64,000 nt of DNA from Desmodus rotundus. Lineage: Eukaryota; Chordata; Mammalia; Chiroptera; Phyllostomidae. Shown in pieces: positions 1 through 64,000 of this stretch. Location: positions 188,279,556-188,343,555 of the forward strand of contig NC_071389.1 in the NCBI RefSeq assembly GCF_022682495.2, in the 5' to 3' direction. The notes beneath the pieces were generated by a model. It was not told where the DNA came from, did no database searches, and worked only from the letters and a program-made list of their open reading frames with translations. The translations under genes and the position numbers were made by a program. Position 1 is the stretch's first letter. Every line of letters begins with the position of its first letter.

Positions 1-934
1 TAAACTGAATTGATTCCAGATGTCCCATTCATGGCCCTCTCACTGACCACGGCCCCCACTGCCCCAATAACAGGGCAGGAGTCCGTGGCCATGTTCACCC
101 TGTAGCTCACGCTAAGGGTCTTAGCACTAGAATCAGGGCAAGCACACAGGAAAAAAATTACGTCGATATGCTGAAGAGAGCCAACATCTTTGTGCATATA
201 GTGTGCGCCTGGCGGCCCAGCACACCTTTCCACCCTCTTTAGGCAACATCACGCTCCTTCTTTGGGGGCAACTGCTCTTCCCCTGCTGCAACCACCAGGT
301 CCTAGCAGGGGCAGCCAAGCATTATTAGGTGGGTAGTTGATACAAGTTAAGCAGGTCATAAGACCTCACCTCCACAGCCACAGTACTTGGCTTGAGTGGG
401 CATGTAACCCAAATCAGGATAGACAGGACGCTTTCACAGGGTTTTAAAACAGGGGAAGCTCAAGGGGAAGAAGAAGCCAAGAACTTTCCCCTTAGGGTAT
501 AAAGCCATGATGTGACCAAGAGTTCTCAGTTGGCACCTCCCTTGAAATAAAGAAAATGCTAGTCCATGTAGAAAAAGAATTGAGAGAGAGAAAAATTTGA
601 GTTCAGACTCTGAAATTCCCGCACTTGCCTAGTTCCACTTTCCGCAGACTGAGTTGTTGTGCTTCGATTCTTAGAACCACTCCAGTATCCTGGTAATCAC
701 CCCGCCTGTCTTTTTCACCCCTTCCATGAGCTGGAACTCAGTTTTTATCGTGGCAATCAAAAAGTCCTGATCAATATGTAAATTGTCTGGGATCTATTTT
801 GGGTTTGCCTGAGGACCATTTAGAGAACCCAAATGAAAAGCCTGCAGGTTGGGAACAAACTTTAAGAACCACTAGTCTTCAGGAAGACAGTAGAAAAAAG
901 CAAGAGAGAGAGAAAATTAGAAGTATGAACATAT
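1..934. other. Intergenic sequence, nothing recognised
   Basis: No exon, RNA gene or clear repeat was recognised. Open frames here are short and lack codon or family signal. Confidence 0.4.
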
Positions 935-1080
935 TCTCTTACTCCTTGTAGTAGTAACTATTGTTACCTATGAGGTGAGCATTATTGTCATTTTACAGAT
1001 GAGAAAACTGGCTTAGCAAGGCCAAACGATGAGTAAGTGATGGGTTTTAAACTCGTAGGATTTCAAAGCTTACTCTTATA
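935..1080 (-). repeat. MIR SINE fragment
   Basis: The stretch carries the reverse-strand MIR core: a TATGAGGTGAGCATTATTGT-like segment, then TTTTACAGATGAGAAAACTG, then a GTAAGTGATGGG-like end. It is old and diverged, as usual for MIR. Confidence 0.7.
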
Positions 1081-1389
1081 CATGTTCCTGGCATGAAAAG
1101 GAAACCTTCTTTCAACCTAACACATTTTCAAGAAACTACTGACATCAAGGTGTTGGGACTGAAAATTTCTGCCCCATGTTCTTTATGAGATCAGCTACAC
1201 ATACCTTCTTTCTTAGGCATCTCTAGGAATTAAAGCAGCATCTCCTGACTCATTCATTCCTGGTACTCTGTCAGAGGTCCAGATTGTCGAGCTGTCAGAA
1301 GCTAGAACTAGGGAAAGGTCCATTCAGAGAGATAACATCAAAAGCCTACTGGAAGGCAAAAGGATGAAAAAGTTCTTAAGTGTCTAGGG

Positions 1390-1577
1390 CAGGGGTTGGC
1401 CAACTATTGCCTGCGGGCCTGCCGTCTGTTTTTGTACATAAAGTTGTACTGGAACACAGCCAAGTGGGTCATTTCTGCACTAATAGCTGCTTTCCCACTA
1501 CGATGGTGGTCGAGTCATGTGATGCAAAATAAAATATTTACTATCTGTTCCTCTAAGACAAAATTGGCTGACCTCTA
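1390..1577 (+). mobile_element. Non-autonomous hAT-type DNA transposon
   Basis: The left end CAGGGGTTGGCCAA is matched by the inverted right end TTGGCTGACCTCTA. The body contains the TTTTTGTACATAAAGTT and GGAACACAGCCA segments of a common eutherian hAT MITE. Flanking 8-mers GTCTAGGG and GCCTAGAG agree at 6 of 8 positions, which fits a decayed 8-bp hAT target duplication. It has no coding capacity. Confidence 0.7.
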
Positions 1578-2281
1578 GCCTAGAGCAATGCTTGAAACAA
1601 CCAGTCAGGAGCCAGCAGGACAGTTTTTCAGCCACATCTGCTCCAAAATGAACTGGCCCTGGGATCTGCCCATCGGAGAACATCCTGTTGTTCAGAACAT
1701 ACAACCTCATTGCATGTAAACCATCAGTCCCTCTGGCTGCCCACCCCACCTTCTCTGCTCCTGACCTTAATTTTTCTTTCATTTTGATTTTCCCTGTCCA
1801 TAGCCCACGGCATAAATCCTACCTCTGCCTCCTACTCCCTGTCTCACATATTCGTCTCTGCTCAGCTATTTCTACCACTTTCTTCCAACTGTGAAACTCA
1901 AGCTCTTCTCGTGAGTTTGGCCAATAGGGGTGGTACCAGCAAGAGATCAAGGTGAGAAGGGAGTGAGGTTGGGGTATTTATACCCTGGTTCCTTTCCTTG
2001 TGGCCTCCCTCTACCAAAGGCCACAGTGCGGTCTGGGCGGCCCTCCCCATTCGGCTACTCTCCACAGGTTCTGAGACTATTCCCTCCCCTTGCTTCTGCA
2101 GACCTAGGGTGCTAAGGGGTTCCTGCTCTTGCCAACCCCGGGGAAACAACAGTTTCCTATTGGCTTTCCTAAAGACTGCTCACATCTTTGGCACCTGTCT
2201 GTCTTCTTTGAAGAAACGTCTATTCAAACCCTTTGCCCGTTTTATTTTTATTTATTAGTTTTCCTAAGTTATTGCACTTTT

Positions 2282-2600
2282 CAAAGTATTTTAAAAATTA
2301 TTTTAAAATTTAGTTGACATACAATATTATATTAGTTTCAGATGTACAACACAGTGGTCAGACATGTATATACCTTACAAGGTGATCACTCCTGAAAAGT
2401 CTAGGGCCCACCTGGCGCCCACCATGCACAGCTATTACAATGTCACTGACTGTGTTCCCTACGCTGCAGTTTGCATCCCCACGACATTTTATAATTGGCA
2501 ATCTGTACTTCTTAGTCCCTTCCCCTTTATAAACTCTGTGATTTGCATTCTCACAACTGTAAACCTCCTTTTGCCGCACCCTGTATTTCTTATTATAAAT
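2282..2600 (-). mobile_element. LINE-1 3' end (antisense)
   Basis: This reads as the reverse strand of an L1 3' UTR: TTGACATACAATATTATATT, then TTAGTTTCAGATGTACAACA, a TTACAAGGTGATCACTCCTG segment and a TATTACAATGTCACTGACTG segment. The same layout recurs at 5.4 kb and 28.5 kb, which supports the family call. No open reading frame of L1 is retained. Confidence 0.75.
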
Positions 2601-4390
2601 CACAATATCACAAAAACCAACTACTTCTTCACCACAAACAGCTCGACTTTGGCCAAGTGAACTCTCCCAACCCCCTGCCGGCCGATCTAGACTTCAATGT
2701 GAAAAATGGCCTGGAGTGGTACGTAGCCAGGCTTGCTCATTCTATCACAGGGCCTTTTGGTTATATTGTAATTGTCCACGTAGCTCTCCCTTCGATTCTT
2801 AGCCGAGCATTCTTGGAGGGCTAGGGGATCTTTTGTTATCTCTAGTGAGCTCGGAAACCCCCTGCCTAGCCCACTCTGGACTACTTCGCGCCACAGCGAA
2901 CGTAGAAAACTTGAATTCTGTATCGACCCCTTTTTCATTGGAATGATCCAAACGGCAACGTCCATCTTCACAAACTCAAATACAGTTCAAGGCTCCATCC
3001 TTCTCTGGTTTACCTTCGCAGTGGTATCAGGCTGTGTTTCAGGCTCTGAGTCTCATTTGCCTTAGGCCAGCTTCCTGACCAAAATGGCTTCAACAGGCCA
3101 AGTCTTAAATTCTAAAGACCTCCGAGAACATAGGGGCAGTGCAGGGGCCAAGAGAGGAAATTCAGCAAGTGGCACTTCATTTACTCAGTAAGGAAGGATG
3201 GAACCAACACCAGCAGACCTTAGCCTTTGGAGTTGGCTATGTGCTTGGTTATGAGACCGCAAAACCAAAATCCTTCCGGCTTGCTGCCCCTAAAAATTTG
3301 TAAACATGTTTTGGAGGAAAAATTGATTTAGAACTTAATTCTTCTGCCCTTTTGATCCTCGATTCCGTCTAGGCTTATCTTTTTATTTCTTAGTACATTA
3401 CAGAACTCTTATTAAATCATGCTAATCCTGGAATGCACGCTGGTCCTGTGTTCAGAGTTATCTTTAGGGAGGGTTCAAAGCTAGTAGCTCTCCCCAGCAG
3501 GTGAGGGGCCCAGGGCAAATTACACTCTGCCCCTTCACTCCAGCTCAAAATGTTTAGGGGAGATTAAGTAATACTAAAATTAACACCAAGAAGAGCCTTG
3601 AGTGGAAAATCAGACACACCACAGGCTGACTGAGGAACATGAGAGGACCCCGGGTCCTATAACCCGCCTGCCTCCAGTAATAGAGAAACTCGGGGCTGAC
3701 TCTGTATTTTCATTTTTTTCTTTTGCCCACTACTTAAACTATTGCCACACCCAGGTGGTCACTACACAGAAGCTAGATCTGGAAATAGCATTAAATAGAA
3801 CCTTTCAAAGTCCTGAGGCATAAACGAAACTGATAAAGTATCGGCTGAGAAGAAAGTTTGAGGTGTGAGGTGCCCTGCCCATTTTGCAGCATTTCTTGGG
3901 GCTGATCTTATGAATTCTGACCAAAGAGGAAGAACCTCTGAGCTGGGGGGCCTCATTCTCTAGGGGCGAACTAACACGAGCTGGTCAGAAGAGAATGAAG
4001 ACTCAGAGTGGACTGGGCTCTGCTCAGGATGGTGAGTTGGGGACACACTAAAGGAGGCTGATTGAGACCATTAGGAGGGATATAAAAAATGGACAAAACC
4101 CAGGTGGGGATCCGAAGGATGAAAGGATCGGGCTTAAGCAACACCTGAGAATTTGTCAGTTTTTGGCCCTGGGTCTCAGGCTGTTTCATACACTGGGCAG
4201 GAGAGGCCCTAGGCATAGGGGCTATGAAAATATCTGGGACCTTGCAAAAAAGTATTGCTCTAAAACACACAGAAAAATCTCAAACTGTAAGTTAATAAAC
4301 GTTAAGTAAATAAGTATGAAGCATTACATTATGTCAACTTCAATTGTTCAAACTCATAAAAATTTCCTTATATTGGAAAATAATTGTAGC
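2601..4390. other. Intergenic sequence, nothing recognised
   Basis: No exon with plausible splice sites and no clear repeat was recognised in this stretch. Confidence 0.35.
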
Positions 4391-4394
4391 TTTA

Positions 4395-4645
4395 CGTAAT
4401 GGTTAAGAGCATGAACTGTGTACAAATTCTCGCTCCTCCATTTACTGTGTGACTTCCAGCAAGTTATTCAGCCTCTCTGGATGTCAGTTCCCTCATCCTC
4501 TGTAGTCCCATATGTAAAATGGGAATAATTGCACCACTAACCTCATAGATTCTATGAAAAGATTAAATGAGCGAACCCTGAGAACATCGGTTGGCACATT
4601 CTAAGAACTAGATGTGTACTAAATGTTGTTGTTATTATCATTTCT
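4395..4645 (+). repeat. MIR SINE
   Basis: Near full-length MIR. It begins with TAATGGTTAAGAGCATGAAC, passes through a TGTGTGACTTCCAGCAAGTT core and a TATGTAAAATGGGAATAATT segment, and ends in an AAATGTTGTTGTTATTATCA tail. Confidence 0.85.
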
Positions 4646-5388
4646 TTCTCACTTGGAAAGAATTCCAAATTATGAGCTGATTTCTAAGAGATCATAGCCC
4701 TATTAAATGAGTTGCTCATAAGTAATTTCAAAAGCGAAAGTATAAAAACTCCAAAGAATTTCCTAAAATATTTTATCGATAACATATTTAAGCAAATACA
4801 AATGTAAAGAAAATAGTATAATGAACATCATGTATCCTTCATTCACCTTTAATAATTATCAGCTCACAGCTACTCCTGTTTCGTCTATACCTCTACACAT
4901 TCCCCTGCCCCTCCAGTCCAGGATTATTTTGAAAAAAGAAAACCCAGACAACCTTTCATTTCCTTTTTAAATATTTCATTTCTTTCTAAAAGAGAAGGAC
5001 TCTTTAAAAATGTAACCACAAAAACACAACAAAAAAATTTAATACCATCAGATATCTAGGCAGTGTTCAAAATTTTGTGCTTATTTATAGAATTGATTTA
5101 TTTTGTTTTTAACGGTTTGTTTGAATCAGGACCCAAATAAAGTCCACTCATTATAAATAAATATCTCTTAAGTGACTTTTAATCTACAGGTTTTCACTCC
5201 ATCTCTCTTTTTCTTTTGACTTACAATTTTTTCTTTTGAATAAACCGAGTTGTTTGCCCTGTAGAAGTTTATAGTCGTCTGGGTTTTGCTACTTTGCAGC
5301 TCACGGTGTCGTTTATCATCCATTTCCTTGGTATTTCCTATGAGTCGGCAGTCAGATCTGGTCATTTGATTAGATTCAGATGTAGTTT

Positions 5389-5769
5389 AGAATTCACTTT
5401 TAATAATAGCTAACATACAATATTATGTTAGTTTCAGGGGTACAACATAATTATTCAAAAATTAATATACCTTACAAAGCGATCACCACAGTAAGTCTAG
5501 TAACCATCCATCACTGTACCTGGTTATTACAATACAGGGATGGGCAAAAGTAGGTGTACAGTTGTGAAAGTTTATTCTTGTATTATTATTCATTAATTAT
5601 TATATTATTTATTTGTATCACAACTGTACACCTACTTTTGCCCATCCCTGTATTATTCTCGATACTGTATGTTACATCTCCATGGCTTATTTTATAACTG
5701 AAAGTTTGTACTTCTTCATCCCCTTCCCGTTTTCAACCCATCCACCCACCCGGCTCCCCTCTAATCTCC
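5389..5769 (-). mobile_element. Younger L1 3' fragment (antisense) with 23-bp target duplication
   Basis: A 5'-truncated L1 3' UTR in reverse orientation, similar to the copy at 2.3 kb (ACATACAATATTATGTTAGT and TTACAAAGCGATCACCACAG segments). It is bounded by a 23-bp direct repeat at 5366-5388 and 5770-5792 with one mismatch (TTGATTAGATTCAGATG, T or C, AGTTT). This is a typical L1 target-site duplication and defines the insertion precisely. The mariner element at 5535-5650 sits inside it. Confidence 0.8.
5535..5650. mobile_element. Mariner/Tc1-type MITE with perfect terminal inverted repeats
   Basis: A 116-bp element starts CAGGGATGGGCAAAAGTAGG and ends with the exact reverse complement. The inverted repeats run about 33 bases with no mismatch and enclose an AT-rich centre. 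It is flanked by TA on both sides (5533-5534 and 5651-5652). The surrounding L1 joins correctly across one TA (ACAATA then TATTATT), which shows a clean TA-target insertion. There is no transposase, so it would have been mobilised in trans. Confidence 0.9.
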
Positions 5770-5899
5770 TTGATTAGATTCAGATGCAGTTTTTGTGGAG
5801 GCCTCCTTCAGAGGTTTCCTCTATCGGGGGCGTGCAATGTCTGGTTGTTTTTCTGTTTGAAACATTTGCTACCATTGATGATCATTGCCTAGACCCATT

Positions 5900-5947
5900 A
5901 ATTCATTCTAATTTTACCTCATCAATTCATTCTAATTTTACCTCATC
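5900..5947. repeat. 24-bp tandem duplication
   Basis: A 24-base unit starting AATTCATTCTAATTTTACCT occurs twice head to tail without mismatch, inside the old L1M copy. It looks like a local slippage duplication. Confidence 0.85.
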
Positions 5948-6120
5948 AATTATTTGGTTACCCTGAAGCATAGCTTGTATAGAAAAGGCAAGATCAAATG
6001 CTTATCTCCTTTCATTTACCGGTTTTCAAAATAGTGAGTAGATTCTCTAGTTTCCTTCAATGGTGTCCAAAGAATGTTGTTATTTTGGTCTTAATTCTTT
6101 ACAATGTGAATTGTGCTGGC

Positions 6121-6863
6121 AGCTTGATACACAGTTAACTTCTTTTTCTTTTTTTTAAATTTTGCTTTCAGTATTAGATATTGCTTCCTTCCATTTATGA
6201 AACAAGGTGTAATCAAAGAAGTCTAGCTTCTATTTCTGTTCTTCCCAGTCAATTTCTTCCCTTCCCCTGTAGATAGCTGTTTTTAAGGGTATGTTCTTAC
6301 ACTGTACTTTACTCTGCCAAATAAGTAAATATACATATGTATATTCATTATCTCCCTCTTCTTACATACACTTTGGAATAGTATACTCATTTTTTTCCCC
6401 CATCTTGTTCAAATAACATTTACAGCCAAAACCCAGAAAGTATATTTAATGTGTGGAGTGGCTGGGTGCTATTTTAATGTTTGCTATAATAGGTGGGCTG
6501 GCCTACAACAGCTCAGAAAAAGCCATATCGGCTTTTATCTCTCACCCAGACCAAATCTATCTCTAAGCTCGGCCAGTCTGAGGTCCACAGAGCAACTGAA
6601 ATCCTCTGGCTGAACGTGGGAAGTAAGTAGTCTGGCCCGGCAAGGAACTGCAGTTCTTGCCAGAAGCAGTTTCTGTGGGGGAGGAACAGCGTGCAGACTT
6701 CAATATCCCACATCACACCTTTGAGATGGGCTTAGCGTCTGAGGACCCCTCCATCTCTCACAAGGTGAAGTGGAGGGTCTCGCTAGGTGACCCACATTGG
6801 TTGTTGGGCTCCAACGATAACGGCACTTTACAACGAACGCTTCCTGGTGGTTTTGTCTTGTTT
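6121..6863. other. Intergenic sequence, nothing recognised
   Basis: AT-rich first half, then a more balanced stretch leading into the CpG island. No exon or clear repeat was recognised. Confidence 0.35.
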
Positions 6864-6889
6864 TTGTTGTTGTTGTTGTTGTTGTTGTT
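6864..6889. repeat. (TTG)n microsatellite
   Basis: About eight consecutive TTG units. The run inflates short open frames on both strands (poly-Leu/Cys one way, poly-Asn the other), which are not genes. Confidence 0.95.
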
Positions 6890-6974
6890 ATTTTTGTTTC
6901 TGTTTACAGACTCACAACAATCCCAAGCAGAGTAGACCACCAGCACCAAAGGTCTGTGTTCCAAGCAGCAAGAA

Positions 6975-7240
6975 GTTTGGCGGGGACTGGGCCGGCGGTG
7001 GGTGGAGCCAGGAGTTGGGCGGGGCCTGGATCTGGGGGCGGGGCCCAGCGGGCTGCGGGGCGGGGCGGATCTCCCCGAGGCTACGGAGCCCAGCCAGCGC
7101 AGCCGAGCCTCTTGCTGCCGGAGGATGCTTACCGCTAGGCCAACTCAGGCCCGCCGCCCTCGCGGCCCCGGAACCGGCACACCGGAGGTCTGAGCAGGAG
7201 GCTAGGAGGCCGAGTACAGAAGAAAGGAAAGGAGGGAAGG
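6975..7240. promoter_or_regulatory. CpG island with GC boxes, gene unknown
   Basis: The stretch is very GC-rich and dense in CpG. It has at least three Sp1-type GC boxes of the form GGGCGGGGC (near 7018, 7036 and 7057), all in the same orientation. This is the composition of a mammalian promoter. I cannot assign a gene: no recognisable protein is encoded on either strand and no TATA box stands out. Candidates are the first exon of a noncoding RNA, a distant first exon of TXNRD1 or of the gene on its other side, or an orphan CpG island. Confidence 0.6.
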
Positions 7241-8230
7241 GCAGGAGGTGCGAGTGGCTCGAATGGTCTGGAATACTTCCCCTTGCAAAGCGCAGGCTCA
7301 GGCGGCTCCTTTGACCGAACACCTGCCCGCTCTGGCTCCTACATCCGATTTATTTGCTCAGATTGCCTTCGGTGTATATTTCCCCTGCAGTAAAAGTGGC
7401 GTCACATCTGGGATGGAAAGAAGAGCACGGAAATTTGTCCCCTAGGGAAGGCTCTGCCAGCGGCTGTCCCGTCCTGTCTGCCGAGGCCCGAGAAGGGCAG
7501 AACCCAAACCATGGGGAAGAGCACATTAGTAGGGCACGTCCTGTACAGAATTTTATGCGGCCAGGAGAAAGGCTGACGTAGATCTAGATGTACTTATGTG
7601 CAAAGCTGTACATGGGGCGTTGATAAGTTGAAAATAATACGTATGTTCGTAAATGGTTTGGAAAGGTTCACAGTAATATGTTACCAGAAGCTTCTTGTGG
7701 GAGGTCGGGTTGGAGAGTAATTGCATCCGTGACAACGCTCTCTGTGCGAGTAAAGAAAACCCCAACTCGGAGGTACACGCGGGAGGAAACTTATTATCTT
7801 GTACAACAAGAAGCTCACGGAGAGAGGGACCCTGCGACCGATGAACTCGGCAGCTCAGGACATTGCTGGGGGCCCGGGTCCTTCCCATCTTTCTGCTTTG
7901 CCGCTCTCGGGGCGTGGGCTTTATTGTTAGGCAGCTCCTCTTAAAGTGGATGGGGGGAGTCGTTTCAGGAGAAACGCCAGAAGTTAACATCCCCAGCAGA
8001 GGAGGCCAAAGTAACCTACCTCAAGTCACCTGCCAGAAACCTATCCGTCTGGGCGTTCCCGCCACCCTCTGTCACTGGCTGGAAGCAGCCCCAGGGAGGC
8101 ACCGCCTCAGCTGCTTGGACCCTGCCCCCCCTCTCCCGCCCCGAAACAACCGCCGGCCAGGTGTGCTCCCTGCAGCTGAGCAGTGAGGGGGCGTGCTCAG
8201 GGCATTCACCAGCTTTCTCTCATTTTAAGA
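7241..8230. other. Shore of the CpG island, no gene recognised
   Basis: Moderately GC-rich sequence with a second small GC-rich patch near 8040-8170. Open frames here do not resemble any family I know and lack convincing splice context. Confidence 0.35.
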
Positions 8231-9679
8231 GCAAATGCACTAGCTGACTTCCTGTATGTGTCACTAGTGTCACATGTCCGTGTCTAAACCACTGTGATTG
8301 ACTTGAAGATAAACCAATCAGGACCACAGCTTCAGGGTTGGCCCACCTCACCAGAAGCAAGTGGCTATGTGGGGGGAGAAAGGGACCGCAAAACACCCAG
8401 GTTCCCTTAGGAAGAAAACCGTGGGGAATGAATGTCAGGGAAGCAATGAAGAGCCTGCTACAGTGAGGGCAGGGGAGCTTTTAAATTTGTATTTCTGTGT
8501 AGTTTGGACTTTATGAGCATGTATTACTTGTATAATAATTATTTTATTTTTTATCTATACGATCTTGTATTTATTCCCCCAGCACTTAATGAAAACCCAC
8601 TATGTGCCAGACACAGTGAAAAGCACTGAATACACAAATTCTGAAGGAAAATTAGAGCAAAGTATTATACAAAAGCCAATGCCTTTTTATTGACCATTGA
8701 AACATTATACATGTCTAAAAACATTAGTGTTTAATTTCCATAAAGAAGTTTGACATTCCACTCTATCACACTAAAACCATATTAAAATATCGAGAAATTA
8801 ATCTATTTTCTTGATTTTTGCTAGGAGATGCAAAATAAATTTCTCAGATTAAATATATTCATGATCTCTCAGAAGACAATATAGTTATTTCAGTTAGTCT
8901 GGTTTAAGAGAATGGGACTTGGCATCAAAAAGAAAGTATTTGATTCCATCTCTGTGATTTATAATCCGTGGCCTTGGGCGAATAACTTAACGTGTTCAAG
9001 TCTTCATTATTAAAAGGTTGAAAGTGACTCTCAAATTAGAAAGAAGAGGACAAAATACACGAAAGGGTGAGTTTCTTTTTTGTCGTAGGGAACAAATCAT
9101 TCCCTATGTGTAAAGATTCAGAAACATATGTGCTATATTACACTACTTTAGGTTTAGTTATTGTTTTCATATTTCAAAGAACTGGAAAAATACAGTTCTT
9201 CCATAAGCACAATGAAATCAAAAAGAAAGTCACGATGACTTCTTTTTAACAAATTGAACAAAATGTTCTTTTATTGCCTCTGAACTAGTTTTTGTTTGGA
9301 ATGATGGAGAGAATAATATACTTCCTAGAGGGTTATGAGGTTTGATTATGAAGTTATGTGGCTATTTTGAAAAAGATCAGTCTAGTTCTATTTATTTATA
9401 CAATTATATATAATCTTGGTTCTTAACTACTTAAAATGGAACCAGAGTCCATTATCTTAATATCACTTTAAGATGCATGCTAAGAAAACTGGAAAGTTGG
9501 GGAACTGTTTGGGTACTTCTAAGAAACACCGGAAGTTGCAGAGATGAAGTGGCCTTTAGAGTTTAGGATGTAATGTAAGAATTCAGATCTACCCCCATAC
9601 TATGGTGAGCTCTTAGAAGAGTCATTTATCATTTACTTTTGCTGCCTTTAAGTTTTCTTGTTACAATGTAAAAAAGAAT
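8231..9679. other. Intergenic sequence
   Basis: Mostly AT-rich. A short MIR/L2-like patch (CACTATGTGCCAGACACAGT) lies near 8600. Nothing else was recognised. Confidence 0.35.
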
Positions 9680-9684
9680 TAAAT

Positions 9685-10115
9685 CTATTGCTACCTAAAA
9701 AATACTCTAAAATTTAGTGACTTAACACAACAATCCTTTAATTTGCTCAGAATTTCTCTGGGGTCATAATTTGGGCTGAGCTCAGCTAGATGAATTTTCT
9801 GTGAGTTTTGTCCAGAGTCATTCATGTGGTGACAGTCAGCTTGCGTAGATTAGCTGAGAGCTGATTGATCTGGGAAGCCTAGGCTAGGATACTCATCTCT
9901 GTTCCTTATCCTCCAATAGGCTAGCTCAGGCTTCCTCCCGGGCACTCTACCGGGGAAGAGAGGGCAAGCCCAGTGTTCAAGCACTTTTTAATTCTCTGTT
10001 TGTATCATGTCTCCTAATGTTCCATTGGTCAGAGCAAGTCACATGGCCACATCAAACACCAGTGTGGGAGGGTCTACACAAGAGGTTGGACCTAGGAAAG
10101 CCTGCTTGAGTGGAG
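9685..10115 (+). repeat. Old LTR-like interspersed repeat
   Basis: Segments such as AAAATTTAGTGACTTAACAC, TTGGGCTGAGCTCAGC, AATAGGCTAGCTCAGGCTTC and CATTGGTCAGAGCAAGTCAC belong to a recurrent mammalian repeat. Similar pieces occur at 14.8 kb and 18.7 kb. I do not recall the family name with certainty. Confidence 0.5.
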
Positions 10116-10329
10116 CCATTGTTGTACCAGTCTACACCGGGACATGAGTCAATCAGCAAATGTGAAGAATCGTATTGCAAAATTTAAAAGACCAAGTGAG
10201 TTACAGTCATAAAGCTTTGTTGTTACTGAATGCATTTAAAACTGCAAGATACTTGGGGGAAAGAGTGATCCGTGAACTCAGAATGAAGTTTATCACCATA
10301 TCAAAATTTGCATTATTTGAACATCTGCT

Positions 10330-10668
10330 TAGCTAGAAAATGCCCTCCCCAGATGAGAGGCCATGTGAAAAGTCCCACTCTGTACCCCATCTCATCTTAA
10401 CCACCCATCTTGGGAGTGCTCCCTATCCCTGCCTTCCTTCCATTGCATCCAGAGTTGATTACCTCCATACACTCAACACTTTCTGTAACTTTTAATTATA
10501 CATATATCTGTTTGTTGTCCTTCTTCCCCCAAAGAGCATACAGAAAGCTCCGTGATGACAGGAACCATGTCTGTTTCACTTCCCGTTCTCTACCTGGCAT
10601 CTAGCACAGGATTTGGCACATAATAGGAGTCTAATAAATATTTGTTGACCAGTGAATGAAATGAGAAG
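10330..10668 (+). repeat. L2 LINE fragment
   Basis: It starts with an AAATGCCCTCCCCAG segment and ends with ATGACAGGAACCATGTCTGT, then TAATAAATATTTGTTGACC, the typical 3' portion of L2. Confidence 0.7.
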
Positions 10669-11094
10669 CTACAGTTATGCAACAAGTATCTCCTGACGTA
10701 GCTTCCCAGCACCAGGCATCCTCTGTTCTGAAAATACAGTGAACTTTCCTGTCCCTTAATGGATGATTCATTGTGTCAATAATTTGCCAGAGGAGGGCAG
10801 TAGCTCCTTGCTTCGGACTCTTCTCCATACCCGTCTTCTGCTAATCAGTCCTTCCCCGAACTGGGGCAGAACCAAATCCCACGGGTTCTAGCGGAGCTCT
10901 ACCTCTGGAATCCCACTCTTTCTTCTACTACTGCCTGAGGCGTCTTTGTCACTCCACGCTAGGACTCCCTCCTACCTGGGCTCCTTGCCAACAGTGTCTG
11001 CCAATCCCACCTCACCTCCCCCTCAGCTGTCAGAAATATCCTCATCAAAATATTGGGAAAATTAATTCTAGATCAAAGGCCTCTCCTGCTCCCC

Positions 11095-11480
11095 AAAATT
11101 TAGAGATAAGATCAAAGTCCCAACTTTCTGGCATGAAATTCAAGGCATTTCACAATCTTCCCTGAGGTCCCTCTCCGCTTCTCTCTCATCGCCAGCCCCC
11201 TTCCTCGCACACAGCCTCTGCCCTGGCCACAGAGAACGTTCCTGTGTTGAATGCAGTGTGCCTACCCTGCCAGAAAGCCATAATTTGGTGCCAGCTGTCT
11301 TCTCTACCTGGCCTGTCTTCACCTCCTCCTCCTTACCTGGCAATCTCCCTCCTTCTCATCACTGAGACCTCACTTGAAATTATGTTCTCAGCAAGCTGTC
11401 CGTTCTTCTACCCCTTTTAAAATCCTCACACACTGTGTTGTAAGTCTACAGTCACAGTTCCTGCCCCTGTTGTTTCCAGC
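11095..11480 (+). repeat. L2 LINE fragment
   Basis: The diagnostic order is AATTCAAGGCATTTCACAAT, a long C/T-rich stretch, then GACCTCACTTGAAATTATGT near the end. It is diverged. Confidence 0.55.
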
Positions 11481-11639
11481 AAGCAAAAAGATTTGTTAGA
11501 AGAGATGACTAAAGGAAAGAAGAAAGGAAGAAATTAGAAACGAAATAAAATTAAGAGTGTCCCACAGTTGGTGCCCTATCCCTGACTTCTTACTTCCTGC
11601 TGCCTTGCTGTTCCACTAAGTTATGCTGAAAGGCCTTTT

Positions 11640-12120
11640 GTGGGGAATATCTGTTGTGTTTGTCTGCCTGACATCCCTTCCCTCTCCTGGAAACAGCACT
11701 CTTTTTCCCTATGGGAAAACCCGCTCTGTGTAGTTTGAGTGGATTTGATCATATTCACCTCCCAAAGGATTCCATGCCCTTGGACATAACGAGTGGTTCA
11801 GAATTGGGCACATGATCCAACTGAGACCATTCAAAATCCTCCTTGAGACTTTTCTGCCAAAGAGATTTGGGAAGTTGCTCTCCTTCCTGACGATGCTAAG
11901 CTCATAAAATGTCAGTCTTGGCTGTTAGTCATCATTATGAGCTTCATTAGAGAAGACCAGTTTAAGACAAAGGGAACATGCCTTGATGACATCATTTGAC
12001 CTCCTGGATCAAGCTGTGCCTGAAGCCAGATATTTTAGATGAGTCAATAAATTGTCTTTTCATTTATTCTAGTTATTTTTGGGCTTTTGACAATTATATG
12101 CGAAAGGGTCCCTAACAAAT
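11640..12120 (+). repeat. Old LTR-like repeat
   Basis: Its 3' part has GAGTCAATAAATTGTCTTTT followed by a GGGTCCCTAAC end. This recalls the end of an old mammalian LTR family with a polyadenylation signal. A related 3' end (AACCCAGTTTGAGTTTCGGT) is at 14474-14510. The family call is uncertain. Confidence 0.4.
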
Positions 12121-14035
12121 ATACTTGAAAAACAAATGCTTTGTTATTATCTCAACTTTATTCAGAAAAAATGTGTGGCTAAATATGAAAAGTAAGGCCC
12201 TGCTCTCCCAGCATGGGATACAACTGAAGCAAAATCTTTGCGGGAAGAAACTATGGGTCTCTAGCCCCTCTTGAGTCAGTTTCTCAGAAGAGAAAGCAGC
12301 TTTATTCTTGTCTACAAATGTGGCAAGAAGGCTACCAGAAATCAGGCAAACCCATTTCCAAATGTGAATACCAACATTTACGTTCCTTTGCCCACGTGTT
12401 TTTGGCTTAGTTCTTTTTTAGATTATTACCAGAGATGCTATCTGCATAGCCTGTTTAAAGGGCCAGATTAAGAAACCTGGTGCTCATTTTCCAAGTACCA
12501 AAGCCAAGGGAAATTCTCCTTTTTTTTTTTTTTTACTCTCAGTGATTTCAGTGAACCATCGAGTTCATATTTATCAATGCTCAGAAAAACCTAAAATGGA
12601 CGCTTACTCAAGACCCTTCTGTTAAAGCCCATCTCCAATACAAAAAGGTGTTTCTTGGTTACTGAATAAAAATAATATGAAACTTGAGGAAGGTCTCACA
12701 CATTTTGGGGTGCTAACGGTGTTTAAGGAAGACAAAAAGAGAGAAATTTAAGAAATGATAGCATTTTAAGATTTCTCTAGATGCAGGACTTTAAAGTGGA
12801 GAGAATTCCTCTATTTACAGGTCTTTAGAGAAAAGCAAATTTATGGGCCATTTTTGGAAAGAGAAACTGTAACAGAGGTGGGGTTGACAAGAACCAACTA
12901 GTGACAAAAAATCTGCTTTTCAACTATTCTTAGCCGTTCAAAAAAAGGCCAGTGAACTCCTGGGCAACGTTGCCAAAGGAGCATGGGTGACATGTCTGCA
13001 AGAATAAAATCAGTTAAACCCTCTCATTTCAGGACAGCTTATCTGACCGCGTCCGTGAGAGACGCTTGTTAGAAAGGTGTGCCCAGGAGGCCTGGAGGAA
13101 GAACGGTGCCTGCTTACTGACCTTTCTTTCTTTTACTCTGTAGCACCTTGAGATCCAAGTCCAAGTAAATCAAAGATTTATTGTTTCTTTCCTTTGCTTA
13201 CTCATTTGAGATGTGTTTACTGAGCAGCTATTATGGGCCAAGCAGTGCTGAGCAGTCAGTCTGTGTGACTCAGGAGGGAGCAGAGGAGCTGGACGTAGGA
13301 CTCCGTCTCCACTCTTCACTCCTCACCTGCTCTAGCTTGGAACATTCAACCAATACTTACAATAAAGGCTTATTTTGTGCCAGACACGGGGCTACCATAG
13401 AACCAGTCACTCCCCCTGGTAGTAATGGTGGCAGTTAGACAGGCTTTGATTCCCAGGGAAACCCAATAGGGCCCAAACCGACAATGTTGCCAAATAAGCT
13501 AAAATATAGCAAGAGCATTAAAGTCAAGTCACACACAGCAGCCAACCAAAGTGTGCATCACAACAATGGGTCTGGAGAGGCCAGCTGTGGCCACGAATCG
13601 TCCCCTTTCTGCAGGGCTGAGCCACCACCACGCACACTGAACACCTTGGAATCACAGACCTCGACATGGAGCATCAGCCAGGCTTCTAATACCCTGCTGG
13701 TCGCATAGGATGTCCTTGCTATGCGACTACCCAAAGGTAGAACCCCCAAGGGGGTCTCATTGAGACAAGGTGCAAATCATCAATCTTATCAGCAAAACAA
13801 TGTTGACAAGCTGATACAAACTGCCCTGAAACTCGCCTTGGATCCACGATTATAAAACCACACTACTAGTGAGAACATTTCACATCTTGACCGATGCCCA
13901 GGTCTGAGCAGGTTCATCTCTCACTTCAGCCCGTCACCTCTGGCCAGTTCCAGGCCCACAGGAGTTAACCCTGAGCCCTGCCACTCCCCCAACCCCAAAC
14001 CATTCACCACACAGCAGCCAGTGAGTTTTTAAAAA
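12121..14035. other. Intergenic sequence with weak L2 remnants
   Basis: A poly-T run lies near 12520-12533. L2-like reverse fragments (GGGCCAAGCAGTGCTGAGCA near 13235 and TTTTGTGCCAGACACGGGGC near 13372) are the only recognisable pieces. Confidence 0.35.
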
Positions 14036-14039
14036 CTAA

Positions 14040-14400
14040 AACAAAATTTAGTGTGAAAAAACCCGAAAATAGGAAGTGTTGGTGAGCATGTGAAGAAACC
14101 TTTGTGCACTGTTGAGAAGGGGAGATGGTGCAACTTCTATGAAAAACAGTATGAAAGTTCCTCAAAATAGTAAAAACCGAACTACCTTACAGTCAGCGAC
14201 CCCACCTCCGGTGTACATCTGAAAGAGCGGAGAGCAGAGTCTTGAAGAGATGTCTGCACACCCATGTCCACAGCAGCATTATTCACAATAGCCAGCAGGT
14301 GGGAGCAACCCAAATGTCCATTGACAAATGAATGGATAAACAAAATATGTTATATTCAGAAAATGGAATATCATTCAGCTTTAAAGCGGAAGGAAACAGA
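14040..14400 (+). mobile_element. L1M ORF2 3' fragment
   Basis: Sense-strand L1 text: CCATGTCCACAGCAGCATTA, TTCACAATAGCCAGCAGGTG, CAACCCAAATGTCCATTGAC and AAAATGGAATATCATTCAGC. These encode the C-terminal part of ORF2, heavily interrupted by stops and shifts. Confidence 0.8.
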
Positions 14401-14569
14401 GCAATAAAGAACAAATACACAGACCTACCCCCGGATTTTTATGTGAGCCTATACATTCCTTTTTTAATTTAACCCAGTTTGAGTTTCGGTCGCTTTGTAT
14501 CCAAAAGATGCCTAAGCCAGAACTGTAAGTGCATTGCAACCCTGTGAGGTAATTTTTTCCTGTTTTATT

Positions 14570-14645
14570 TTTAATTGAGGTAAAATTTATATACAGTGAA
14601 ATGTATAGATCAATACAACTGTCCAATTCAATAGGCCTATGAGGT
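14570..14645 (-). mobile_element. Short L1M 3' fragment (antisense)
   Basis: ATTGAGGTAAAATTTATATA followed by ACAACTGTCCAATTCAATAG matches the reverse 3' UTR of old L1. Confidence 0.5.
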
Positions 14646-14764
14646 AATGTTTTACTTAGGACATTTTGAGTTGCAAATAGCAGAAATCTACTTGAAGTGC
14701 TTAAGGGAAAAAAGGAGTGGAGGAAATCATTGTAACAACACAGACGCATCTCACAGAACTTGAG

Positions 14765-15035
14765 GTCTCTACTGCTGCGTAACAAATCCCCACGAACTCA
14801 GCAGCTCGTAACAACACCCACTGATTAGCTTTCAGCTCAAGACTAAGATCCAAGTATCAGCCAGGCAGGGTTCCCATCTGGAGTTTCCATGGAAAAATCT
14901 GCTTCCCAACTGATTCATGTTGTTGGCAAAGCCAGGCCCTTTCTATTGTGGGTCTGAGGTCCCCATTCCTTTCCACTGTGTGACTTCTGGACGTCACCTA
15001 CAGTGTCTTGCCATGTGTCCCTATAGGCAGTTCAC
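14765..15035 (+). repeat. Old LTR-like interspersed repeat
   Basis: The TACTGCTGCGTAACAAATCC and CTCAGCAGCTCGTAACAACA segments resemble the repeat at 9.7 kb. The exact family is not certain. Confidence 0.4.
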
Positions 15036-15037
15036 AA

Positions 15038-15277
15038 CAGTAGTTCTCAGTGGGAAGGGGAGTGATTTTGCCTCCCAGGGAACATATGGCAATGTCTCTA
15101 GAGTAATTTGGAATTGTTATAATTGAGGACCAGGGATGTTATTGACATCTTATGGGTAGCGGGGTGGGGGGCAGTGGGCAGGGCTGCTGCTAAACATCCT
15201 GCAATGCACAGGACGGCCCCCACAGCAGAGAATTCCCTAGGCTCCAATGCCAATAGAGCCACGGTTGAGAAACCTCG
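15038..15277 (+). mobile_element. MER20 (hAT-Charlie MITE)
   Basis: It starts CAGTAGTTCTCAGTGG and ends GGTTGAGAAACCTCG, with internal TTTGCCTCCCAGGGAACATA and TGCTAAACATCCTGCAATGC segments characteristic of MER20. It is non-autonomous and fossil. Confidence 0.85.
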
Positions 15278-16164
15278 ATATGCACTAATGAAGGCGATGC
15301 TTAAGGAAAATGAGTGCACTAACCGGAAGGGGCGCCTACACGTTGGCAAAAACCACAGATTCCACAGTGCTGAGTCAGACTGTTTTCTGTACTTTTTATC
15401 TTCTTTTCTGTTGTTGTTATTCCCTTGGCTTATTTTCCCTCTCTACTTCTAACTCCAACGTTTTCACACACACCTTCTTAGAAATAAGCCTTCCTCCACC
15501 TGCCTCACGAAGACGAGTTAGCAGATCTCTCCCACATCCTGAAGCCCTCTCAGGAGTCCACGTCCTCCACATGCCTTGAATACTGAGCGGTTGCTCCCTC
15601 TCCCTGACTCCCAGCCACACTCCCCTGCCATTCCGAACACATTGCAAACGCAAGAAGCCGTGTGATGGTAAATGGATGCTGTGTTTGTTGAATTTAAACA
15701 CTTAGCCCTGCACACCTAGACGATCCCATATGTTCTTTTTTGGCCCAACTTGCCTAAATACCCACAATAATTCCAAATTCATGCCACAGCTGCTCTTGTT
15801 TCTTTTCTTTCTCTTGTTTCTGTCTCCTTTTACCCTGACTTTACCCGGGCTCCAGCTCTTTTTATTGTTGTTTCTTCCTCTTTTTTCAACATGGTTAATA
15901 TGGTTTGCACTGATGTGGTTCCCAATTGAACAGGTGAATATATGCAGTAAAGTGACGCCCACCTCTGTCTCCAGCTCCCTAATCCCCCACAGGAGGCAAC
16001 TATTGTCGCTAATTTGTTTGAAAATCCTTTTGTAGATACTATTTACAAGCAAGCACAAACACAGATTCTTCTTTTTTCCCTCTCTTAAAAAAAATGGTAG
16101 AATTCTACGCACATGGCTTTGCACCTTACTCTGGCTTGCCGTGCTTAAAAATTATTGGCAGATA
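15278..16164. other. Intergenic sequence, nothing recognised
   Basis: A pyrimidine-rich stretch near 15780-15890 gives long leucine-rich and lysine-rich open frames with no family resemblance. No exon was recognised. Confidence 0.35.
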
Positions 16165-16492
16165 TGGGTTTTAGGAGGTAATGAAAATTAAATGAGGTCA
16201 TAAGGGTAGGGTCCTAGTATGATAGGATGGGTGGAGTTATAAGAAGAGGAAGTGAAAGCTCCGTTTGTCTCTCCTTGCTCACGAGTGGAGGAGAGGCCAT
16301 GTGAGGACACGCCATGTGAGGACACCGCAGGAAGGTAGCCATCTTCAAGCCAGGAAGAAGGTTCCCACCAGAACCAACCAGGGTGACACCCTGATCTCGG
16401 ACTTCCAGCCTCCAGGACTGGGAGAAAATAAATTTCTGTTGTTGGAGCCACCCAGTCCGTGGTATTTTTTGTGGCAGTCCTAGCATACTAGT
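16165..16492 (+). mobile_element. MLT1-type MaLR LTR
   Basis: The text AAATGAGGTCATAAGGGTAG, GCCATGTGAGGACACCGCAG, TGATCTCGGACTTCCAGCCT, CTCCAGGACTGGGAGAAAAT and AAATTTCTGTTGTTGGAGCC follows the MLT1 LTR order through to its 3' end. It contains the usual AATAAA-type signal. Confidence 0.8.
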
Positions 16493-16497
16493 AGCGC

Positions 16498-16860
16498 TTG
16501 CTATATGCTTTCTAAGTGTTTTTATGTGTAGTAACTTATTTAGTCCTCCTAAACAGCCTAGGAAGTCAGAGCTACTGTTATTACCCCTGTTCTTCAGGTG
16601 AGGAAAATCGAAGCGCAGAGATATTAAGAAGCTCACCTAAGAACAGTCAATCCGCACTGGCTGAGGATCTGGATCAAGGCTGGCACCAGTCCCTGCTTCC
16701 CGCTTGCTGGGCACCTACTGTATGCATTTACAAGCATTATCTTACTGGGTTTCTAAAACTCTATGGCTTGGGTATGATAATTATTCCCATTTTCCAGTTG
16801 AGACTGGAATAATAATCTCAGTTGAAACTGAGATTCAGAGACATTAAGAAACTGGCCAGA
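16498..16860 (-). repeat. Two MIR fragments in tandem
   Basis: 16498-16660 and 16690-16860 each show the reverse MIR order: CTATATGCTTTCTAAGTG or GGGCACCTACTGTATGCATT, then a TTATTCCCATTTTCCAG-type core, then a CAGAGA(T/C)ATTAAGAA end. They are separate copies or a duplicated one. Confidence 0.65.
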
Positions 16861-17229
16861 TCGACCTACTAGAAAGGGTGAAGCTGACTTCAGACAATTT
16901 ATCAGCAGAGCCACTCTCTTAAACACAAAGTAAATGCCAGGGGAATGTTTTACATTCGGGCTCCTCTCTATAGCCATTACAGAGAAATTGATATGATTCT
17001 AAGAAATTTCCTTGCTACATTTAACTTTAACAATGCACTCAGCTATTACCCATGAACTGTTTTACAATGTAATTTATAGTCCTAGTGTTTCTACAAATCG
17101 TTTTTATTGGAAAAAATAATGCAAGGTGGGATCAGATCATTTCAAATGATCCGGCAGAATGGTAAAATAGTGTCACAGAAGAAAGAGTTGACACATCCTC
17201 AGTTTCACACTGTGGAAGGCTTGCTCTGC

Positions 17230-17550
17230 TGTCACCTTTCCGGTGAGGCCCACCCTGTGTCCACTTAAAGCCGCACCCCTTTCCCAGCCTCACAACCTCC
17301 CAATCACTCTCAAACCTCCTTGATCCTGCCCAGCGCTTTTCTTTTATAGCTCTTACCACTTTCTAACTTCTTGTAGATTTTACCTGTTTGTTATTTGGGG
17401 TTGTTTTCATCTTCCTTGCTAGCATTTGTTTCTTGTGGGCAGGGACTTTTTTTTTTAATCATTCTGTCCCCTGCTGTGTCCTCCAGCCCCGGGAGGCCTG
17501 GCCCTAGGGAGGTGCTCAGTAGGTAGTTCTTGAATGTTTTTTCCACGGAC
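17230..17550 (+). repeat. L2 LINE fragment
   Basis: A C/T-rich body followed by TTTCTTGTGGGCAGGGACTT and GGAGGTGCTCAGTAGGTAGT, the usual end of L2. Confidence 0.55.
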
Positions 17551-18214
17551 TTATTTGTGGACTTATTTGTTTTATCGTAAGTTAAAAATTTCATCCCAAA
17601 ACAAAATTGGGAGGAAATACAGGCAAAAATTATTTCTTTTTCTTTGGATTCTTTTTTTGAGAAACATATTCTAATGTTTCAAAATTTGGAAGTTATATAA
17701 GGTTGGACAGTGAAAAACTGACTCTCTGTCCTGTTTCCTAGACCATCTTATTGTTCCCTCCTTGGAGATAACCAGTGTTATCAGTGTCTTCTGGAAATAT
17801 ATATACCCCATCCTTTTTTACATATTATGGTATTTTCAGATATACACATCGTAATACATATGGGGTTTTTCTTTTTACTCAACAATATAGGACAATTAAG
17901 CAGGAATCGAATGTTTTCAAAACCGTCATTCAGAAACTTAATTACATGTGAACAATTGCTATGCACGTGGGGCTACGTTGTGCTCAGGTGGTTTCTTCCC
18001 TGCAGCTTTGAGCAGGCGAAGTTGCGTATTGCGCGGCCATTTCAGTGGTGATGTGCCACAAAGGGGCTGGGATGAATGGGCCACAGGATTCGTGTGACAC
18101 GTGAAGGTTGCATACCGAGCATTTCTACGATCGGGATGCTTCCAGATTGTTTTAGAATGCATATATGTAATGTTTACATATAATATAATATTTTGAATGT
18201 TTATATATAATGTT

Positions 18215-18520
18215 ATATTAGTCAGGGTTCTCCAGAGACACAGAACCAATAGGATGTGCATGTATATACAGGGTGGACAAAAGTATAGTTGTTCATATGG
18301 GAAATCATACAATAATTAACAAATCACAACACAAGAATGAACTGTGTTTCATGTACTCATGACTGTAAGCTGACTTTGGCCCCACCCTGTGAATATAGAA
18401 AGAGATTTAAGGAATTTATAAGGAATTGGCTCCAGTGGTTATGGAGGCTGGCAAGTCCAAAGTCAGCAGTGGGGCCGGCAGGCTGGAGAGCGGGTGGTGC
18501 AGCTGAAGTCAGAGGGTTTT
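18215..18520 (+). repeat. Old interspersed repeat interrupted by a mariner element
   Basis: TATTAGTCAGGGTTCTCCAG, CAGAACCAATAGGATGTGCA, then after the inserted element TTTAAGGAATTTATAAGGAA, GTTATGGAGGCTGGCAAGTC and CCGGCAGGCTGGAGAGC. This is a common mammalian repeat that I do not name with confidence. It is split at 18269-18389. Confidence 0.55.
18269..18389. mobile_element. Diverged mariner-type MITE
   Basis: The left end CAGGGTGGACAAAAGTATAG and right end CTTTGGCCCCACCCTG are imperfect inverted repeats of the type at 5.5 kb. The body includes ATTGTTCATATGGG-like and AACACAAGAATGAACTGTGT text. It is about 121 bp. The left flank is TA; the right flank is TG, so one side of the target site has mutated. 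It is older than the copy at 5.5 kb. Confidence 0.7.
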
Positions 18521-18665
18521 GCAAAATGAAAAAAGTTCTGGGGGTCGATGGCTGCATGGGAAGGTGAATGTACTTAATGCCACTGAACTGTGCACCTAAA
18601 AATGATTAAGATGGTAAATTTTATGTGTATTTTACTACAATTAAAAATCAACAAATTAAAAATTT
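18515..18665 (+). mobile_element. L1M 3' end
   Basis: TGTACTTAATGCCACTGAAC, TGTGCACCTAAAAATGATTA, GATGGTAAATTTTATGTGTA and an A-rich tail match the 3' end of old L1 in sense orientation. Confidence 0.75.
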
Positions 18666-18689
18666 TAAAAACCGACAACCTTTTATAAT

Positions 18690-19015
18690 CTGTACTTCTG
18701 TGGGTCAAAAATGTAGGAGCAGCTTAGTGGGGTGGTTCCGGCTCTGGGTGTCCCAAAGTCACAGTCAGACAGCGGCTGGGGCCTCGGCCATCTGAGGCCA
18801 AAGTCCATGTGAAGGCCTCACTGGGGCCGAAGGGTCTGCTTCCAAGGTGGCTGCTCACGTGGCTGCGGGCTGGAGGCCTGCACTGGCTGCTGGCAGGAAG
18901 CCTTAATTTCTCACCGCATGGACCTCATCGCTGGGCTGCTTGTGTGCTCATAACACAGCAACCGACATCCTCCAGCAATCCAAGTCATGTGAGAGACAAG
19001 CCACATGTCACTTAG
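18690..19015 (+). repeat. Old LTR-like interspersed repeat
   Basis: GTGGTTCCGGCTCTGGGTGT, CCAAGGTGGCTGCTCACGTG and CAAGTCATGTGAGAGACAAG resemble the repeat type at 9.7 kb. The family name is uncertain. Confidence 0.4.
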
Positions 19016-19479
19016 GACCTAGCCATGGATGGCCCGTAGGTCCTCACTTATGCAACATCCTCGTTGCTGGCAGTGAGTCCCTGAGGTCAGCTCACAGTCG
19101 TGGACAGGGCTATTTGGAAGGCACGAGTGTAAAAGAATTTTTAGATGTATTGTAAAACCACTCTAGCATTCGAACTGATGTAGGAACAAATTCTAATGAA
19201 AATGACTTAATTTTTTTCTAAGCTTCTGTTTACTCAAATGACATGACCCCAGGGATGAGGTTCGTGACTGGCCTGGCCGGGGTTTCTCCACCAGAAAGAA
19301 GGGCTCTGTTTCCCGAAGGAAGAGGCAGGGGATGCCAGGCAGTCAGGCATGTCCAGGTGTCCTGTGCACACATCGCTTTCCTTCAGCCAGTGTCACGATG
19401 AGCACACCGCAATGGAGTCAGATCTCTCCTCTTGCCCCTTGTCCTGTCCAGGTGGGTATTAGAGGAGCCTCAGTGTTTT

Positions 19480-20015
19480 TATTTTTAACTTTTGAAAGTT
19501 GTAGTAAAATACACTTAACATAAACTTGTCATTTTAAGTATACAGTTCCGTGGCATTAAGTACCTTCGCCGTGTTGTGCGACCCTCACCACCATCTGGGG
19601 GCCAGAGCTCTTCACCCCTCAAACTGCAGGTGCCTATGGGACAGTAACTACTGGATGATGTTGCTGTTGAACAACAACTATCGTTCTGCTTATCAGACAA
19701 CAACTATTTCTCCCCACTGCCCCTGCCAACCGCCATTCTACTCTGTCTCTATAAATGCTTCTACTTCAGATTCTTCCTACAAGTGGAATCACACTATCTG
19801 TCCTTTTGAGACGGGCTTATTTCACTTAACATAACGTCTCCGAGGTTCATCCACGTTGTAGCATGTGTCAGAATGTCCTCCCTATTTTTAAGGCTGAATA
19901 ATAATCTATTGCGTGTGTGCCACACTTTATTTATCCATTCGGCCACTGACACACACTTGGGTTGCCTCCACCATTTAGCTGTTGCAGGTAACACTACTCT
20001 GAGCACGGGGTAGAG
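19480..20015 (-). mobile_element. L1M 3' region (antisense)
   Basis: Reverse-strand L1M text: AAAATACACTTAACATAAAC, CGACCCTCACCACCATCTGG, AAGTGGAATCACACTATCTG, TTCATCCACGTTGTAGCATG and TTTATTTATCCATTCGGCCA. It is one continuous old copy without a usable frame. Confidence 0.8.
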
Positions 20016-21069
20016 CCTCCGCACCGTGTCAGTGGTTCCCTGGCAGCAACTGAAGACCTCATCGGAGAATTCAGACCTGGGGCTCCAGGAGTTGCAGTTA
20101 TGTCGGGGGGAAGGTGCGTTGGATGTGCAGGCAGAAGACGCGGGTTGTGGTCCTCTCTCTGCTGCGATTCAGTACCTGACCTTGGGTGAGTCTCTGTATC
20201 TCTCCGGGTTCTAGGAGACTCGGATGAAATAACAGTAACGGAAGGGCTGGGAAGACAAATAAAGAGGAAAGCTCTTGGTGTGAGGGAGACCTGGAATATC
20301 GTAAGTACTCAGTAAATACCTGAGAAGTAAATAAATTCGAGAACCCCTTGATGCATTGTTTAAGTCTTCTTTGTGAGAACATCATTAACTTGTGATAATT
20401 ACGAGGTTCCATCTTTCTCCTTTTATTACTCTGTATGTAAGGATTCCTCGGGACAGTATTTTCAGATAGCACACAATTTTTTCTTTAAATATAGAATTTA
20501 GTTTCAGGACCATCTTCCACAGGGCCCCTGGGTCCAGAAGCTCAGAGCTGAAAGTTCTGTTCCCAAACTGGTTGGTCTTAGTTGATCCTTAATCCTCAGT
20601 GTTTTTTCAGGCTAATCTGATCCCTCCAAAGCTGACTGATTTGCAGTATTATATGCACTCATTCCTCATTTGCTTGATGCAGGAAAAGGACTCAATTCCC
20701 TGCTTATAGCTGTGCCCTCGTTATAAATGCAAAGCTTCTTTCTGGAAGGATCCACAAACACCTAACAGTAGTTGCCTGTAGGCAGGGAGATTTGGGGCTT
20801 GGAGTGAGGTGGGAGAGAGCCTTATTTTTTAGTGTAAACTCTCTTGTATTTTAGGGGGAAAAACAATTTTATGTTGTGCATATTTTACTCTAAAAATAAA
20901 GACACTATTCTTGAAGCAAGAATAAGTACTAACCATGTGCTCAGCCAACTATGAGTCACTGGGGAAAGTAAAGATTAAACTGGCAGAGGAAGCAGTTCCT
21001 GAATCAGAAGACGAGGCCAGCCCCAAGAAAATTATAAACTAGATGAGACTGCCTTAGAGACAATAGTGT

Positions 21070-21260
21070 GTAGGATTTGTCACTGGCGTGGGAGCTGGAT
21101 AAAACTGGGAGCAAATTCCAGTTTGGCCACTTTTTTGCAGAGGAAACTATTTACCTTTAATTCACCTTTATTTCTCAGTTTCCTCATTTGCAACATGGGG
21201 ATAATAATGGCCATCTGTTATTACTAACGGAAGAATATTTAGAGTTTTTCTCAGGCGACC
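21070..21260 (+). repeat. MIR SINE fragment
   Basis: Sense MIR core: TTTCTCAGTTTCCTCATTTG, CAACATGGGGATAATAATGG. Confidence 0.7.
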
Positions 21261-21289
21261 GTGAAGAACACAGCTCCCAAGAGGAGGCA

Positions 21290-21700
21290 GAAGCCATCCA
21301 TTCGTTGAGTATATCCTGTGTGCCAATTATGTGAAGTGTTTAATTTTCATAGCTATTTTGCCATGGAGATATAAAATACTTCTCATTTTATAGAGAAAGT
21401 GGAGGCTCAGAGAAGTTCAGTAACTTGCCCAAAACCACACAGCAGCCTTGGCTGGTGTGGCTCAGTGGATTGAGCGCCGGCCCGCACGCCAGAGGGTTGA
21501 CAGTTCAATTCCCAATCAGGGCACATGCGCAAGGTCCCCAGTAGGGGGCGCGTGAGAGGCAACCACACATTGATGTTTCTCTCCACTTTTTCCCTCCCTT
21601 CCCCTCTATCTAAAAATAAATTTAAAAAAACAACACACAGCTAATGAGTGCCAGAAGCAACATTCAAATTCAGTTCTGTCGATGACAAAGCTTGGTTCTC
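21290..21700 (-). repeat. MIR SINE split by a VES insertion
   Basis: The left part (21290-21444) ends AGTAACTTGCCCAAAACCAC, ACAGCA. The right part (from 21631) resumes ACACAGCTAATGAGTGCCAG. Reading across the gap restores the usual MIR order, so the intervening 186 bases are a later insertion. Confidence 0.75.
21445..21630 (+). mobile_element. VES-type bat SINE
   Basis: The tRNA-derived head contains a box A-like TGGCTCAGTGG and a box B-like GTTCAATTCCC. A unique segment GTAGGGGGCGCGTGAGAGGC follows, then TTGATGTTTCTCTCC, a C/T-rich run and an A-rich tail. It is inserted within a MIR with a short direct repeat (ACACAGC) at both edges. The family diagnosis points to a microbat genome. Confidence 0.85.
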
Positions 21701-22857
21701 TGCTCTACTCACCTGAGATTTCAGTCGCCAGGGCAAGCACCGAGGGCACTTTTTGAGACAGGAGGCAATGCTGATGGTAAGGCATCAGGAGGAGCATCCC
21801 TGCCACAGGCAGTTTTAATGTCTGCCTTTCCACCTATAACAAAACCAGTGTTCATTTTATTTTTCTCTTGCCTGACATGCTTAGTTCATTGTGTTGGATG
21901 AATAGACCACAGATAGTCCTTCATGTATGTGACCCAGTGTTCTAATCACCTCTAAAATTGGGTTTGTGTGTGACTGAAGCAAAAAAGTTGTAATAAAAGA
22001 GAAATTAGAATTAGGGAAATTGCTTTAAAATCTAACCCCTAGTCAACTCAAATAACCAGAACGTTTCTCAGTGTATAATTGGTGATTGATGTTATGTGAC
22101 AGGTTGTTCACATTCATTCTTTTAGGCACTGAGCCAGGTGCTGGGGACACAAAAGTGAACCAGATACACACACACACCTGCCTGTATAGCAAGGAAAACG
22201 TTGTTGGTGTCAAAGGGTAGCTGGGGGATTTTACTTCTCTGCTCTCCCTAGGCTCCCAGCCACCTCCAGCCTTTGAGATGAACAGTTCACATTTTCTCAA
22301 GCTCATGGTTCACCCTGAGCGAGCCAGCTCCACCCTGCACCGTCTCTGTCCCCCGAAGCCTCCTGTAAGAGACCTTCTGGAGCCGCACCGAGGGGTGCCG
22401 ACGCTGCAGCCTGAGCGCAACAATTAATGGAGCATTTGGTCCAGTGAGCTCAGCTCTGAAAGATGAGTAGAGGTAAGTCAGCCAAAGAAGGGTGGTGGCC
22501 AGAAGCTGAGCCAGCTTCCTAATCTCAGGGCCCCAAGGTGACCTGGCCTCACAGTGCAGCTGGCTCTGGAGAGAGCAGTGAGAGACGCAGATTACTGAAG
22601 GGCCTCCTCCTGCGGTGAGCTGAGGAATTCGTGTCCTCCCTTCCAAATCCCTGTACACGTCAATGGTGGCAGGAAGTTTTGTTTCATTCTCCTCGGAAGC
22701 CCTAGCTCCCATCACAGTGACTGGCTGGCCTGTAGCCGGTGACAAATGTGTGTGCTGTATGCAGGCAGGGTTTGGGGAGCCACGAGAGGCAGAAATGTCA
22801 CAGACCTCCCTGGCTGCCACACAGAGGCAGGAGGTGAGGGGAACAAGACTGAAGATG

Positions 22858-23079
22858 GCCCTGACCAGTGTGGCTCAGTGGGTTGGGTGTCATCCTGTAA
22901 AGTGAAAGGTCACCGGTTTGATTCCTGGTCAGGGCACACACCTGGGTTGTGGGTTTGGTGCTCAGTTGAGGCATGTATGAGAGGCAACTGATCGATGTTT
23001 CTCTCCCCTTCTTTCTCCCCCCTTTCCCTCTCTCTAAACATAAACACATAATGTCTTTTTAAAAAAAGAAAAAAAAAAG
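22858..23079 (+). mobile_element. VES-type bat SINE
   Basis: GCCCTGACCAGTGTGGCTCA head, GGTTTGATTCCTGGTCAGGG box B region, ATCGATGTTTCTCTCCCC tail and a long A run. Flanking GACTGAAGATG and GACTGAAGGTG form an 11-bp target duplication with one mismatch. Confidence 0.9.
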
Positions 23080-23094
23080 GACTGAAGGTGAAAA

Positions 23095-23208
23095 AGAGAC
23101 TGGAGCCTGGTGCCATAATTGGGGTGGTGGTGGTGGTATTTGAGTATCGGGCTATGTGATCTTTGGCAGTTAACCCACTGAGGGTCAGGATTCTTATTTG
23201 TAAAATAG

Positions 23209-23242
<34 letters not shown>

Positions 23243-23340
23243 CCCTACCTTATAGGGTTCTTGTGCAGATAGCAGGAAATGATGTGAATAACGCACTCAG
23301 CAGGATGCTGGCTCATTTGAAGTGCTGCAAAAACTGCTGG
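23095..23340 (+). repeat. MIR SINE with an expanded (AAT)n tract
   Basis: The MIR text ATTCTTATTTGTAAAATAGG runs into roughly a dozen AAT units (about 23209-23242), then resumes CCCTACCTTATAGGGTTCTT. The microsatellite grew from the AATAATAAT core of MIR. Confidence 0.8.
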
Positions 23341-24099
23341 TATATGATAGGGTGTCTCAGGTAAGCACAGGACTCTCTGCCACTTTTGCCTACATATTAA
23401 AAAAAAATGGAAAAGGCATCATTTTAGTTAAATGTGTGCTTTAAATAGAGAAAAAGAAAAGACAACCCCAACTGGAATTTTGCTGACAAAATAGTAATTT
23501 TAGCATATGTTGAACAGCATGTTTTTTTTTTTTTTTAAAGTTCTCTGAAACAATCATTCCAACTGAACAAAGAAAATGTGGACCTGGCTCACAGAAGGAG
23601 AGAACTTTGCTTAGCCTTCAAAAGGTCCTGGCTTAGTTACATCAGTTACTATAATGGACGGCAAACACCTGGATGGAGGTTGTTATTAAGACTCACTTGG
23701 GCTTTGCAGTGTCTGCTTTTAAAAGGCTTTGGTTCAGCTTTTATTTGTTTTCTGTATTTAAGCAAATAAACACCCAGTATTTTTCAAGAGCATTTTGACT
23801 CTGGTTTTGCTCCCAGGAAAAGCAGGAAATAAGCTGGCCCACAAACCCAGATAAAAACCAAGGGCCTGCGCCAACGAGCACACATCTGGTGACCAGACAA
23901 GTCCTTTAAATCTCAGCTGGGACAGGAGTTCCTTAAGAGCGGGAAACCTGTGTTAGATACCCTGTAACCGGAGAACAAAGCCGGATCTGGGCTGGATGCT
24001 TAACATATGTTAATTCGTTGAAAGAAAAAGAAAAAACCCCAAAGCACAGCATTGGTAGAAAACAGTGACCCTCCCCCTCCCAACCTGATGTGGTACGCT

Positions 24100-24360
24100 A
24101 GGGTGTTGGTGTTAAAAAGTCACGCTCAGGTAGTATGGAACTTCCATTCATTACCACTGGGAGTACAGATGGGGACCGCCCTTCTGGAAAAGCCATTTGG
24201 CAATGCATAAGGAGAGCCTTAAAGCTCTAAACACAACATGTCCACTGCAACCTTATTCACAATATTTTAAAATAAGAAACAAACTGAGTACCTGACAAGG
24301 AAGATCAGGTAAGTGTAGTACAGTAGCTCTACTGGAAGGACTATTACATAGATAGGTTTA
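24100..24360 (+). mobile_element. Old LINE ORF2 fragment, probably L1M
   Basis: GCCATTTGGCAATGCATAAG, GAGCCTTAAAGCTCTAA, TGCAACCTTATTCACAATAT and TTTAAAATAAGAAACAAACT follow the order of an L1 3' ORF2 in sense orientation. It is strongly diverged. Confidence 0.5.
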
Positions 24361-24709
24361 AAACCTTTCCCCCTTCCTCCTTTTGTTCCTTCAATACTGA
24401 ACGCCTGCACTGTCCCAGGCACTGTTCTAGGCTTTTGGGTTCCGTCAAAGGAGGACAAAAGGTACTCTTCTGGAGCGGTTCGCTTTCTGGGAGGAGAGAC
24501 GTGGGAGTAGGAGACAGAGAATACATGGCAAGTCTATTAGAAGGCTGTCGGTGATATATAAAACCAAAGAAAGGTAAGAGGCGGGGGTCCAGGTGAGGGT
24601 GGGGTGAGCGGGCTTCTGTTTAAAATAGGATGGTCTGTGTTCAGTCTCATTCATTGGCCTGAGGTGAGGGTGGATGCCCTGCAGTTATCTGGGGGGGAAG
24701 ATGCTAGTA

Positions 24710-25140
24710 GACCGCTGCCTCCCCCCATCCCAAACTAGAGCGTTCCTATGAAACCTTTTATAAGCAATTACCGTTAATTGATACGAAAAAATTTTCGAGC
24801 ATTCCTACACACCCCCAAATAACCCCAAATCACACTAACATAATAGTAAAATCAGGAATGCACACAGTAGGTGTCGGTGAAGAACAGATGCTTACACACA
24901 GTTCGAAGTTGTGGCGGGTTGAGGGAAGGAGCTTGGCGAGGCCGCTCTGGGATGCTCGGGGTGCGCTGTGCCTCCGCGACGCTCACTGCAAAACAAATGC
25001 CAAGCGCTATGTTTCGTACAAGTGAAAGTCCTCTTTGAATTTATTTCAGTTAGTGAAAACACACACTATGGTAGGTCTTGGGTAAAAGAGAAGTGGCTTA
25101 ACAGGAGCCATCGAGAAGAGGGAGATACCTGTATTAAATA
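24710..25140. repeat. Unassigned repeat-like sequence
   Basis: TTCCTATGAAACCTTTTATA, ATTTTCGAGCATTCCTACAC, AAATAACCCCAAATCACACT and TAAAATCAGGAATGCACACA look like a moderately old DNA transposon-derived repeat that I have seen in mammalian genomes but cannot name. It stops just before the TXNRD1 CpG island. Confidence 0.35.
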
Positions 25141-25309
25141 AAAAACTGGGTGTAAACTATACATCGGGGGGAAAACTGGAAAATATAGAGACAGTGGTTT
25201 GCAGGATAAGATTTTGAATGATGCTTTTTATTTTTTTCCACTATACATTTTCTTACTTATCTTTGGTGAACGTGTTTAATATTTTAAAAAAATCAACGAG
25301 CTTAAAAGA

Positions 25310-25980
25310 AAAGAGAGCTGGGACCCGGGATTCCTAACGCCCGCCCCGTCCCGCCGCTCCCCTCTTCACTGCCCCCCTCTCCGCGGCTTCCCCTCCCGCC
25401 CCGCCTACCGCCCCGCGCCCCGCCCACCGCCGCGCGCCCCGCCCACAGCAGCGACCAGCAGGGGGCGCGCGGCCTCTGCGGCGAGTCCCTCGGCCTGTGA
25501 GTCCGCACAGGGCGTCGCAGCACAGGGGTCCTGCGAAGAGTAAGGAGGTGCGGGCGGCCGCACAGCCTGAGTTGGAGGCCAAAGGCCACAGGAATCGCGG
25601 CCAGGGTTCGTCAGGTACGACCGAAGGCGAAGGCCGTAGCGAGCTTCGGGCGCCCTCCAGGCGGCCCGCGCCGACGGGCCATGGTGGGTGCGGCACCCTG
25701 GGGCCTTGGTGCACTGGGCTGTCGTCGCGGGCCCGACGTGCGACCTTCCGGAGAGTCCAGAAACGGACAAGGTCCGCTCTGGGCCCCGAGGCTGCCCCGC
25801 CGGCGGAGAAAAGCGACCCCCTCAGTTTACCCAAAGAGGCGGAGGCTGGCGCTGGCCGAGGGGCTGGCCAGGTGGCTGCGGACAGGTGGGAGGTGGACGG
25901 CGGGATGCGCCGGGCCGCCCCTGCCCGGAAGATGGCGCAGAAACAAACCCGGGGGAAGCCTACGGGCTGGTGAGGGCTAC
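25310..25980 (+). promoter_or_regulatory. TXNRD1: CpG island and probable promoter of the Grx-TXNRD1 isoform
   Basis: Extremely GC- and CpG-rich DNA with several GC-box/CCGCCC motifs between 25340 and 25445, immediately before and over TXNRD1 exon 1. No TATA box is evident. The composition is that of a CpG-island promoter firing to the right. From the family's biology, the glutaredoxin-containing isoform uses an upstream promoter separate from the housekeeping TXNRD1 promoter; that assignment here is inference. High GC produces long overlapping open frames on both strands (for example on the minus strand at 25334-26062) that are not genes. Confidence 0.75.
25524..25614 (+). CDS. TXNRD1: TXNRD1 exon 1 of the glutaredoxin isoform, start codon not AUG
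   Basis: This exon encodes the N-terminal tail of the glutaredoxin-containing form of thioredoxin reductase 1, a selenoprotein flavoenzyme that reduces thioredoxin with NADPH. Thirty codons align without a gap to the start of the human long isoform as I remember it (shared motifs K-x-V-x-AAA, EL, KG, then S-A after the junction). The donor CAG|GTACGA at 25614/25615 leaves phase 1, which the next exon needs. The codon opposite the human Met1 is AGG. The frame is open upstream to a TAA at 25335, yet no ATG in any frame lies between 25338 and 25614. Only near-cognate triplets are available, such as an in-frame GTG at 25497. The isoform may use a non-AUG start, take its AUG from an unseen upstream exon, or have lost initiation. 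The left edge given here is the aligned start, not a transcription start. Confidence 0.7.
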
Positions 25981-26329
25981 CGTTGATGCAAGCACCGGGC
26001 CGCACACATATTAGAGAGGAAGGGACCCCACACCTGACTCCGCGCGGGGAATTAACCTGCACGTCTCAAAAAGCCGGGAATCCGAGCTGAGGGTGACCAA
26101 CCCCAAATCAAAGGAGGTTAAGCGCCCAAGGGAACTTGAGGCCTGTTAAACTGGAGGTGCTGGCCTGGGTGGGGTCCGTGTACCCCCTTGTCTACACCGT
26201 CGAGAAAGTTATCAGACAAACCCCTTTCCCCACCCCTTTGAACCTTAGGCGCATTTCCTACACCACTTTATCCTTTCATTTAATCGTTGAAATGAGAAAG
26301 GTGCTTACATATACTTGCCCCACTTTGCA

Positions 26330-26575
26330 GATAATGGTAATAGTGGCTAAGGGTTACCAACCTCTGTTTTAAGCACTTTACGTGGATAACCATTCCTCTC
26401 ACCAACGGCACTAGGAGAGGTTTATTGTAACCCCCATTTTTAGATGGAGAAACTGAGGCACAGAGAGGTTATGACACTTGTCCAAAGTCCCACTGCTATG
26501 AAGTGGCAGAGCTGGGATATAAGCTGAGGCAGTTTGACTCCAAAGCTCAGATCATAACAATTATACCACCATCCT
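26330..26575 (-). repeat. MIR SINE
   Basis: Long reverse MIR: CTGTTTTAAGCACTTTACGT, ATTTTTAGATGGAGAAACTG, GGCACAGAGAGGTTATGACA, AAGTGGCAGAGCTGGGATAT. Confidence 0.85.
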
Positions 26576-27050
26576 CACCCCTTGGTTTCTTACCTCTGTG
26601 ACCAGAAACCCAGAAAAGTAACTTGCCCGACTGATGGAATTGTTAAATGCTGCAGGATGTTTCTTCCGGAGGCTTACCACTCAGTTGCAGAGTACGGTGA
26701 AGGGCTAAGAGGAATGGTAGAAACAGTCAAGTGGGAAGGGCAGCTCCCTAGAAAGAGCTAGGGTTTGGCAGGGGTGTCTGAAGGAAGGGCAAACACCCCT
26801 TGCGGGGGGAGCAGCAGATGAAACCATCCTGGCGAGAGTGAGGGCTCACATCCTGCTGGAGTTGAGGACTTGAGTTGGGCGAAGGGGAGAGCGGGAGAGG
26901 AGTTTGGATGGGGCAGTTCCTGCTCTGGGTCAAGCAGCTAATTTGTGGCCATCACCTAAGTTTCTGTTGTGGAACAGAAAGCCACAGGCCCCGAATGGCA
27001 TTTCTCCTGCTGCAAGCCCACCATACTGATGGTGGCGAATTGGCGCCTGG
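26576..27050. other. Intronic sequence, nothing firm
   Basis: No clear repeat or exon. The right end next to the LTR-like block might be internal sequence of an old endogenous retrovirus, but I see no gag or pol motif. Confidence 0.3.
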
Positions 27051-27877
27051 TGTTGGACAGGTGGAGTCCGACTGGACCCCAACTTGGCACCCTCAGTACC
27101 TGAGTTCTGGCTAAGGGAGAAATCAGAGCCAAGACTCAAACTATAAGAGAAAGTTTATTTAGAAAGTCACAGAGGTAGAAGAAGTGAGTCCTAGAAGATA
27201 TGGGCTCAGGAAACATGCTACGGAGGGCAAGGGGGCCCTTGGAGTTTGGGAGAAAGAGACAAAGAAAATACTCTTGGGGAAAGAGGGTGGAGAGAAGCAC
27301 ACTGGGTCCTTCGGCTTGTGGTTTTGTATCTGGAAGTCTCAGGGGCTAATCCTGATACAATATTACTCATCAGCTCTCCAGGTGTGTCCTTACAATGTTG
27401 TGGCCTCCATTGATTGGTTGGCACCGGGGCAGGGGGACAGTAGTTAATACAGTTGGTCCTGATGCCAGCCATGACATCACTTACCTGTTTTTGCTGCTTT
27501 TTCTGCGCCTGGAGCTGAACATAATTGAGGCCTAGAAGTATTCCACGTGCAAAAAGAACCTCATTGTCCTGGGGGCCTAATGCCTAAGGGCTATTCTCCA
27601 GCCTCCTTGTTTGTTCCTCCTCTGAGGAGGTCTAACCTGCAAGACTAGCAACAGAACAGGGGAGAAAAGGTCAGGGGAGGGTTCTAACTGCATGACTAGC
27701 AATATGAAAGGTCAGGAAGTCTAAACCGAAAGACCTGGAAGAAAGGGTACCCCAGGGTAAACTCCTTGTTTTCCTGTTTTGCCTGTTGCTAGGCACCTAG
27801 GGCTTTCCTCCCTTGACCTTCTGTACCTGGCCTATTGTCCTCGAGCTCCTCACGCCAGTTCTAACTGCCTACCACAG
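27051..27877 (-). mobile_element. LTR-like element, reverse orientation
   Basis: Read on the minus strand the block begins TGTGGTAGGC and ends CCAACA, so it has TG...CA-type ends. An AATAAA signal (reverse of TTTATTTAG near 27147) lies in the expected part before the 3' end. There is no recognisable internal retroviral gene next to it and no clear target duplication. Edges are approximate. Confidence 0.4.
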
Positions 27878-28374
27878 AAACAAACCTGATTTAATACCTG
27901 ATCCAATTGCAGTTTCAAACTCTTCCAGAAACATAATCAACCAGTCTGGAATTTTCTAGCCAAGCACCAGTAAGGTAATCTGTCCCTCTCTCCCACCCCC
28001 AACCCGTAGAAAGAGGCAGTCTGCACGATAAAGACATTTCTCATTAATCCCCCTATCCCCCAAAGAAAAGTTGTCCTGGCCTAAAAACAATTTTCTCTTC
28101 TCCTCCCATAATGGTGGCCCTACCCCACCCTGCTTCCTATAAAATCTTCCTGGTAAGACTGCCTTTCCCCAAGGGAAGGTGTCCTTGCCTGCAATAATTC
28201 ACTTTTTTAACTTCAAAGTCCCACCCTTTTTCTGCCTATAAAAACCTTCCATTTTGTACAACTCCTTGGGGTGCCCTTCAGGTTGCTAGGTGGGTTGCTG
28301 CTCGATTCATGAGTCACTTAATTAAAGCCAATTAGATCTTCAAATATACCCACTGGGATTTTGTTTCCTAACAC
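27878..28374 (+). mobile_element. LTR-like element, forward orientation
   Basis: The right part has a TATA-like CTATAAAAACC at about 28238, an ATTAAA signal at about 28321 and a terminal TTTGTTTCCTAACA, an arrangement typical of an LTR (U3, R, U5). The left edge is uncertain. It lies back to back with the reverse LTR-like block. It is probably a solitary LTR of an old endogenous retrovirus; no coding sequence is present. Confidence 0.45.
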
Positions 28375-28479
28375 TTCTCGTCTTTACAAAGGGAGTTTGA
28401 GTTGGTGTCCCAAATTTGCCTTTCATGTACTGTCTGCAGGGTTTTCTTAATATCCAGGTACTATCATTTATTTACTATT

Positions 28480-28990
28480 TATCTTTATATCCACCTTTTA
28501 AAATACTTTTTATTTTAAAAAATGTTAAATTACAGTTTGCATTCAATATGATCTTGTATCGCTTTCAGGTGTCCAGCATAATGGTTAGCCAATCCTATAC
28601 TTTACAGGGTGTTGCCCCTGATATTTCCAGTACCCAACTGACACCTATACCATATGTACAGAAAACTGCAGTCATTATAATAGAGCTTACTAAGTTTTTA
28701 CAAAGTGAACATCCCTATGCAGCCAGCACCCAGCTAAAGAAAGTAACATTTCCAGTACCCGGGAAGCCCCCCTCACACCTCTTACTCCCCCCCTGCTCCC
28801 ATACCAAGGGCTACCACTACTGTAGTTTTCTAACAGCATAACAGTTTCACCTATTCTGCACGTACTTTTTGAACTTTTAGCATAGTTTTATGCATCAATC
28901 TGTGGAAGCACTACTTTGTCCTAGACATTTTTCTCTACACATACATATGTGGATCCTATTGACATTTAAAATGTTCTTTCACGTATCAAC
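28480..28990 (-). mobile_element. L1 3' region (antisense)
   Basis: TGCATTCAATATGATCTTGT, GTGTCCAGCATAATGGTTAG and TACTTTACAGGGTGTTGCCC at the left, then older L1M-like text with AAGTGAACATCCCTATGCAG. It may be two adjacent fragments. Confidence 0.6.
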
Positions 28991-29194
28991 TACAGACATT
29001 CTAAGAACCTATCTTCCTTGGGTACCACCAACGATCCGTGCATCAAATTTAGTGTAATGCTGGATTACATGAGCTCTCAGTCCCCTCCTAATGTAAAATT
29101 ACGGGGCTAGGGTCCTGAAAGTGATTTCTCAAATGAGCAGCCTGAATCTAATGTGAGCTCTCTCACCATCTGGCCTTGATGAAGGTCTGGATTG

Positions 29195-29545
29195 AATAAC
29201 TCTTCAACCGAGCATTTAGTATGTATTAGGCACTGGAGATTCAGCAGCAAACAAGGCACGGGCACAGTCTAGCAGAGAGGGATGACGTGGAGACGTAGCG
29301 TCGTCATGTGTAGTCACAAAGGTGGATGGGTACAAGATAAGAATAGCAGGAGTTAACTTTGGGTGCTTAGAGTTTAATTGGTATTTCTGCTTTGACACAC
29401 ATTCCAATCTGTTTTAATTCACTCATAAACATTCATTTTCCTTGCTGGACTTTTGAGGATCAGGAATGTGCCTTGTTCATTGCTGTATCTCCCACGGCCC
29501 TTGGCACACTGCCTCATGGATGGTTTGGAATCAGTAAATGTATCC
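29195..29545. repeat. Two L2 fragments in opposite orientation
   Basis: 29195-29300 reads as reverse L2 (ATGTATTAGGCACTGGAGAT, TCAGCAGCAAACAAGGCACG). 29400-29545 reads as forward L2 3' end (TGCCTTGTTCATTGCTGTAT, TTGGCACACTGCCTCATGG, TCAGTAAATG). Confidence 0.55.
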
Positions 29546-29645
29546 ATATGGTCCATGTGGCTAAGGGCAATTTCTCACACGTGAGGAATTTTCCAAAAGC
29601 TGATGTTACTAGTGGTGACTTTCTTCCCCAGTGAGACGAGGAGAC

Positions 29646-29840
29646 CGCATTTCTCAAAGTGTGGACCTAAGATCGCCCACAAGAAAATCAATTACATAAA
29701 GGGTGGGGATGTATAGGTTAAAAGCTCATTCTCCTGGTCTCCACTTCTGGCCTACTAAATCAGTTTGAGGGTATTGGGCCAGGAATCGCCACTTTTGGTG
29801 CCTCTGGTTATTCTGTTGCAACCAAGGACTGAGAACTCGG
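29646..29840 (+). mobile_element. MER5A (hAT-Charlie MITE)
   Basis: CATTTCTCAAAGTGTGGACC at the left, GCCTACTAAATCAGTTTGAG in the middle and a GACTGAGAACTCGGG right end follow the MER5A layout. Confidence 0.75.
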
Positions 29841-30444
29841 GCAGTTAGGTGTTTGGGTCAGAGCCAGCCCATCTTTTCCCTGGGCAGAAGCTCCTGTCCT
29901 CAGCCTTGGGGGTAAAGCTTGGGTGGAGGTAGTTGTTAAGGTGAGTCAGATGTAATAAAAAGAATTTGAAAGCTGTGTTGTAGAACCAAAGATCATTTGG
30001 ATTGACATGCTAAGAATTTGCAATCAGAAGTTAATATTACATGATTTACTGGATGATTCAAGAGAAAACTTGCCTTCAGCTCATATGAGCCAGATAATTT
30101 AAATAAAAGTCTTTGTCCATTTGGATCCTCACACACGAATGTTCACTTTTTTTGTATTAATATGTACTGTATATTTAAAGCTTTTAAATTATTTAGCCTT
30201 TTTTTAAAAGTGTATTTTGGATTTACAGTTGGATTAAGTCTGTGAAAGAAGGGATTAATCTGTATGCCTTTTTTTTAGCCCTCACAGAATATCACTGAGT
30301 ATTGCGTAAATACTCAATACCCTGAGTTTTGGCTCTGAGCTTTACTTTGCTGGTAGAAACTAGTCTACAGTGTGCAGCTGTAAGTCACTATCGCAGATCG
30401 CTATTTGATGGTAAAAACAAACTATTCGTTACCTGTTAGATTAA
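29841..30444. other. Intronic sequence, nothing recognised
   Basis: AT-rich sequence without an exon or a clear repeat. Confidence 0.35.
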
Positions 30445-30603
30445 GTCAGTGATTTTTAATCTTTTTCATCTCATGGCATACATAAACTAATTTCTAAAAT
30501 TTTGTGGCACACCAAAAAATAAATTTTTTTCCAACTCGACCAAAAAAAAGTTATAATTTTGATTCATTCACACTAGGCGGCTATTGTTGTGTTGGCTGTT
30601 GTC
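30445..30603 (+). repeat. DNA transposon-like repeat end
   Basis: CAGTGATTTTTAATCTTTTTC, ATGGCATACATAAACTAATT, AAATTTTGTGGCACACCAAA and ATTGTTGTGTTGGCTGTTGT form a coherent block that I associate with a repeat common in bats. The family was not identified. Confidence 0.45.
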
Positions 30604-31569
30604 TTCATTTCTTCCTTTATGCTGTTGCCATACTCAGGGAGTTCTTTGAGCATCCCAACCACCCATGTTATGATCTCGGCATCTGATAGGGTGGTTATCT
30701 GTTTGGTTCATTTTGTTTAGTTCTTTTTCTGGGATTTTGTTCTGTTCTTTCATTTAGGCCTTATTTCTTTGTCTCCTCAATTTGGCAGCCTCCCTGTGTT
30801 TGTTTCTGTGTATTAGGTAGAGGTGCTTTGACTCCCTGTCTTAGTAATGCGGCCTGTTGTAGAAAAGGCCCCTGTAAATTGTGTGGGGCAGAGGCTTAGG
30901 CAGGTGCCAGGGCGGGACAATCCTGGACCCTCCTGTGGCTCTCACCACTTTGTGGTCCTGTGGGGGGGCAGGGCTTGGAGAGGGGACAGTGTCACTGCCT
31001 GGCTTCTGGAGATTTGCCTGGCACTCGCCCTGTTTCCAGTTACTTCACCCACTCCCTGTAGTGCACCTTCTAGCTGTTGCCCTGGTGATGAATCCCAGAG
31101 TGGGTGCCTACGTTCTAAGTCCGTGTGGGCCCTTTAGACCAAGTATCCTGGAAATCTGGCAGTTTCTTCTGCTGCCCCAAATCCCCCTGGTTTTTACAAC
31201 CAGAAGTTATGGGGATTTATTTTACTGCTGCTGGAGACCTGGGCTGTGTAGTCTGTCCTGGGGCTGCGATTGCTCACTCCCAAGGTTCCCCTCCCTATTT
31301 GTATCTGCCATTTGTGAATGTGGGATCATCCACTCTGCCACTGCCTCTCTGCACCATGCCATGTCTCCCCGCCTTTCTGCCTGTCTCCATGTCTCTGCCT
31401 GTCCTACTGGTCTGAATGAATGTGGCTTATTTAAATCCTTGGTTGTTGGACTTTAGTACAGCTTGATTTTCTGAGAGTTCTGAGTGGTGTTTTGAGATCT
31501 AGTTGTAATTCTCTGGTTGTGCGAGGGAGCAAAGCATGTCTACCTATGCCTCCATCTTGACCAGAAGTC
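30604..31569 (-). mobile_element. L1 5' end: 5' UTR and start of ORF1 (antisense)
   Basis: On the minus strand the block begins at GGACTTCTGGTCAAGATGGA with the GGCATAGGTAGACATGC leader I know from laurasiatherian L1. A GC-rich 5' UTR follows, then text near 30710-30755 encoding the first residues of ORF1 (MKEQNKIPEKELNK-like). The rest of ORF1, ORF2 and the 3' end are absent. Long plus-strand frames inside it (for example 30847-31137 and 30881-31456) are antisense shadows of the UTR. Confidence 0.75.
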
Positions 31570-31777
31570 CCTATTTATTGATTTTTTTTAGAGAGAGGAA
31601 GGGAGAGAGAGAGAAATGTTGGTGTGAGAGAGAAATATTTATTGATTGCTTCCTGTATGTGCCTCAATTGGGGGTTGAACCCACAAGCTAGGTATGTGCC
31701 CTGATTGGAGATCAAACCCACAACCCTTTGGTACATGGGACAACGCTCCAACCAACTTAACCACCCCACCAGGTCAA
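31570..31777 (-). mobile_element. VES-type bat SINE, diverged
   Basis: The reverse layout holds: TTTATTGATT run, GAGAGAGGAAGGGAGAGAGA, ATGTGCCCTGATTGGAGATC and ACCAACTTAACCACCCCACC. It abuts the L1 5' end directly. Confidence 0.8.
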
Positions 31778-33350
31778 GATTGTGCCTTTTGAATGTATAG
31801 GGGCAGAGGCCAGGCCAGGGCAGAAAACCGTTTTCCTCAGGTATCAACACGATGCAGAGAAACCCAGTGACTGAGTGAACAGTGTAATGACTGCTGTCAA
31901 AGTATGGTTCCCAAAAAGTTGGAAACATGAGTTCTGTACGAAGATAACACGAACATGTGTAAAACTTTATTAAGCTCATCAATAAATAAAGGGATCAGTA
32001 AGGAGGTGAAGCTGATTTAAAGAGAATTCAAGAAATAGAGACGTAATCAGTCAAAGAAATGCTGAATTGAATTTGCTGATAGTTACAAAGCTGGTTAATG
32101 TCCTACAGGGCAGTAAAATTGTAACCTTTGATATTATTGGACATAAATGTACAAGTTAATATGAAACGTCAGTGTCTGGACTGTAATCAAATAGCATGTG
32201 GCAAAGTCAAGCACAGGTACATTCTCTTAGAGAATTAACTGATCCTTGAGGGGGCTTGTTAAACAGTATCCCACTACAGCATTGAAAGGATCCTCTTTAT
32301 TTTCATGTGTTAGTTACTGTTTCTTAACCATAGTTACAATTACCTTGGAATTATTGCTCACTTCCTTCGTGGTATTTTAAGCTGATTATTTCCCTAAAAT
32401 GTGCAGTTCAAATTCGGCTACTTTTTCAAGTATGTGTAGCAGCCTGCAAAAGGCTTAAAGCTGCTCGCTGTGAACATACTGAAGGCTTTCTATCCTGTGG
32501 ATCCAGTTAATGATTGATCCTTTTAATGATTGTTTCTTTATCATACAGATTTATTTTGAAGTGGGCACAATGCTCTTGGTCATCACGTTTGTTTTAGGTG
32601 TACAGAAGTAATCTTACCTATTGGAGCAAGAGCTAGATTTTTTTCTTTTATGTATGCAGTGAGATCAAGGAAGAAGGGTGAGTAGAAGGAACTACAGCTC
32701 AGTAAGCAGATCCCCATCTCCAAGTCAAGTTTGTCAAAAATATAATATTGTGCTAAAAAATCCTTGTGTTGGGAGAGCAGGAAGCATGTTTTTTTGGTAC
32801 CCATTTGCAAACATGGTATCTTTCTGGTTGTGATTTGATCAGCTAGCCTGGTAATACAATCCTCAGGATTTGGTCAGGCAGATCTGGCTGGGCAAGAGGG
32901 GTTCCTAGGCTTAAGCAGAAAGGAGGGAAAGCTGAACTGGGATTTGGCCCTCAGGCAAGCACTGGAAAGAAACAGTAAAAGCTGTCTGATATGACTCAGA
33001 GACAGTGAGGGTAGGGACTGACAAAGAGGGAGGAGGGAAGCATGAGCCAGTGTGTGTCTGGCAGCTCATTCTAGCAGTGGATCAGCTTGCTAAGGAGTGT
33101 TAATTATATTTATTTAAACAACAACAACAAAACAAAGCTAAATCAACTTCTCTGGCTCTGGATGTGGGCAGAGTAGTGTGGGGATGGGGGTAGACTTAAA
33201 GGGAATTGTATATGAGGTGTTTTGGGGTTTTTTTTTTTTTTGCATAGGCATGGATTAATAATCACTCATACTTATTAAATTAATGTGGTAACTCCTGGTG
33301 AACTTTCTTTCAAGAACAAAGGACCTTTGACAGGTTTAGGCCTCTTTTAA
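31778..33350. other. Intronic sequence, nothing recognised
   Basis: No exon or clear repeat was recognised. A poly-T run lies near 33228-33241 and a short CAA-rich patch near 33118. Confidence 0.35.
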
Positions 33351-33354
33351 AGCC

Positions 33355-33700
33355 GTTGTTTCTTGTGTTTGGTGCAATTCTTTTTCCTGTCCTCTGACTT
33401 TGCCAAGCATCCTCATTCATCTGTTCTTCAATATTCGGTCTCTTTGGCCTGGAATCTTCTTCCCTGTCCTCTTTGCTGGGCAAGATCTCCTTATCCACCA
33501 AGAACTTGTGATTCTCCAAGTAGAGTTAATGTTGCCCTTTGTGGATACCTGTGGCCCTTCCCATTTCTGTTATGACATATAGGGTATTGTATTCTACTAG
33601 GCTGAGTTCCCTGAGCACAGGCGTCTTGTTCAAGGCTGAATTTTTGTTTGGGATACTGTGTGGCACACAGTAGGTAGGTCTCAGTAAATGAAGTGAGTCA
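33355..33700 (+). repeat. L2 LINE fragment
   Basis: TTGGCCTGGAATCTTCTTCC, GCTGGGCAAGATCTCC, TTCCCTGAGCACAGGCGTCT and GTGGCACACAGTAGGTAGGT with a CAGTAAATGAAGTGAGTC end are the L2 3' segments in order. Confidence 0.75.
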
Positions 33701-33974
33701 AGTTATTCCTTCCTGTTTGATTTTTCTCTCACACTGTCAGTCAATCCTGGAAACTTGTTTTCCCCTTGGAAATGTTTCTTATGTAATTCTCTTGCCTCTG
33801 ACTCTTTGGATTCCTATCAATGGGACGGACATCTCAGGTGGGTAAGGTTGCCCTTGTCACAAGGGAGAGGGAATGGTATTTCCAACATCCCATATGGAAT
33901 GTTGTAGTTCCCAGTAATACAGGTTTTTGAAAGAGGCGATAACTCCTAAAGTAGTCTTTCAGATTAGGCTGCGT

Positions 33975-34290
33975 TTACTCATTCAACACTCATTCAACAC
34001 TAACCATCTTCTAGGTGTTAGGCATTGTAAGTGTTGGGGATATGAGTGTACCTGCCCTTCTGGAGTTGTTTTCTCAAGCAATCCATAACTTCTGAGACTT
34101 TAATATTTACTGAATACTTATTATGACCCAGGCACTGTGCTGACTACTTTACATGTGTTAATTCATTTAATCATTGCAACAACCAAATGAGGAAAATGAG
34201 GCACAGAGAGACAAAGGGAGACCAACTGGTAAGTGGTGCAGGATCCTCACGCAGGAAGCTGATGCTCTTAACCACTATGCTTACTGCTTT
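33975..34290 (-). repeat. L2 and MIR fragments
   Basis: 33975-34070 resembles reverse L2 (CATTCAACACTAACCATCTT, GGTGTTAGGCATTGTAAGTG). 34105-34290 is a clear reverse MIR (CTTATTATGACCCAGGCACT, TTACATGTGTTAATTCATTT, GAGGCACAGAGAGACAAAG). Confidence 0.75.
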
Positions 34291-34556
34291 ACTTAACAGA
34301 CTGATTAGCACTTCCAAACTAATGAGAATCTGTATCCCTCCGTCCTCTCATAAGACTTGGGAGTAAAGCATTGTGTTCCCATGAAAAACAGCAGTTGAAT
34401 TAAAGGATTTTTTGAGGATTGCCAGTACCTGGAAACAATGGAAAAAGGAGCATATTCAGGACAGTTTAACCTTATATTTAGGGACAAATAGACTAAAAAT
34501 GAGTCAGAGAAATCCAAATGTAGCTAAAAACGCCTAGCTTGGGTGATGAATGCTGA

Positions 34557-35781
34557 ATGTTGTGGGCTCACTGACCCTGCCTACAAAACAGAGTATGTAG
34601 AATCCCTTCATGTCCACAAGTTCATTCCTGTCCCTGCGGTAGTGTAGGTAGCTATTAATAAAGGAATGGAGCAAAGGGAGTCAGACATTAAGAAACCTAA
34701 TCAACTGGGAAGTTAAATCGGACACTAAGCATGCTTTACTAGGAAGTTGCAGCATTCATAGGCTCCCCAGGGCACCACTGCATCAGGACCTAACCCCCAA
34801 AGTGGACGGGAAGATAAAATAGTAGGAGAAATTCCTCAGCTGAATGTATGCCCAGGAGAAGCCAAGACGGCACAGGGGGAGGTCTCTCTACTTTGAGGCA
34901 TGTGCAGTAGGAGCCAAGATGGCAACCATAAAGGCCTGTCTGTCTAGCCTAAGAAAAGGATCAGATTGGTTAAGGAATGAAGAACCTCAGAAGATCTAGG
35001 AAATGGATTGGTTAGGGGGAGGATCAAACACAAGCCTACAAGCCCGATATAATGTAATCAGCCTAACAAAGGGGCTCATTCTCGCTGTCTCACTTGGTAA
35101 CATGTGCTTGCCCTATTCATTCATGCTTTCTTTTTTTTATTTAATAAAGATTTTATTTTATTTTTAGAGATGAGGGAAGGGACGGGAAAAGGGAAGGAGA
35201 GAAATATTGATGTGAGAGAGAAACATCGATTGGTTTCCTCCCGGACGTGCCCCTACCCAGGACAGAACGCATAACCCTGGCATGTGCTCTGACTGGGAAT
35301 CGAACCAGCAACTCTTCAGTTTGTGGGGATGATGCCTAACCAACTGAGCCACACTGGTCAGGGCCATTCATGCATTCTTTCCGTAACAGTCATGGCAGTC
35401 CTAGCAGCCCAGTGGCCAGCTGCCACGCAGGCTTCAAGCTCAGGCTCCAAGTGTGAGCCTGGGTACACAATGCAGCACCAGCTGAAGTGCAGCCAGGAGC
35501 AGACTCAGCCAGCCAGACAAGGCCTGGGATCCAACCGGACCTAACCAATGGCACAGAATCTCTGGACACTGGCATTACTTCTGGGCTTGATGAAGACAAG
35601 GCTGGACTTCTTTCATGGTGGGATGGACAGGGACAGAGATGAGACACCAGAGCTGAACCCAGGACAGTCCTTTGATTTTGCTTAATAAACCTTATCACTA
35701 AACCTTATCATCCCATATGTGGGTCCCTGGAATGTTTTCCTTGCAACTCTGTGAAAGAACCCCATTTCTACCAGCAACATC
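34557..35781 (+). mobile_element. Solitary LTR-like element holding a VES
   Basis: The ends TGTTGTGGG and AGCAACA are inverted. An AATAAA signal (GCTTAATAAACCTT) lies near 35683 about 95 bases before the right end, and the text between reads like U3 and R/U5. Without the VES at 35130-35364 it would be about 990 bp. Flanks CTGAA and TCTGG are not a clean target duplication. No internal retroviral genes are present. The family is unknown to me; edges are approximate. Confidence 0.4.
35130..35364 (-). mobile_element. VES-type bat SINE
   Basis: Reverse VES with TTTTATTTTTAGAGATGAGG, TGACTGGGAATCGAACCAGC and CTGAGCCACACTGGTCAGGG. The repeated CATTCATGC at both edges is the target duplication. The GAGAGAAATATTGATGTGAG segment is the reverse of the usual tail. 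Confidence 0.9.
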
Positions 35782-35924
35782 TGGAACATAACATTGAACT
35801 GGAACAGCCTGATATAAAACAAGTTAGCTCCTAAAATTGATCCCCAATAAAAGACCAGCATTACAAAGAGCTCCTATTATACTTGGGGGCCACTTGTTCA
35901 GATTATGGCTCCACAAGCACCTTG

Positions 35925-36110
35925 ATGGGGAGTGGAAAGAGAATTAGAGTCAACAGAATAGAATTCTAGTTCCTCTTGTGCCACCAATGAGCTGTGTGAT
36001 CTTAAGCAAGTTCCATAGCATTTCTGGGCCTTGGTTTCCTCATTTGAAAAATAAAGTGAATAGAGTAACATTAAGTCCTTTCCAGCTCTAAAATTCTGTG
36101 GATCTGTCTC
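35925..36110 (+). repeat. MIR SINE
   Basis: AATTCTAGTTCCTCTTGTGC, CACCAATGAGCTGTGTGATC, TTAAGCAAGTTCCATAGCAT and TTGGTTTCCTCATTTGAAAA. Confidence 0.75.
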
Positions 36111-36650
36111 CTAGGAAAATCCAACAGTCCCTAAATGCATAGGAAATGTAGTAATTCCAAATAAAAATACCTTGCATTTTGTAGGATTCCACAATACACA
36201 GGGTAATTTCACATGTATTTTCTAAGACATCTTTTTTCTGGTCTTGGCTTCTGGAACACATACCTGAATAACTACTTAGATTTTAACTCATTCACTTCAT
36301 TTTATGTGGGCAAGTCAGCAATACCTGGGGAGTAAGAAAGAACTTGCTTTAAAGTAATAAATTTATTAACGTCCAAAATTCTGTCTTCATTGAATTCGAG
36401 AAAGATTTCAGTAAAGGAATTTGCATAAATCCAGTACAGTTCTGGAGCCAGTCCCCTGGAAGGAATGGTCCTTAAACTCATGTCCCTTTTCTCCGTATAA
36501 GATCTCGAGGGCAGTGCTTCTTATTTTATAGCAGCTACACAGGAGATGAGTATATCTTTTGGGATACCTTTTTAAATTTAAATTTTAAAATTAACATATA
36601 GGTAAAATTGGCTTTTTTGGTGTTTCATGAATTTTAGCACATTTTAACAT

Positions 36651-36748
36651 GGCCTGCAACCCAGGCATGTGCCCTGACTGGGAATCAAACCTGTGACCCT
36701 TTGGTTCGCAGGCCAGCACTCAAATCCACTGAGCCACACTAGCCAGGT
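36651..36748 (-). mobile_element. Partial VES-type bat SINE
   Basis: Only the tRNA-like half survives (reverse): CATGTGCCCTGACTGGGAAT, CAAACCTGTGACCCTTTGGT, CCACTGAGCCACACTAGCCA. The tail half with the pyrimidine run and A tract is missing. Confidence 0.85.
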
Positions 36749-37562
36749 CATTGTGGTTTTGATTTGCATTTCCCTAATGACTGACTAATGATGGTGTGCT
36801 TATTGACTATTTGTGTATCTTCTTTGGAAAAATGTCTATTCAGACTCTTTTCCCATTTTATAATTAGGCTATTTGTCTTTTTATTGTTGAGTTGGTTTTT
36901 TTTTTTTTTGTATATTCTGATACAAGTCCCTTATTAGATATATGATTTGCGAATATTTATCCTTTTCTACAGGGTGATTTTTTAACTTTACTCGATGGTA
37001 TCTTTTGAAGCACAAAACTTTTAATTTGAATGACACCCAAGTAACCTATTTTCTTTTGTTGCTTGTGCGTTTGGTGTCATATCTTAGAAATTATCCAAAG
37101 TCACAAAGATCTACCACTATTTTTTTCTAAGAGTTTTATAGTTTTAATTCTTACGTTTAGTTCAATAATACATCTTGAGATAATTCTTGTGTATGGTGTG
37201 AGGAAATGGTCCGATTTCACTCTTTTGCATGTGGATGTCCAGCTGTTTCAGCACCATTTGATGAAAAGAGTTCTTTCTCCAGTAAGTCATCTTGACATTC
37301 TTGTGAAAACCCAATGCAGCAGTTTATTCCGGCAGTCTTCATTCTGCCGCGCTGGTCTGTGTGTCCGTCCCTGAGCTGGCGCCGTGCCGTCTTGATTCCC
37401 ACGGACGCGTAGTGAGTTTTGAAACTCAGAAGCCCGACTGCCCCTACTTTCTTGCTGCTTTTCAAGGTTTTGGCAATTCATGCATTCTTGAATTTCCATG
37501 AGTTTTAGGGTCAGCTTGTCAATTTCTGCAAAAAAGACAGTTGGGATTTTAATTTCATTTTA

Positions 37563-37783
37563 AAGATTTTATTTATTTATTAAGATTTTGTTTATTTATT
37601 TTTAGAGAGAGGGGAAGGGAGAGAGAAAGAGGGAGAGAAACATCAGTGTGTGGTTGCCTCTCACATGCCTACTACCAGGGACCTGGCCTACAACCCAGGC
37701 AGGTGCCCTGAGGGGGAATCAAACTGAAGACCCTTTGGTTTGCAGGCCAGCACTCAAGTCCACTGAGCCACACCAGCCAGGGT
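37563..37783 (-). mobile_element. VES-type bat SINE
   Basis: A full reverse copy inserted in L1 copy A. The target duplication TTAATTTCATTTTA lies on both sides (about 37549-37562 and 37785-37798). Near the tail, AAGATTTT...TTTATTTATT occurs twice, an internal duplication of the A-rich end. Confidence 0.9.
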
Positions 37784-37896
37784 GCTTAATTTCATTTTAG
37801 ATTGTTAATTGCTAGTGTAGAGAAATAGAATTGATTTTTGTATTTTAATCTTGTATGTTACATTCTTGCTGAAATTTCTTATTCATTCTAAGAAGT

Positions 37897-37922
37897 GTGT
37901 GTGTGTGTGTATGTGTGTGTGT
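37897..37922. repeat. (GT)n microsatellite
   Basis: A GTGTGTGTGTGTGT run with one TATG interruption inside L1 copy A. Confidence 0.9.
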
Positions 37923-38804
37923 ATTCCTGAGGATTTTCTACTTACAAGATTATGTTATATCTGTGAATACAGATAGTTTTCTTCCTTTCCAACTTGAAAA
38001 TGTTTTATTTTATTTCCTTACCTAATTGCCCGGGGTGGAAGCTCCAGTATAATGTTGAGCAAAAGTGCCAAAAGCAGACATCTTTATCTTTTTCCTGATC
38101 TTAGGGGAAAATTTTTCAGTTTTTGACCATTAAATATGGTGTTAGTTACATAGGTTTTTCCCAGATGGTGTTTACCAGGTGAGAAAGTTCCCTTGTATTC
38201 CTAGGTTGTTGAGTGTTCTTATCATGAAAGGGTGTTGAATTTCATCAAATGTTTTTTGTGCATCTATTGAAATGATTGTGTACTTTTTATTCTTTATTAA
38301 TATAAGATATTGCATCAGTTGAATTTTCATATGTTAAGTCAACCTATGCAAAGTTTATTCTGGGATAAATTCTACTTAGATGGTTTATAATTCTTTTAAC
38401 TTGTTGCTGGATTTGGTTTGCTAATATTTTGTAGAGGATTTTTGTGTCTGTATTTACACAAAGTACATTGGCCTGTGTTTTTCTATACTGGTCTGCATTT
38501 ATCTTTCCAGGTGACTTTCTTGTCTGGTTTTAGTATCAGGGTAATAGTTGTCTCATAAAATGAGTTGGGAACTCGTCTATTTTTTGGAAGACTTTGTTAA
38601 GAGTTGGTACTAATTCTGCCTTAGATGTTTGGTAGCATTCACTAGTAAAAGTATCTGAGCCAAGGCTTTTCTTTGTGGAAAGTTTTTTGATTACTTGTTC
38701 AATCTCTTTACTTATTATAGGGCTTCTCAGCCTAGTTTGGGTAGTCATATCATCCTAGGTGTTTGTCCATTTCATGTAGTGTTTCTAATTTGTTGGCATA
38801 CAAT

Positions 38805-39180
38805 TGATCATGTGGTTTTTCTTTTTAGATTGTTAATATGGTAAATTGCTTTGATTGATTTTTTTGAATATTGAACTAGTCTTATATTCCCAGCATAAAC
38901 CCCACTGGCTCATGGCATATGATTATTCTTAAAAAGAAATATATTGATGGATTCAATTTGTCATCATTTGCTAGAGAAATTTTGCATCTTTGTTTATGAG
39001 GAATACTGGTCTATAGTTTTTTTTATCTTATACTGTCTAGTTTTTGTCTAGTTTTGTCTAGTTTGTCTAGTTTGGGTATCAGAATAATACTGACCTCATA
39101 AAATAAGTTGGAGAATGATCCTTCCCCTTGTATTTTCTGGGCAAGATTGTGTAGATTGGAAGGGTATCATAATAAGCTTC
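38805..39180 (-). mobile_element. L1 ORF2 fragment (antisense), copy B
   Basis: GAACTAGTCTTATATTCCCA, GCATAAACCCCACTGGCTCA, GGAATACTGGTCTATAGTTT and GGTATCAGAATAATACTGAC repeat the same ORF2 section already present in copy A (38330-38570). This is therefore a second insertion or a duplicated piece. A TGTCTAGTTT unit is repeated four times at about 39034-39075. Confidence 0.75.
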
Positions 39181-41765
39181 CCCTCCCCCCCCACCCGGTA
39201 TCCTTTGTGTGTTTATGTGTGTACATATGAAAATGTTGCTGAATCAGAGGACCTTCTAAATACCTCCGCTTTCTGTAGTTTTCTCTTAGACCCTGGGGTT
39301 AACGAAAATCTGTTCCAATACAATGTAACCTTATCTTTTATTTCTAAACCTTTTATGAGAGAACTGGAAAGATTGAGACAGTTTCTTTAAAACCCCAATG
39401 TTGATTGTATTGGCTGAACATTTTCGTTTCCTATGATTATTCCATTTATTGGCTGTTCTTAACACCCATTTGGCAACAAAGAATACAAAAAGTGGAAAAT
39501 ATTTCTGTGTATCTATTCCAAGCATGCTTAGTGACGTGAGAATTAAAGGTCTAGTGCAGGTGAGAGCTTTTTAGTTAGCTCTTAAGTGGTGTTTAGTAGG
39601 TGTGTGAGATCAGTTTAGCCATATTCCCACATATTCCTTTCATATTTTAATGACTGTAATTCAGGTTTTATAGTATATTATATAATCAAAAGTAGCACCT
39701 ACACTGTCTTCATGTATATGCCAGAAAAGACATATTGCAGAAATTTTGCACGTATCTAGCCTAACACTCACATCACAGATGAAGACGTTGAAGTCCAGAG
39801 GGCATTACTAAGCCAAGGGTATTTTTCCAATAGATGTGAAAAATCTGATTTTTTAAGTCATTTTAAAAAAGTAATACAGTAAGGAAAACTTTTAAATTTT
39901 ATTTTATACAACATTTTTATGTTTTTATATTTCTTATTTTTCAAAAGTTCTGTAACATTGCCATGAAAATGATTTTCTTATCTTATTAACATCATCAATA
40001 TGAAATTTAACAGCTAAGGCCAGAGAAAATTGGATCTTTTTCCTCCATTTGGTCCTTCAATAATCCTTCCAAGGTCCCTGTGGTAGACCCTAACCATGAC
40101 AGAATAATCTTTGTGCTGAGTGGTCCAGTAAACTGAGATTGGCCACACCCCCCGCCGCCCCAACACAAAGAGCTTCCAGGGACAGTACACCTGGCCTCTG
40201 GCATGGTTTCTCCTATCATGAGTCGTTCCATAAACCAGACCTTGGGGGACTGGATATTCCCTTTCAAATGTGTGTTCTCAGGTTCATGTAGCCATTGAAT
40301 CCTGTACGTGGTTAAAAAAATCATATTAGAATATAACTGTGGAATAAGCAAGTAGGAAGCCCCTTCTAAGCCAGGGCCCACGATGCAGTCCAGGTTTAAT
40401 TTTAACCTTCTAATAAGCCTCTTTTGGAAGAGACAAAAGAAGAAGAGTTATAACCACGATGTTGTAAGCCTTTTTGTGGAAGCTTGCTTTGAACCTAATA
40501 AGTACTTCATATGACATTCTTTGTAAGAACTAAAAGTCCCTTTCAAGGCTAAAAAACCATCCTCGTGTTTTATTTCGATTTGGTAAATAAATAGTACTAA
40601 AAACGTAGATGCTTTATTACGTTCAGCGTCAGAAAGTCACGATCCTGTCCTGTAAGGAGTCTTCGTCTTCCTGGTTTCCACAAACACTTCTGTTTTATTT
40701 CCCAGCGTGTCTCACACGCTGCAGACTTTAAAAAGCACATATAATTATCTTGTTTTCCTCACTTTATGGATCATGCTGTGCCTCCCCATTTAAGCTTCCC
40801 CACTCTTGGGTGTTTTTATGGAATTACTTCTCATTTGATGGATTCTTGTTAGGTCCAAGTGTAGTAATATTCTGTGTGTTTTGTGCATTGAATAAAATAT
40901 TATTAAAATTGTTAATTTCTTAAATCTGAAGGGGCAATGTGTTTGCAAGACTCTTTGCACTTGAGCTGAATCAAAAGTGTTGCTAAGGGCTATGGGATCT
41001 GCATAAATCCTTGCTTTCTTCTGACTTCTGACAGTCTAGATGCTTTTAACCCCAAGCAGCAGGCTAAAAACATGCACGTGACAAACCTACACGCCAGAAA
41101 GTGATGACAGCAGGCAGTGTGGAGTGTTATAAAATCTTTATCATCACGTGTGAAGGGATCATGTTGCTCATTAAAGGCAAGGACTCAAGTTCCGACAAGC
41201 GGCAGTTTCAGTGTGTTTGGCTGTGCCACGTTGCTGTTTCTCTGCTTTGAAGTTCACGAGTTACCTGGAGCCTCCTTCTGTCGTCCCTGGAGAGCCTTGG
41301 CCCAAGTCCTCTCAAAAGTCTGATCAGTCAGCTCTGATAATGGTCTTGTGCTGGTTGTTGTCAGTTCTCATGACCGCAGCATAGAAACACTATAGAAACA
41401 CAGGCCTTCGTAGCCTCATACGATGTGGAAGGACTGAGGAAAGAGGGGACGCTGATGCGTCTGTTCCTTAGTAGGAGTTAAGCTACATTATCATCTTTTT
41501 TTCTTTTTGTTACCTTTTTTTTAAGTGGAATGGAATTAGAAGTAAGAACAATAACAACAATAATTTTTTTTTTCTTTTTAAGGGAGGCCTAGAGTGAAAG
41601 TCTGCCCTGTTCCGGTTAGTTTTGGGGCCTTTGGGAGAGAAGCTAATTTGTGTTCACTTCATTTAGTTTAAAGAGAATTTGGGGGTGTGGGAGATCCTAG
41701 ATAAAAAATTTTAGCTCCCATGGAAACCCTACTTTTCACATATTCTTTCTTTCAAAATTTTCAAA
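39181..41765. other. Intronic sequence, nothing recognised
   Basis: No exon or clear repeat was recognised over 2.6 kb. A C-rich run lies at 39183-39195 and A/T-rich tracts near 41505-41580. Confidence 0.35.
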
Positions 41766-41925
41766 ATGTCAAGGTTGGTGGTTTTAAAACTTTTGGTTTC
41801 GGGACCCCTCTGCTCTCAAACATTATCAAGGATCTCAACAGTGAAAAGGGCAAAGAACATCTTAAAAATCATTTTGACTCAGGGACTGCCAAAGGTGTAC
41901 CTACTACATTTTGAGGGCCACTGGT
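41766..41925 (-). mobile_element. hAT-type transposon end
   Basis: GGTTTTAAAACTTTTGGTTT, CGGGACCCCTCTGCTCTC and ATTATCAAGGATCTCAACAG are the reverse of a hAT element 3' end. They resemble the right end of the transposase-bearing fossil at 55.3 kb. Decayed. Confidence 0.5.
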
Positions 41926-42327
41926 CTAGGAAACTATGTTTTGAGATGTTTATATTGGACCAGAGAAGTCTTTGGGATTCTGCCTGAACAAAGGAAATCA
42001 AGAAATCAGTCCCAGAGTTCCCTTATTAGCTACAGATGGAGATACCCAGATTTGGCTGACTTCCAACTTCCTGAGTTCTTCCAACACAAACCAGCTTCCA
42101 TGTCCGAACATGACTGATGGCGATGGAATGAAGATGAATGAGCCAAACTTTCCCCACAGATCTGAACAGAACTATACTATTATGGGCTCCATAGAAAAGT
42201 TTTGAAAGCTACTATCTCAGCAATCTAGCAATTCACTCAGACAATGGAAAAATTGAAAGCATAATATGTTGAGTGCTCATAATCCCTCTATAAGATTCAC
42301 ATTTTGTTACATTTGTTTTATTTTCCT

Positions 42328-42390
42328 TCTCTCTCTCTCTCTCCCCCTCCCCTCCAATCTCTCCCACCCCATACACACACACACACACAT
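42328..42390. repeat. (TC)n and (CA)n low-complexity tract
   Basis: CTCTCTCTCTCTCTCC, a C/T-rich bridge, and an ACACACACACACACAC run. Confidence 0.9.
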
Positions 42391-42394
42391 TTTT

Positions 42395-42625
42395 ACTGAA
42401 CCATTTGAAATAAGTTGCAGACATCATGACTTTCACCATAAATATTTCAGCATGTGTCTCATAGGGGCAAGTATTCTTCTCATAAAGCCAGTGGACTTAA
42501 TGTTGATACAATAATATTATTCAGTGTAAGTTCATATTAAAATTTATACAATTGTCTCCTCAAATCTTTTGGATCCAAGCTCTAAGTGAGGATCATATGT
42601 TGCAATTTGTGGCTAGTTACAATGT
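42395..42625 (-). mobile_element. L1M 3' fragment (antisense)
   Basis: AAATAAGTTGCAGACATCAT, ACCATAAATATTTCAGCATG, TTGATACAATAATATTATTC and TTATACAATTGTCTCCTCAA are the reverse 3' region of old L1. Confidence 0.6.
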
Positions 42626-43849
42626 TTTGCAAAAAACAAAAAGCAGTTTGAGAAATACAAGAAAGAGGAAGCCATGCAAAGTCCTGTCATACATTTATAA
42701 CTTACACTTTTGCGTACTCCTTTTTAGGACTCGAGATGCGGTTTCACATAACTGTAAAACTGTGGTACATAGGATTTGGTATTCTGTTTGTTTTCAGTTA
42801 ACATTATGTCAAACCATTTCCATGTTGTTTTGAACCCTGAATAGTATATACAACCATTAAAATTACTGAAAAAACAAAAGCACTACCATAATTTAGCTAT
42901 GCTTCTTATGTTGGACATCTGTTGCTTCCGATTTTTTACTATAACCAGTGATGTTGTAACGAAACTGTTGGTAATAATTAGATAAAAAGAGGAGATTGAG
43001 GATTGGGAATAGGAAAGGGTGAAGTAGGCTGGAGAGCAGGGGTAGAAACTGTTTGTAACTTAGCCTTTGGAGGGGGAAAGACAGTGGAGACAAGATACCT
43101 TTGTGTCTGTCTCTGGAAAGGTGATGGACGTGTTCAGGGGGTGGGGAGTGGGGAGTGTTGGTAGTTAGGCCAGTGGCCTATTTTGTTCCATTGAGTTTTA
43201 CAGGAAGTGAACGTGATTAATCCTAAAGCTATCGAACTCACGTTGGAAAGGGCTTTTGGACATTTCCCCTTCAACTACGTAATGCTTTTTATAGTAGTAA
43301 AAAGTACTGAGTACTTTTCTTATGAGAAGAGTTGGAGGTAGGGGGTCATTTTTGTTAATAGAATGTTTTAATTATTTTAGATTTTTTTAAAAGGTAAATT
43401 CCCACAAGGGCTCCAGTTTACAAGGTATGGCTGTTTTGATGGTTCGTGATCCACACCATCACACTGTTTCCTAAAGAATAGCATTAGTTCATACTACAGC
43501 CCTCGCCCCTTGTGTCCACGGGCTCCCCTCAGTGTACGCTCACCTGCACTGGGAGTTTCCGTTTTTAATAGGTAAGAAATCACAATTCATTGCTTTAATC
43601 TGCTTTTCTGATTATGAAATAACAGTAAAGTAAGTTGACCTTTTTATTCTAGGTTTGCTGTTTTCTTCCTACTGATTTGGCTGTTCCTGTTCTTTATTCA
43701 TTTTATCATCTGTGGTCCTGCTGTTCTCTAACCAGTTTGCTTCACTTCTTTTTGTTATTTATGTAAATACTTTCCCTAGGCTGCTCTTTGGCTTTTCAAA
43801 ATATTATTATTTTGCACTTCAATTTGTTGCTCTTTTCTTTATATTTACT
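42626..43849. other. Intronic sequence, nothing firm
   Basis: Weak LINE-like text lies near 43440-43700 (GCATTAGTTCATACTACAGC). No exon was recognised. Confidence 0.3.
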
Positions 43850-44052
43850 TTTTTAGATTTTATTTATTTTTAGAGAGGGGAAAGGGAGAGAGAGAGGGAG
43901 AGAAACATCAATGTGTGGTTGCCTCTCATGCACGCCCCACCGGTGACCTGGCCCACAACCCAGGCATGTGCCCTGACTGGGAATCAAACACACAAACCTT
44001 TGGTTCACAGGCTGGCACTTACTTAATCCACTGAGCCACACCAGCTGGGGCT
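43850..44052 (-). mobile_element. VES-type bat SINE
   Basis: Reverse copy with ATTTATTTTTAGAGAGGGGA, GTGGTTGCCTCTCATGCACG, GTGCCCTGACTGGGAATCAA and ACTGAGCCACACCAGCTGGG. ATTTACTTTT at both edges is the target duplication. Confidence 0.9.
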
Positions 44053-44504
44053 GCATTTACTTTTAAGCTTAGGAAGTTATCAACTCATTAGAGATCTGGA
44101 AAAGGTTCCATTTAACATACTTTGTTACAAAGTAAGAGATAAGTGAAAAAACTTCTTTTTCCAAATTCAAGCCATTATTACTATACTATTTTTAAAAATA
44201 CATTCTCTCTTTATTGCTTTGTGGTACCTTTTTATCATAATTTATTCTATATTTGTTGATTTGTGAGCTATCCTATCTCATGTTGATGTCTGTGGGGGGT
44301 TTTTTATAAATATAACTACGGGGCATATTTTATTTTTACCCCTTAGTCTGAGTTTTTACCAGTGGACAGTAGGTACTTTATGAATCCAAATATTAGGAAT
44401 TTGTCTTCGGCAGAAGAGTTAGGGCAAAGTAGAAGAAACTAATAATTACAGTCGTATCTGAGTTTTTCTGATCACCTGGTTCTATGCCATTCTTGTGCTA
44501 TTTA

Positions 44505-44707
44505 AAATATTTTATTAATTTATTTTTAGAGAGAGGGAAAGGGAGGGAGAAAAAGTGAGAGAGAAACATTGACCGGTTGCCTCTCGTATGTGCCCTGTCT
44601 TGGGACCTGACCCGCAGCCCAGATGTGTGCCCTGACCAGGAATTGAAGTGGTGACCTTTCGCTTTGCAGAATGACACCCACCTGTCTGAGCCACACCAGT
44701 CAGGGCT
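44505..44707 (-). mobile_element. VES-type bat SINE
   Basis: Reverse copy with AATTTATTTTTAGAGAGAGG, GTGTGCCCTGACCAGGAATT and GAGCCACACCAGTCAGGGCT. Flanking TTTAAAATATTT and GTTAAAATATTT form the target duplication. Confidence 0.9.
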
Positions 44708-45104
44708 AGTTAAAATATTTCTTTGAATGCTGCTTCAAATTTTATTTAAAAATTGAAGGGGAAAATTTAAAAGCAAATGATAAACTTCTCAACAAAATTT
44801 TATTTGCCTTTTATTTTAGAGGCAGAATTTAAGGAAAAATTCAGATGATATCGATTAATTGGGCAATCTCTTATTATTTATTTGTTTATCTAGCCACCTA
44901 CTTATTTATTATGATGTTTGATGAACAGTCTCTTCCAAGTCAGACTGCAGCTCCTTTTAATCACAGAAGACACTGTTTCCTGTAATGGCCTTGAGTACTA
45001 TGTTGTGCGTATTGGCAAATATTTGAGCTTAATAGGGTGGGTGGTGCCCTAAGTGTCGATGTTATGTAAGGAATTGTCACCTACTTTTAGAGTTAGTCAT
45101 CTGA

Positions 45105-45250
45105 AGGAGTCAGTAAGGCATAATGAAATTAGGAGGCTTCTGTGGCAGCCCTGACTCCAACACCAATTAGTTACCTCTCTGGACTTCGGTTGGCCTAGTG
45201 ACCCCAAATGTCTTTCCCATGCTGAATGCTGATGTTCTGTGATTCACTTT
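45105..45250 (+). repeat. MIR SINE fragment
   Basis: CCAACACCAATTAGTTACCT, CTCTGGACTTCGGTTGGCC. Confidence 0.5.
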
Positions 45251-45296
45251 CCATGAGATGTTATGACTAAGAATCCTATTTCCATGATGCCTTTAG

Positions 45297-45524
45297 AAAA
45301 AAATTATTGATTGATTTGAGGGGAGAGGGATCGAGAAAGAGGGGGCAAGGGAGGGAGAGAGAAAAAGAGAAAGAGAGAAAGAGAGAGACATCAATTTAGT
45401 TGTTACACCCTATTAGTGCATTCATTGCTTGATTCTTGTGTGTGTCCTAACTGGAGATTAGACTCCCAACTTTGGTGCATTGGGACAGTGCTCCAACCAA
45501 CTGAACTAGCTACCCAGCCAGGGT
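45297..45524 (-). mobile_element. VES-type bat SINE, diverged
   Basis: Reverse copy with a long GAGAGAGAAA purine run, TGTGTGTCCTAACTGGAGAT and CCAACTGAACTAGCTACCCA. TCCATGATG at both sides is the target duplication. Confidence 0.8.
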
Positions 45525-45544
45525 CTTCCATGATGTCTTCTAAA

Positions 45545-46850
45545 ATTCAAAGTCAAGGGAGGTAAAAGCAAAAATAAGTGAATGGGACTACATCAAACTA
45601 AAAAGCTTCTGCACAGCAAATGAAACCATCAACAACAAGACAAGGCAACCAGCTGTGTGGGAGAAGATATTTGCAAACAACATCTCTGATAAGGGGCTAA
45701 TATCCAAAATCTATTAAGAACTGATACAACTCAACAAAAACCCAAACAATCCAATTTAAAAATGGGCAGAGGACGTGAACAGACAAATGGCCAACAGATA
45801 TACGAAAAAATGCTCAACTTCACTAGCTATTAGGGAAATGTAAATCAAAACCACAATGAGATACCCCCGCATACCTATTAGAATGGCTGTCATCAACAGA
45901 CAAGTTAATAAAAGTGTTGGAGAGGGTACGGAGAAAAAGGAACATTCATACACTGCTGGTGGAAGTGTAAACTGGTGCAGCTACTACGCAAAAAAGTATG
46001 GGGATTTTCAAAATTTAAGAATAGAGTTACCATATGATCCAGCAACACTTCTGGGTATCTACCTGAAAATTTTGAAAACATTTATTTGTAAAGATATATG
46101 CACCCCTGTGTTCACTGCGGCATCATTCACAGTGGCCAATTCATGGAAACAACCAAAGTATCCTTTCATAGATGATTGGGTAGGCAAGATATGGTACATA
46201 CATACAATGGAATACTACTTAGCCATAAGAAAAGATGAAATACTGCCATTTGTGACAACATGGGTGAATCTTGACAATATCATGCTAAATGAAGTAGATG
46301 GAGGAAGTCAAGAACCATGATTTCACTCATTTGTGGGATATAAAACTGAAAGCAACAAATGAACAAATAAGACAAATAAAAATTCATAGACACAGCTCTG
46401 GCTGGGTGGCTCAGTTGGTTGGAGCATCATCCAGTGCACCAAAAGTCTGCAGGTTCGATCCCCAGTCAGGGTACATACTTAGCTTATGGGTCCAATCCCT
46501 GGTTGGGGTGCATATGGGAGACCATCAATCAGTGTTTCTCTCTCTCTTCCCCTCTTTCTCTCTCTCTCAAATCAATAAATTTATCCTCAGGTGAAGATTA
46601 AAAAAAAAAAACCCTCCTAGACACAAACAACACTATGGTGGTTACCAGAGGGAAAGGGGGGTGGGAGGGAGGTAGAAAAAGAGTAAAGGGGGTGAAATGC
46701 ATGGTGACAGAAGAAGACTTGACTTTGGGTCGTGAACATACAATGCGATATAACAGACAATGTATTACGGAATTATACACTTGAAACCTACATAATTTTA
46801 TTAACAAAGGTCATTCCAATAAATTTAATAAAATTAAAAAAAAGCAAAAT
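45545..46850 (+). mobile_element. L1 ORF2 C-terminus and 3' UTR, with a VES inside
   Basis: Sense L1 from an ORF2 segment (AAATAAGTGAATGGGACTAC, AAAAAGCTTCTGCACAGCAA) through the C-terminal coding region to the 3' end (CACTTGAAACCTACATAATT, AATAAATTTAATAAAATTAA). The frame at 45856-46320 stays open for 154 codons and carries the ORF2 hallmark near its end (HTMEYYLAIRKDE). The upstream part has stops. It is 5'-truncated and immobile. A VES at 46394-46610 interrupts the 3' UTR. Confidence 0.85.
46394..46610 (+). mobile_element. VES-type bat SINE
   Basis: AGCTCTGGCTGGGTGGCTCA head, GGTTCGATCCCCAGTCAGGG box B region, ATCAGTGTTTCTCTCTCTCT tail and an A11 run. AGACAC at both edges is the short target duplication inside the L1 3' UTR. 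Confidence 0.9.
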
Positions 46851-47014
46851 AGAAGTGAGAAAATGAAAACCAGAGTTTAATTTTACATTTTTGGAATGTC
46901 ATTGGTTGGGTTGTAGTCATGAGACACACTGCCTTAGCACCGCAGTTCTTAATTACTGTGCGTGAAGGACAGCGGACACTTAAGGTACATGTTTATAGGT
47001 GTGTGCACGTGCAG

Positions 47015-47697
47015 TAGGATGGCTGGAGTAAAAAAGACAGATACTGAATGTTGGCAGAGATGTGCAGAAATTGCCACCCTTGTACATCGCTAGTGGTGAT
47101 GTAAAATAGTGTCACTGCTTTGGAAAGAGTGGTGGTTCCTCAAAAGATCTAACTTGACCTCACAGTCGTGCTCCCAGGTATTTACTGAAAATAATTGAAA
47201 ACAGGTGTTCAAACAAAACACCCTTCATGGATGTTCATAGCAGCTCTATTCACAACAGCCAAAAAGTAGAAATAACCCAAATGTCCATCAACTGAAGAAT
47301 GGGCAAGTAAAATGTGGACCATCTATACAATGGAATATTACTTGGTAATATAAATAGATGAAGCACTGGATCCATGCTATAGCATGGGTGAACTTTGAAA
47401 ATATTATGCTAAGTGAAAAGGAGCCAGTCACGAAAGACTACGTGTTGTATGATTCCAGGACATAGATTAGTGGTTGCCTAGATGTGGGGGAGGTAGGGCT
47501 TGATGGGGAGAAATTAGGAGTGACTTCTAATGAGTACAGGGTTTCTTTTGGGGTTGGGTGATGAAAATGTTCTAGAATTGGTTATGATGATAATCGCACA
47601 ACTCTGTGAATACACCAAAACCGTTGACTTGTGCACTGTCAGTTGCTAAAATCTATGGCATGTGAATTATCTGTCAATAAATTTGTTTTTTTAAAAG
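47015..47697 (+). mobile_element. L1M ORF2 3' fragment and 3' UTR
   Basis: AGCTCTATTCACAACAGCCA, AACCCAAATGTCCATCAACT, ACAATGGAATATTACTTGGT, then TAGTGGTTGCCTAGATGTGG, ATGAAAATGTTCTAGAATTG and TTGACTTGTGCACTGTCAGT. This is a continuous old L1M copy in sense orientation. Confidence 0.85.
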
Positions 47698-47714
47698 GAT
47701 GAGTTCTAGAGAAT

Positions 47715-47900
47715 TATAAGCTAGATTTGAATCCGAGCTCCATTACTTACTGTAGGCCATGCAATGTTGGGGGAAGTTGCTTAACCTCTCTGATTCTGTT
47801 TCCTTATTTGTAAAATAGGGGTGATGGTAGCAGTACCCTACCTAATGATATCCATGTAAGGGTTAAGTGAGTTAATGCATACAAATACTAGTTCCCTCTC
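47715..47900 (+). repeat. MIR SINE
   Basis: GAATCCGAGCTCCATTACTT, GAAGTTGCTTAACCTCTCTG and TATTTGTAAAATAGGGGTGA. Confidence 0.8.
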
Positions 47901-48774
47901 TAGTTCTGGATATCGACTATGAAGATGATGAAATTGAAGAAGAGTGGGTAGGTCTTAGATGAACAGACATTAGAGGAAATCCCTTATGAAGCAAATCATA
48001 AGGGTAGGGTTGAGCTTGGTTTGTTTGTGGGTCCTCAAGTAGACAGTCTGAAACATTTGCGAGCCAGAGGTAGCAATCTTTCAGTGGTTTTGTCTGGTGA
48101 TGATGCCCAGGATGACAGTGCCGTCATGTGGTAATGACATGCCACTAGGCTGGATCATGTTTGTTCTGGTGCCAGATTGGGCACAGCAAAATCCCGGGGA
48201 GGGAACAGAGAATCTGAAGAAAAGTTTTGGTTTTGTTTTTTGGGTTTTTTTTTAAAGCTTGCTGTGCGTGTGGCCTGCGGGTCCCACAGATTTGCCTGCT
48301 TATCCAGCACTTAGTTGGAGAAAACAAGAGTAAGCCTTGATTTGGGTTGTGTACGCCTGTGTCTCTGAGCAGGGTTGTATGGGAAGGGGACGTAATATCT
48401 GATCTCTGGTCTGTCTGCATGTAAACTGTGGTGAGGAGTGGGCCTGGGGTAAAATATGGCCCTCGATGTCCAAGAACCTGTTACTTACTCTCCTACTTCC
48501 AAGGATGGCTCAGACTCTTGCTATCACTTGTCCGGATCCCCTGAGAACTTGTTCTGAGTGGGACTGAACGAGTTGGAAATATTGGGGGAGTTGCCCACGT
48601 CTCCAGTCAGAGGAGAGAACTGGGTGTATAATCCACGTTAGAGTCTTTCCTTGGATTGCTGGTTTTGGCCGTTGGGGCCAAAATTGTAAGGCTTTAGAGT
48701 GTGCCTAATCTTAGAAAATGCATCATCCTGTTTTCCTTTCTGGTAATTACCATCTTTGCTTCCATTACTTCTAG
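47901..48774. other. Intron 1 end, nothing recognised
   Basis: Apparently unique sequence leading to exon 2. A polypyrimidine-poor but usable acceptor region (TTGCTTCCATTACTTCTAG) closes the intron. Confidence 0.4.
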
Positions 48775-48947
48775 CTAACGATCACCTCTCCAGTCCAACT
48801 TTGCCAGAAAACCCAGCCGCTGGTGGGAGTGGCCCCTCTGGATCCACCAGCACAGCCCTCACAGACCGCGGAGCCCGGCTGCAGGCCTATATAGACGGCC
48901 ACCCCGTGGTCATCTTCAGCAAGTCCACGTGCAGACGCTGTACTGAG
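48775..48947 (+). CDS. TXNRD1: TXNRD1 exon 2, glutaredoxin-like domain with CRRC motif
   Basis: This 173-nt exon encodes the first half of the glutaredoxin-like domain of the long TXNRD1 isoform. The diagnostic segment LQAYIDGHPVVIFSKSTC is followed by RRCTE, so the dithiol CxxC is CRRC (Cys codons at 48930-48932 and 48939-48941). As I recall it, human TXNRD1 has CTRC, while the paralogue TXNRD3 has only the first cysteine (CPHS), which argues for TXNRD1. LPENPA also matches human TXNRD1. The acceptor CTTCTAG| needs one base from exon 1, which exon 1 supplies; the donor is GAG|GTAAGG in phase 0. Compared with the human protein there is an extra Gly/Ser/Pro-rich stretch of seven residues before the domain. 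There is no ATG in this frame within the exon. Confidence 0.9.
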
Positions 48948-51900
48948 GTAAGGCTTTAACCTCCAGGTCTGCTAACAAGTTGTTGAATTACAGAAATCTG
49001 ACAGACTTTTGAGCTCAGGTGTAAACAACTGGATTTCACCTTAGCACAATGTGTACGTAGGTGTAACTTGCTTCGGAATATTTCGGGAGGGTGATTTGAG
49101 GACAAAATATTGCTTGAGTCATATTTTTCTGAGCTTTTGCAAAGTACTAGATGTTTTCAGGCAGTCAGGGTCAGAGTCAGGGAAAGTAAGGTGGGGGGGA
49201 GTTTCAAACCAGGCAGTTTGCTGCTCTTTTAGCCATGTCTATAGGGAATATTTCTTAAGGAGCTGTTGCTTAGGGTACTCTGAAATTTTGATAAATATCT
49301 CTTCATGCTCTGGTTTATTGTGGGGAAGATGATTTCACAAAGAATAAACTGTGCTTCCCACTTGGTTCTTAACCTTAGATTATCAGGCAGAAAAGCTCAG
49401 GGATCACAGCCATGGGGAGGATTGGGTTAATCTACCCCGATTTAACCTTAGAACAAAGGGAAGGCGAGAGTTGAAAGACCAAGCTGTCCAGGTGCTTTAT
49501 AGGAAGGCTGAGGGCCTTTGCATGTCACTGAAGTTCAGCTTTAAATTATACTCGGGTAGCTCTGGGACTAGACACAGTGGACTCTTAAGGAAATGTAACT
49601 GGCCACCTGTCCAGGCTCCCCTGTGGGAAAATTTATTAAGTTCAGTTTTCTCTCAGCTTGTTTGTCTCTTGACTTACTTTCCAGCTCTCAGGGAGGTTTA
49701 TTTAATTCAGAAGACTTACTCTGGAAGCTGTACGTAGAGACAGGCGTTTTTGACTGTGTACGTGTTTTCTGTTTTCCCACAAAGAAAAGGGAAGGTGGGC
49801 AAGCAGCAGAAAGAGTTAAGGTAGGCAGAACCTTGCGTCTTGTTTCTCCATTGAGTGTGCTTGCGGCATCTGAGAGGCTTCTAGCCTGTTGTGTGGGACA
49901 CCTGTTAGGGGTGGAGTTGCGAAGACAAAGGAGATGCAGCTGCCCTCGCCTGGAGGTTTAGTCAAACTGCGAAGGCAGAGCAGAGGTTAAAAAGAAAAAG
50001 GACGCAAGATAACCCTGAATTCGAGATGGTGAGTGTAGGCCGTAAGTGATAGAGGATTTAGAAAGGACTGGGTGTTAGAAATCTGAGGTATAATTCCTGG
50101 CCTCTGGGGCCTAGTCATCTAGCTCTTGTGGTCTTGTCCACTTTTGAGGCTCCTCTCCCTTGTCTGTTTGATTTTTAAAGTGAGGGCCTTGGACTAGTTG
50201 ACTATTGATACTTCTTTTAGCTCTGAAATTATGTGGTGGTTCTATCTTTTCTGTTACCGAAAGTACTTAAGAGCTGGGATTCTGAACTCAGAGTTTGGAT
50301 GTTGGCTCTGTGACTTATTAGCTATGTGACCTCAATTGACTTATTTACCTGCTGTGCCTCAGTTTCCTCATCTGTAAAATGTGCATAATAATAGGGCCTA
50401 TCTTGTAAGTTTGTTGTGAGGTAAGTTCTTTAATACTTCTAAAAGCCATAGAACAGGCTGGCACATAGTAAATACTGTGTAAGTGTTTGTTAAGTAAAAG
50501 AACTACCTGCTTTTCCCTATCACAACTTAAACCTTGGATGATGATCATCCTTTCCCCAACACAGAGGCTTGGTTAGATGACAAAAAAACAACTGTCTGAC
50601 TCTGTTCCAAGTACAATTAACCCTGTTAAAGAGGGGTTACTGTTTTAAGGCTGACCTCTCCCTTCAAAGCTGCACACTCACGGTGGTATGGAAGAAGGAA
50701 TGTGTGCAATTAAAAGAGCTCGTTTCTCGTTGTGTAAATCTCAGTTTCCTTAACAACAAAATAAGGATGACTGTTGGATACCCAGCTTTATTATGAGGCC
50801 CAAATGATTTCAAATCTGTGTGGAAAACATTGGGAAGCATTCGGTACTCACTTATATTAATAATAGCTACCATATGAATGCCTCCTATGTGCCACGCATG
50901 TTTCGGTCACTTCACTTACATTTAAAACACTTTGAACTAGTTCTGCAATGAAGGTTGGGCTAGTGTGGTCAGGATTGCTACTCGTGATGGGCAGCCTGGT
51001 TTCCTGTTCCCTGCAGATCTCTTGGACCTGTGATTACTCTTATCCTTCCTATCTTGTCCCTGAATTCTTCTAATATCTTCATTTCCTAGGTGTCCTCCCT
51101 GGCTCTGAAAAGGCAAAGCCTGGCCTTTTCCTTTTTGTGTTTTACTTAATTAAATGTACTGTGGAAATGATCGACTTTTCCTAAAAAACCTGTGTCACAT
51201 ATCTACATTCTTTTTTTTTTTATTAAAAGTGTAGTTTTTCTGACAATTTTATTTATTGTCATTATCTGAATAATTCCTGGATATGCCAAGTCTTCTGGAC
51301 AAACACCGTCTGTTTTTACCTTGATAAATACCAGTTTCTTAGCTTTTCCAAATACATAATATAAAAGCTATTTTCAGATTTGTGCTAATTTGTATGGAAA
51401 TAATTTTCAATATTTTTGGCCATGAAGGATGGTTAGGTGTTTCTCTTGGTAAAATGGTGATTTCCTTCTGTGGGTGTACAATTTAGATACTTGGCTCTTC
51501 ACATTAATTTTTTTAAAAATTGCCATTAAATAGAATTTCCCCAGGCTGTTTCCTTCAGTTTTGTTTTTATCATTTCATTCAACAATTGCGAGGCGAGTAA
51601 ATGAGAATGGAGGAACTTATAAATTGTGCTTGGTCTGATTAATTGGTATTTCTCTTTGGGGTCAGTAATATAATTTTCATTAATTCAAGTTAGGAAATGT
51701 CCACAAAGAGATTACCTTCTACTTAAAGTTAGTTTCCTGCTTGTTGCATAACACACTACCCTGCATGCTTTGAATGTACCCCACTGCGAAGAGTAGGATT
51801 TAAAGTGCAAAGATAAACCCTTTCTGCCTCTTCGGAGAATGTGGTATTTGTATCTTACAGATATTTCAGTGAGGTAGGAAGCATGTAGTTAGAATTAGCA

Positions 51901-53372
51901 GACGATATCTCATTGCAGCTTACCTATTGCTTCAAATCCAGATCCACTTCCGTGTCTTAATAAAGCGTCTATTTTGCAGGCAAAGTTTCCATTCTCTACT
52001 TTTTCTCAATAAGAATATTCTAGAAGTTGGCATTTCTGATATGCAGTACAGATCTTGAATCTTGTACTGTGGAACAGCACTTAAGTTCAATCAGAGTTAA
52101 AATAACCTACAAAATAGTTTCTTGAGGTGGGGTCCTGTTTACTCTGGAATCTAGAGAGTGCATTTTCTACATTCACATACTATCAAATTTTGAGAATTAC
52201 TTTTAGGATCTTCTTTTAGGGCTTACTCTGTAAATCTGGAAAACTTTTTTTGGTAACATACTGTAAATGGTTTATTTCTAAAACTAAGTGCCTAAGAAAT
52301 CTAGTGAGTCCATGATTTTTTATGTGTATTTTTAGTCTTAGAAAATGAGCATTGGGATATGAATTGACTTTTATCCAGGTGGTCCCCCGGTTACAGCTTC
52401 CCTGCCCTATCCTTGAAGTCCCTCATTCTTCAGAAGGATTCCTGCCTTTTAAGTGCATGTTGCCGGGGGAGCTGAATCCAGACTGGGGCCTAGGTGCTGT
52501 CTAAAGGAGTGTAAGAGGAGGGCGACCGAGGTTGTGTGAATGAACCCGTTCTCTCATTTTTATCAAAATGTTGTTCCCGGTCCAGTACGGATGGTAGAAA
52601 TCTCCCAGTGTACTTCTGTACAATGGGAAGCCTACTGTTGTAGTAGTTAAATTAGAATGGGACAAGAATACATTCCTTTGATTGATGATTTCTATGAACT
52701 CCAGGCTACTCTGGCCTTTTTCATTTTATTGTGTAAGTTGAAGGAATGTGGTTCTAAACTTTCCTATTAATGATAGGCTGTGAATTGTATGTAAATATCA
52801 TTTCCAAGTCTTTTTTTATCAGCAATTTAAAAGTTACTTTAGTGGTATAAATTTGTCAAAATTAACTCTTATCCTTCAAGTAGAATTTTTTTTTACCAGT
52901 AAAATTTATATAATCTTGAGTATGTGACTTTTGTAACTGATTTGTATTTTGAAGATTACTGGGCCAAAACATAAATCATAGTTTGACTATTGTGGAATGT
53001 ATTTTTTTTTCCCTCATGGTTGCCACATAATGTTTTGGAAACATTAAGTATTCCAATGATTTTTAAAACACTGTTAATAATAAATCCATTTTATAGTCGG
53101 GTTGATTGAATCAATAAATATGTAAAATATATTTTATGAAGCCATACAGGTGAATTATTGAAAATCGAATAGAATCAAGAGACTTTAAATACTCTCTTAA
53201 ATAGCATCACTATCAGCAGGAAGATTCTTGTGGGTTATGTCCAAATGAACTGGGGAGTTCCCGGAGGAGAAGGCTGATTGAGGAGCAAAGTAAAAAAGCT
53301 GAGTAAGACACTCTTCTGTTGGTTATTACTTTTTTTTTTGACATTCTCCCCTTGTTTTTCAACTTCTTCCAG
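48948..53372 (+). other. TXNRD1: TXNRD1 intron 2 with MIR fragments
   Basis: The intron begins GTAAGG and ends CTTCTTCCAG after a long T-rich tract, both in phase 0. MIR pieces are clear at 50275-50500 (+; CTCAGTTTCCTCATCTGTAA) and likely at 50720-50870 (+) and 50865-50950 (-). The remainder is AT-rich and apparently unique; open frames at 49351-49961 have no family resemblance. Confidence 0.8.
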
Positions 53373-53433
53373 GTAAAGAAGTTATTTAAATCAATGTGTG
53401 TTCCTTATTTTTTGCTCGAACTTGATCAGGCAG
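53373..53433 (+). CDS. TXNRD1: TXNRD1 exon 3, glutaredoxin-like domain
   Basis: This 61-nt exon translates as VKKLFKSMCVPYFLLELDQA with one base over (phase 1). It continues the glutaredoxin fold directly after CRRCTE: the helix after the active site and the strand ending in the ELDQ motif common to glutaredoxins. It differs from the human exon, as I recall it, at only a few positions. The acceptor CTTCTTCCAG| and donor CAG|GTAAGA are strong. The first in-frame ATG of the three exons is the KSM codon here, after the active site, so initiation there would not yield a working Grx domain. The next exon is not in the window. Confidence 0.92.
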
Positions 53434-54314
53434 GTAAGATTCTGTTTAATATGTAAATTATATTGACTCACTGTACATTTTATTTAATTTATTCTGCCTG
53501 CTTTTATTTTTTTTCCTGAGCTTTTTATTGTTTAGTGAGCTCTTTTTTTTTTTCTCTCTACCATTCCTCTCTCTTTACCATTTAGATGGGCATTTCCCTG
53601 GGACAAATCGTGTTTACCATTAGTCTTTACTTAGTTTTATAGCCTTGGTATAACTCGGAGTTTCCTGTTGTTGCAATTATTCTTCCTATTGACTTTGAGT
53701 CTAGTTTACAGGTACAGTATTTGGTGCTTTTATGGTAACTTTATTATTTTTGTAAATTTGTCTCCTTTCTGGCAAACCATACCAAATCATATTTGAATAT
53801 AAATTGTGATGCATTCAGAAATTGTGGCAAGGACGTATAAAGACTAGTAGGGATAAAGATCCACAAGGAGCCCTGGGAAGTAGTTCATGTGGCTGGAAAT
53901 CCCAGGGAAAACAAGGTTGGTGGAGTAAAACAGAAGGCTTCCCTCTAGAGCCATGGTGTTCATGTGTTTTGATCATGGGTCAGAAAATCCCATAGACGCA
54001 TCAGTCAAACATTATTAGGAAGCTGATCAAGTGCCCAACATCATTGTTTCTATGGGAAAAATGGGCCCCTCCAGATCAAGAAGCATAGGTAATCTTCAGG
54101 CTCAGCAGCTTGGGGAAGCAGAGTCCTGGACAATTATAGTCTTAGCCCAGTCTCCAAGGGAATAAAACAACAGAGACGAGACTCAGCTAGAGAGAGTCAT
54201 GGCAATTGGGATTGAAAGCTCATTTCTAGGGTCAGGAGGAAGGTGGTAGTTGTTGAGCAGGAAACTATTTTTTGATGCTTCTGAAGACAGATTCCCTAAC
54301 ACAGAGAGAATCAA

Positions 54315-54545
54315 ATAATAACTGCTGCTTTTTGAATGCCTGCTGTTTCATAGGGACAGTGCTGGGTTTATATACAATATAATTAATCCTCACAAGAACT
54401 CTACAAGGAAAATATCTATTTTACACGCGAGGAAACTGAGTCCCAGAGAAGTCAAATAACTTCTCTAAAGTCATATAAGTAGTGGATCTGTAATTTGGAC
54501 AGAAGTTTTTCTAATTCCAAAGCCTATGAGTCTTCCATAACACCA
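54315..54545 (-). repeat. MIR SINE
   Basis: TTTTTGAATGCCTGCTGTTT, ATTAATCCTCACAAGAACTC, TTTTACACGCGAGGAAACTG and AGTCCCAGAGAAGTCAAATA are the reverse MIR in order. Confidence 0.85.
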
Positions 54546-55280
54546 TGTTATCTGTCTTCTCTAGCATAACCTTTCTATTCCTCCATGAAGGAAGGCTCTT
54601 GTCCCTAAACACTCTGTAGTATATAGAAGAAAAATTCCAATAATTACAATTTCACCGGGGCCAAGAAGTAGTCTTTTAAAAATGTAAGTGTTCCTGGGAG
54701 AGTTAAGTCATTTACAACTTGGTATGAATTAGAAAAAAATCCCACAACAAGATGATTAAACTAACAAGATAAAGCAAATGAGCATGTCCATTAAGGACGG
54801 GGAAAGTAAGGGAGGTGACATTGGAACAGAGTGGCCAGGACAGAGTTACCAAGTGCTTGGGGGCATGAGTCCTTAGGCAAGTTGATTGGCAAAGGGGCCA
54901 AAAGGTAGATGGGAGGTCAGTAAAGGCAGCTATCAACTACTTTTGAAATTTTAGCTCTGGTAACACTAATCAGACAGAAAGCTCCTGCTCTTTACTGTGG
55001 AAGTGGTGATGGTTCTACAGATGACAGCTGGGAGCTCCCGCTCACCCCTTGCTAAAGTCCTGCCTAAGGAAACCTGAAGTCTGGGAGTTGGGGTAGGATT
55101 GATTAGAACCAGCTTCTGTAGTCAAAGGATGGCAGCCTCTTGCTGGATGAGGAGCTGATGATCCCCTGTGTCCTCGCTTGTTACTTCATCCCATGTAAGA
55201 AGCTATCATCCTTTTCATGCTCACCTACAGTCTGGAACTTGGGCAGCTGGTTGGGAATGATCAGGATTTATAGAGTAAGG

Positions 55281-56672
55281 CAGCCATTCTCAAAATGTGG
55301 TCTGTACACCCCTAAGGATGTCTAAGACCTTTGGGGGGCTCTCAAGGTCAAAACTGCTTTTGTGATAATGTTAAGATGTTATTTACCACCTTACTATTTT
55401 GACCCTTTCACTGATAGTGCAAAAGCAACAGTGGGTAAAACTGCTGGTGTCTTAGCTGAATCTAAGTGGGCGCATCAAACTATACTAGTTTATATTATAG
55501 TCTTCACTACCACAAAATCGCAGTAAAAAACTGTCAGTTTTACTTAAGGAGTACGAGTCTCTAACTATTAAATCTGAGCCCTTGAGCGCACATATTTTTA
55601 GTGTTCTGTGTGATGAGGCGAGTGTGCATACAGTGTTTGCCCCATGAAGTACAATGGCCGTCTTAACAAAAAGCCCTTGTGCAGTAATGGTTGGAATTGC
55701 AAACTGGACAAGTTGCTTTTTTCCTGGGACACCATATATACTTGAAGGAATGACCGACAGTCAAACTCCGGTTATTCAGACTTGGGTATTTGGCAAACAT
55801 TTCCCCCCAAATATACAAAATAAGTCTATTGCTTGAGGGAAAACAACTGACAGTATCTGTTGCTAATGATAAAGTTTGAGCTTTTCGGTGAAAGTTAGAA
55901 TTTTGGAAGTAGTATCTGCCATGTGAACTTGATAGCTTATTTAAAACACTCTGCTGATAAGGTTGGTGGTAGTATTTATGAATGTAATTTTTTTGATATT
56001 GTATAGTGAAATATGTCAACATTTGGAAAATCTGCATAAATTAACGAATGGATATTTTCTGAATGATCAATGTATAACCTTACAAGGTCATTCATGGGTA
56101 AGTGAGCCATTCAAAGTTTAAGATGGACCAGTGGATTTTAATGTGAGAGAGTATGGTAAGCTCATCCACCTGGTTTCAGAGTCCATGCTGTCCTTTAATC
56201 AACTACTGCTTGTCGACTCTTGGTATTGTAGCAAAGAAGAATATCCACAATCATCTGAAAAATCTGTTAAGTATCTCTCCTTTTTTCCAACTACTTGCCT
56301 CTGTGAGACAGGGTTTTTGGCATACCCTTCTACCAAAACAACATATATCACAATAAATTGAAGAAGCGAATAGGAGAATCTACCTGTCTTTTATTAAACT
56401 AGACACTAAAAAACTTGTAAAGATATAAAATAATGCCAACCTTCTCACTATATATTTTTGAAAATATAGTTATTTTAAATTAAATTTGTTATGTCGATAT
56501 GTAATGGGTTTATTATTGTTAGTTTTAAGAGAATAAGTATTTTTACATGTTTCAGTTTTAATTTCTAATGTGATAAATATTAATACCTGTAACCCATATA
56601 AAAAAGTTCTTTGGGGTTTTCAGTAATTATTTAAGAGTGTAAAGCGGTTCTGACACAGAAGTTTGATATCTT
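55281..56672 (+). pseudogene. Decayed hAT transposon with transposase remnant
   Basis: The left end CAGCCATTCTCAAAATGTGG is an inverted partner of the right end near 56640-56672. The interior translates, with frameshifts and stops, into hAT transposase text. The longest open piece (56131-56361) includes DFNVREYGKLI, then EEYPQSSEKSV, then FFPTTCLCETGF. The last resembles the conserved PTTYLCEAGFS segment of the C-terminal dimerisation region shared with domesticated hAT proteins such as FAM200/ZBED5. It is a fossil inside TXNRD1 intron 3, with no intact gene. Confidence 0.75.
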
Positions 56673-57039
56673 ATGTTCTGGGATAAGTAGCCAGTGTGAG
56701 TGTTATTAATCCAGGCCCTTGGAATCCGTGAGATTTACTTGTCCCGGCACAAGAGGAACACTGCTCAGCACGTGGAGGGCCTCACACAGGAAGATATGTG
56801 ATCTGGCCCATGTCTTCTAGGTTTTAATTTTGGGACTGGAATAGCTGATGTGGTCTCTAGGTGCTAGTTTCGTGAATGAACAGCTTCATATCTGTTTCTG
56901 CTCGGCTCCAGGAAGAACCCTCAATAGGCGCGATTTTCATACTAGCCATGGCTGCCTCATCTCCCCAGTGCTTAAATCATGGTAGATTCTCCAAGAGGCA
57001 GATGGTGAATCGGTAGGGCTGTCTGGTGCAGAATCAGAT

Positions 57040-57165
57040 GGTTGTACTTATTCATCCAGCATGTTACTGAGTGCTTGCTGTGTGCTGTGCCCTCCTAAGC
57101 ACTGGAAATAGAGTAGGGAACTAGGCAGGTGTGCTTCCTATTCTTAAGGAGCTAGGCTTGCTTTT
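57040..57165 (-). repeat. L2 LINE fragment
   Basis: CTTATTCATCCAGCATGTTA, GAGTGCTTGCTGTGTGCTGT, AAGCACTGGAAATAGAGTAG and TTCTTAAGGAGCTAGGCTTG follow the reverse L2 end. Confidence 0.75.
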
Positions 57166-57514
57166 TAATTTTTAACCCCAGGAAGTCCCCTTTATTTTCC
57201 TTTTGAGTTGGGGGCCTGTGGCAGCCAGTGCAGTGTAGCACCTAACTGGGTTGGTAATGGAGTGACTGTGCAGTGAGTTCTTGCATTTGCTATAGTATTG
57301 CTTCTCAAAGAAAATTAAGAAGGGAAGCTGTGCTACCCGGGACCCTCCCCCACCACCCTGACATTTTCCTCTTCCTTCTTTTGGGCTGCATTTTGGACCA
57401 ACCATCAAGATGAACTCAGATCTACCGAGTCTGGTACTGGAGAGAGCAGCTCAGCACCGGGAAGACAAGGCATTAGCATCTCTGTGTGGGCAGTGGTAAT
57501 AGTCATGAATGCTG

Positions 57515-57635
57515 TCTCCCCTGTACCAGAGGCGTATGCGTGTTCTCTTACTTAATCTTCAGAGTACCATCAGTGAGGTAGGTGTGGTATCACCTTATGG
57601 TGAGGAAGCAAAGTATAGAAAAGTATTAATACAGA
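57515..57635 (-). repeat. MIR fragment
   Basis: TCTTACTTAATCTTCAGAGT, AGGTAGGTGTGGTATCACCT and TTATGGTGAGGAAGCAAAGT. Confidence 0.55.
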
Positions 57636-58199
57636 GGGTGGTTGGCTTGCTAGTAAACCCACTGGTGATTCCTGGTCCCTCCCTCTGCTTCCTCTGACTG
57701 ACTCCTCGGAACCTTTCATGCCTCACCCCACCTGCCTTAGGTATGATGTTCATAGTATTGATACTATGATAGGCGTTCCTGGATGTGACAGCGGCTGTTG
57801 TCACCGGAAGTTGTGAAATCTGCTACCATTGCCAGCTTCATCTTACCTATCCTAGTGATGAGCTGCCATTCACAGGGCTTGTTAATACATGAAGTCTTGT
57901 ATCTCGGCCTCAGGTGTCTGCCCCGTGGCTTTGATCCGAGGAACAGACGGCCTCAGTGTGCTCACCTTCATTTGGTCTGGCAGCTGCTGTCACTCTGTCA
58001 TTCTTCAGCTATCAATATGGAAGACAGTCTAAGGTTTTGAGAGGACTTGTGTGACAGTTTGCCAGAAGTGTATATCTGGATGCCACGTGTCACCAGCTTG
58101 GGGGTATCATCTTTGTTCCCTGGCTGCTTATCGATACCATGGCATTAATGCCTTCACCAAGAGGGAGAGAATCTAATGTGTAAACTTCTTTTTCTTTCC

Positions 58200-58535
58200 T
58201 GCCAGCGTGTCACATCTCTCTCATCTAACCCTCACAATGACCTTGTGAGTTGCCGGAGCTGATTCTGTTTTACAAGTAAGGAAGCAGATGCTCAGCATTT
58301 TAGTGACTTGCTCAGTGTGGCTGTGTCAAGCCCAGGCCTGTCTGGTTCTCAGTACCCTTTCCTTAAACAAATAAAAGCCCCTTAAATGCAGAGGTGCCCC
58401 AGGCTAGCTCAGATCTCGCCAGCTTTATTCATTCAACAGGTGTGTTTTGGACACCTATTTATGTGCCAGGCCCTGGAAAGAGAAAAAAGATGAATAAGGC
58501 ACAGTCTCATTCTTTAAGGGCATTCCACTTGTTCA
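58200..58535 (-). repeat. MIR and L2 fragments
   Basis: 58200-58350 is reverse MIR (ATCTAACCCTCACAATGACC, TTTTACAAGTAAGGAAGCAG). 58425-58535 is reverse L2 (TTATTCATTCAACAGGTGTG, CACCTATTTATGTGCCAGGC). Confidence 0.7.
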
Positions 58536-58764
58536 CATCTGCCTCCCTTCTCATTCCAGTGTGATAAGGTATCTGGAAAGGCTGTGAGATCACAGAGCAG
58601 CTGTGATAGGATATTGGACAGGTGGGAAAAAAGTAAGGAATTCATGGCTGTAAACAAAACCAAATTTAAAACATGATGGCTTGTTCATTTAGACTGACTC
58701 TGTTAAGGAGTGTGTGGCAGAGAGAATAATGAGAGATAAAAGTAGACAAGTAATGAGGCTTTTC

Positions 58765-58982
58765 TTTTTTCTTTTTATTTAAATTTTATTTATTTATATC
58801 CAGAGAGAGGGGACACGAAGGAGAAAGAGAGGGAGAGAAACATCAATGTGTAGTTGCTTCTTGCACTCCCCCAGCTGGGGACCTGGCTTGCAACCCAGGC
58901 ATGTACCCTGGCTGGGAATTGAACTGGAGACCCCTTGGTTTGCAGGCTGGCACTCAATCCACTGAGCAACACCAGCCAGGGC
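58765..58982 (-). mobile_element. VES-type bat SINE
   Basis: Reverse copy with ATTTATTTATATCCAGAGAG, AACATCAATGTGTAGTTGCT, ATGTACCCTGGCTGGGAATT and GAGCAACACCAGCCAGGGC. AGGCTTTTC at both edges (near 58756 and 58985) is the target duplication. A MIR remnant continues to the right (58995-59105). Confidence 0.9.
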
Positions 58983-60708
58983 AAGGCTTTTCCTATAGGA
59001 ACTGGGGCACAAAGAGGTTAGGTAACCTGTTCAGCGACACACAACCACTAGGTGACAGAGCTGGAACTTGAAACTAGGGCAAAGGGCTCCCAAGACCAGG
59101 CTCTTAAAGCTGAATTGCTCTCTGATCTAATCTGTGCTTATGATCTTGTTGGCCACAGTACTCCCCTCTAAGTTCTATACACAGACCCATGCACACCCCA
59201 CCGGGCTGCTTTTCATACCTGTGTTAGTGCTATTTATGGAGAAAACCACGGCTCTGATTGGACGCCTAGAGTGTGCTTTGCTATTATGTAAGTGGGTCAG
59301 GAGGATGGCGAGCAGTGGTGATGCAGCAGTCCCACGAAGGTCCATACGTGTGTACCACTATTTAAGTAAACGTCTGGGTGGGAACGGATGCAAGGAGCGT
59401 ACGGAAGTTCATTATCCATTTAAGAAAACAACTCACACATTTTATAAAAGGATTTCTCTTAAAAAGAAAATATGTTTTTGTATCATGCAGACCTGGGTCA
59501 AAGCCATACCAGATAAGTTAGTGTTTATTCCTCTGCTTGAGTTGTTAGGATTAAATACAATAATGTTTGTGATACATCTGACACAGCGTTTAATTAGTGT
59601 CCTCTTCCCATTGTACTTGGATATAAAAAGGATAGATTTAGAAACTTTTTATAAGGCAAGATAAATCTCTTTTTAGTTACCAGATATACATTCTAGTAAG
59701 TTGTTAATTCCTTTCATTCTTTCAACAAATATTGGAGGACCTGCTCTTATACATAATTGATAGGAGTCTTGCCTTCATTGGTCCAAGTCACCCAAGTAGA
59801 GGGCTTTCTGCTCCTCTGCACCTTTGTTTCCTCACTTGTAAAGTGCCTGGTACTGTTCCTGACTCGTAGTCAGTGCTCCGTGGTAGGTGCTAACTCATGT
59901 GATATTATGCTGTCGTTAAAAATGACTCACACAGAGGTTTTAATAGTATGAGAGAATTTTCTATACTATAATGTTTAATTAAAAAAACAAAGAGCTTAAA
60001 AATAAAAACACAATAATTCAAAAAATAAAAAGCAAATTATGCCAAGAAAACAAAGAGCTTAAAATAGTTTTTGTGTAATGGTCACATCTTACGTTAAGAA
60101 GCATAGGAAAAGGACTGGAAAGAAATGCATAAAATATGAATAATCACTCAAATATTTGTGCACCTGTCTTGCCAGTGCAACAGGTCCTGGGGAAATACAG
60201 GTGAACAAGACCTGGTTCTTCCCTAGGGGACAGTTTTAGCATGGGAGACAGATGGTCCCGGTCCCACACAGGATGAAGTAGAGGAAGAAGTCAAGCACGC
60301 TGGTTTGATTTCTGCTGTGAAGAAAGGAGAGTGGTGGTATCATTCATTGAGAGAGAGACAGGATTTAGACCAGGGAAGATGATGAATTTGGTTTGAGACA
60401 TGTTGCGATTGTCCAGTGTGGATCTGTAGGCTAGTGGGCACATAGGTGTGGGTGAGCAGGAGAGGTTACTCTATAGGTGAGGGCTGGAGCTGTGGGAATG
60501 AATAACAGCACTTAGGGAAAGGTGTGGAGTGCAAGAAGAGCCTTAGATTGTGATCGCATCTAGATGGTGAGATTGTGAATGACCTTTTCTTCTTTTACTT
60601 TATTTCTTTATTTATCATTTCCTGTAATGTAAATATAAGTATTTCCTGTAACATAATATAAAGTGTTTTAGTTAGGATTAGGTTTGGCCACTCGTGACAG
60701 CAAACCCA

Positions 60709-60756
60709 AAATAAGCTTATATCTAGTTGTGACTTAAACTAGATATAAGCTTATTT
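60709..60756. repeat. Perfect 20-bp-arm inverted repeat (hairpin)
   Basis: The left arm 60709-60728 (AAATAAGCTTATATCTAGTT) is exactly complementary in reverse to the right arm 60737-60756. An 8-base loop, GTGACTTA, separates them. It sits in text resembling an old interspersed repeat (GGCTTAAACAAC...TTTATTTCTC type), in which only the right arm looks original. Confidence 0.95.
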
Positions 60757-62424
60757 CTCTCCCACTCTAAAAGAAGTCTAGACAGAGGTAGTCTCTCCAG
60801 GGCTTTGTCTGGTATCGAGCCCTTCTATTTTCATGCTCCACAGTTCTCAGCATTTGGTCTTCCACCTGTGTTCCAAGATGGGTATCCAAACTGCAGCCAC
60901 AAGTTAGGAGAAGGGTTGAAGGAGAGCATGTCCTTTCCATTTCTGCATGTTTTCCCGAAGATGCACATGACAGTTTGCTTACATCCTGTTGGCCAGAATT
61001 TAGTCATTTAGACATAGATGCACTCTGGAAGGAGTCTGGGAAATGAAATCTTTATTTTGGGAAGTCATATGCACGCTAAAAATAAGAGTCCAGTTAGTGA
61101 TGCTAATAACATCTTGGTTTGCCTGTGGAACAGCTGAGATTGATTGGCTCATCTAAAGGGATTCATACAATAATTTCTATGTAAACCATACATTTGTTCC
61201 TTACTTAAATCATAAGTATAGAGTTATATGGTGGTAGTGAGGTGGAAAATAGTTTGCCTACTCAGTAAGGTCAATGTCTGAACACTGAACTAGAGGCCTA
61301 GTAAACTCGCTTAATGGTTAACATGGAACCCTATCAAGGGGAGTAGGAGATAATCCAGCCTCCTTCACTGCAAGACCATTTCAAGAGTTCCTGATATTAC
61401 TGAAAAATTAAATAAGCATTGTAATTCTGTAGATAAAGGTTTTCAGAAATATTTTGGTAGGGAACTACACTGTTCTCGTCTGTTTTTCAGTGGAAAAGGT
61501 GGTCTTAACATATTTACAGTTATAAATAAGACCTAGGTCACTCTTAGTTCAATTCAGGGTCTGGAGTATTAGTTGCCAACCAGGAGGAGTCAAGGCTACT
61601 TCAGGCTTGGCTCCACGAGGCGACCACCACCCTCCACAGTGACTTGTCTGGGGATTCTGCAGTTTTGGCTCTTGGATAAATTAGAAGGGAGTGAGTGTTC
61701 CTCTCAATATCGACTACCCTCAAGCAGGGTTTAAGAATTTAGAGGTTAATAATAATAATTAGCTATATGTCACTTCTTTCATTTTTTACCACTATTAATT
61801 AATACACACACAACCTCCTGGTTGGAGGTAAGGGTGGCTAAACTCGTTTTATAAGATGTGGAGAGTTTACTGCAGTAGAGCCTGTGCCTCCTGAAGCTCT
61901 GCTGGCCAGAGGTTTTCCACACGAAAAATGTTTTCTTTCCTCTGGAATTGAAATGGGACATCAAGAAACCTAAAGCAAATGGAGCGCAGAAGCGGGTATT
62001 TCTGCACATTCTAGCATGTGTACATTACATGTATATGTACATGTAATAAAGAATGCATGTACTGATTTTAGAGAACTTCCTAATGTCCTTTCCACTTCTT
62101 TTAGCAAGTTTAAGAAAATTACATTTAAAAAATCATGGGGTTTTTATTGAAGAAATAAAAAACACTTTACCACTAAAAACAAAAAATCATGTTTTTCTCC
62201 TGCCATGGAGAGAACAAACTCTGAGTAGTGAGACTGGATGGCCTGTGGAAAATGACATGCTTAGCTATAGACTGCTAATTAAAAGAAAGATGAATGAATT
62301 ACCTCCTTGAATTAAGTTTTGAATAGCGTCTAGTGTAACACATTGACGGATACTGTGAGTAACTGGTAACAAGGGAAAATCCAAACTCCTAACACATAGA
62401 GTTACACTATGCATACAGATATAA

Positions 62425-62660
62425 TGACAGCTCAGATATTGAATACCTACCACATTCTGAGCTCTTTACATCTATTGTACGTACTCATCTAATTTCTGCA
62501 ACCACCACATGAGGTGCAGGTATTAGATTTATAGCCATTTTACAGATGAATACATTGAGGCACAGAGAAGTAACAGAATTTGCCTAGGGACATGTCAGCA
62601 GAAAAGCTAGATTATGTGACTTCAGAGGAGGCTCCCATAACTATTGAGCCATCCTGCTAT
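62425..62660 (-). repeat. MIR SINE
   Basis: ATTGAATACCTACCACATTC, GAGCTCTTTACATCTATTGT, CCATTTTACAGATGAATACA and GAGGCACAGAGAAGTAACAG. Confidence 0.85.
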
Positions 62661-63214
62661 TAGTAGAAAGCTAGATGAGCTGTGGGATTAGCTCATATGT
62701 TTACAAAAGAGGAGACCTGAACACATTTCAAGGCAGAGGACAAGACAGGGAGAGGATGTTTAAGGGATCTAAGGATCCCTAAGACTGCTTGGAATTGGGC
62801 TGGAACAGGCTGTGGGACTCTGGGAAGGGTAAGCTGTAGCAGAGGTAGAACAATCCTCGGCTTTGTCATCTGAGGTTGCAGGGGAGTCTAAGTATAGAAA
62901 ACTGCCCTGAAGAGTAGAGGTAGGGGGGAAAGTAGCTCATGACTGATGGATGACCTTGAGCTTTTAGGTAATGTGCTGGAGCTGGCTGCTACCAGCTCAG
63001 GAGAACCATTGCCAAACATTCAGAAAATTTTCAGGCAGGTTGATGACTTGAAATCAGCCAACATGGGAGTATTTGTTTTTTAAAAAAATTGGCAAATGCT
63101 ACAAATTAGGGCATCTCTCCGCCACCACCTAAAGCTGCTTTACCAGAACACCTTAGATTCTCTTCTCCATTTCACTACCATTTGAAAGCCTGCTGAAGTG
63201 CCAGTTGAATTGAA

Positions 63215-63480
63215 GTCTAGAATTCATGCCTGCAATGGGAAAGGCACTGTGCCAGGTATTGGGGATACAAAGACCAGCCCCTCAAGTGAAAAAGTGTGGT
63301 GGAGAAAGAAGAGTATGTGGGCATAAATCCTGGACTAGCTGTCAGACCTTGAGTTTACTCATCTGCAAATGGAGATGGTAATACATATCCCAAAGGCTTA
63401 TTGAGATGATTAATGAGAACGTGTAAAGCTCCTGGCACACACACACAGGTGCTCAATAAGTGGCCGATGAGTACACAGAC
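63215..63480. repeat. L2 (reverse) and MIR (forward) fragments
   Basis: 63230-63295 is a short reverse L2 patch (GGCACTGTGCCAGGTATTGG). 63325-63475 is forward MIR (TTGAGTTTACTCATCTGCAA, ATTGAGATGATTAATGAGAA, GCTCCTGGCACACACACACA, GGTGCTCAATAAGTGG) with a small CA expansion. Confidence 0.75.
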
Positions 63481-63739
63481 AGCATTAATGCAGGTTGATG
63501 AAGAAATACAAGAGTGAGTAGTTCTGTGTTTGCTCAGAGGCTTCACAGAAATCATTGTCCCCCAAGTAGAATTTTAAAGTTTTCAGGGGGGATGTCTCAT
63601 GGATGAAGTCTGCCCTGGTCTTTCTCAGAAAGCTAATACTTTTTTTTGTCCTTAAAGCATGTAGCTTTTACTTCTTTATAGCCTGTGCCTCACTGCATAC
63701 ACTTTCAAATTTTAAGACAGACAATGGATTTAGAGGTAC

Positions 63740-63885
63740 ACACACCTGATTTATATCTGAAATGTAATGCAATTGCTTTGTGACCTTTGGCAAGGTTCTT
63801 CACTCCCTGGAATTTCAGTTTGTACTTTTGTAACATGGGTGTAATACCTGGATGGTTTGGAGGATTAACTGAGAATGTAGGGAAA
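63740..63885 (+). repeat. MIR SINE fragment
   Basis: TGTGACCTTTGGCAAGGTTC, TTCAGTTTGTACTTTTGTAA and CATGGGTGTAATACCTGGAT. Confidence 0.7.
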
Positions 63886-64000
63886 AGAGCCAGATCCCTG
63901 GCTGCCTTATGAAACCCAAACTGAATCTAACATATGTTTATAGTTTCATCTTCCCTATGCTTCTGTATCCCATGCAATAGCCAACAGAATCTGTTTTTAA

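Follow-up and report, generated by a model that had tools for sequence, protein, structure and literature searches.

The DNA analyzed here, a stretch of 64,000 nucleotides from Desmodus rotundus (hereafter the window), is the 5′ part of a phyllostomid TXNRD1 gene and carries exons A, B and C of the rare Grx isoform. In this lineage exon A has lost both its start codon and the Cys of the Met-Gly-Cys N-terminus, and the best explanation, in our view and with a probability of about 0.6, is that the acylated Grx-TXNRD1 isoform was lost recently and in this lineage specifically. The exon letters A, B, C and E follow the excerpted text of PMC3316567, and F is a label chosen here for the first common exon. 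The features of exon A that define its frame and its missing start are the following:

25335 to 25337, + strand: in-frame TAA, the upstream limit of the exon A frame, read directly from the sequence
25338 to 25614, + strand: exon A of TXNRD1, with which the Grx-TXNRD1/v3-type isoform begins and which contains no ATG, from sequence and homology (25338 is merely the first base past the in-frame stop, not a mapped exon start)
25523 to 25525, + strand: CAG, the alternative register for the start position
25524 to 25526, + strand: AGG at the position of the start codon; the next two codons, GGT CCT, encode Gly-Pro, against Gly-Cys in relatives
25615 to 25620, + strand: splice donor of exon A, GTACGA, phase 1

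The assignment of this exon to the Grx isoform of TXNRD1, made in a preliminary description of the sequence, is borne out by homology. No stop interrupts its reading frame between the TAA and the donor (25614|GT), its GC content is 76%, and a direct count of 0 ATGs in any frame of the + strand between 25338 and 25614 agrees with what that description had stated. When exon A was simulated 5000 times with a first-order Markov model, 78% of the runs contained no ATG, as did 16% of 5000 runs for exons A and B together, so that the absence of an ATG is by itself unremarkable; the notable point is the loss of the ATG at an otherwise conserved start. The N-terminus in the window reads RGPAKSKEV, compared with MGCGKSSEV in Molossus; Arg-Gly-Pro thus replaces Met-Gly-Cys, and the start Met and the Cys of the acylation signal are both lost. 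The loss of this third-position Cys alongside the start Met is an addition to the earlier observation. Neither the AUG start nor the Met-Gly-Cys N-acylation signal of a TXNRD1_v3-type isoform is therefore found in exon A. The placement of AGG at the ATG position holds to the extent that 25524-25526 is AGG and not ATG; it is subject to a one-base ambiguity, given that the distance from a shared motif to the KSK codons is 76 nt in the window versus 75 in the dog 5′ extension. The ancestral ATG could map equally well to AGG at 25524 or to CAG at 25523, neither of which is an ATG, and the extra base would accordingly sit before or after the start; in the CAG register, the start would be frameshifted as well.

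The Cys of Met-Gly-Cys is a palmitoylation residue, and the start matters because human TXNRD1_v3 is reportedly N-acylated and targeted to rafts. Furthermore, TXNRD1 is listed in a table of myristoylated proteins in the excerpted text of PMC12952070. Conservation of this start was assessed in 38 relatives collected in two protein searches (26 + 12), with exon A present in 31 of them. Met-Gly-Cys occupies the start position in 30 of these 31 proteins, 29 of which begin with it, the dog protein having it internally in a longer N-terminus. Databases favor proteins that begin with Met, such that species lacking the ATG are under-reported and the loss of the exon A ATG may be commoner than 30 of 31 suggests; the Gly and Cys columns are less affected. 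Six of the MGC proteins come from bats (Pipistrellus, Molossus, Saccopteryx, Rhinolophus, Rousettus and Pteropus), genera that represent five families. The alignment with other bats and dog that had been proposed as a check returned MGC in six bats and dog and Arg-Gly-Pro in the window. The protein database was clustered at 90% identity, and versions from other species may be hidden within its clusters. In the aligned subset, which comprises the window and 26 of the 31 exon A proteins (the five excluded are near-duplicates that all start with MGC), MGC is found in 25 of the 26 relatives. The remaining exon A protein, from the elephant seal Mirounga angustirostris, has VGC inside a longer model, where the Val could stem from a codon change or from the way the model joins its exons. 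Unless the Val is a splice-junction product, Mirounga may be another mammal that has lost the exon A ATG, with Gly-Cys retained. The other 7 of the 38 relatives have a different or incomplete N-terminus (walrus, two macaque models, a lemur fragment, chimpanzee X2, arctic fox and mangabey); the lemur fragment begins with RGC and is otherwise unlike exon A. In a porpoise model, CKRY stands in place of CxxC.

The window occupies C3:188279556-188343555 of the 2.12 Gb assembly. Exon A is single-copy in this assembly, the one other match being a partial one of 75% that covers the GC-rich 5′ portion of the exon, and the entire gene continues on a single contig, in support of the loss reading. A retrocopy or partial duplicate is ruled out by this single-copy status together with the normal continuation of the gene downstream. 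A sequencing or assembly error as the source of the missing ATG is conceivable in a GC-rich exon known from a single assembly; nevertheless, two or more codons are altered with the downstream frame preserved, and the TXNRD1 exons succeed one another in the right order on the 202 Mb contig, making this explanation very improbable. A genome search with the full protein gave 30 matches, of which those of highest identity lie on C3, at the TXNRD1 gene, with further matches on C10 and C7, taken as TXNRD3 (checked) and TXNRD2 (inferred), and weaker ones on C5, C6 and C13, several of them with stops. No match at gathering thresholds was obtained in an Rfam search of 23500-26500, and ARAGORN found no tRNA in the window. 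A second GC-rich stretch (6800-7500; 59% GC, CpG o/e 0.67) lies about 18 kb upstream of exon A and may represent another promoter or upstream exon.

The remaining Grx exons within the window are laid out as follows:

48775 to 48947, + strand: exon B, N-terminal half of the Grx domain, acceptor TTCTAG, donor GTAAGG
48930 to 48941, + strand: Grx active-site codons Cys-Arg-Arg-Cys (CRRC)
53373 to 53433, + strand: exon C, acceptor TTCCAG, donor GTAAGA
53394 to 53396, + strand: in exon C, the earliest ATG in the spliced A-B-C-E-F message, in frame, in the weak context TCAATGT and past the CRRC codons

The cut between exons B and C was placed at 48947/53373 by the GT/AG rule; a cut at 48948/53374 joins identical bases. 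With 100 kb of downstream sequence added to the window, the gene continues with exon E, then an intron that contains EID3, then exon F and the exons of the reductase. The EID3 frame inside the TXNRD1 gene is intact (380 aa); the best two of its 602 matches are a Desmodus rotundus entry (98% identity) and one from Glossophaga mutica (96%), which places the host among the phyllostomid bats. In the genomic sequence, the A/B, B/C, C/E and E/F junctions all have GT donors and AG acceptors, and exons A, B, C and E join the common TXNRD1 exons in a frame that is open throughout, confirming the earlier view that frame, CxxC motif and splice sites are intact. The Grx frame is unbroken across 145 codons, and the encoded CxxC-containing domain is recognized as Glutaredoxin (PF00462) by Pfam (E 6e-10, 39.6 bits against a cut-off of 22.9). 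No stops, frameshifts or broken splice sites of the kind expected of rodent-like decay were found in the Grx exons, with a net gain of one base possible near the start. Exon B (48775-48947) contains no ATG, and the first in-frame ATG, at 53394 in exon C, lies beyond CRRC, both as previously described. The next ATGs of the spliced message are an out-of-frame one in exon E (GCTATGA) and the AAAATGA of exon F, which is the canonical MNGSEDLPES start and is followed by one further out-of-frame ATG.

The earlier assertion that the locus does not show simple decay is correct for the Grx domain, which is preserved, and fails for the acylation signal, which is gone. In the 27-row alignment, one of the two invariant columns of exon A is changed in the window (the Cys), compared with 0 of 14 in exons B and C (0-2 in the other rows). 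For exon E, with 19 rows including the window, 1 of 15 invariant columns is changed (Gly to Asp in GGYD; 0-1 in the others), which gives 1 of 29 for exons B, C and E combined. In an earlier set of 18 relatives the corresponding counts were 2 of 3 for exon A and 1 of 20 for exons B and C. On an assumed species tree, the exon B and C branch of the window (0.124) is similar to, and not shorter than, those of bats that keep the ATG (Molossus 0.103, Pipistrellus 0.102, Saccopteryx 0.211, Rhinolophus 0.161, Rousettus 0.059, Pteropus 0.015), as judged from these sequences. The exon A branch, computed on the same tree without the three MGC columns, is 0.13 in the window, 0.715 in Pipistrellus, 0.627 in Saccopteryx, 0.447 in Rhinolophus and 0.0 in Molossus. 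In simulations of decay under assumed parameters (kappa 4, CpG x8, 0.1 indel per substitution, 75% of them frameshifting), a frame that stayed intact while no more than 1 of the 29 invariant columns changed had a probability of 5% at a neutral divergence of 0.05 substitutions per site and of 10% at 0.04. Taken together with the intact frame, this implies that either the loss is young or the Grx domain is still used; a loss would be compatible with the data only if no more than about 0.05 neutral substitutions per site have accumulated since then. The intact Grx frame, with only 1 of 29 columns changed, counts against loss and is equally compatible with a relocated start. Recent loss, which was among the options listed at the outset, remains the best supported of them, the Grx exons showing no clear excess decay.

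Continued use of Grx-TXNRD1 from another start, by either of two routes taken together, appears unlikely, if with a real share of the probability. The first route is translation of exon A from a near-cognate codon, yielding a soluble Grx-TXNRD1, for which the in-frame candidates are:

25476 to 25478, + strand: CTG in the weak context CGGCCT[CTG]CGG
25497 to 25499, + strand: GTG in the weak context CGGCCT[GTG]AGT
25548 to 25550, + strand: GTG in the partial context AAGGAG[GTG]CGG (-3 G only)
25572 to 25574, + strand: TTG in the strong context CCTGAG[TTG]GAG (-3 G and +4 G)

From 25338 onwards no stop closes the frame, constraint on the domain is retained, and a moved start would permit the loss of both Met and Cys. 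The strong-context TTG at 25572, which also counts against loss, is the sole near-cognate of the CTG/GTG/TTG/ACG type in such a context in A-B-C; the only other strong-context near-cognate of exon A is AAG at 25542, a poor starter codon. The preliminary description fairly listed this option with GTG 25497 and an upstream CTG, but the contexts of GTG 25497 and CTG 25476 are weak and the frame ahead of the start shows no conservation relative to dog. In the Grx frame the dog 5′ extension gives a weak alignment (score 49, reached by 3.8% of shuffles), against a far better one in a different frame (score 68, with 0 of 500 shuffles as high); the third frame scores 37 (12.8%). A conserved in-frame N-terminal extension is thus unsupported. 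According to the excerpted text of PMC10055175, the paralogue TXNRD3 starts at a CUG in mouse testis, a precedent for this route; the CUG or the start codon is not mentioned in PMC9218152. The TXNRD3 Grx exon of this genome (C10, ~60.044 Mb) is intact and has a strong-context in-frame CTG (GCC[CTG]G) as well as an in-frame AUG before the active site; exon A, in contrast, has neither, and contains no in-frame CUG or GUG in a strong context upstream of the domain. On balance, a near-cognate start in exon A seems quite improbable.

The second route would join a different AUG-bearing first exon to exon B, giving a Grx-TXNRD1 that has a new N-terminus and no lipid anchor. The roughly normal constraint in Grx exons B, C and E favors it, as do the macaque, mangabey, chimpanzee and walrus models in which other first exons are joined to exon B. 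Against this, the homologues of the elephant-seal and walrus exons in the window are defective:

24135 to 24218, + strand: homologue of the 5′ exon of the elephant-seal model (match 24135-24191), with no donor
48100 to 48327, + strand: homologue of the walrus alternative first exon, with a broken frame

The walrus-exon homologue shows by eye no AUG in phase with its donor and, its frame being broken, is ruled out as a source of an AUG, as is the elephant-seal exon, which lacks a donor here and which we take to lie within an old LINE-1 fragment. The panda cassette has a weak homologue at ~29018-29080 (E 0.002), out of frame and, by eye, with no donor. The first-exon peptides of macaque and chimpanzee, which are very short, gave no credible match in the window. 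A scan of ~1-48774 (about 48.8 kb), limited to near-consensus donors, exons of up to 300 nt and sequence within the window, yielded six candidate phase-1 AUG exons, none of which combines an exact donor with a strong Kozak context. We therefore see no convincing upstream AUG exon within the window, as far as can be predicted from its sequence, and the upstream coding exon offered earlier as an explanation fails for the walrus, elephant-seal and panda homologues. This route is accordingly doubtful, somewhat less so than a near-cognate start. A specific form of continued use, in which phyllostomid Grx-TXNRD1 is still produced without the exon A AUG by a near-cognate start or an unrecognized first exon, with an anchored enzyme turned into a soluble one and the Grx domain under selection, is likewise unlikely, a little more so than the two routes in general.

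Under the preferred reading of recent loss, the disappearance of the start codon and the Cys would make it impossible to start the acylated, membrane-targeted Grx-TXNRD1 at the ancestral site. Transcripts from the exon A CpG island would supply at most a long 5′ leader, along which ribosomes would meet the weak in-frame AUG of exon C, from which a reductase would arise whose truncated Grx domain lacks the Grx active site, then the out-of-frame AUG of exon E and finally the canonical AUG of exon F. The still intact appearance of the Grx exons would, we propose, reflect how recent the loss is. A Grx-linked reductase would still be available, given that TXNRD3 keeps an intact Grx N-terminus.

In its A-B-C-E-F order, CxxC glutaredoxin domain and frame into the reductase module, the locus resembles Grx-TXNRD1 (TXNRD1_v3, Grx-TR1) of primates, carnivores and other bats, from which it differs in an exon A without an AUG and in Arg-Gly-Pro for Met-Gly-Cys. 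According to the excerpted text of PMC3316567, rodents have no Grx-TR1, fossil sequences of which remain, and the cow isoform has a changed motif. As in rodents, the isoform appears to have been lost in one lineage with canonical TXNRD1 kept; unlike in rodents as reported, the bat Grx exons and splice sites are still open, which points to a much younger event or to retained use. That this isoform has been repeatedly lost or altered across mammals raises the prior for loss. The parallel with TXNRD3 (TGR) lies in a Grx domain placed ahead of the reductase and in the non-AUG start documented for TXNRD3. No published account of a loss of the Grx-TXNRD1 start in bats was found in a search that mostly left subscription journals outside its scope. 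A bat lineage would join the mammals with a lost or altered Grx-containing TXNRD1 isoform, with the loss caught early, at a stage when the start and the lipid-anchor signal have disappeared and the domain can still be read. Should relatives confirm it, phyllostomids would be possible natural knock-outs of TXNRD1_v3; continued production of the protein would instead make them a natural case in which Grx activity is separated from membrane targeting.

Several further features of the locus concern its 3′ variants and repeats. Read-through of the exon C donor (window 53424-53456) encodes DQAGKILFNM followed by a stop, a tail nearly identical to those of short TXNRD1-like models (DQTGKFLFNM in Chlorocebus and Pan, DQAGKILLNM in Mirounga), and a conserved, Grx-only truncated isoform is possible judging from the sequence. 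Homologues of alternative 3′ tails, from short Saccopteryx and Zalophus models (after exon C) and a Molossus model (after exon E), lie downstream of the respective exons, at 57918-58036 and 60850-60942 in the window and at 75209-75253 and 77907-77981 in the joined gene. Finally, and in keeping with a yangochiropteran host, 35216-35322, 37567-37757, 43832-44022 and 58767-58957 of the window are presumably copies of a tRNA-derived SINE of the bat VES type.
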